A DNA stretch of 32,372 bases from a virus: positions 1 to 32,372 of the IMG/VR virus record IMGVR_UViG_3300031624_000224; one strand, written 5' to 3'. Positions 1 to 32,372 of the stretch are shown here, in pieces. The translations under genes were made by a program, and so were the position numbers. The first letter of the stretch is position 1, and each line of letters begins with the position of its first letter. Below the pieces are notes generated by a model. It had not been told where the DNA came from. It ran no database searches and saw only the letters and a list, made by a program, of their open reading frames with translations.

Positions 1-32
1 CTTGTTGTTTTTTTGAAGTCTCTCAACCATAC

Positions 33-108
33 TCCCGTGTAGCTCAGTCGGTAGAGCAGCTGACTGTTAATCAGCGGGTCGCTGGTTCGAGTCCAGCCAC
101 GGGAGCCA
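33..108 (+). tRNA. tRNA-Asn (anticodon GUU)
   Basis: A full cloverleaf can be folded. The 7-bp acceptor stem pairs TCCCGTG (33-39) with CACGGGA (98-104), the D arm contains AGCTCAGTCGGTAGAGC, the anticodon loop reads CTGTTAA with anticodon GTT, and the T arm contains GGTTCGAGTCC. The discriminator is G105 and CCA is encoded at 106-108. tRNA genes are common integration targets, and this one lies directly beside the mobile-element genes that fill the window. No second copy of its 3' end occurs within the window, so an attachment duplication cannot be shown here. Confidence 0.97.
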
Positions 109-115
109 AAATTAT

Positions 116-138
116 AACCGCCAACTCTGGCGGTTTTT
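116..138 (+). terminator. Rho-independent terminator of tRNA-Asn
   Basis: An 8-bp stem pairs AACCGCCA (116-123) with TGGCGGTT (128-135) around a 4-nt loop, and the 3' arm runs into a T tract. It begins 8 nt after the CCA end and is the expected terminator of the tRNA transcript. Confidence 0.85.
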
Positions 139-151
139 GTTTAACGCGAAA

Positions 152-175
152 CCCCGACAGGACACCCGGTCGGGG
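152..175. terminator. Second hairpin, terminator-like
   Basis: CCCCGAC (152-158) pairs perfectly with GTCGGGG (169-175) across a 10-nt loop and is followed by CTTTCTCGTTTCTGTTT. It may be a tandem terminator or a boundary structure of the element. The stretch 176-400 holds no gene or other signal that I can support. Confidence 0.5.
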
Positions 176-400
176 CTTTCTCGTTTCTGTTTGAGTCGTG
201 CGGGGTTACACGCTTTCGTACATCTGCCCTGATTCTCCATTCCGAGACGTTCCTTCCGGGGTGAAAAACAAACTGGTCCCTTTGCGTTCGACGCCCGCGA
301 ATATCTCCTCCTAATTCTCCGTTTCTCCATTTCCAGATTCCCGCTGGTTAACAGGTCGATGGCCTCTGGCGAACCCGCCTCGACAGTTCTCGAACACCTC

Positions 401-424
401 CGGTAGGTATCTGTCGGATGCCGG
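401..424 (+). promoter_or_regulatory. CGGTARGTAW motif, copy 1
   Basis: CGGTAGGTAT at 401-410 is followed by GTCGGATGCCGG at 413-424. The same two blocks, in the same order, occur at 8866-8894. The first block lies in the loop of a possible hairpin, CGACAG (381-386) with CTGTCG (411-416). It sits about 90 nt upstream of the small gene at 502. Function is unknown; a promoter, operator or RNA element are all possible. Confidence 0.4.
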
Positions 425-501
425 ACCAGCGGTCGTCACGGCATGACTTGGAAAACCAGACAGCGGGATGGTCGTGTGCCTCCCCTGCGACGGAGGAACA
501 C

Positions 502-729
502 ATGGACAACGATGATCACCTACCGACGGAACCCGACGAGGTTGCGACAGAGATTGCCTCAATCCTGGCCGGAGGTTGTTTTAGATATCTCAAGTCAAGG
601 CGCACATCCGTGTCTTCTGACCACTCGGAAACCACCGACGATGTAGCGCAAGTCACAGAATCTGAGCCGGTTACGGAGAATCGTCTTGATAGTTCGGGCC
701 ACCGAAGCCTTCATTCAGAGGTAACTTAG
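502..729 (+). CDS. Small hypothetical protein of the integrase cassette (75 aa)
   Basis: ATG at 502 is preceded by an excellent ribosome binding site, CGGAGGAACAC. This decides the start against a longer reading beginning at 418. The product is short and acidic at its N-terminus, with a central hydrophobic/basic stretch (ASILAGGCFRYLKSRR) and a Ser/Thr-rich tail. No domain is recognised. Small ORFs of this kind often precede DUF2924 and large serine recombinase genes in phage-derived cassettes; that is from memory of such loci, not a search. The next gene starts 25 nt downstream on the same strand, so it is probably cotranscribed with the recombinase. Confidence 0.6.
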   Translation: MDNDDHLPTEPDEVATEIASILAGGCFRYLKSRRTSVSSDHSETTDDVAQVTESEPVTENRLDSSGHRSLHSEVT

Positions 730-754
730 CGCTTCGAAGAATGGAGGTTTGAAT

Positions 755-1300
755 ATGAACGCAGAGACTTACAAGGAGGTCCAGGAACTAGGCAGAATGA
801 CCGTTGGGGAACTCAAGGAAAAGTACCTTGATGTGTTCGGCGAGGAGACACGTTCGTACCACAAAGAGTTTTTGCGCAAACGCATCGCCTGGCGACTGCA
901 GTCCCTGTCGGAAGGCGACCTATCCGAACGGGCTCGTCGCCGGGCCGAGGAACTGGCCAATGATGCTGACCTGAGAATCCGTACTCCCCGCGATCCATAC
1001 AAGTACGGGTCTGCCGAGATGCGCAGCAGGACTATAGGCGGACGGCTCAACCCCTCCCGCGATTCTCGACTGCCTTTACCGGGCACGCTTCTCGTTCGCG
1101 AGTTCAGGCACAAGACGGTTGTGGTCAAGGTCCTCGACGAGGGATTCGAGTACGAAGATCGCCGCTTCAAGTCGCTCAGTGCTATTGCGCGCGAGGTGAC
1201 CGGGAACAAGTGGAATGGTTTCGTCTTCTTCGGGCTCACCGGAAGCAATGCATATGATAGCGGTCACCAGGCGGCCGAAAGGAGGGACGAACACGAATGA
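755..1300 (+). CDS. DUF2924 domain protein
   Basis: 181 aa from ATG 755, with GGAGG seven nucleotides upstream; a TTG at 749 would sit too close to that site. The C-terminal half carries the typical DUF2924 pattern: a LPGTLLVREF entry, then a strand-rich stretch ending in GFEYEDRRFKSLSAIAR and NKWNGFVFFGL. The N-terminal half is charged and helical. The biochemical role of DUF2924 is not established, but these proteins are regularly encoded immediately before large serine recombinases. The stop codon overlaps the recombinase start (ATGA), implying translational coupling. Confidence 0.85.
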   Translation: MNAETYKEVQELGRMTVGELKEKYLDVFGEETRSYHKEFLRKRIAWRLQSLSEGDLSERARRRAEELANDADLRIRTPRDPYKYGSAEMRSRTIGGRLNPSRDSRLPLPGTLLVREFRHKTVVVKVLDEGFEYEDRRFKSLSAIAREVTGNKWNGFVFFGLTGSNAYDSGHQAAERRDEHE

Positions 1301-2904
1301 GAACGGGAAGTCAGGCTTACTCACCGCCAGGAAGCATAAGCCCGGGCAACAATGGCACTGTCCGCTGTGCAATCTACACCCGTAAGTCCACAGACGAAGG
1401 GCTTGACCAGGAGTTCAACAGCCTGGACGCTCAGCGGGAGTCGGCCGAATCGTTCATCAAGAGCCAACAGCATGAAGGCTGGGTTTGTCAACCCGATGCT
1501 TACAACGACGGCGGTTTCACCGGGGGCAACATGGAACGCCCGGCGCTCAGACGACTCATCTCCGATATCGAAAGAGGAGAGATCGATTGCGTAGTGGTCT
1601 ACAAGGTGGATCGCTTGAGTCGCTCACTACTCGACTTTTCCCGAATCATGGAACTTTTCGACAAACACGGGGTGAGTTTCGTCTCTGTCACCCAGCAATT
1701 CAACACGACCAGTTCCATGGGTCGGCTCACGTTGAACATTCTGCTGTCCTTCGCACAATTCGAGCGTGAGATCATCTCCGAGCGCACGCGAGACAAGATA
1801 TCAGCGTCGAGAAAGAAGGGCAAATGGACCGGTGGGATGCCGGTGTTGGGTTATGATGTTGACTCACGAGCTGGTCGACTAGTCGTCAACCCAGAAGAGG
1901 CTGAGCGGGTTCGCGCGATTTTCGACCTGTATCTCGAGCACGAGCGGTTACTCGCAGTCGTGCAGGAACTCAACCGACGTGACTGGCGCACGAAACACTG
2001 GATTACCAAGAAGGGACATGAGCGTGGAGGCAAGCCGTTCACCAAGAATGGCCTCTTCCGTCTGCTCACAAATGTCGTCTATACCGGAAAGGTAAGATAC
2101 AAGGATTCGGTTTATCCCGGAGAACACGAACAGATCATCAGCGAGGACCGGTGGCAACAAGCCCGGGACCTGTTGCGGAAGAACGCTCGCAGCGGCGGGG
2201 CGGAAATGCCCAGCAAGCACGGAGCAATTCTGAGAGGGCTGCTCTATTGCATCCCCTGTGGTACCGCCATGATGCACACCTACACCGCCAAGGGAAGCCG
2301 ACGCTACCGCTATTACGTCTGCCTCAATGCCCAGCAGCGAGGGTGGTCGGCATGCCCCACCAAATCTATCAACGCCCACGACATCGAGTCATTCATCGTT
2401 GAGCATATTCATGGGATCGGCTCAAACCAGGAGATTATCGCAGAGACGGTGAAGCGGGTCCGGGCAAAGACGGAAAACCGTCTGGCAGACCTGAACCGAG
2501 AACGACTCATCCAGAAGAAACAACTTAGGCGTCTACATCTAAGGTTGCGGAAGCTCATCGGGGAACCAGCAAGCATTTCAGTCGATAGCCCCAAAATCGA
2601 TCAACTGGCTGATCTCCAGGACCAGATTCGTAGCGCCGAACAGCGGATGACCGAGATCGAAGAGGAGATCATCACACTGCAGAGGGAAGCGATAGACGAG
2701 GAGGACATAGCACGGTCCCTGTCGGCCTTCAAGCCAATTTGGGAATCACTGAACTCTCGGGAGCAATCTCGGGTCATCAAGCTTCTTATCGAGCGCATCG
2801 GATACGACGGCAGAGATGGTAGTGTAAAGGTGACATTCCGGTCGCTCGGCATCAAGGCACTCTGCGAAAGAAAAGACTTATCCACCGGGGAGAGATTACC
2901 ATGA
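1297..2904 (+). CDS. Large serine recombinase (site-specific integrase)
   Basis: 535 aa, the usual size for a large serine integrase. The N-terminal resolvase domain (about residues 22-165) has the catalytic serine in YTRKSTDEG (Ser31), followed by NSLDAQRES and VYKVDRLSRSL, as in active enzymes. A recombinase domain follows (about 175-290). A zinc ribbon has Cys pairs in YCIPCG and further Cys in YYVCLN and SACPTK (about 327-365). A basic coiled coil follows (about 395-460). It catalyses attP x attB integration through a covalent phosphoserine intermediate. It overlaps the DUF2924 gene by 4 nt and the next gene by 4 nt. It is placed at the tRNA end, where the integration gene of an element is often found. 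Confidence 0.95.
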   Translation: MRTGSQAYSPPGSISPGNNGTVRCAIYTRKSTDEGLDQEFNSLDAQRESAESFIKSQQHEGWVCQPDAYNDGGFTGGNMERPALRRLISDIERGEIDCVVVYKVDRLSRSLLDFSRIMELFDKHGVSFVSVTQQFNTTSSMGRLTLNILLSFAQFEREIISERTRDKISASRKKGKWTGGMPVLGYDVDSRAGRLVVNPEEAERVRAIFDLYLEHERLLAVVQELNRRDWRTKHWITKKGHERGGKPFTKNGLFRLLTNVVYTGKVRYKDSVYPGEHEQIISEDRWQQARDLLRKNARSGGAEMPSKHGAILRGLLYCIPCGTAMMHTYTAKGSRRYRYYVCLNAQQRGWSACPTKSINAHDIESFIVEHIHGIGSNQEIIAETVKRVRAKTENRLADLNRERLIQKKQLRRLHLRLRKLIGEPASISVDSPKIDQLADLQDQIRSAEQRMTEIEEEIITLQREAIDEEDIARSLSAFKPIWESLNSREQSRVIKLLIERIGYDGRDGSVKVTFRSLGIKALCERKDLSTGERLP

Positions 2905-3359
2905 AGCATGACGATGTGACTGAGAACGATCCAGGCTCCACTGCTTTGGAAGTGACTTGGACCTTTCGGCCCAAGAGCGGGAACCAGTCCAGGGTGAAAC
3001 GGGCATTGGAGCCGGATTCTGAAAGGCGGAACGTCGAGGCCGGCAATGTGCCCCGTCTCTCACGATTGATGGCGCTGGCGATTCGGTTCGCCAGTTTGAT
3101 CCGAAACAACGAGGTGAGTGACTATGCCGATCTCGCCCGCCTGGGGTACGTGACGCGAGCCCGCATCACCCAGATCATGAGTCTCTTGAATCTTGCCCCG
3201 GACATCCAGGAGGAAATCTTGTTTCTTCCTCGCACGATCACGGGCCGTGATCCGATCAAGGAAAGAGATGTCCGCCCCATCGCCGCCGTCCCCCACTGGC
3301 ACCGCCAGCGCAAGATGTGGGAAAGGCTGGTTAAGGATCGCTCCCAATCCCATCAATAG
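2901..3359 (+). CDS. HTH protein coupled to the serine recombinase (152 aa)
   Basis: ATG 2901 overlaps the recombinase stop by 4 nt and has GGGGAGAG upstream. The first 50 residues are charged and probably flexible. Residues about 74-97 (DYADLARLGYVTRARITQIM) read as a helix-turn-helix like those of ParB/KorB-type or recombinase-accessory proteins, followed by LNLAPDIQEEILFLP. The C-terminus is basic with PHWHRQRKMWERL. Small HTH proteins like this commonly follow phage-type serine recombinases. A role as directionality factor or cassette regulator is inference; none is shown by the sequence. Confidence 0.8.
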   Translation: MKHDDVTENDPGSTALEVTWTFRPKSGNQSRVKRALEPDSERRNVEAGNVPRLSRLMALAIRFASLIRNNEVSDYADLARLGYVTRARITQIMSLLNLAPDIQEEILFLPRTITGRDPIKERDVRPIAAVPHWHRQRKMWERLVKDRSQSHQ

Positions 3360-3485
3360 CCTTTCCCGCTGCGCGACTCACCGTTTCCCGGCACCCCGTC
3401 ACTTCGCCAAATCCCCCATAACCTCATAAAGCACCATGTGTTACACGGCCACCTGTCTTCCCTTCTGCTTCATCGGAAAAATGTG

Positions 3486-3514
3486 TTGACAAGACTTCCG
3501 CCGTTTAGTATAAA
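3486..3514 (+). promoter_or_regulatory. Sigma70-type promoter
   Basis: TTGACA (3486-3491) and TATAAA (3509-3514) are separated by exactly 17 nt, close to the vegetative consensus. It drives the operon starting at 3568 (membrane protein, XRE regulator, ImmA-type protease). The rest of the 3360-3567 gap shows no gene. An operator for the XRE protein would be expected here, but I could not define one. Confidence 0.8.
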
Positions 3515-3567
3515 GTACACGGAATACAGGACGCCAGATGACGTATCTAAACTAAGGAGAATGAGTA

Positions 3568-3936
3568 TTGGCGAATAGAAGTACACATGCCGCAGTTGGA
3601 GCGCTTGCCGGGCTGGCCATTTATGGCTTGGTCAAGCAGTCTCAGAATGAGGACTGGACCCTGGGAGGAGTGACAGCCGCAATAGGATGCGGAGTTGCTG
3701 TCGGGATCAGTGCTGATGTTCTTGAACCAGCCCTACTCCCCAATCACCGAGGTCCCTTTCATAGCGTTGCGTTGCTGATGGGGATTGCATACGCAAACAA
3801 GAGAGCCTTGGAGTCGACACAGATGACTCTTGAGCAAAAGATGGCGACGGTGGTGGCATCGGCAGCCTACGTCAGTCACTTGATCCTTGATGCGGCGACG
3901 CCAATGGGCTTGCCCCTGCTTGGCATTGAAAGCTAA
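3568..3936 (+). CDS. YdjM-like (DUF457) integral membrane metal-dependent hydrolase family protein
   Basis: 122 aa from a TTG start with AAGGAGA eight nucleotides upstream. It shows the family hallmarks in order: THAAVGALAGLAIYG as the first membrane helix, a second hydrophobic helix (about 33-52), the histidine motif NHRGPFHS, and the C-terminal SHLILDAATPMGLPL. These are the potential metal ligands and membrane segments of the YdjM/DUF457 family, in which E. coli YdjM is LexA-regulated. It is shorter than typical members (about 170-190 aa) but all the motifs are present. It is first in an operon with a repressor and an ImmA-type protease, which would fit damage-linked control; that link is inference. 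Confidence 0.8.
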   Translation: MANRSTHAAVGALAGLAIYGLVKQSQNEDWTLGGVTAAIGCGVAVGISADVLEPALLPNHRGPFHSVALLMGIAYANKRALESTQMTLEQKMATVVASAAYVSHLILDAATPMGLPLLGIES

Positions 3937-3955
3937 TTACACGGAGGTCCCGGTC

Positions 3956-4321
3956 ATGGCAGGAAACAAGAAATTCGGCGATCACCTCCGTGAAATTCGA
4001 AAGGCGAAGGCCAAAACAGACCCGAATTTCACATTGAGGAAGTTCGCCGATGCCGTTGGCATTAGTCCGACGTTTCTAAGCAAAGTGGAGCGCGGTGAGT
4101 TCGACCCGCCAAGGCCAGAGAAGATCATGAGAATGGCTGAACTCCTTGGCGTGGACGCTGACGAGTTACTTGCGCTTGCTGGGCGGGTCGATCCGGAACT
4201 GAGTGAAATCATCCGCAAGAGACCCTCTCTACTACCTGATCTGCTGAGGAGTACGCGGGGGATGTCCGACAAACAGCTTCGTGAGCTTGCAGAGCGGGCT
4301 CAGAAGAAGAAAAAGAAGTAG
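3956..4321 (+). CDS. XRE-family transcriptional regulator
   Basis: 121 aa. The start is ATG 3956, which has ACGGAGGTCC upstream; the frame stays open further back but overlaps the preceding gene. Residues about 27-65 form a Cro/CI-type HTH (TLRKFADAVGISPTFLSKVERG, shown here in part, with FDPPRPEKIMRMAELL after it). The tail is Lys-rich (AQKKKKK). It lies between the membrane protein and an ImmA/IrrE protease gene. In elements such as ICEBs1 that pairing is a repressor and the protease that inactivates it. It is probably the repressor of this element's excision or replication genes. Confidence 0.9.
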   Translation: MAGNKKFGDHLREIRKAKAKTDPNFTLRKFADAVGISPTFLSKVERGEFDPPRPEKIMRMAELLGVDADELLALAGRVDPELSEIIRKRPSLLPDLLRSTRGMSDKQLRELAERAQKKKKK

Positions 4322-4335
4322 TATGTGAGGCGATA

Positions 4336-5037
4336 ATGACCAAGGTCAAGTTCTTACCCGTGGACAAAATCGAAGGGGCGACTCTGCAGCTGCTTGGGGA
4401 GTATGGCCAGAAATACGGTGTCGTTGAGGAGCCGCCGATCCCGGTCGAAGAAATCCTTGAAGCACACCTGGAGCTTAGCCTTGGTTTTGACGATCTGGTG
4501 AAACAACTCGCCCTGTCGGACGCACTTGGCGCTACGTGGGTTCAAGACCGACGTGTGCTAATAGACCAGTCCCTCGATCCGACTGAGAATCCATCAAAGG
4601 AAGGCCGCTACCGTTTCACGGTCGCCCATGAAGTCGGACACTGGGAGTTGCACCGTCACCTCTTCATGGAGAACCTGGATCAGACTTCGTTATTCGGCAA
4701 ACTTGATAAACCATCAATTGTGTGTCGGACCGGCTCTCGCAAGGAGCCAATGGAGTGGCAGGCAGACACGTTCTCGGGTTTCCTGTTAATACCGAAGGAC
4801 ATGGTGTTCAAGGCATGGGAATCATTGCGTGGCAGCAGGACTCCCTACATCGCACAGGATGAAATGGCTGACCTTTCCGCAAAATGGGGTTTGACCGAGG
4901 ATGAACTGCCAACAGTGGACGTCGCTCGTGAACTTGCCCGCAAGTTCAACGTTTCCGGGCAGGCTATGCAAATTCGTTTGATCGGGCTCGGGCTGATCAG
5001 AACGGAGCAACCGGGGCCTGGTCTCTTTACCACTTAA
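4336..5037 (+). CDS. ImmA/IrrE-family zinc metallopeptidase
   Basis: 233 aa. The zinc-binding motif HEVGH is at residues 98-102 within FTVAHEVGHWELHRHLF, and the third-ligand region follows in MEWQADTFSGFLLIP (about 136-150), as in the ImmA/IrrE (DUF955) family. The N-terminal part (PIPVEEILEAHLELSL) is the usual lead-in. The gene starts 14 nt after the XRE gene with GTGAGGCG upstream. Known members cleave a cognate XRE repressor on a DNA-damage or cell-cell signal. The adjacent regulator is the natural substrate here, by inference from gene order. Confidence 0.9.
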   Translation: MTKVKFLPVDKIEGATLQLLGEYGQKYGVVEEPPIPVEEILEAHLELSLGFDDLVKQLALSDALGATWVQDRRVLIDQSLDPTENPSKEGRYRFTVAHEVGHWELHRHLFMENLDQTSLFGKLDKPSIVCRTGSRKEPMEWQADTFSGFLLIPKDMVFKAWESLRGSRTPYIAQDEMADLSAKWGLTEDELPTVDVARELARKFNVSGQAMQIRLIGLGLIRTEQPGPGLFTT

Positions 5038-5064
5038 CCGTAATTCTTGTAGGAGGACATTATC

Positions 5065-5361
5065 ATGTCAGAAAGCAGATCTCACAAACAGGGCAAGGGA
5101 AGGGCCGCACGCACGGAGGTGCCCATCTCTGGCGGACGCAGACTTGATGCTATTCTCGGCACCACAGCCATTGAAGTCGAGCGCGGCGGCACTCCAAGGA
5201 AAATCGATCAGGCGCTATCTCGATTGTCGACGCAGGTTAACAAGCAGAAGATACTGCGCGTCCCGCAGTCAGATATGGACTTGGCCATGGAACGCGCCCG
5301 GCAGAAGAACATGAACGTCACCGTAACGAATCTGTCAAAGACCAGGCGGCGGCGATCATAA
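5065..5361 (+). CDS. Small basic hypothetical protein (98 aa)
   Basis: ATG 5065 follows GTAGGAGGACATTATC, an almost perfect ribosome binding site. The protein is strongly basic at both ends (KQGKGRAARTE; KTRRRRS). A middle part reads RRLDAILGTTAIEVERGG, followed by IDQALSRLSTQ and LRVPQSDMDLAMERARQK. I do not recognise the family with certainty. It lies 27 nt after the protease gene on the same strand and about 80 nt before the unknown two-gene module, so it could belong to either transcript. Nucleic-acid contact is plausible from the charge, but nothing shows it. Confidence 0.7.
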   Translation: MSESRSHKQGKGRAARTEVPISGGRRLDAILGTTAIEVERGGTPRKIDQALSRLSTQVNKQKILRVPQSDMDLAMERARQKNMNVTVTNLSKTRRRRS

Positions 5362-5379
5362 GGTTGTTTCTCTTTTTTT

Positions 5380-5404
5380 GGCCTAGACGTTTAGTGTTTA
5401 GGCC
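5380..5404. other. Hairpin GGCCTA...TAGGCC with adjacent T tract
   Basis: GGCCTA (5380-5385) pairs with TAGGCC (5399-5404) across a 13-nt loop, and a run of seven T lies just before it. As the T tract is 5' of the stem on this strand, it is not a standard terminator for the upstream genes. It separates the 98-aa gene from the 391-aa gene and may be a regulatory dyad. Confidence 0.35.
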
Positions 5405-5444
5405 ACTAGTTACGCATAGTATATAGCATAAGGAGATTGAAACG

Positions 5445-6620
5445 ATGGTTCAGCAGTTCAATCCCAAACGGGTTCTGCGACAGGTTTCGAACCCGTTGCT
5501 CAGGGAGTTTTTCGAACATCAAGAAAATCCACTCGACGTCGAATGGGACATGTTCTCGAATACCCAAATAGATGGTATCTTTGACGCCTGGCAGCTTCTG
5601 CCGGAAAGGCCGCGCAAAGTCATAGAGATCATTTTCCACGATGTCCACTCGATGGCAAACGAGGACGGGCTGCGAGTGATAATCGAGGAGGGACAGTACA
5701 ACGGAGAGGACATGTCTTCCATCCTTGACTCCATGGACAGCCGCTATGACAAGGCAATCTGGTGCTTCATGAACCGGCCGAACGTCTGGGAACCGGCTAT
5801 CCGGTTTGCAAAAGCGGATAGCCTCTCCGGTGGGCGATCCTGGATAAAGCGTGGCAACATGCCCTTGGCTAAGCCCAAGACAGATGCCGAAGCCTTGCGG
5901 ACGCTGCAGGACGCAATGTCGGCTTTCTACCGTGACCGCCAAGGGCGAGGGCACCACTGCAAAGTCGATTATTTCCCGCGCGGCAGTAATCATCACTACT
6001 ACTTTGTGTACCTGAGTGACTACGCGAATACCTATATCAATTTCGACGACGTCGGCAATTTTCAGCGGATGCCCGAGCGGCGGGCTTTTGAAGTTGTCTT
6101 CGCGTACGACCATGACTCAGCCACGCTCGAAATGTATGCCAAGGGCGGCAAGAAAGTCGTTGAACCTCTTCAGAGCGTGTTTTGTCGAACCATCCTTGGC
6201 GAGCATCTCGCGCCTGAGGACCCAAACGTAAAGCCTTACCAACTCGATGTGCTCATGGAGCGGGGCTTCCCATTCCCGACAGATCCGGAGGACGGTATCG
6301 AGGAAGTTTCAATTCGATGTATGCGCCTCTCGATTCTGGGACGGCGGCGCAGACGTATCACCCTGGAGCCTGATCCACAGAAAGGGGCGGACCACCTCTA
6401 CGAAATGCTGGAAGAAGATCTGAACCGCAAGCGACTACCGAAATCTATTTTGCACGTGACCAAGGCCACGTTTAGCTTCAAACTTAATGGAAATGCCCGT
6501 AGCAACTCCCTCGTGTTCAGTGTTACCTATCCGAACTCATGCGACCTGAAGAGCAAGCGCGAAGAACTACGGCTTCTTGGCGAGAAATATCTCAAGAGGT
6601 GGAAGATTGATGTCACCTGA
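5445..6620 (+). CDS. Hypothetical protein, first gene of an unknown two-gene module (391 aa)
   Basis: ATG 5445 follows AAGGAGATTGAAACG. I recognise no family. The N-terminal third is helical (LREFFEHQENPLDVEWDMF; FDAWQLLPERPRKVIEIIF). The middle is rich in aromatic residues and beta-like (FPRGSNHHYYFVYLSDYAN, then FEVVFAYDHDSATLEMYAKG). The C-terminal third is charged with a basic patch LGRRRRRITLEPD and ends KYLKRWKIDVT. No signal peptide, membrane helix or nucleotide-binding loop is visible. It overlaps the next gene by 11 nt, so the two are translationally coupled. Its place between the lysogeny switch and the replication genes is typical for accessory cargo such as defence or anti-defence genes; that role is a guess from context. 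Confidence 0.75.
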   Translation: MVQQFNPKRVLRQVSNPLLREFFEHQENPLDVEWDMFSNTQIDGIFDAWQLLPERPRKVIEIIFHDVHSMANEDGLRVIIEEGQYNGEDMSSILDSMDSRYDKAIWCFMNRPNVWEPAIRFAKADSLSGGRSWIKRGNMPLAKPKTDAEALRTLQDAMSAFYRDRQGRGHHCKVDYFPRGSNHHYYFVYLSDYANTYINFDDVGNFQRMPERRAFEVVFAYDHDSATLEMYAKGGKKVVEPLQSVFCRTILGEHLAPEDPNVKPYQLDVLMERGFPFPTDPEDGIEEVSIRCMRLSILGRRRRRITLEPDPQKGADHLYEMLEEDLNRKRLPKSILHVTKATFSFKLNGNARSNSLVFSVTYPNSCDLKSKREELRLLGEKYLKRWKIDVT

Positions 6621-7548
6621 TCCACTTGACCTCATATGGCGCTGCGCAGATAATCCGTCTCCAGCTCTCGTCTTAGAGGACTTGGAGGCAATCTCACAAT
6701 CCGATCTTGACCGCCTGATGGGGCTTGGCCTTGTCAAGCAAGCAGCTACTGCGACGCACGTAGTCTGCGATGCCTGTACAGAAGGACACGTCGAAGAAGT
6801 GGACCGGATTGCATATCCGGATCATGTGACCCGGTTCTTCATTACGTGTCCGGAGAACGGTCGAGTCGAGGTACCGCGCGAACGCTTGATGCAGTGGTCA
6901 GTGGACTATCTGCCATTGTTCCTTTCCTTGTCGCTGGCATTATCAGCGTCGCCTGGTGTCAAGGAAGTCTTTCCTGGTCGAGTCTGGAACCTGGGACGTG
7001 CGGCTCTTGCAGGTAAGTCCAAGACTATTCGGGTGGCCAGGGGGTTGGGATGGCCCGACGCAGCGCAGCTTGCCGATGTGTTGCCAAAGGGGCGCTCACC
7101 GGTCATCTTCTTCCTTGGACAGCCTCCTGACGAATACCTTCTGCAAGTACCCTGTGAGTCCGTCATCGAGTTGCGAACTGTAATTGGTCTCTGCGACAAG
7201 GGCATTGCCGTTGATGTTGACGGCATTGAGCGTCAACTGGTCGTTGAGATCGCAGAGGTTGCCAAGAAGAAACCCAAAAAGCGCGCATCGCGCGCAGCTA
7301 CTATCGATGCCATTAGGCAGGCACTGAGAGAACACCTTCGGGCGGCACGTGATCATGCCTTCAATTCACGTGATCGCGGGCTTGGCTCCGCTCTGTTGCC
7401 TCGGCCATCCCAGAAACAGCTTGCCGCGCAACTAAACATCCACGAGTCATCGGTCTCCCGCGCTATCAATGATCCGTCGGATAAGGAAATCGCCATTCTG
7501 TGGAAGGCTGCCGACGACCTTGAACAAGTCATGAAGTTCAAGGGGTAG
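6610..7548 (+). CDS. Hypothetical protein with Cys/His cluster and C-terminal HTH (312 aa)
   Basis: The ATG at 6610 has GAGGTGG upstream and is preferred over an earlier in-frame start. A possible zinc site is formed by Cys53, Cys56, His60 and Cys80 (VCDACTEGH ... FFITCPENG). The middle has a hydrophobic stretch LPLFLSLSLALSASPGV followed by VWNLGRAALAGKSKTIRVARG. A basic linker (AKKKPKKRASRAA) leads to a C-terminal helix-turn-helix (PSQKQLAAQLNIHESSVSRA, about residues 264-285). It therefore looks DNA-binding, and may be the regulator or targeting part of the pair with the 391-aa protein. The family is not recognised. It is also a possible stand-alone regulator. Confidence 0.75.
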   Translation: MSPDPLDLIWRCADNPSPALVLEDLEAISQSDLDRLMGLGLVKQAATATHVVCDACTEGHVEEVDRIAYPDHVTRFFITCPENGRVEVPRERLMQWSVDYLPLFLSLSLALSASPGVKEVFPGRVWNLGRAALAGKSKTIRVARGLGWPDAAQLADVLPKGRSPVIFFLGQPPDEYLLQVPCESVIELRTVIGLCDKGIAVDVDGIERQLVVEIAEVAKKKPKKRASRAATIDAIRQALREHLRAARDHAFNSRDRGLGSALLPRPSQKQLAAQLNIHESSVSRAINDPSDKEIAILWKAADDLEQVMKFKG

Positions 7549-7559
7549 CTTTGTCTCTT

Positions 7560-7605
7560 GCAGTTGGCTTGTCATGCTGCAACTGCAATTATCATACGGC
7601 ATGAC
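7560..7605. other. Two mutually exclusive hairpins
   Basis: GCAGTTG (7560-7566) pairs with CAACTGC (7580-7586), while GTCATGC (7571-7577) pairs with GCATGAC (7599-7605). The stems interleave, so only one can form at a time. This lies just after the stop of the HTH protein. It may be an attenuator-like element or a pseudoknot; no poly-T follows. The rest of the 7549-7739 gap holds a weak dyad (AGCGA/TCGCT near 7684-7711) and no gene. Confidence 0.35.
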
Positions 7606-7739
7606 TTAACACACGAGCGCTCACCGAGTTGCGGGCGCTTCCATACTTCCCACCATCAATTCCTGCAACAGCTCCAGAGGGTAGCGAGTCGGCGCACAGT
7701 GCGTCGCTCTTGTGACCACCCTCATACCGAAGGAGTGAT

Positions 7740-8078
7740 ATGCAGGAGACCAATCGTGACACCACCAAGTCTTCCCTCTCACTACCGAAGACGCAGCTAA
7801 CAGAGTTGATGCAACACATCAACTTCGGCCGCATCGAGGGGATCGTCATCCGCAATGGCGAGTTTGTTCTTGATCCGCGGCCGCGGGTGGTCCGGGAGAT
7901 CAAGTTCTGCGCGGAAAACGGTCCGCGACCGGAGGTCACCAAACAGGACTTCGTGCTCAAGGCTCAAGTGCGCGATTTCTTCGCGCAGGTCGAAGCATTG
8001 GACAACGGAGTAATCCACTCTCTTGAAGTCAAGCACGGTCTTCCTTTCAAGATGATCTTCGAGGAGAACACTGCCTGA
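7740..8078 (+). CDS. Hypothetical protein (112 aa)
   Basis: ATG 7740 follows CGAAGGAGTGAT, a strong ribosome binding site. The product is compact, with an N-terminal Ser/Thr-rich segment, a strand-rich core (GRIEGIVIRNGEFVLDPRPRVVREIKF) and a helical part (VLKAQVRDFFAQVEALDNGVI) ending in LEVKHGLPFKMIFEE. Small proteins of this type occur in phage and integrative-element early regions, but I cannot assign a family or a function. It stands alone between two structured intergenic regions, so it may have its own promoter. None was identified. Confidence 0.75.
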   Translation: MQETNRDTTKSSLSLPKTQLTELMQHINFGRIEGIVIRNGEFVLDPRPRVVREIKFCAENGPRPEVTKQDFVLKAQVRDFFAQVEALDNGVIHSLEVKHGLPFKMIFEENTA

Positions 8079-8134
8079 GAGCGGGGGTTGGCTCCCCAAT
8101 TACAAATGAAGCTTTTCGCTACCTGACAACTAAC

Positions 8135-8242
8135 CGGCCACGAAGTGGAGGCGTTGTGGGTGCCGCTGACGCGGTGAACCTGCGACGCCTCTTCTCATAG
8201 TGGTCACTGCTTCCGTCGGCACCCACGCCCCCTCGGCCACGA
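8135..8242 (+). promoter_or_regulatory. Structured leader of the sigma factor gene
   Basis: Within the 174-nt gap before the sigma gene, GTGGGTGCCG (8156-8165) is the exact reverse complement of CGGCACCCAC (8217-8226). GAGGCGT (8148-8154) is also the reverse complement of ACGCCTC (8185-8191), and CGGCCACGA is repeated directly at 8135-8143 and 8234-8242. The right-hand arm ends about 26 nt before the ATG. This suggests a folded 5' leader that could expose or hide the start region, or a small RNA. No known riboswitch class is recognised. Confidence 0.4.
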
Positions 8243-8252
8243 GGAGGTCCAA

Positions 8253-8840
8253 ATGGGTTTCGACAATCACCCCGAAGCAGTCGACGAATATGCCGTTCAA
8301 CTCATCAAGTACAAGGCGAAACAATTGGTCGGACGAGTCGGATTCACAGAGTCCGACCGCGAGGACCTTGAGCAGGAAATGTTCCTGGACCTGCTCCGAC
8401 GACTCCCGAAGTACAATCCCAAGCGTGCACAGCGCAATACCTTCATCGCCCGGGTGGTAGAGCATAAGGTCGCCACCATCATCGAATCGCAAAAGGCAGG
8501 CATGCGGGACTACCGCCTCTGCCGGTGTTCCCTGAACGACCGGCTCGAGGATGAAGAAGGCGGCTCCGTGGAGCGCATGGATACCATCGACCAGGAGGAC
8601 TACCTGCGCCGTACTGGCAAGTCCTCACGACCCACCTCGGAGTTGCGCGATCTATCTCTCGATGTCTACGAAGCAATCAAGAAACTGCCGCCCGAGCTTC
8701 GGGAGCTTTGCGAGCGCTTAGATACTGATACAGTCACCGAGATCTCCCGCGACACCGGGATTCCGCGGGGTACGATCTATGAATCCATCAAGAAACTGCG
8801 CGCAATCTTCGAGGACGCGGGACTGAAGGACTATCTCTGA
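8253..8840 (+). CDS. Phage-type sigma-70 family RNA polymerase sigma factor
   Basis: 195 aa from ATG 8253, preceded by GAGGAGGTCCAA, a nearly perfect Shine-Dalgarno. Residues about 12-80 match sigma region 2 (FTESDREDLEQEMFLDLLRR, then YNPKRAQRNTFIARVVEHKV). Residues about 138-190 match region 4, with an HTH (TVTEISRDTGIPRGTIYESI). The linker is long and charged, as in ECF-like or mobile-element sigma factors. It would direct host RNA polymerase to element promoters. The recurrent CGGTARGTAW motif elsewhere in the window is a candidate target, though this is inference. Its leader is unusually structured, suggesting post-transcriptional control. Confidence 0.85.
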   Translation: MGFDNHPEAVDEYAVQLIKYKAKQLVGRVGFTESDREDLEQEMFLDLLRRLPKYNPKRAQRNTFIARVVEHKVATIIESQKAGMRDYRLCRCSLNDRLEDEEGGSVERMDTIDQEDYLRRTGKSSRPTSELRDLSLDVYEAIKKLPPELRELCERLDTDTVTEISRDTGIPRGTIYESIKKLRAIFEDAGLKDYL

Positions 8841-8841
8841 C

Positions 8842-8894
8842 CATCCGACGGTCCAGGGTCGCTTCCGGTAGGTAATGACCGGGTCGGATGCCGG
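8842..8894 (+). promoter_or_regulatory. CGGTARGTAW motif, copy 2, in a hairpin loop
   Basis: CGGTAGGTAA (8866-8875) lies in the loop of a stem formed by CATCCGACGGTC (8842-8853) with GACC (8877-8880) and GTCGGATG (8883-8890), interrupted by a 2-nt bulge. GTCGGATGCCGG (8883-8894) is shared exactly with copy 1 at 413-424. It lies about 100 nt upstream of the next gene and directly after the sigma gene stop. Confidence 0.45.
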
Positions 8895-8976
8895 CAAGGC
8901 GTTCAAGAAGCCCCAACGGCATTCGGCTCGGGCGCGCTCTCCAACGGACCGCATTGAACGGAATGGAGGATAGATC

Positions 8977-9291
8977 ATGAACCGAGAACTTTACCGATAC
9001 AACTTCGATTCCAAGGTCCCGATCCAGGACGTCGAGGAATCCCTGCTCCTGGCTGTGCTCGCCGCCGAGAGCCTGCACGGTCGCTCCCTGGTACGACTTG
9101 ATGCGTCTTTCTGCCTGGACTCGAAAAAGCGTTCCTGCGTGGTGGACGCAGCGACCGATGTCGGACGCGCCATTGCCAGGATTTTCACCGGGTTCCTTTC
9201 CCGCGAGTTCGGTGAAGAGGCGTTCAAGGTCGAACGGGTGGGAGACGCGCATCCGGTCTCTCCGGAGCTGAAAGCCACGGGGGCCGCCTGA
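8977..9291 (+). CDS. Hypothetical protein of the recombination operon (104 aa)
   Basis: ATG 8977 follows GGAATGGAGGATAGATC. The sequence is a simple alpha/beta mix: IQDVEESLLLAVLAAESLHG as a long helix, LVRLDASFCLDSKKRSCVVD as strands, and DVGRAIARIFTGFLSREFG as a second helix. No domain is recognised. The stop codon overlaps the start of the nuclease gene (TGATG), so it is translationally coupled to the recombination genes and is probably an accessory part of that operon. Confidence 0.75.
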   Translation: MNRELYRYNFDSKVPIQDVEESLLLAVLAAESLHGRSLVRLDASFCLDSKKRSCVVDAATDVGRAIARIFTGFLSREFGEEAFKVERVGDAHPVSPELKATGAA

Positions 9292-10307
9292 TGGGTGCGA
9301 ATACGATCACCACCTACTCGATGTGGAGCCTCTTCCGCAACTGCCGAAAGGCGTGCGAATGGCGTTACCTCCACGAGCTGGTTCCCCTGGAGCAGGATCA
9401 CAACCTGGCGTTCGGGACGGTAATCCACAGATGCCTCGAGGTCTGGCACAGCACCGGAAATCTGGAAATGGTCATCGACCATATCGACCGGACCTATCCG
9501 AACCGGAATCAGGACGACGCCCAGAAACGCGACTGGCACCTGGCTGCTGCCATGATGAAGGGCTATGCGTCGTGCTACCCGACCGAGGAGTTCGAAGTCG
9601 TATCCCTTGAGAGAACCTTTGACGGGAAGATAATCAACCCGGCCACGGGCGCATCATCGAGGAGCTTCGTTCTGGCCGGCCGCGTGGACGGAATCGTCCG
9701 CGCCGGTGACGAGCATTACCTGCTTGAGCACAAGACCGCCTCTCAGGTGGATGCGGATTACCTGGAGCGGTTGTGGACCGACTTCCAGATCGTCCTGTAC
9801 TCCCGTTACGTCGAGCAGGCGCTCGGCATCCGCGTCGCGGGCGTGCTCTACAACATCCTCGTCAAGGCGCGCCTGCAACAGGGACGCGGCGAGACCGAGG
9901 TCGAGTTCGAAGCGCGGCGGGCCGATCTGATCGCAAAGTCCAAGACCGGGAAGACCAGCGCCAAACGCAAGCTCCCGGAAGGCGATGACGCATTCCAGGA
10001 ACGACTGGCCGCCAAGTACGGCGAGCCGGGCATGTTCCACCGGGAGATGCTCTACATCTCGAGCGACCGCTTCGAGACGCTGCAGGCCGAGCTGTGGGAG
10101 CTGACCCAGGCTTTTCTCGATGCCCGAAGACGCGGCGTCTTCTACCAGAACACCGCCTTCTGTTTCCACTATCGGCGACCCTGCGCGTATTTCCCGCTCT
10201 GCCGTTCCGACGGCAGTCCCAACGTCATCGACAACCTTTACTGCAAAGTCCCCCCGCATGAAGAGCTGCGGGACGAAGTCTCGGTGAATGAGGCTCCGGC
10301 ATTTTGA
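9291..10307 (+). CDS. PD-(D/E)XK nuclease, RecB/Cas4-like
   Basis: 338 aa. The nuclease signature is present: motif I histidine in FGTVIHRCLEVWH (His46), Asp133 in LAGRVDGIV, and Glu146-His-Lys148 in YLLEHKTAS, followed by the helix WTDFQIVLYSRYVEQAL with Gln166. Cys18 near the N-terminus (FRNCRKACEW) and three C-terminal Cys in FCFHYRRPCAYFPLC could bind an iron-sulfur cluster, as in Cas4 and AddB. Such proteins are 5'-3' or end-processing exonucleases. With the adjacent Sak4-like protein it would form a phage-type recombination pair. No CRISPR array or cas gene is visible nearby, so a Cas4 role is not supported. Confidence 0.9.
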   Translation: MGANTITTYSMWSLFRNCRKACEWRYLHELVPLEQDHNLAFGTVIHRCLEVWHSTGNLEMVIDHIDRTYPNRNQDDAQKRDWHLAAAMMKGYASCYPTEEFEVVSLERTFDGKIINPATGASSRSFVLAGRVDGIVRAGDEHYLLEHKTASQVDADYLERLWTDFQIVLYSRYVEQALGIRVAGVLYNILVKARLQQGRGETEVEFEARRADLIAKSKTGKTSAKRKLPEGDDAFQERLAAKYGEPGMFHREMLYISSDRFETLQAELWELTQAFLDARRRGVFYQNTAFCFHYRRPCAYFPLCRSDGSPNVIDNLYCKVPPHEELRDEVSVNEAPAF

Positions 10308-10329
10308 GGATAAGCAAAGGAGTAGACAT

Positions 10330-11109
10330 ATGTTACCGACAAAGACAACGCCACAGAAACAGAACCTGGCCGATCTGACTGTGCTCGTGTACGGGCGCAG
10401 CAAGATCGGCAAATCGACCTGGTGCTCGCATTCCGATGGAGCCCTGTTCCTGGCCACCGAGCCGGGACTGAACGCCTTGGATGTGTACCAGGTGCCTATC
10501 AGGTCATGGGACGAATTGCTCGCCGCATGCAGCGAGATCGCCGAAGGCAAACATCCGTTCAAGACCGTCATCATTGACACAATCGACAATGCCTACCGCA
10601 TGTGTAGCGACTATATCTGCGCCAAATTCAAGATCGAGCACGAGTCCGACCTCGGCTACGGCAAGGGCTGGGCACTGATCAACAACGAGCTTCATCGAGT
10701 CCTCACCAAGCTGGCGTTTCTTCCTTACGGCCTCTTTCTCGTCTCGCATTCCGTGGAAAAAGAGATCGAGACACGCACCGGCAAATTCACCCGGATCGTT
10801 CCGACCCTGCCCGACAAAGCCCGCAAGATCGTGCTGGGGATGGTCGACCTCATCCTCTACTGCGACCTCGAGGCGGTGACGGACGAGGAGGGAAAGACTT
10901 CCTATCGCCGCGTCATGCGAACCAAGCCAAGTCCGCACTACGAGGCGGGTGATCGGACGGGCCGTCTGCCCGAAACCATCGACCTCGACTTCTCCAAGTT
11001 CACTGAAGCGTTCAACAGGCCGGCGGCCGCGCCCAAGGCGGGTGCCTCGCGGCCGACCTCGGCACCGGGGGATACGCGGGACAAGAAGCCCGTTCCCGCC
11101 GGTAAATAA
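10330..11109 (+). CDS. Sak4-like RecA-fold ATPase (phage nucleotide-binding protein)
   Basis: 259 aa from ATG 10330, which has AAAGGAGTAGAC upstream; an earlier in-frame start would lie inside the nuclease gene. Walker A is VYGRSKIGKSTWC (residues about 20-32) and Walker B is VIIDT (80-84) in FKTVIIDTIDNAYR. The C-terminus is Ala/Pro-rich and disordered (RPAAAPKAGASRPTS). Gene order (nuclease, this ATPase, DUF669, ERCC4) matches the Sak4-type single-strand-annealing modules of phages, in which this shortened RecA-like protein promotes annealing or strand exchange with an SSB partner. Confidence 0.85.
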   Translation: MLPTKTTPQKQNLADLTVLVYGRSKIGKSTWCSHSDGALFLATEPGLNALDVYQVPIRSWDELLAACSEIAEGKHPFKTVIIDTIDNAYRMCSDYICAKFKIEHESDLGYGKGWALINNELHRVLTKLAFLPYGLFLVSHSVEKEIETRTGKFTRIVPTLPDKARKIVLGMVDLILYCDLEAVTDEEGKTSYRRVMRTKPSPHYEAGDRTGRLPETIDLDFSKFTEAFNRPAAAPKAGASRPTSAPGDTRDKKPVPAGK

Positions 11110-11131
11110 CCCATAGATGGAGGATATAACC

Positions 11132-11626
11132 ATGCAGAACGAAGATTACGGACACAACGACCAGACCCTCGGTTCAGAGGACCTCGACCTTGCGCAGTTC
11201 GACGATGATTTCGCGCAAGCCGAAGTCGAAGACCGGGAGTTCGAACCTATTCCCGACGGCAAATACCAGGTGAATGTCGAGCGGGTGGAGTTGACTCGCG
11301 CGCAGACCTCGGGCAATCCGATGCTCAAGTGGACGCTTCGAGTGATCGCGCCGCAGTTCCGCGGAAGGCTCCTCTGGCGCAACAACGTGATGGCCACCCG
11401 CGAGAACATCAAGTGGCTCAAAACGGACCTGCACACCTGCGGACTCGATCTCGATAAGCTCTCCGAGCTTCCCAACAACCTGGACAAGCTGCTCAACGTC
11501 AAGATCGAGGTGACCAAGCGCACCCGGGGCGAAAACGAAAACGTCTATTTCAACCGGCGCATCGTGCTCGAAGACGGCGGGGACGAATACGATTCGGCGG
11601 CCAAAGATGCCCTCGCGCCGTTCTGA
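11132..11626 (+). CDS. DUF669 protein, probable single-strand-binding partner
   Basis: 164 aa from ATG 11132, with TGGAGGATATAACC upstream. After an acidic N-terminus (about 1-40) comes the DUF669 core: PIPDGKYQVNVERVELT, then GNPMLKWTLRVIAPQFRGR, and LWRNNVMATRENIKWLKTDL. The LNVKIEVTKR strand and the acidic tail EDGGDEYDSAAKDALAPF complete it; acidic tails are typical of SSB-like proteins. DUF669 genes are consistently next to Sak4-like ATPases. A second, decayed copy of this gene's 3' end lies at 19595-19633. Confidence 0.85.
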   Translation: MQNEDYGHNDQTLGSEDLDLAQFDDDFAQAEVEDREFEPIPDGKYQVNVERVELTRAQTSGNPMLKWTLRVIAPQFRGRLLWRNNVMATRENIKWLKTDLHTCGLDLDKLSELPNNLDKLLNVKIEVTKRTRGENENVYFNRRIVLEDGGDEYDSAAKDALAPF

Positions 11627-12065
11627 CGAGGACCGGATCACCGTCGTCGTCGACACACGGGAACAGGAGCCCTACACCTTCGATCCCCGATCCGTGGCGG
11701 TCATCCGTCGGGCACTCCCCGCCGGGGACTATTCCATCGAAGGACACGAGGACTCGGTGGCGGTGGAGCGCAAGACCCTCGAGGACTTCGTCTCCACCGT
11801 CATCCGTTCTCGGAAACGGTTCAAGAGAGAACTTCAGCGTCTTGCCGGATATGAATCAGCGTGCATTGTGGTTGAGGCTGACCTCAGCGACATCCTCGGT
11901 GGACGCTACCGTTCCGGTGCGCATCCTAACGCCGTCCTCGGAACCGTTCTTTCCATCGTCGTCGACTTTGGCATCCCGGTCTTCTTCTGCTCGGACCGAC
12001 AGGCCGCCTGCCGCTTCGTCGAGGGCTATTTGCTCAGATTTCACCGGAAGGGAGAGAGAGGATAG
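11607..12065 (+). CDS. ERCC4-domain nuclease
   Basis: 152 aa; ATG 11607 lies inside the DUF669 gene, overlapping it by 20 nt. The XPF/Mus81-type active site is complete: VVVDTREQEPYTF (Asp16), PAGDYSIEG (Gly40-Asp41), then VAVERKTLEDFVSTV with the ERK-x3-D signature at 54-60. The remainder (FKRELQRLAGYESACIVVEA; LRFHRKGERG) fits single-domain ERCC4 nucleases of phages, which lack the helicase and HhH parts. It would cut branched DNA in recombination. A decayed copy of its first 20 codons lies at 19634-19689. Confidence 0.9.
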   Translation: MPSRRSDEDRITVVVDTREQEPYTFDPRSVAVIRRALPAGDYSIEGHEDSVAVERKTLEDFVSTVIRSRKRFKRELQRLAGYESACIVVEADLSDILGGRYRSGAHPNAVLGTVLSIVVDFGIPVFFCSDRQAACRFVEGYLLRFHRKGERG

Positions 12066-12075
12066 CGATTGAACC

Positions 12076-12115
12076 CACTGGCTGTTGCGTAGCGCAGCAG
12101 AGTGCAAATCCAGTG
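12076..12115. terminator. Nested hairpin between convergent genes
   Basis: An 8-bp stem, CTGTTGCG (12082-12089) with CGCAGCAG (12093-12100, one G-T pair), closes a 3-nt loop. It is flanked by CACTGG (12076-12081) and CCAGTG (12110-12115). It sits between the stops of the ERCC4 gene and the convergent SbcC-like gene, as expected for a bidirectional terminator, although no T tract follows. Confidence 0.45.
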
Positions 12116-12125
12116 CAGTGATTTG

Positions 12126-15100
12126 TTAACTTTCCGTAACATTTTCGCTGCCAATCTCATGTATGAAAATCCCCGCCTTTGCGTCAATTGGCTTTGATAG
12201 TTCAACAACTCTTCTATGATGCGTAAAAAGGAGCACCTGCGTACTTGATGCCAATTCAGCAAGAACCTCCAAGCAGACGCGAGTACGGTTGTCGTCAAAG
12301 CCAATGAGAATATCGTCCACGACAAACGGCATGGGTTCCCCCTTGCTCAGATGCTGTTCAAGCGTGGCCAGGCGTAGGGCGAGGTAAAGCTGGTCTCGTG
12401 AGCCATCGCTCATGCCGTCGACAGTAACCTCTTTGTCATTGGGGCGTACACCCAGCAATATGGGATTTCCCTTGTCATCTAATTCGTCTCGGAGTCCCGC
12501 ATAGGAACCCAAGGTCAGCTTGGAGAATAATTCACCTGCTCTGGCTAGAACCGGGGCCTGGTTTGTCTTTCGGAAGTTTTCGATTCGCTGTTCGAGGATG
12601 AGTGCGGCGGCCTGCAGTCGAAGATATTGTTCGGCATTCGAAGCTATGCTGGCAAGGTGCTCCTCGGCATCTTCCGATGCATTTGCGGCCAGGGCACTGC
12701 CATCCTTCGCATTGATTTCATTTTGAAGAGTCTGTCGGTGATCTCTTAATTTGTCCCGTTCGCCATGAAGCGCCTTCAGCTCACCGGCGACCTTTTCAAG
12801 CTCACCCTCTATTGCATCCGTTTCCGATGCTTCTGACTCCTTTTCGAGTTCTTCAATGCTCAAGCCATCGCCGTTTCTATTAAGCTCTTGGTCGAGCATA
12901 TCCAGTTTTTTTTGTAGGTCCCGCTTGTTTTTCGATTTTTCACCGGCCTCTACTAGTTCCTCATCAGTTTCGACCTTGGCTTGAGTCCTCAATGCGGCCA
13001 ACTGTTCCTTGGAGTTTCGGCTCGTGATATCGGCATTCTCGATTTCCTGTTTGATTTCTTTGAGTTGCGATTCAATCTTGGTTAAGCTTGCTCGGGCTTC
13101 ACGCGCCATGTTCAGATCGCTATTCAATTGAGCGGCAATCGCCGATGCTTCTAACCCTTCTCGTTTGACCCCGATGCTGTCGGCAAACTCGAATACCTTT
13201 TCGTCGAATTTCTCTTTAACCTGATCCATCCCATAAATGCGTTTACGCAAGTCCTCTGACTTGTCGTGTTTATCAAAGAAAGACAACAGGTTATCGAAAG
13301 TCTCGGTCGCATGCTCAGGATGAACATCTTCCTTCAATCCCAAGCCCTCTATGGCCTCTATCCATTCTTGTTTCCAGCTTGAAAGATCGACGCCAACTGA
13401 CTTCAATTCATCCTTTTTTCTCTTTAGACGAATTTCGGATTCTTTGAGCAGATGTTCATTTTGGCGACGCTTTTCACGAATAGCTTCTTCTTCCTCTACT
13501 CGCTGCTCACACAACGAAATCAGGGATTCAAGGCTCATATCCTGCGTGTCTGTTGATGAGTCGAATTTTGAGATTTGACCAGATACGGTCTGCTTCAGTT
13601 GCTCGCACTCTTCGGCGAGACTTTGTTGATTTGCTGAGTAGCGTTTTGCGGTTTGGACTTTTTCGATAAGGTTCTCTACTCTGAGAAGCCACTGCTTCAT
13701 TTCCCTCGGAGTTCCAGCCTCTATCTTCAGCGGTTCCCATATAGCGGACCATCTCGCCTGGAAATCATTTTGTCTTGCCCTTATGTTCTCAAGGGCTCCC
13801 AGTAGGTCATCAATTCGCGATTGTAGAGTTTCTATCTTTGATTCTAGCTCTGCTCGCTTAACGACCTGGTCAGCTTCCATTCGGAGGCGATCAGATACGT
13901 GGTCAGCAGACTCGACTTTCTTCTCGTATGTGGATGGCAAATCGTCATCTTGAACGTATTCAGAAATCTCGTTTTCAACAACCTCGGTCTGTTCGATATA
14001 CTTGCGTTTGATCAGCTGCCAGCCGGTAGTTCTAACATCTCGCGAAGTTTCCAAGTCGGCAAGGGTCGGCACATCACTTTGAAGCAAAAGTGCCTTTAAA
14101 TCTTGTTCTGCCTGCCTTTTCTCCTCGTCAACTTCCTGCTCTTCTCGAGTCGTATCTTTGTATTCTTCTGACAGTGCTTCATTTTCTTTTTCGAACTGGT
14201 CCAACGTTTCAGATACTGGCAGAGATAGCTTCAATACGGCATCAACCGAGCCAGTGTACCTTCCCAGCCTCGCCAGTTCGTTTTGGCATGCCTCATTTTC
14301 GTCACAAGCTTGCTTCTGTGCTTCGGCTAACCGCTGCTCGACATTGCCTGCCTTTCGAGCTGCTGCAATCGAGGCCTTAAGCTCTTTCAAGTCAATGTCG
14401 GATTCCGAGCTGTTGTCTAATTCGCTTTGTAAAGATCTACGCTCGTCTTCGATATCTTTAATGGACGCTTCGGCCTGTTCCTTGTTTTGGACCAACAAGC
14501 TGTGCTTTTGGGCTAATCCCGAAATCCATTTCTTGTTATTGAGAAGCGGTCGCAAATCGTCAGCTTGATCCAAACCAACATCCGGGCGAACAGTTTTAAG
14601 TAGTGTTTCGGCTTCGTTGCGCAGCAAACGCCTTTTACCATCCTGCTGCGGACGGTCCTTGAGCGTTTTTTCGACGGCTCCAAGTTCCTTATGAAGCACC
14701 AAGATGGCTTCCTCGTTTTCAAGAAGATCGCTTCGAACGATTAATGATTCCGATTCCTCTTTTAAGCCTAGCAGCTTTGCTTCTAGTCGCTCCTTGCTTT
14801 CACTGGCAGATTGAAGATTGCTGCTGGCGGTTCTTCTCTTTTCCTCAGAATCTTCGGGCATCAGATCCACCTGACCCAGGGCTTCAATTCTCCCCAAGAC
14901 GCTCCGACGCTCAGCCAAGGCTCCCTTTACGCGGTTGACCCGCTCCAGGCGACTTTTCACCTTGCCTTTTGCTTCAATATCCTTCTCTATTTTCTCAATG
15001 GTCGCTATCGTGTCTGATAGGTCTTTTTGCAGTTTCTTCCAGTCAGAAACAGGCAAGGTCGCTTCCTTTATTCTTTTCTGAGCTTCCTTATAGATGGCGA

Positions 15101-15662
15101 TTGCCTGGTTTATGACCGACTTGGAACCACGCGATTTGAAGATCTCGTCCGCGCCGTTTTGCATCGCAGTCAGTACTTCTCGTAGATTTGCGGTCCCAAC
15201 TGCTGCACTAAAAAGAGCCTGACCAAGGTCGCCAGACTGTTCCAATAGTTCACGACCTCCCGCGATCAATCTTTCATGATCGATTCCCCAAAGCTTTGTA
15301 AATAGGTTTTCGTCAATACTCGCGGGAATAAACGGTATCAGAGAACCATCATCCATTGGATCGTTGGTACCGTACATCAGCAATGTGTCCTTGTTCCCCT
15401 TTTTTCTTGTAAATTCGAGGGTGGAGCCATCTGTAAGTCGCAACTGCCCCCCGATTCGAAGCTGCGAATGCGAATGCAGGAAACTGTCATTGGTCCTGGC
15501 GGGAATACCAAATAGCCAGGCAATAAGGGCTCGAAGCGAGGTGCTTTTGCCAGCTTCGTTGTCACCGTAGATTAGATGTAATCCCGAGTCGCCATTAGTA
15601 AGATCTAACGACTGATCTGTGAATGGGCCGTAAGCAAACAGGTCAAGACGGTCGATTCTCAT
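12126..15662 (-). CDS. SbcC/Rad50-like AAA ATPase (YhaN-like)
   Basis: 1178 aa. Walker A is YGDNEAGKST (about residues 32-41) after the typical opening FAYGPFTDQSLDL. A very long coiled coil fills the centre, rich in Glu/Lys/Leu heptads (for example EEEITT-type and RLKRKKDELKSVG stretches). The C-terminal lobe has the ABC signature MSDGSRDQLYLALRLATLE (about 1079-1097), Walker B MPFVVDDILIGFDDNR (about 1105-1120) and the His-switch LLFTHHRRVVE. No central CxxC zinc hook is obvious, as in YhaN rather than Rad50. It starts inside the stop of the upstream phosphoesterase gene, so the pair is coupled. The region is AT-richer than its neighbours and opposite in strand, suggesting later acquisition. 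Confidence 0.9.
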   Translation of the reverse strand: MRIDRLDLFAYGPFTDQSLDLTNGDSGLHLIYGDNEAGKSTSLRALIAWLFGIPARTNDSFLHSHSQLRIGGQLRLTDGSTLEFTRKKGNKDTLLMYGTNDPMDDGSLIPFIPASIDENLFTKLWGIDHERLIAGGRELLEQSGDLGQALFSAAVGTANLREVLTAMQNGADEIFKSRGSKSVINQAIAIYKEAQKRIKEATLPVSDWKKLQKDLSDTIATIEKIEKDIEAKGKVKSRLERVNRVKGALAERRSVLGRIEALGQVDLMPEDSEEKRRTASSNLQSASESKERLEAKLLGLKEESESLIVRSDLLENEEAILVLHKELGAVEKTLKDRPQQDGKRRLLRNEAETLLKTVRPDVGLDQADDLRPLLNNKKWISGLAQKHSLLVQNKEQAEASIKDIEDERRSLQSELDNSSESDIDLKELKASIAAARKAGNVEQRLAEAQKQACDENEACQNELARLGRYTGSVDAVLKLSLPVSETLDQFEKENEALSEEYKDTTREEQEVDEEKRQAEQDLKALLLQSDVPTLADLETSRDVRTTGWQLIKRKYIEQTEVVENEISEYVQDDDLPSTYEKKVESADHVSDRLRMEADQVVKRAELESKIETLQSRIDDLLGALENIRARQNDFQARWSAIWEPLKIEAGTPREMKQWLLRVENLIEKVQTAKRYSANQQSLAEECEQLKQTVSGQISKFDSSTDTQDMSLESLISLCEQRVEEEEAIREKRRQNEHLLKESEIRLKRKKDELKSVGVDLSSWKQEWIEAIEGLGLKEDVHPEHATETFDNLLSFFDKHDKSEDLRKRIYGMDQVKEKFDEKVFEFADSIGVKREGLEASAIAAQLNSDLNMAREARASLTKIESQLKEIKQEIENADITSRNSKEQLAALRTQAKVETDEELVEAGEKSKNKRDLQKKLDMLDQELNRNGDGLSIEELEKESEASETDAIEGELEKVAGELKALHGERDKLRDHRQTLQNEINAKDGSALAANASEDAEEHLASIASNAEQYLRLQAAALILEQRIENFRKTNQAPVLARAGELFSKLTLGSYAGLRDELDDKGNPILLGVRPNDKEVTVDGMSDGSRDQLYLALRLATLEQHLSKGEPMPFVVDDILIGFDDNRTRVCLEVLAELASSTQVLLFTHHRRVVELSKPIDAKAGIFIHEIGSENVTES

Positions 15663-16924
15663 TTTGCACCTCCAACCGTCAGCAACCTACCGATCAACAT
15701 GTGCTTTGCTTCTTCAACAATTCGATGGACGGTTTGCTCGTCATCCAGGTTTAAGACAGAATCATCGCCAAATGCCTCGGATGGTGCCTTTTGTCTGAGT
15801 TCCGCAATTTTGTCTTTCAGCCCGTCGATATCGTCATTGCCATTGGTGATACTCAGAATCTCCTTCAGTAATCTCCCCATGGCGTTGTCGTCAGCCAACG
15901 TGGATTCCAAATCGAGCTTGCGGGTAGTTGAATTCTCTATTCGCTCAATCCACAGGTCGTCTCCTTCGATCTCGGCACCAAGGGCTTTTATTTGCTGATC
16001 GAGCTTCTCAGGGTAGGCTGCAATTTCATCCGCTTTCTTGGTAGCCCCCTGCAACCGTATCCGCATAGCAAGAGGTCTATTTTCAGCAGACGCTTTTTCT
16101 TGCTCGATGCCTTTTCGGACACGTTCTAAAACCTCGCGCATTTCATCGACGTCGGTTATGTCGATATCGCACAGGGACCATCGCAAGACATCTAGGGATA
16201 TCCTGTCGATATCGGAAACGGCACCATCGTCAACAGAGACAAGCACACAACCCTTTGCGCCTGCTTCGCGAATATGGCGGCCCTGGATGCAACCAGGAAA
16301 GATAACATGTGGATATTCCTCGACAATTTCCTGCTTGTGTATGTGCCCCAAAGCCCAGTACTGGTATTCCTTGGAACGAAGGTCATCCAATGAGCATGGT
16401 GCATAATTGGCATGGCCTTCACGACCGTCGAGGCTTGTATGCAATAGCCCGATATTGAAAAGTCCCTTTTCAGCAGTGCAAAATCCCGCCACCAAGTTTT
16501 CATCCACATGTTGGGTTGGAAAGCTGCGCCCATGAATCGCCACACCAAGGTCATCCAATTTGACCGTTTCGACTTTCTTTGAAGAAAACATTCTCATGTT
16601 CGAGGGGCTATCCAAGGATTTTGTCATCCGATTTGCCGCATCGTGGTTTCCAGATACTGAGAATACTTGGATATCGTGCCGCCCCAACCGCCCCATCTGT
16701 TTGCTCAGAAATATGCCCGTGCTGTAGTCTTTCCAGTCGCCGTCATACAGATCACCGGCCAACAGGACAAAGGCCACTTCCTCCTCTATTGCCAGGTCAA
16801 CTAGGTTTTCAAACGCCCGTCGGCAAGCAGCCCGAATGGATTCGGCAGGAGCAGATTCGTACCGAGATAATCCGCGCAATGGACTGTCCAAATGAATATC
16901 GGCTGCGTGAATGAACTTGAACAA
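15659..16924 (-). CDS. SbcD/Mre11-like metallophosphoesterase (YhaO-like exonuclease)
   Basis: The protein opens with FKFIHAADIHLDSPLRG and has the phosphoesterase metal motifs in order: AADIHLD, LLAGDLYDGDW, VFSVSGNHDAANR, IGLLHTSLDG and YWALGHIHKQE. This is the calcineurin-like nuclease of SbcCD/YhaNO complexes. A GTG at 16930 is in frame, but the TTG at 16924 has GAGAGG five nucleotides upstream and gives the usual short N-terminus; I prefer 16924 (421 aa). It overlaps the ATPase gene by 4 nt. Together they should form an ATP-controlled nuclease acting on DNA ends or hairpins. A role in recombination, repair or defence cannot be decided from sequence. Confidence 0.9.
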   Translation of the reverse strand: MFKFIHAADIHLDSPLRGLSRYESAPAESIRAACRRAFENLVDLAIEEEVAFVLLAGDLYDGDWKDYSTGIFLSKQMGRLGRHDIQVFSVSGNHDAANRMTKSLDSPSNMRMFSSKKVETVKLDDLGVAIHGRSFPTQHVDENLVAGFCTAEKGLFNIGLLHTSLDGREGHANYAPCSLDDLRSKEYQYWALGHIHKQEIVEEYPHVIFPGCIQGRHIREAGAKGCVLVSVDDGAVSDIDRISLDVLRWSLCDIDITDVDEMREVLERVRKGIEQEKASAENRPLAMRIRLQGATKKADEIAAYPEKLDQQIKALGAEIEGDDLWIERIENSTTRKLDLESTLADDNAMGRLLKEILSITNGNDDIDGLKDKIAELRQKAPSEAFGDDSVLNLDDEQTVHRIVEEAKHMLIGRLLTVGGAK

Positions 16925-16973
16925 AAGCACCTCTCATTTCAGAAGGATGCTAACATTGTTTATGTACTTTCTT

Positions 16974-17037
16974 CATAACACCTTTGGGCCGTGGCATCGC
17001 GGTATAAAACCCCTTCGGCAATCTTCGCATAACACCT
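16974..17037. repeat. Direct repeat CATAACACCT in divergent intergenic region
   Basis: CATAACACCT occurs at 16974-16983 and 17028-17037, each preceded by CTTC or CTTCG, 54 bp apart. On the minus strand each reads AGGTGTTATG, upstream of the phosphoesterase gene. The 409-bp gap 16925-17333 separates two divergent transcription units. It contains no gene I can support, so these repeats may be operator sites. Confidence 0.35.
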
Positions 17038-17333
17038 GTATTTGCGGAGTATCAGGCCATGTTCTGCAACAAAGTCGGAGGGGATACATGGTTTCTGTAT
17101 AACGCACTTCCGTTTCTCCTTTGCAAATCGCCCACAGACTCATACCGCCCACATAGTGCTTTCATCACATTCTCTCAGAACAATATAGCTTCTCGAACCC
17201 CTCAAAGTCAAAGCCAATTCCAGTCTGCCAAGTGACCCGGCTTCCGACAGCCTGATAGCGATTCCGGTATGTGAACACTGAGAAGGCTGTGCGGAGTTGC
17301 GCTGCGCTCTGTGGTTTGCTGAGAGGCGGTTAT

Positions 17334-19547
17334 TTGAAACAAGCTCATATGACAATTCGAGGACGGATCGACGCTGTCTTCTATGCGGGGACGCGGTTCT
17401 CAGCGGGTCGGTTGGTAACATCGTCCGGGGACAAGATTCAATTCGCCGGAAAGCTCTACGCCCGCGAGAACGAACACGCCGTGCTAAACGGTCGCTGGAT
17501 CACACATCCCAAGTACGGTCGCCAGTTCGAGGTCGAGACCATGGAATATGACCTCGACTTGGACACCGACGGACTCGCCAACTACCTTGCCAATCATCCC
17601 GACATCAAGGGCATCGGCCCGGTAAAGGCCCGTCTTATCGCCGAACGCTTTGGGTGCGATTTTGACCGGATCATCTCTGATGAGCCGGAACGAGTCGCCG
17701 AGGTTGCGAAGTTGCCGTCCCAAGCCGTACACAATCTCCGAGCGGAATGGCTCAAGACGCTGCGGACGAACAGGGCAATCACCTGGCTGGCCGCTTACGG
17801 GCTCACACATCACCAGGTGACGACCCTGGTCAAGAAGTTCGGCAATGACGCACTGAGTCTGCTCAAGGCCGACCCGTACATCATCGTGGGCGAGGTGCGC
17901 GGCTTCGGGTTTAAACGGGTCGATAAGATTGCCCGCAAGATGGGCACCGCCAAGGACGACCCCGCCCGCATCCGCGCTGGTATACTCCATTGCGTGGGGG
18001 TGGCACTGGACCAAGGCGATTGCTGGATCGAGTTCGAGGAGTTGATCGACCAGGGCAACACGCTGCTGGTCATGGATGTCCTTGACAGCCGCGACCGGAT
18101 CGAAAAGGCATTGGGTGTGCTCATCGATGGAGAAACGCTTTCTTGTTCCGCGCACGGTGGCCGGTTCCTCGTCGCCCGACCGGACATCCGTAAGATGGAG
18201 GAGGACCTGGCGGCGCTGTTTCGGCACGCTACTCGACCTAATCCTCATTTCAGTAACGCAGATGATATTGAGTCCCTGGTGCAGCAGATCGCGCCCCAAC
18301 TCAATGACGGCCAGCGGCAGGCCGCCGTCACCGCCTTTCGTCATTCGATATCGCTCATCTCCGGCGGCGCGGGAAGCGGCAAGACGTTTACGATCTCGGC
18401 GATTACAGGCATCTACGCGGAACGTGGTCTGCGTGTCGTTCTCGCCGCGCCAACTGGCAAGGCGGCCAAACGCCTCGAAGAGGTCGTCGGGCACTCTGCG
18501 AGCACTATTCATCGGTTGCTCGGTTTCAATGGCACAGACTACGGCCGCGGTCCGGACAACCCTATCGAAGCCGACGTGATTATCGTCGACGAGGTCTCTA
18601 TGGTGGACGTGCCGTTGGCCTGGCGATTGTTCCAGGCGATCAATCTGGAGACGACTGCGGTTGTCCTGATCGGCGATCATAACCAGCTTCCGCCCATAGG
18701 TCCTGGCAACCTGTTACGCGATCTCGTTCAGTCCCGAGTTGTGCCGGCGGTCATTCTCGACAAGGTTGTCAGGCAGGCAGGAGTGCTCAAGGAAAACAGC
18801 ATATCAATTCTGAACGGTGAGGTGCGCAAGACCAGCGAGCCGGAAGGACCTAGCCGCCGTGCGTGGTACCTCGTGGATCAGTTCACCGACCAATGGGACG
18901 CCCAGCGTTTCCTCCTTGAATTGTTCGAGAACGTGCTCGACAAGCGACTTGGTTTCGACCTGATATCGGATGTCCAGGTGTTGACGCCAACCCACAAGGG
19001 ACCACTCGGCACGCGCGATCTGAACCGTGAGTTACAGCGGCTCATTCAGTGTAAACTGTGGGGTGTGGAAGTCCCGGTCGTCCCGGCCGGTCGCAGGCCG
19101 AAGCTGTTCCCCCACGACAAGGTCATCCAGACACGGAACAACTACGAACTCGGAGTGATGAACGGCACTGTGGGGGTCGTCACCAATGTCGCACGGGATG
19201 GCTCGCTCGTTATAGAGTTCGATGGAATGCCGGTGGAGATTGAGGCCGGGTCGCCGAACATGCAGGACATCCAGCTTGCCTACGCCCTTACTATTCACAA
19301 GGCGCAGGGTTCCGAGTTCCCGTGCGCCGTCGTGGTGGTCCACAAAGCCCACTCGTTCATGCACCACCGCAACCTGCTCTATACTGGCGTCACCCGGGCA
19401 AAGGAAACGGCTGTCATCATCGGTGATCGCTGGGGAATCGCAAGCTGCGCGAGGAAGCGTCGGCAGGATGAACGGAAGACGTTCCTCTCGTTGCTGCTAG
19501 GCCAAAAACCGGAAGAGACCCATTACAGCCTATCGAGCTGCAGATGA
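17334..19547 (+). CDS. recD2: RecD2-like SF1B DNA helicase
   Basis: About 737 aa. TTG 17334 has GAGAGGCGG seven nucleotides upstream and is my preferred start; ATG 17349 is the alternative with no clear ribosome binding site. N-terminal OB-like strands (IRGRIDAVFYAGTRFSAGR) precede a helix-hairpin-helix tandem (IKGIGPVKARLIAERFG, then DKIARKMG), as in RecD2. Helicase motifs follow: Walker A ISGGAGSGKTFT (about 343), DEVSMVD, GDHNQLPPIGPG, and the UvrD_C_2-type LAYALTIHKAQGSEF (about 648) with YTGVTRAKE. It is a 5'-3' helicase of replication or recombination. It stands between two oppositely oriented inserted modules. Confidence 0.9.
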   Translation: MKQAHMTIRGRIDAVFYAGTRFSAGRLVTSSGDKIQFAGKLYARENEHAVLNGRWITHPKYGRQFEVETMEYDLDLDTDGLANYLANHPDIKGIGPVKARLIAERFGCDFDRIISDEPERVAEVAKLPSQAVHNLRAEWLKTLRTNRAITWLAAYGLTHHQVTTLVKKFGNDALSLLKADPYIIVGEVRGFGFKRVDKIARKMGTAKDDPARIRAGILHCVGVALDQGDCWIEFEELIDQGNTLLVMDVLDSRDRIEKALGVLIDGETLSCSAHGGRFLVARPDIRKMEEDLAALFRHATRPNPHFSNADDIESLVQQIAPQLNDGQRQAAVTAFRHSISLISGGAGSGKTFTISAITGIYAERGLRVVLAAPTGKAAKRLEEVVGHSASTIHRLLGFNGTDYGRGPDNPIEADVIIVDEVSMVDVPLAWRLFQAINLETTAVVLIGDHNQLPPIGPGNLLRDLVQSRVVPAVILDKVVRQAGVLKENSISILNGEVRKTSEPEGPSRRAWYLVDQFTDQWDAQRFLLELFENVLDKRLGFDLISDVQVLTPTHKGPLGTRDLNRELQRLIQCKLWGVEVPVVPAGRRPKLFPHDKVIQTRNNYELGVMNGTVGVVTNVARDGSLVIEFDGMPVEIEAGSPNMQDIQLAYALTIHKAQGSEFPCAVVVVHKAHSFMHHRNLLYTGVTRAKETAVIIGDRWGIASCARKRRQDERKTFLSLLLGQKPEETHYSLSSCR

Positions 19548-19594
19548 ATATGGGTCGCAGTCTGCTATCAGTATGCTGATCATGCTGAGAAAAG

Positions 19595-19689
19595 TACGAC
19601 TGGGTGGAGCAGAACGCTCTGGCCCCATTCTGGCGTGGATCGGGTCTCTGTTGTCGTCGACACGTGGGAATAGGAACCCTGTGCCTTCG
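19595..19689 (+). pseudogene. Decayed copy of the DUF669/ERCC4 gene junction
   Basis: This stretch aligns without gaps to 11588-11682, at a constant offset of 8007 and roughly 70% identity by hand count. It covers the last 12 codons of DUF669 and the first 20 of the ERCC4 gene. In the ERCC4 frame it reads DRVSVVVDTWE-stop-EPCAF against DRITVVVDTREQEPYTF in the intact gene. The Gln codon is now TAG, the catalytic-region Arg is Trp, the start ATG is lost and the DUF669 stop is TGG. Similarity ends at both sides, at the RecD2 end and before the HNH gene. It is a fossil of a second recombination block. Confidence 0.8.
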
Positions 19690-19725
19690 GGTCCGCCTGG
19701 CCGGATTACGTTGGCCGCTACAAAT

Positions 19726-19953
19726 TTAGTGACATCCCTGAGTACTTGTGCATTCGCACTGGTTCCCAGCGCGTCTCAGAGCTTTGTCTTTTGTTGCCTG
19801 GTCAAATACAGGAGGTGTCTTGCCTGGTGTTCCGTAAGTTGATGTTCTCGCATGGCACGTTTGGCAAAGCACGATAGCGTTGCCAAGATCGTTGCCACCA
19901 TCCCGCCGTTTGTGATGAACTTCCAAGCTTCTGGTTCTTGTGCATCTTGCCAT
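19726..19953 (-). CDS. Small HNH protein (75 aa)
   Basis: ATG at 19953 follows AAAGGAGACTCTTCA, a very good ribosome binding site. The HNH core reads SLEVHHKRRDGGNDLGNAIV and then LCQTCHAR, giving the His-His, Asn and Cys-His residues of the fold. The C-terminus adds AGNQCECTSTQGCH with further Cys/His. The length is short but has the look of a complete mini-HNH protein; alternatively it is cut at its C-terminus by the rearrangement just downstream. It is the last gene of the restriction-modification operon, 28 nt after the GIY-YIG-like gene. A DNA-nicking or repair role alongside the methyltransferase is inference. Confidence 0.7.
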   Translation of the reverse strand: MARCTRTRSLEVHHKRRDGGNDLGNAIVLCQTCHARTSTYGTPGKTPPVFDQATKDKALRRAGNQCECTSTQGCH

Positions 19954-19981
19954 TGAAGAGTCTCCTTTCTTTGAAGTGTTC

Positions 19982-20332
19982 TTACCAAGGAAGATTAACT
20001 GACATCGGGCGGCGTTGTGGAAAGCGGTCGCCTACAAGCGGCTGCAACTGCTGGGCAAGAAATGCCTCCACGCCATCCCTTTCGCTATCCACCACCGACG
20101 CCCATGTAACAAATATATCCAAATGGGCATACCTCTGAATATTGGGATCGTTTCGGTGAGATTGAAGCCTATCGCGGATATTTCCTTGGCCAATGCGAAC
20201 TACCGCAGGATTCTGGCCGCCATACCAAATAACATAGACCCCTTCCATCCCATCGAAATGACTATGAGACAAATCGACATCATTCAGACTGCACCAAACA
20301 TCCCCCTGGCACTTGTTCCACGTCAACGTCAT
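19982..20332 (-). CDS. GIY-YIG-like protein (116 aa)
   Basis: ATG 20332 has GAGAGGGACAGAC upstream. The core GMEGVYVIWYGGQNPAVVRI followed by GQGNIRDRLQSHRND resembles the GIY-YIG nuclease fold: a GVY/YVI strand pair, then a Gly and a catalytic-type Arg in a helix. The rest (LDIFVTWASVVDSERDGVEAF; MSVNLPW) is less typical. At 116 aa it is smaller than GIY-YIG restriction enzymes such as Eco29kI. It lies 33 nt after the methyltransferase gene and before the HNH gene on the same strand, so it is probably an accessory nuclease of the same system. Loss of activity cannot be excluded. Confidence 0.65.
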   Translation of the reverse strand: MTLTWNKCQGDVWCSLNDVDLSHSHFDGMEGVYVIWYGGQNPAVVRIGQGNIRDRLQSHRNDPNIQRYAHLDIFVTWASVVDSERDGVEAFLAQQLQPLVGDRFPQRRPMSVNLPW

Positions 20333-20365
20333 GTCTGTCCCTCTCTTGGAAATCGCACTCTAGGA

Positions 20366-21394
20366 TCAGAAGAATGCAGTTTGACCTCCGCGTTCTTTTT
20401 CTCCCTTTTCAGTCTTTTTGAGGTCCAACGTATACTCGAAATCTTGAAGCAGATAATCGGCGTGGCTATCTCTGAGCATGTCAAGTATCTTGCTAATTAG
20501 CCCCAACTCTTGGCCTTCAAGAAAGCGGAACACCGAAGAGGCAATGTATTCCTGATTTAATTCGAACGAGAGCCAATTTCGATCAAGTATTTCCGCGGCA
20601 AATCCAGTAGTGTTTGAGCCAGCAAATATATCTAAGACAGTGTCCCCTTTTGCGGTCAACATCTTTATGAAGAACGTTGGAAGTTCCAGTGGAAAACGGG
20701 CGGGATGGCGCTCAACCCCAAATTCTTTACACATTCGAAGATATCCTGAATTACTCTCTGTGTTTGGGATAGACAACAGATTTGAGGGAATAGCACCGCC
20801 GTTATCCCTCGCAAAACCTGAACTAATATCATGTCCTGACGGACGTTTCTTTGGCTTATAAAAACTCTCCGGATCTTCAATCAGCTTCTTCATTCTCTCA
20901 GAATACGGTGCTAATACATTCCTAACATCAGCTTTGGGGAAATCTGACTTACTGAACCACCACACTGTATTAACTGAGTCTTTGGCTCTCATTTTTCGTT
21001 TATTAACCCATTCAATAGGAGATGGCAACTTAGACGGATTGAACCAATAAAAGTCTTCGGCAAGTCGAAATCCTATGTCATCACAGAAAGTCAACAATAC
21101 CCGAAAATTATACAATGAACGCGACGGGATGCCCGACCGGTATGCTCCTCCTAAATCAAGAACGAAGCTCCCCGTGTCCTTTAGGATTCTGAAAACTTCA
21201 ACACCAAAAGGTTTTATCCAGGCAACGTATTCGGATTCTTCAACATTGCCATAGGTCTTCTGCCGACGCAAGGCGAATGGTGGTGAGGTCATTACAAGAT
21301 CAATACTGCTATCCGGTAACTCTGCCAGCAGTTCTAGAGAATCTCCGACATAAGCTTGACCTCTTGTGGTTCGATAAAGGGGTTTACTTATCAT
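20366..21394 (-). CDS. DNA methyltransferase, PvuII-type (probable N4-cytosine, beta class)
   Basis: 342 aa from ATG 21394, three nucleotides beyond the upstream stop. Catalytic motif IV is TSPPF (36-40) in MTSPPFALRRQKTYGN, very like M.PvuII-type enzymes. The AdoMet motif I (LDIFAGSNTTGFAAE, about 253-267) comes after it, so the order is that of the beta class. Intervening VLDLGGAYRSGIPSRSLYN and DFYWFNPSKLPSPIEWV are also characteristic of this group. The SPP core suggests N4-methylcytosine; adenine methylation is less likely. The target-recognition region lies between the motifs and its specificity cannot be read off. The preceding gene is the expected restriction partner. Confidence 0.92.
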   Translation of the reverse strand: MISKPLYRTTRGQAYVGDSLELLAELPDSSIDLVMTSPPFALRRQKTYGNVEESEYVAWIKPFGVEVFRILKDTGSFVLDLGGAYRSGIPSRSLYNFRVLLTFCDDIGFRLAEDFYWFNPSKLPSPIEWVNKRKMRAKDSVNTVWWFSKSDFPKADVRNVLAPYSERMKKLIEDPESFYKPKKRPSGHDISSGFARDNGGAIPSNLLSIPNTESNSGYLRMCKEFGVERHPARFPLELPTFFIKMLTAKGDTVLDIFAGSNTTGFAAEILDRNWLSFELNQEYIASSVFRFLEGQELGLISKILDMLRDSHADYLLQDFEYTLDLKKTEKGEKERGGQTAFF

Positions 21395-21396
21395 GG

Positions 21397-22872
21397 CTAA
21401 TATTCCTCCAGACCATGGACCCAACTTGCCACAATCTGCCACAGCACGCTGGCGGCGAAGTAGACTTCTGGATCAGCTTTGCATATCCCTTCAACGTCAG
21501 CTTGGACGAAATTATCTTTTCCATAACCTACGATGTAGCTTACCCACCTGCGAAGGTTTTGATCGTCTCCCATAATTAGATCAGACGGGTTGAATTTCCC
21601 GGTTCTTGCAAGAGCCCAGGATATGCCGTCACGTTTGCTTGGCTCACTATTCTTCAGTAAATCCACCAAATGGTGTATCTGTGGCTCGGCAATACGGAGA
21701 AGCGCTCGCGCAGCCTCAACTTTGATTTCCAATGCGCTTAGATTGAATGTATCAACGAGCGCCGTTGCAGACAAGGCAGAGGCAAACTGTCCTAACGTCC
21801 AAGCTGCACCAGCACGAAGTTCCTCGTCACGGTTATTGTCTTTCAGCACTTCAATTAATAACCCCTCACTTCGTACTCCAGGAATCTCGGACACAACGAT
21901 GATTGTCTCGAGTTGAGTTTCGAGTGGAACGGCCATAACTGGGCTACGGAGTTTATTCTCCATGAACTTCCAGCCGTTAGGATCGTTGTGCGCGGCAAGG
22001 GCAGCCGCAGCCTCAAGCTGAACATAAATATCTTCATCGGGATCGGTCATTCTGGATGCGAGGTCATTCTTGGCAGCCTTGTAACCCCTATATCTAAGCG
22101 CCTTTGCAGCGGCATATCTTTCACTCAAATTGACACTTGCGAGCTTTTCTATGAAATAGGCTTCACCGACCGACGCAGGACAATCTAAAGCCGTAGTGAC
22201 CGGGACTACCGCCGCCACTATCTGATTAGCCGCAACGGTTTCCCCTGTTTTGACTTGTGGCAGTAAGGTTATCGTGCCCTTCCTCCTGATCAACTGGACT
22301 GTTTGCTTTCGTCCTGCTGGAATTGGAGTAAGGCTGAGCCTGCGGGGCTCCACTGCAGAGACAACGGATTGCTGGTTAGATGCAGCGCATGTCCACATCA
22401 CCCTTATTTCGGAGCCTTCCTCCACGCCTTTTGGCTTGGTAATCGAGACCTGTCCATTAGCGAATGCCTGCCGCATATCCCTAACATTGACGAAATGAAC
22501 TGGTGAAATCTGTTTGAGTTCTATCGGGGAATCATCGCTCGGTTCGAAAACAACGATTGCAACAAGATCATCGTCGCGCATGCCCGCGTCCCATGCCCGC
22601 CTTGGGTCATTTAGGGAGTGGGACATTGATATCTCAAGCTTGGTCTTCCCGCGAGATTCGAAACGTATGCCCGTGTTCAAGCACAGAATGTCGGGAACTC
22701 GCACCCTCTTGATTTTGATTTTTTTCCAAATCTTAAACCCGGTTGAACCGCGCTCTAGCTCTATTGGGTTGAACCCCATCTCTTTTAGTCGAGCAATTGT
22801 CGTATTTGTCCCTGATGCTCCAACGGCGAGTTTTCTCAGAAAACTGTCGTCGCTCTTGAAACTATAAGCCAT
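21397..22872 (-). CDS. Candidate restriction endonuclease with C-terminal HEAT-like repeats (491 aa)
   Basis: Residues about 50-85 contain KRVRVPDILCLNTGIRFE followed by SRGKTKLEISMSHS. This has the layout of a PD-(D/E)XK-type site (Pro60-Asp61 ... Glu72 ... Arg74/Lys76), though the final Lys is shifted or replaced, so activity is uncertain. A middle strand-rich part (about 140-225) follows. From about 235 to the end, repeated helical pairs resemble HEAT/Armadillo repeats (SERYAAAKALRYRGYKAAKN; YVQLEAAAALAAH; ELRAGAAWTLGQFASAL; IKVEAARALLRIAEPQ). It starts inside the HTH gene and ends two nucleotides before the methyltransferase. Position makes it the restriction component; the architecture is unusual. 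The alternative is a non-catalytic modifier or DNA-clamp protein. Confidence 0.7.
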   Translation of the reverse strand: MAYSFKSDDSFLRKLAVGASGTNTTIARLKEMGFNPIELERGSTGFKIWKKIKIKRVRVPDILCLNTGIRFESRGKTKLEISMSHSLNDPRRAWDAGMRDDDLVAIVVFEPSDDSPIELKQISPVHFVNVRDMRQAFANGQVSITKPKGVEEGSEIRVMWTCAASNQQSVVSAVEPRRLSLTPIPAGRKQTVQLIRRKGTITLLPQVKTGETVAANQIVAAVVPVTTALDCPASVGEAYFIEKLASVNLSERYAAAKALRYRGYKAAKNDLASRMTDPDEDIYVQLEAAAALAAHNDPNGWKFMENKLRSPVMAVPLETQLETIIVVSEIPGVRSEGLLIEVLKDNNRDEELRAGAAWTLGQFASALSATALVDTFNLSALEIKVEAARALLRIAEPQIHHLVDLLKNSEPSKRDGISWALARTGKFNPSDLIMGDDQNLRRWVSYIVGYGKDNFVQADVEGICKADPEVYFAASVLWQIVASWVHGLEEY

Positions 22873-23068
22873 TGGGTCGGCCCCTCATTTGTTGTGACTC
22901 TTTCATCGTGCCTGATTTCACCCACCTGTCCAGTTCTTCTGCATCAAACCGCCAGACCCGGCCCATTCGATGGGCGGGCAGGTCACCTTCACGAGCAAGA
23001 CGATAGATCGTGGACTTGCCGATTTTCAAGTGCTTCGCTGCTTCTTCCAGAGTCAACCAGGTAGTCAT
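22862..23068 (-). CDS. Excisionase/MerR-type HTH DNA-binding protein (68 aa)
   Basis: Reads MTTWLTLEEAAKHLKIGKST, then IYRLAREGDLPAHRMGRVWRF, the canonical small winged HTH of the helix_turn_helix_17 (excisionase-like) type. ATG 23068 is preferred, as TGGAGACGG lies upstream and the family starts this way; ATG 23101 is in frame but would fall at the transcript start. It overlaps the HEAT-repeat gene by 11 nt and is first in the leftward operon. By position it could be the controller of the restriction-modification genes, analogous in role but not in family to C proteins. An excisionase role for one of the recombinases is the alternative. Confidence 0.8.
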   Translation of the reverse strand: MTTWLTLEEAAKHLKIGKSTIYRLAREGDLPAHRMGRVWRFDAEELDRWVKSGTMKESQQMRGRPNGL

Positions 23069-23106
23069 GAAATCGCCGTCTCCATCTCCACTCGTGGTCA
23101 CTAAAT

Positions 23107-23134
23107 ATCATATAATAACATTTCTGAGCACCAA
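23107..23134 (-). promoter_or_regulatory. Probable promoter of the restriction-modification operon
   Basis: On the minus strand TTGGTG (23129-23134) and TATGAT (23107-23112) are spaced by 16 nt. Transcription would begin near 23100, consistent with translation of the HTH gene from 23068. The surrounding AT-rich tract is the only such stretch in this divergent gap. Confidence 0.55.
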
Positions 23135-23176
23135 AGGCAACACATTTTCCGTTCGCCGTCAGAATGTGTTTCCGGT

Positions 23177-23186
23177 CGGTAAGTAT
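23177..23186 (+). promoter_or_regulatory. CGGTARGTAW motif, copy 3
   Basis: CGGTAAGTAT, preceded by TTTCCGGT, lies 35 nt before the GTG start of the primase gene. It is shared with four other gene-upstream sites (401, 8866, 26916, 28052). The placement relative to the start closely matches that of copy 4. Confidence 0.45.
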
Positions 23187-23221
23187 CAATCAGCGTGGAT
23201 ATTGGCGGAAATGGAGACTAG

Positions 23222-26200
23222 GTGGCAGTTGAGCGGCTAAGCAATGTGAAAGACTATTACCGGCGGATCACCGAGATCGATATCGGCGCGGTCGCCCGGG
23301 AGCTTCTCGGCTCCCGTGTTGTGCACGAATCCGACCGCCTGCTTCAATGCGACTGCCCCAACCACAAGAGCCAATCGCGCCGGTCTCTTCACGTCATGCT
23401 CGACAAGCAGGGCTGGTATTGCTTCGGCTGCGGCGTCGGCGGCGACGTGCTCCAGCTCGTGGAGTTCATCCAGTCGGGGCAAGTGACACGGGGTCAGTGC
23501 GGGCCCATGCCGGAGAGCCATCAGCGGGCCCGCGATTTCCTCGCGGCCAAGGCGGGGCTGCCGGCTTTGGCCAAGCACGGGCTTTCACCTGAGGAGTTGG
23601 CCGAAGCAGAAGCCGAACGCCTGGTTGAACTGCGGGTCTACGAGGTGTTGACGTCCTTGGCGGAACACTATCACCGGCGGCTCCAGGAGAATCCTGACGC
23701 TCTCGAATGGTTCCGATCCAAGTACGGCCTGTACGCCGAGACGGTCGATAGGCTCCTCATCGGCTATGCGGACAATGACAGCGAAGGGGGCGTCATCCGG
23801 AAACTGACCGGCAAGGATGTCGGCTTCGCCCCGCGGGAACTGGCCGCGTCCGGAGCATTCCGCCCGACCAACCAGGACGGACTCGATCCGTTCTTCGACC
23901 GGCGCATCGTGTTCCCCTACTGGAGCCGCGGCCGCGTCGTTTTCATGATCGGTCGCAAGACACCGTGGACGCCGGATCAGCCATGGGAACAGGGCAAGTA
24001 CAAGAAACTCCCCATCCACGACGAAAACACCCGCAAGCACATAGCCCCGTGCATCGACAACAGTCATCTCTACAACGAGGACTGCCTGCTCGCCGGGCCG
24101 GAGCGGTTGATCATCACCGAGGGTGTGACTGACTGCATCTCGCTCATGGAACAGGGCTTCCCGGCGGTCTCGCCGGTGACTGTTCGTATCCGCGAGGCGG
24201 ATTGGGAGCGGCTGCTGCCGCGTCTTCGCAACGTGAAGACGGTCTACATCTGCCAGGACAACGAGATCTCCCAGGCCGGTTTGAACGGCGCGCTCAAGAC
24301 CGCAGCGGTCCTTTCCGAGCACCGGATACAAACCCGTCTTGCCGTTCTCCCCCTGGACGAAAGACGCGCGAACGCCCACCGGGAATTGCGGGAGCGGTTC
24401 GCTCTCGACGCGGCGGTGGGAGCCCGCGAGCTGGCCAAGCGTCTCGACGGCCGGACTCCGGAGGAAATCCGCGAGGCCGAGCGTCTGCTCTCCGAAGCCA
24501 AGATCGACGTCAACGACTACTTCGCCGCGGGTCACTCGGCCCAGGACTTTGAGGCGTTGCTGGCGAAGGCCGAAACGCCTCTTGAGTTCGCCATCTCCCG
24601 GTTGCCAAGCGAAGTATCCGAGGAGGAACGCAACCGATTGTTGGAGCCGGTCCTTGGTGAGATCGCTCGACTGACGCCATTGGAACAGGATCGATACCTG
24701 AAGCTCATCCAGGAACGGTTCGGGAAATCGGGTTTGTCCCTGGGTACTTTGCGCAGCGAGGTCCGCGCGATGCAGAAGGATCGACAGTCGCACGCCAGGC
24801 AGGACAGGAGAAAAGAGAAGCGGCGCACAGATGCACCGCATGGTTCCTGTCGGGCACGGATCGAGGAGGTGTTGCTCGACACCGAGGAGGAACGCGGCTT
24901 ACCGGACTACACGAAGGCGGCGGAGGCGGCCTATGATTGGTTCATTGCTCACGGGGCACGTTTCTTCCGCACGCCGCTTGGGGAACCGTTTATGTTTTTC
25001 GAAGATACAATCCTGTGGATGGATACTCCCGACCGTGGTCGCAAGCGGCTCTACATCTCGCTCATGTACAAACATACTGGGATAGTCCAGACCACTACCA
25101 GCGGCAGAACGTTCTACGATGTGTTAGCCAACCTTGCGGTGGAGCGCGGGCAGGTGCGAGAGCACTTCTCCTGGCTTCACACCGACGTGGCAAAGCAGAC
25201 GATCTATTTCAACCTTAACAACACCGACCATGAGATCGCAAAGATCGCTCCAGAGGGAGTGGAGATTCTCAAGAACGGGGGTAATGCGGACGGCGTTATC
25301 CTGGACGGCTCCCGGAAGATGGCCCCAATCCGCTTTCTGCCGGAAGCCGGCCCCGAGGAGGCCGACCGGCTCCTGGTGGAACTCGTCCTCGACAACCTCA
25401 CTTGCGCACCAGGTGACCGGTTCCTGGTCCTGTCGTGGCTGTCTTGTTTTCTCCTGATCGACTTCGCCGGCACGAGGCCGATGACTCGGTTCGAAGGCCC
25501 AGCTGGTTCGGGTAAAACCACCGCGAGCAAGTTGATCTCGGCGCTGCTCTACGGCGAGCCCCAACAGAAGAAGAGCACCGACGCAGCCAACTACACTGAC
25601 GGTTCGCAGAACCCGCTCATCGTCCTCGACAACATCGAAGTCAAGCAGATGACCGAGGACCTGACTACCTTCATCCTGACCAGTATCACCGGCATCGCCA
25701 AGGAAAAACGCAAGAGCGGCACCGATACCGAGACGGTGATCGAGCGGACCAAGTGCCTGCTCAACACGACCGGCATCGAGCCGCTGGGAGGGGAACTCGC
25801 CGAAATCCTGTCGCGCTCGTTCATTATCCGGTTTGACATGGACGAGCAGGCGAGCGACTGCTTCCTGGAGGCCAAAATCCTGGCCGCCATCCGTGAGCAT
25901 CGCGACCTGGTTGTCTCTGCCTTGATGAAACGCACAAGCCACGTATTGGCCATGCTGCAAAGCAGCGGTCAGGAGAGAGTAATGCGGCTTCTGCATCGAA
26001 CATTGGGCAACCACAGCAAGCGCCGCTGCAATGACTACCTCAGCCTGATGTACCTGATGATGCTCGCGGGAGAACAGCAGGAAGACGTTGACCGGTCTCT
26101 CGAAGAACTCCACCAACAGTTCCTGGATCGGATCGCGTCGCTCAACAGCGTCTCTATGGAGACCGCGCGGGAATCCAACCCCATCGCCACCTGCCTGGTG

Positions 26201-26542
26201 TCACTCTTCAAGGCCTATCGACACGCACTCGAGGCTGACCGGGAGAGCACCGCCGTCAATGTCGCCAAGACGAACAAGGCGGCGTTTCTCGAACGTTACC
26301 AGATCGACTTCCAGGACGAGACTACCATCAAGGGCGCTCTTGCCCGCGACCTCTTCGTGGCCATCAAGCGCCTATCCAAAGACTTCGGCCTATCATTCCA
26401 CATGAACTCCGTCCAGCAGTTTGCCCAACGGTTCTCGAATGACCTTGAGACGATCCGGGAGGTGGGGTTCGAAATCACCATCAACCGGTCTTCGCAGTCG
26501 GTCCGTCGCACTGCCACCTACGACATCATCTTCCTCATCTGA
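23222..26542 (+). CDS. Phage-type primase with C-terminal P-loop ATPase (1106 aa)
   Basis: GTG 23222 has TGGAG five nucleotides upstream. A CHC2-type zinc finger is at about residues 43-70 (CDCPNHKS ... WYCFGCGVGGDVLQL). A DnaG-like Toprim domain follows, with the acidic motif LIITEGVTDCISLMEQG (about 296-312) and VYICQDNE (about 339-346). After a long linker, a P-loop ATPase has Walker A FEGPAGSGKTTASK (about 757-770) and LIVLDNIEVKQMTED (about 800). It is thus primase plus helicase-like motor in one chain, as in phage and satellite replication proteins, but with an insert larger than usual. It is followed by the iteron-rich region, its likely origin of action. Confidence 0.9.
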   Translation: MAVERLSNVKDYYRRITEIDIGAVARELLGSRVVHESDRLLQCDCPNHKSQSRRSLHVMLDKQGWYCFGCGVGGDVLQLVEFIQSGQVTRGQCGPMPESHQRARDFLAAKAGLPALAKHGLSPEELAEAEAERLVELRVYEVLTSLAEHYHRRLQENPDALEWFRSKYGLYAETVDRLLIGYADNDSEGGVIRKLTGKDVGFAPRELAASGAFRPTNQDGLDPFFDRRIVFPYWSRGRVVFMIGRKTPWTPDQPWEQGKYKKLPIHDENTRKHIAPCIDNSHLYNEDCLLAGPERLIITEGVTDCISLMEQGFPAVSPVTVRIREADWERLLPRLRNVKTVYICQDNEISQAGLNGALKTAAVLSEHRIQTRLAVLPLDERRANAHRELRERFALDAAVGARELAKRLDGRTPEEIREAERLLSEAKIDVNDYFAAGHSAQDFEALLAKAETPLEFAISRLPSEVSEEERNRLLEPVLGEIARLTPLEQDRYLKLIQERFGKSGLSLGTLRSEVRAMQKDRQSHARQDRRKEKRRTDAPHGSCRARIEEVLLDTEEERGLPDYTKAAEAAYDWFIAHGARFFRTPLGEPFMFFEDTILWMDTPDRGRKRLYISLMYKHTGIVQTTTSGRTFYDVLANLAVERGQVREHFSWLHTDVAKQTIYFNLNNTDHEIAKIAPEGVEILKNGGNADGVILDGSRKMAPIRFLPEAGPEEADRLLVELVLDNLTCAPGDRFLVLSWLSCFLLIDFAGTRPMTRFEGPAGSGKTTASKLISALLYGEPQQKKSTDAANYTDGSQNPLIVLDNIEVKQMTEDLTTFILTSITGIAKEKRKSGTDTETVIERTKCLLNTTGIEPLGGELAEILSRSFIIRFDMDEQASDCFLEAKILAAIREHRDLVVSALMKRTSHVLAMLQSSGQERVMRLLHRTLGNHSKRRCNDYLSLMYLMMLAGEQQEDVDRSLEELHQQFLDRIASLNSVSMETARESNPIATCLVSLFKAYRHALEADRESTAVNVAKTNKAAFLERYQIDFQDETTIKGALARDLFVAIKRLSKDFGLSFHMNSVQQFAQRFSNDLETIREVGFEITINRSSQSVRRTATYDIIFLI

Positions 26543-26568
26543 AGAAACCCATGTCTCTGCCGGGACGA

Positions 26569-26892
26569 TGCGAAGGATACCCTTCGCAAACGGCGAAGGA
26601 CCTTCGCGCCCGCAAGCCCATTCACAACAAACGGTTACATTGATCGTGCGAAGGTGCGAAGGGTTTCAGGGGTCAGCCCCCCTTACCCGAGAAAAAAACT
26701 CGCATGTCATGCTCGCCGGTTTCTGACTGGTTCTCCTTTGTGTTTTTCTGCTCACACGTGAATAACTCTCTGTACTACCTTCGCACCTTCACCTTCTCTT
26801 TATCATATCTGTCTTTCATATCAATCAGTTACGGCAGTGCGAAGGCCCCTGCGAAGGTTCTTTTCATAACCTTGACCCTTCGCACCTTCGCA
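26569..26892. repeat. Iteron cluster, candidate replication origin
   Basis: Eleven exact copies of GCGAAGG occur within 324 bp. Six are on the plus strand (26570, 26593, 26648, 26656, 26839, 26851) and five on the minus strand as CCTTCGC (26581, 26601, 26778, 26877, 26885). Most are extended to TGCGAAGG. A tandem pair TGCGAAGGTGCGAAGGGT at 26647-26664 is the perfect reverse complement of 26875-26892. Between them lies an AT-rich tract (about 26790-26830) suited to unwinding, with two degenerate copies (CCTTCAC, CCTTCTC) at its left edge. Position directly after the primase gene supports an origin. A regulator-binding array is the alternative. Confidence 0.75.
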
Positions 26893-26915
26893 ATTCGGCA
26901 CTATCCGGTTCGTTC

Positions 26916-26925
26916 CGGTAAGTAT
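26916..26925 (+). promoter_or_regulatory. CGGTARGTAW motif, copy 4
   Basis: CGGTAAGTAT, preceded by CCGGTTCGTTC, lies 35 nt upstream of the GTG start at 26961 and just after the last iteron. This is the same spacing to the start codon as copy 3. Confidence 0.45.
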
Positions 26926-26960
26926 CTCACGAGGAAATCCTAGTAACTGGAGTACCGGAA

Positions 26961-27794
26961 GTGAGCCTTCTCAAACTCATGATGGAACAGACGGCCGGGG
27001 ACACGATACCGCTTGATGTCCCGGATACCGAGTCAGATAACCAGTCCCGCGCGGAGGATGTCACGACTGGTGCAGAGACCACGCAGGAGGCGGCACTCTA
27101 TGTAACTACGAATCTTGAGTCATGGGAAACCACGACGCCGAAGTACTACGCCCGGGATGTGAGCGTCGATGACACCTGCTACCGTCGGTTCGATCCTGAT
27201 TACTACGCCTGGTTAAAGCACAAGATGGCGTCGGCCAAGAGAGCGGCGGACTCGGGACGAATCTCGGCATCTGCTTTTGACAGACTGCGCACCCGGTTCA
27301 ATGATATCCACATTTGGGCCGTTAATCATTTCGGCGAAGGGTCACTGCTTTCGGCGATTCAGTCGTTGGACGTGAAGGCTTATTCTCCACCGCTGCGCGA
27401 GACATTCGGACAGGGTATTTATTATCCGCTAAGACAAGTTGCGCCGGAGGAGAGGCCCCTGCCGAACCCGCGATTCCTCTACCCGAAAAACGGCGAGTGT
27501 CAATTCGCACAGGAGGTGTCTCCACGGGCCATTGCCAAGGTGGACGCGATCCGCGACCAAGCCATTTCCCTCGGATGGAGCCAAGTCAGGCTCTATCAGA
27601 ACTGTGGCTCTCTTCGCTTCCCTTATGGTCAGGACTACGGGCTGGCATGCTTTGCGGACGGCGATGTGCGTATCGGCGAAGTAACTCGGCAATCAATCGA
27701 GATTGTCGGAACGACATCGAAAGAGAATCGTCTGAGATTCTACAACCCAGACGTGGATCAACCGTGGCTGAGAAGAATAAGGAATGAAGAGTGA
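26961..27794 (+). CDS. Hypothetical protein (277 aa)
   Basis: GTG 26961 with CTGGAGTACCGGAA upstream; an ATG sixteen nucleotides on could also serve. The first 60 residues are acidic and Thr-rich, probably disordered. The centre (YYAWLKHKMASAKRAADSGR; ASAFDRLRTRFNDIHIWAVNHFG) is helical and basic. The C-terminal part includes DAIRDQAISLGWSQVRLYQN and FPYGQDYGLACFADGDVRIG. I do not recognise a family. Its GTG/TGA overlap with the following HTH gene suggests a coupled pair. Location after the origin and before the terminase genes suggests a replication or regulatory role, without direct evidence. Confidence 0.75.
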   Translation: MSLLKLMMEQTAGDTIPLDVPDTESDNQSRAEDVTTGAETTQEAALYVTTNLESWETTTPKYYARDVSVDDTCYRRFDPDYYAWLKHKMASAKRAADSGRISASAFDRLRTRFNDIHIWAVNHFGEGSLLSAIQSLDVKAYSPPLRETFGQGIYYPLRQVAPEERPLPNPRFLYPKNGECQFAQEVSPRAIAKVDAIRDQAISLGWSQVRLYQNCGSLRFPYGQDYGLACFADGDVRIGEVTRQSIEIVGTTSKENRLRFYNPDVDQPWLRRIRNEE

Positions 27795-28057
27795 AACGAG
27801 ACTATGCGAATGCCAAAGATGTCCTGCCGCCCGATCTGCTCCGCACCGTCCAGGAGCACTTCACTGGCCTGCTTTGGGTGCCAAGCGACACCTGTTTCTA
27901 TCACGAGCGCCGCAGACTGGTGCTTGCCTTGAAGGACCAGGGAATCTCAACGCGTGAGATCGCAAGACTATCGGGCGTGACTCCGCGTCGCGTCCGGCAG
28001 ATCTTTGCCGAAAGCCGTGCGGAATCGTCCCCGACGCTTCACGACTCTAGTCGGTAG
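27791..28057 (+). CDS. Small HTH protein (88 aa)
   Basis: GTG 27791 overlaps the previous stop by 4 nt (GTGA). The C-terminal half has a Hin/resolvase-like or sigma-region-4-like helix-turn-helix: LVLALKDQGISTREIARLSG, then VTPRRVRQIFAESR (about 44-76). The N-terminal half includes LLWVPSDTCFYHERRR. It is probably a DNA-binding regulator working with the upstream gene. No catalytic recombinase domain is present. The CGGTAGGTAA motif copy 5 overlaps its last codons. Confidence 0.75.
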   Translation: MKRDYANAKDVLPPDLLRTVQEHFTGLLWVPSDTCFYHERRRLVLALKDQGISTREIARLSGVTPRRVRQIFAESRAESSPTLHDSSR

Positions 28058-28061
28058 GTAA
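28052..28061 (+). promoter_or_regulatory. CGGTARGTAW motif, copy 5
   Basis: CGGTAGGTAA, followed by TGA, as in copy 2 (GGTAATGA in both). It lies at the 3' end of the HTH gene and about 80 nt before the preferred start of the terminase small subunit gene. Confidence 0.4.
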
Positions 28062-28142
28062 TGAAGGGGTTCTCCCTAAGTGAGGGCGAAATCTGCCTTC
28101 CGCCCCGGACGTTGGAGTGCTGAAACCGGAACGACAGAGATC

Positions 28143-28646
28143 ATGGCTGACGAGAAAGCGAAATCCCGGATTGGCAAACACGACGCAGGACAACTCGACC
28201 GCTGGCACCGCAACGCCGCCAAGTCACGGGTTGGGAAGGGCGCGGCTCCTGGCAACCGAAACAGCCTAGTGCACGGCATCTACGCAGATCGCTTCCTTGC
28301 TCCGGAGGAGCGACCGCTTTTCGAAACCATCATCGCACAGCTGTACCAGGACTTCGTGTTCAACAAGAGTTCGGACTTCATGCAGGTCGAACTAGTGGCA
28401 GTCTATTTTCTCAAGCTGGGGCGAGCGCAGGAAGCCGGTGATTGGGATGCCGCCGAGAAACTGGACCGCATGATCCGTTGCCACCTCAAGGACCTCAAGG
28501 CGACCAAGATCGCCAGGGAGGGCGAGGCGGCTAAGGGACCGGAGACAACCCCAGCGGAATGGGCCACGGCGCTGCTTGAAAAGCTGGCTGAATCGAAGAA
28601 GAAACCGGCCAAGAAAACAGCCAAGAGAACGAAAACGCGAAAATGA
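28143..28646 (+). CDS. Terminase small subunit-like protein
   Basis: 167 aa from ATG 28143, which follows CGACAGAGATC, a weak ribosome binding site. A GTG at 28080 is in frame but would add an atypical 21-residue extension. The motif GKGAAPGNRNSLVHGIYA (about 31-48) is characteristic of phage small terminases and related DNA-packaging proteins. A helical centre (QLYQDFVFNKSSDFMQVELV; KLDRMIRCHLKDLKATKI) and a Lys-rich tail (KKPAKKTAKRTKTRK) follow. It would recognise the packaging site and recruit the large subunit, whose gene lies 1.8 kb on. The recombinase genes between them break the usual adjacency. Confidence 0.75.
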   Translation: MADEKAKSRIGKHDAGQLDRWHRNAAKSRVGKGAAPGNRNSLVHGIYADRFLAPEERPLFETIIAQLYQDFVFNKSSDFMQVELVAVYFLKLGRAQEAGDWDAAEKLDRMIRCHLKDLKATKIAREGEAAKGPETTPAEWATALLEKLAESKKKPAKKTAKRTKTRK

Positions 28647-28871
28647 TTGCGGATAACACCAGGACGGCCTGCAGAACGGCCCCGGGAACACAGGGACTTA
28701 CGGCGTTGCCAGCGATAGGAAGTTCCGATAACCCCTGTTCCAGGAAGTTTCGATTGATCGTTTCTTCCGTGCTGCAGACCCGCATCACTGCAGAGGCGTC
28801 GGAGAGTATTGGCAAGGCGCGCGGACATGGAGGCCGCGTGGACGTTGCCAGAAGGTTTCCCACGTCCCCGA

Positions 28872-28908
28872 ACGAGAACGCGGTCCCGAGGGACCGCAAG
28901 GTTCTCGT
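28872..28908. other. Long hairpin next to the tyrosine recombinase gene
   Basis: ACGAGAAC (28872-28879) and GCGGTCC (28880-28886) pair with GGACCGC (28891-28897) and GTTCTCGT (28901-28908), giving 15 bp with a 4-nt loop and a 3-nt bulge. It lies 14 nt past the recombinase stop, between convergent genes. It may terminate both transcripts, though it has no T tract, or serve as a protein-binding or recombination site. Nothing else is supported in 28647-28871. Confidence 0.55.
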
Positions 28909-28921
28909 ACCCGTCTTTGGG

Positions 28922-29860
28922 TCAGAGCCGTTCGAGCGCCTCTTCAAGAGCGCCATCAACCAGGTGGGTATAGATCTCCGTAGTCGAGATGTCCCGGTGG
29001 CCGAGTGCCCGCTTGACTACAAGCAGGTCGGACGTGGCAGCATACAGGTGGGTAGCGAAGCTGTGCCGCAGCCCGTGAGGACCGAGGCTCTTCTCGATAT
29101 CCGCCTCGGTCAGCCAGAACTTGACACGGTTCGCTACCTGTCTCGGCGAGATGCGCGATGTACGGTTAGAGAGGAAAAGTGCAACACTGGCAGCGCCGAG
29201 CTTGCGGCGCTCTGCGAGGTATCGGCGTAGGAGCGAGCGAAGGTTGGACTTGAGGAACTTCACCTGTGGAACGTTGCCCTTGGCGCGGACGCGCAGATGC
29301 TTCGCGTCGAGGTCAACGTCGTCGATGTCCAGAGAGACAAGCTCCTGGAGGCGGATACCGGTTCCAAGGAACAACTCGATGATAACCCGGTCCCGTCGTG
29401 CCAATGCATTTGATCGTCCGCAAAGCTCCTTGAGCAACCTGCGCTTCTCGGCTTCTGTGAGAAACACCGGCGGCGTACGCGGGAGTCGGCGCATGGTGAC
29501 CGACCGGGCTGGGTTTTCCGAGACAAGCCCTGTCTCCTCGGCCCAGGCGAAGAAGGACCGCACCGCAGCTTTGAATCGGTGTAGCGACGCGGCTGAGCGC
29601 GGTGCACCGCCTGCTGTCTCTGAGACGGCCGGATCGGTAAGGACCCTGTCAAGCACCGCTGGAGTCACCTGGCCGAGGGAGCACCCTGGTTGTATCAAGG
29701 TCAGAACTCGGGCGAACGTCCGTAGGTCGCGCAGGTATGCGCTGACCGTGTGTGGCGAGCGTCCGTCCGCTTCGAGTCTACGACCGAAGGTCTGGATGGC
29801 CTCTTCGACAGGATCGGGCGCTGGCATCAACCGCGCCGCTCTGGCGACGGCACTATTCAT
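28922..29860 (-). CDS. Tyrosine recombinase, XerC/D-like
   Basis: 312 aa. A SAM-like core-binding domain spans about residues 18-112 (IQTFGRRLEADGRSPHTVSA, then SFFAWAEETGLVSENPA). The catalytic domain has Arg170 in FLGTGIRLQELVSL, Lys194, His262 and Arg265 in PHGLRHSFATH, His288 in LGHRDISTTEIY and the nucleophile Tyr297. All catalytic residues are therefore present. The start overlaps the end of a stand-alone core-binding-domain gene by 8 nt. The pair is inserted, in opposite orientation, between the two terminase genes. Roles in integration, dimer resolution or local inversion are all possible. Confidence 0.93.
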   Translation of the reverse strand: MNSAVARAARLMPAPDPVEEAIQTFGRRLEADGRSPHTVSAYLRDLRTFARVLTLIQPGCSLGQVTPAVLDRVLTDPAVSETAGGAPRSAASLHRFKAAVRSFFAWAEETGLVSENPARSVTMRRLPRTPPVFLTEAEKRRLLKELCGRSNALARRDRVIIELFLGTGIRLQELVSLDIDDVDLDAKHLRVRAKGNVPQVKFLKSNLRSLLRRYLAERRKLGAASVALFLSNRTSRISPRQVANRVKFWLTEADIEKSLGPHGLRHSFATHLYAATSDLLVVKRALGHRDISTTEIYTHLVDGALEEALERL

Positions 29861-30212
29861 CGTCCTCGTCTTCCTTCTGGCTCCGGCCCATGGGTGTATC
29901 CTTGGGCAGAGGCAGCTTCTTGATGCGGCCGGTCTCTTTGGCCCAGATCAGGAACATCCTGAACACCCGCATGGTCTTATCAACGGTGGGCTTCGCCCGC
30001 TTCTTGCCGCTGGGCAGCTTCAAGAGAGCGTCCGACTTGAAGAACTTGCCGACATGCGGTGCCAGAATACCAGACAGCTTTCGCTCCGCACCGAAGAAGA
30101 CTTCGATCTGTTCGAAGTCCTTCCCGTAGGTATAAAGCGTCCGTTCCTTTTTGCCCTGGCCCCTGAGGTGCTCCAGGTAGGCCTGGGCGGCATCATGCAG
30201 AGTTTCACTCAT
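29853..30212 (-). CDS. Stand-alone core-binding (SAM-like) domain protein (119 aa)
   Basis: ATG 30212 follows AAAGGAGAGAACGCC; upstream in-frame starts lack such a site. The sequence resembles the N-terminal domain of tyrosine recombinases: LHDAAQAYLEHLRGQGKKER, TLYTYGKDFEQIEVFFGAERK, then VDKTMRVFRMFLIWAKETGRI. It ends with an acidic tail (RSQKEDEDDE) and has no catalytic domain. It is coupled to the full recombinase gene downstream. It could be a site-binding partner, a directionality factor or a competitor. It is not a simple split of the neighbour, because that protein has its own core-binding domain. Confidence 0.8.
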   Translation of the reverse strand: MSETLHDAAQAYLEHLRGQGKKERTLYTYGKDFEQIEVFFGAERKLSGILAPHVGKFFKSDALLKLPSGKKRAKPTVDKTMRVFRMFLIWAKETGRIKKLPLPKDTPMGRSQKEDEDDE

Positions 30213-30255
30213 GGCGTTCTCTCCTTTCGAGAGGTTCAAGTTATTGTATATCATA

Positions 30256-30274
30256 ATGTTACGCACATTAACAT
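30256..30274. promoter_or_regulatory. Dyad ATGTTA-7-TAACAT, operator or crossover-like site
   Basis: ATGTTA (30256-30261) and TAACAT (30269-30274) are perfect inverted arms around the 7-bp CGCACAT. The arrangement resembles a tyrosine-recombinase core (two arms and a 6-8 bp overlap). It also lies upstream of the core-binding-domain gene, where an autoregulatory operator would be expected. The minus-strand sequence TATGAT beside it could be a -10 element. Confidence 0.45.
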
Positions 30275-30491
30275 ACAGGCATTCAAGTCGCTGGAAGTCA
30301 AGGCGTTCCTGGCCTATTTCTGGAGAAAGACCAGGTTCCGAACAGGCTGGGCCGTATCGGATATCAAGGGCTTAATTCGGGGCTGCGGCAGCGGCGGGAC
30401 CACAGTTGTTTTTGCGCCCGCAAGGCTGGATGTGTTGGTTGAATCGGGCAAGGCGGGCCAGGGGTCTGCCTTGCTGTTGGGGCTGCCCTGA
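30267..30491 (+). other. Coding-like stretch without ordinary start, upstream of terL
   Basis: This frame is open for about 74 codons with strong G/C preference at third positions and reads, in part, FKSLEVKAFLAYFWRKTRFR, TGWAVSDIKGLIRGCGSGG and APARLDVLVESGKAGQGSAL. Its TGA overlaps the ATG of the terminase large subunit gene, as for a real coupled gene. No ATG, GTG or TTG is in frame near its beginning; ATT at 30267 would be the first plausible codon. It may be a gene whose 5' end was lost when the recombinase pair was inserted. The family is not recognised. Confidence 0.4.
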
Positions 30492-32017
30492 TGGCGCGGA
30501 TATCCGCCAAGGAACGCAAACTGGCCGATACCCTGGCCAGCCCCGTGCTCTGGGGACAGGGATACCTGCGCAACCGGGACGGCCATCCGCGGGCATATTG
30601 GCAGCACCAGGCAGAGGACCTGCTTTGCCGGGAGAATAACATAATCCACCTGGATGGGCGCGACGTTGGCAAGAGCGTCTGCATTAGCACCGATGTCCTG
30701 CATTTCGCTTTCACAACCCACGGGGGCCAGGGACTAGTCGCCGCTCCGCACCAGGGGCACCTCGATACGCTGATTGAGGAGATCGAGTTCCAGCTCGACA
30801 GCAACCCTGACCTCATGGCCAGTATCGCACTCACCAAGTATGGCAAGCAGAAAATCCATCGCAAACCGTACTTCCGACTGGAGTTCACGAACGGCTCGAT
30901 CTTGTACTTCCGGCCCGCTGGTGCATACGGAGATGCGTTTCGTTCACTGCACGTCGACCGCGTGTGGGTGGATGAGGGTGCGTGGCTCACGGAGAAGGCC
31001 TGGAAGGCGCTGCGTCAATGTCTGAAGTCAGGCGGGCGACTACGCATCTACTCGACTCCGAACGGATTGAGGAATACCACTTACTATCGCCTCACCACAT
31101 CGACGCAGTTCAAGGTTTTTCGCTGGCCGTCCTGGCTCAACCCGGTATGGTCCGAGGAGCGCGAGGCAGAGTTGCTGGAGTTCTACGGCGGCCGGGACAG
31201 CGCCGGCTGGCAACACGAGGTCGCCGGCGAACATGGCAAGCCATCCTATGGAGCCTTCAACATCGAGTATCTGAATCTCTGTCGACAGGAGCTCCTGGAA
31301 TACCAGAAGGTGGTCATCACCGGTGACGAACTGAGTGGTTGCACATCCGAGGAAGAAACCCATGACCGGCTGGAGACCCTGCTCAATCTGGTGCCGCAGA
31401 CAGGCGTGTTCTGGATCGGAGGTGATCTCGGTTACACAAACGATCCAACTGAACTCGTCGTGTTCCAGGAGGTGGAATTGGCGGAGCGCCGAATCCTCAA
31501 ACTCGTCCTGCGCGTTCACATGGAGCACGTGGCTTACCCGCACATCGCGCAGACCATCGCACTGCTGGATCGATATTACACAGCTACGGGAATCGGCGTG
31601 GACAACGGTGGCAACGGACTGGCTGTGGTGCAGGAACTGCTGACCCTGGACAAGTATAAGGACCTGGACCTGGCGGGTCGTTTGCAAGGATACGATTTCG
31701 GGGGCATGACCACGCTGGCCGTCCGGGACGGACGTGAGGTTCGAAAGCGTACGAAGGAATTTATGACCAGCCTTATCAACGGTGCGCTACAACGCAGGCA
31801 GATCATCTTTCCGTCCGATGACCTGGAAATCGAAGACCAATTCACCACGCACACCTACACGCTGTGCGACGGGCGGATTGTCTACTCCAAGGGTAACGAC
31901 CACATCATCGACGCCGTGCGCTGCGCAATGCTGGCTCGGGAACAGGCCAACCTCGATCAGGTGGGCGAGGAAACCGTTTCCCTGAAGCCGCTGGTGACGG
32001 AACCGGTGTTTATCTAA
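30491..32017 (+). CDS. Terminase large subunit (DNA-packaging ATPase/nuclease)
   Basis: 508 aa. The ATPase domain has a Walker A-like HLDGRDVGKSVC (Gly56-Ser62) and Walker B RVWVDEGAWL (Asp161-Glu162). Next comes a coupling-type motif RIYSTPNGLRNTTYY. The C-terminal RNase H-like nuclease has acidic residues in WIGGDLGYTNDPTELVVF (Asp312), GIGVDNGGNG and DHIIDAVRCAML. This is the motor that packages DNA into a capsid and cuts concatemers. ATG 30491 overlaps the upstream TGA. No portal gene follows: 148 bp without a gene and then an unrecognised open frame close the window. Confidence 0.9.
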   Translation: MARISAKERKLADTLASPVLWGQGYLRNRDGHPRAYWQHQAEDLLCRENNIIHLDGRDVGKSVCISTDVLHFAFTTHGGQGLVAAPHQGHLDTLIEEIEFQLDSNPDLMASIALTKYGKQKIHRKPYFRLEFTNGSILYFRPAGAYGDAFRSLHVDRVWVDEGAWLTEKAWKALRQCLKSGGRLRIYSTPNGLRNTTYYRLTTSTQFKVFRWPSWLNPVWSEEREAELLEFYGGRDSAGWQHEVAGEHGKPSYGAFNIEYLNLCRQELLEYQKVVITGDELSGCTSEEETHDRLETLLNLVPQTGVFWIGGDLGYTNDPTELVVFQEVELAERRILKLVLRVHMEHVAYPHIAQTIALLDRYYTATGIGVDNGGNGLAVVQELLTLDKYKDLDLAGRLQGYDFGGMTTLAVRDGREVRKRTKEFMTSLINGALQRRQIIFPSDDLEIEDQFTTHTYTLCDGRIVYSKGNDHIIDAVRCAMLAREQANLDQVGEETVSLKPLVTEPVFI

Positions 32018-32165
32018 GTCTAACCGTCAATCAGTATGTTACACTTGAGATTATGGCTACGAGTAGCCGATTAATAGCCTATTGTGCTTCCAGTAGCCAA
32101 ATGTCTTTTCGGAAGTCTCTTAGAAACAATTCTATCAGACGACCCGCCATACCGACATCCTCTAG

Positions 32166-32372
32166 GTGCTTCCGGTTGACCTAAAGGGCAGGCTCTCTTG
32201 GACACACGGCGCCTACGCTTACGCCACGCTCGTAAGGGAGTATACTGAAACGTTCAAAAGCCTGGAATCGGACCATGTTTTGGCATATATTCCATGCGGA
32301 GGAGTGTTCAAATGGACAGAGGAAGTGCTTCGCTTTGAGTTTCTCGACCGACATCAATTGTATCATCGACTT
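32166..32372 (+). CDS. Possible partial gene at the window edge
   Basis: From GTG 32166, directly after an in-frame TAG, this frame stays open for 69 codons to the end of the window. It reads, in part, LSWTHGAYAYATLVREYTET, FKSLESDHVLAYIPCGG and FKWTEEVLRFEFLDRHQLYH. No clear ribosome binding site precedes it and I recognise no family; it does not look like a portal protein. The opposite strand has a competing short frame, so the call is weak. The gap 32018-32165 shows no supported feature. Confidence 0.3.
   Translation, partial: MLPVDLKGRLSWTHGAYAYATLVREYTETFKSLESDHVLAYIPCGGVFKWTEEVLRFEFLDRHQLYHRL

Follow-up and report, generated by a model that had tools for sequence, protein, structure and literature searches.

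A HEAT-repeat protein paired with an M.PvuII-like methyltransferase forms a candidate two-gene restriction-modification module with CAGCTG as its predicted target

The closest described relative of the locus analysed here is the PvuII restriction-modification system of plasmid pPvu1, a mobile module that also occurs on prophages (L002 and L003), and in which the methylase gene M is arranged divergently from the C and R genes. A second relevant arrangement is found on a Thiothrix plasmid (L010, 755-2672), where a PvuII-like methylase is accompanied by an HNH endonuclease; this locus likewise shows a swap of the partner nuclease, although its partner is of the HNH type, its methylase is more distant and no HEAT protein is present. 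The open-access literature searched gave no account of a PvuII-type restriction enzyme with HEAT repeats, and some proteins of the family described below may be listed in REBASE by proximity.

The window is the whole stretch of 32,372 nucleotides of the IMG/VR virus record IMGVR_UViG_3300031624_000224; among its products are recombinases of the serine and tyrosine types, nucleases of the ERCC4 and PD-(D/E)XK types, RecD2, a primase and a terminase. Five genes, all on the minus strand, occupy the interval that separates the RecD2 gene from the primase gene: a 68-aa (from ATG) HTH_17/excisionase-type protein (22862..23068), a 491-aa HEAT protein proposed to be a restriction endonuclease (21397..22872), a 342-aa PvuII-type N4-cytosine methyltransferase with the predicted target CAGCTG (20366..21394), a 116-aa ORF (19982..20332) and a 75-aa HNH protein (19726..19953). 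The original prediction, which regarded them as one restriction-modification operon, gave these leftward ORFs and their spacing exactly: the HTH and HEAT genes overlap by 11 nt, the HEAT and methylase genes are separated by 2 nt, the methylase gene and the 116-aa ORF by 33 nt, and the 116-aa ORF and the HNH gene by 28 nt. It had also placed the whole set under one promoter. A plausible sigma-70-like match on the minus strand (TTGCCT-17-TATTAT, 23112..23140) is indeed present, but three such matches occur in this region against 4.0 expected in shuffled sequence, a frequency not above chance. Elsewhere in the window (12126-16930), a two-gene operon encodes a 1178-aa AAA_27 (YhaN/SbcC-like) ATPase, which weakly matches LmuB of Lamassu, and a 423-aa calcineurin-like phosphoesterase (SbcD/YhaO-like); its GC content is about 46-50%, compared with 53-62% for most of the window, and it is possibly a second cargo island.

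The methylase, correctly named as a PvuII-type beta-class enzyme from the start, matches the N6_N4_Mtase profile (2e-40) and the structure 1boo (E 3.5e-132), and is 64.4% identical to M.PvuII of pPvu1. Its SPPF and FAGSNTTG motifs are intact and stand in the beta-class order, and its central region is strongly conserved. Judged by sequence, it is a true orthologue of M.PvuII, and specificity for CAGCTG is therefore expected. The companions of the methylase are different. R.PvuII was not detected in the window, in the loci encoding HEAT homologues or in 24 genomes carrying them, and C.PvuII was not detected in the window or in these loci, whereas both were found in the control prophages L002 and L003, on either side of the methylase gene. 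The place of the nuclease is occupied by the 491-aa HEAT protein, which is unrelated to R.PvuII and shows no direct similarity to it, and the genes are arranged in tandem with a gap of 1-2 nt rather than divergently. By its methylase and its presumed action, the HEAT-methylase pair (HEAT-M) belongs to the PvuII kind of restriction-modification; it is not a PvuII system, since R.PvuII and C.PvuII were looked for and are absent. In the methylase tree, the HEAT-linked methylases lie apart from the R.PvuII-linked ones, with a deep order that is uncertain owing to long branches.

Homologues of the HEAT protein, 29-82% identical to that of the window, were found widely. A genome scan revealed 33 loci, mostly at 67-82% identity, in records whose titles name Nitrospinae, Armatimonadetes, Pseudomonadota, Chlorobi, Planctomycetota, Actinomycetota, Desulfobacterota, Cyanobacteria, Verrucomicrobia, Aminicenantes and others; these records are mostly MAGs, and single phylum placements may be wrong. 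Cultured carriers are Chlorobaculum thiosulfatiphilum DSM 249, Tepidicella baoligensis B18-50 and Thermosulfurimonas dismutans S95. No relatives of the HEAT protein emerged from searches of phage, plasmid and IMG/VR sequences, so that outside the window all members of the family in this analysis come from genomes. An M.PvuII-like gene directly follows the HEAT gene in all 31 genome-scan loci that extend far enough, usually with 1-2 nt between it and the stop codon of the HEAT gene, and the same order is seen in four further intact loci (two at 40-42% identity, and two at 29-30% from the Aminicenantes/Acidobacteriota group). Altogether, all 35 intact loci that could be read, from about a dozen phyla, have the HEAT gene directly upstream of a PvuII-type methylase gene. 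In several genomes the neighbours of the pair are TIR, Thoeris ThsB, PDC-M50, PIN/FitA, ParE, PemK or addiction-module genes, the kind of setting that a mobile defence cassette would be expected to have. Degraded copies were also observed in a Chlorobiaceae genome with an intact pair: a second HEAT-methylase pair, reduced to a remnant (L077, 4259-4781), lies at a distance of about 26 kb from the intact one, and a further methylase fragment flanks the intact pair (L033, 15217-15894).

The other three genes do not share this distribution. When the co-occurrence of the five genes was counted, the proposed linkage held for the HEAT and methylase genes, and failed for the HTH, 116-aa and HNH genes, none of which has a homologue in the 33 HEAT-M loci; in an all-against-all comparison of neighbours, no other gene recurs beyond five loci. 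The HEAT and methylase genes thus form a two-gene unit, and the remaining three are its local neighbours. The first of these is of the excisionase type, as had been proposed (HTH_17/excisionase profile, 6e-18). It was also proposed to be the controller of the system, which its absence from the HEAT-M loci speaks against, and it is a local regulator at most. It scores mad1 of the MADS defence system at 62 bits, below the NCBI cut-off of 80, and no other mad protein is encoded by the five genes, so the operon does not belong to MADS. The HNH assignment of the 75-aa protein stands (PF01844, E 1.8e-4, 22.1 bits against a cut-off of 21.4). That of the 116-aa ORF to GIY-YIG lacks profile support: its motif is readable by eye only and its second tyrosine is replaced by arginine (VRIG), no match was found in Pfam, NCBIfam, PADLOC, PHROGs or PDB, and its relatives elsewhere are weak, the nearest lacking the catalytic arginine of GIY-YIG. 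Few relatives of the 116-aa and HNH proteins were retrieved by searching, and none adjoins a HEAT-M pair; those of the HNH protein are from another phage and a proteobacterial genome, both without the pair. The tight same-strand spacing, with its 11-nt overlap, and the resemblance of the HTH protein to mad1 would favour a single system in which all five products work together, the HTH protein as controller, the HEAT protein as nuclease alongside the methylase, and the GIY-YIG and HNH proteins as accessory nucleases. Such a system is highly improbable and not a conserved entity, because the three extra genes are absent from the 33 loci and the HNH and 116-aa proteins both have relatives in places where the pair is lacking.

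The two genes of the pair are both under purifying selection (dN/dS about 0.09 for each) and have evolved together, the HEAT and methylase distances being correlated with r = 0.93, or 0.82 without two distant members. Their decay is asymmetric. At nine loci the HEAT gene carries stops, frameshifts or large deletions next to an intact methylase gene, and the reverse was seen at one locus; two of the nine lesions are deletions of about 230-265 codons, which are not sequencing errors, and the excess over a length-based expectation is marginal (one-sided binomial, about 0.04). That the HEAT gene is lost while the methylase stays is how a restriction gene would be expected to behave, and it offers supporting evidence for the first gene as the restriction enzyme. 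At another locus (L072, 3326-7510) the module appears to have been interrupted: the HEAT gene is frameshifted, and what is left of the methylase is a C-terminal part some 2 kb downstream.

The HEAT-like repeats noticed in the 491-aa protein were borne out by a HEAT_2 profile match (6.5e-12), and a full-length model was confident (pLDDT 86, pTM 0.82), with an alpha/beta domain at residues 1-147, a beta domain at 148-230 and HEAT repeats at 235-488. The N-terminal domain contains the VPDILC...RFESRGKTKLEI stretch (residues 59-81), and among its residues E38, E40, G42, KxKRxRxPD61, C64, E72xR74xK76, SHS84-86, R92xW94xxG97 and D102 are kept across homologues of 29-82% identity, PD61, E72xR74xK76 and SHS84-86 being invariant. 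The predicted alpha-beta core, with PD and then an invariant glutamate 11 residues later in the next strand, weakly resembles the PD-(D/E)XK superfamily. The motif reads E-x-R-x-K where ExK is usual, and the domain also differs from that superfamily in that a beta domain and HEAT repeats are fused to it. As for the PD-(D/E)XK (alpha-beta-beta-beta-alpha-beta) fold expected in this region, residues 1-147 have no sequence match to any nuclease family, and the putative catalytic domain has none in Pfam, NCBIfam, PADLOC or PDB, but a weak fold resemblance was found, with E values below significance. A search of the Hjc family for profile comparison yielded no loci that could be used. Top PDB matches were mostly PD-(D/E)XK proteins (Hjc, I-Ssp6803I, EcoRV and MutH; best E 0.3), and a viral library gave resolvase, YqaJ and VRR-NUC proteins (best E 0.06, none individually significant); in full-length searches HEAT/ARM proteins swamped the matches. 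The N-terminus is likely to be a divergent PD-(D/E)XK nuclease domain. At residues 64-67 (of A5) the distant members have CxxC and the window clade CxxT, perhaps reflecting a lost metal site. The middle beta domain (window 22183-22430) gave weak profile matches in phylum searches (E 3e-4 to 9e-4); the one inspected (L052) proved to be RNA polymerase beta, and these matches were treated as fold-level noise.

If the HEAT protein is a restriction enzyme, the genomes of its carriers might be expected to bear a trace of it, as genome-wide avoidance of a site is the usual signature of cleavage at that site. Expected palindrome counts were obtained with a maximal-order Markov model, and 20-kb samples were taken from related non-carriers, as controls, and from carrier DNA far from the locus. 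None of the other six-base palindromes, 63 in all, is as under-represented as CAGCTG in the 453 kb of carrier loci, where CAGCTG was observed 22 times and expected 108 times. Its observed/expected ratio is 0.04 in carriers and 0.58 in non-carriers among Chlorobiaceae (p = 3e-11), 0.00 and 0.48 among Desulfobacterota (p = 2e-4), and 0.40 and 0.72 among betaproteobacteria (p = 2e-4); for the three groups pooled it is 0.22 in carriers against 0.65 in non-carrier kin (p = 4e-14; genome-level Mann-Whitney p = 8e-6), where the carriers are phylogenetically non-independent and some of those from Chlorobiaceae are near-identical. Non-carriers also avoid CAGCTG, mildly. Compared with non-carriers, CAGCTG is the most depleted of 60 palindromes in carriers; CTCGAG and GAGCTC come next, with ratios of 0.57 and 0.62. 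A distant carrier (G001), which was not pooled with the others for want of a matched control group, shows no avoidance (6 sites seen, 4.8 expected), and the CAGCTG count of the window, 5 against an expectation of 9.2, is uninformative. The simplest reading is that carriers undergo active cleavage at CAGCTG, and, with R.PvuII missing, the only candidate for the enzyme that cuts it is the HEAT protein. Many carriers are MAGs, and some may have another CAGCTG cutter unrelated to R.PvuII.

This carrier-specific loss of CAGCTG, which indicates cleavage pressure, also bears on two explanations without cutting by the HEAT protein at this site. The HEAT protein might be a non-nuclease partner of the methylase, acting in its specificity, recruitment or regulation, with the pair serving in epigenetics or anti-restriction. 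In favour of this, HEAT repeats often act as scaffolds, the protein has no significant nuclease match, and phage methylases are often anti-restriction. Given the loss of CAGCTG, the ability of M.PvuII to act alone and the preferential decay of the HEAT gene, this explanation is unlikely. Alternatively, the protein might be an abortive-infection or DNA-sensing effector that reads CAGCTG methylation as a self signal and does not cut at CAGCTG itself, which would suit its repeats and extra domains, making it three times the size of R.PvuII, and the TIR/Thoeris neighbours at some loci. It is very unlikely in view of the genome-wide avoidance, and profile searches found no second effector domain in the protein.

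The proposal that the HEAT protein is the restriction enzyme of the PvuII-type methylase is thus very probably right, given the constant linkage, the missing R.PvuII, the avoidance of CAGCTG, the preferential loss of the HEAT gene and the suggested PD-(D/E)XK fold. We assign a probability of roughly 0.8 to the reading of HEAT-M as a Type II restriction-modification module of two genes that moves laterally and in which the HEAT protein replaces R.PvuII as the presumed cutter. In such a module, the methylase would modify CAGCTG at N4 of the inner cytosine, and the HEAT protein encoded upstream would cut unmethylated CAGCTG. The N-terminal domain of about 147 aa would be catalytic, with D61 and E72 as putative active-site residues and R74/K76 at the position of the usual lysine, while the middle beta domain might join the C-terminal HEAT solenoid in gripping DNA or mediating assembly, one of which is probably the role of the repeats. 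In the window the module would be cargo of a (pro)phage-like genome, with the RecD2 gene on one side and the primase gene on the other. A bolder and more doubtful possibility is that the HEAT proteins, with ExRxK as their active site, are restriction endonucleases of a new class, which depend on a DNA-wrapping HEAT solenoid to recognise and cleave CAGCTG and are interchangeable with R.PvuII as partners of the same methylase.

As a candidate family of restriction enzymes, the HEAT proteins are widespread and have a proposed catalytic domain new to the profile and structure collections searched; they would also bring HEAT repeats into this group of enzymes. The predicted target, CAGCTG, comes from both the orthologous methylase and the site avoidance of carriers, and can be tested at once. 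The pair would also be a clear natural case of a methylase that keeps its specificity while its nuclease partner is swapped for an unrelated one.
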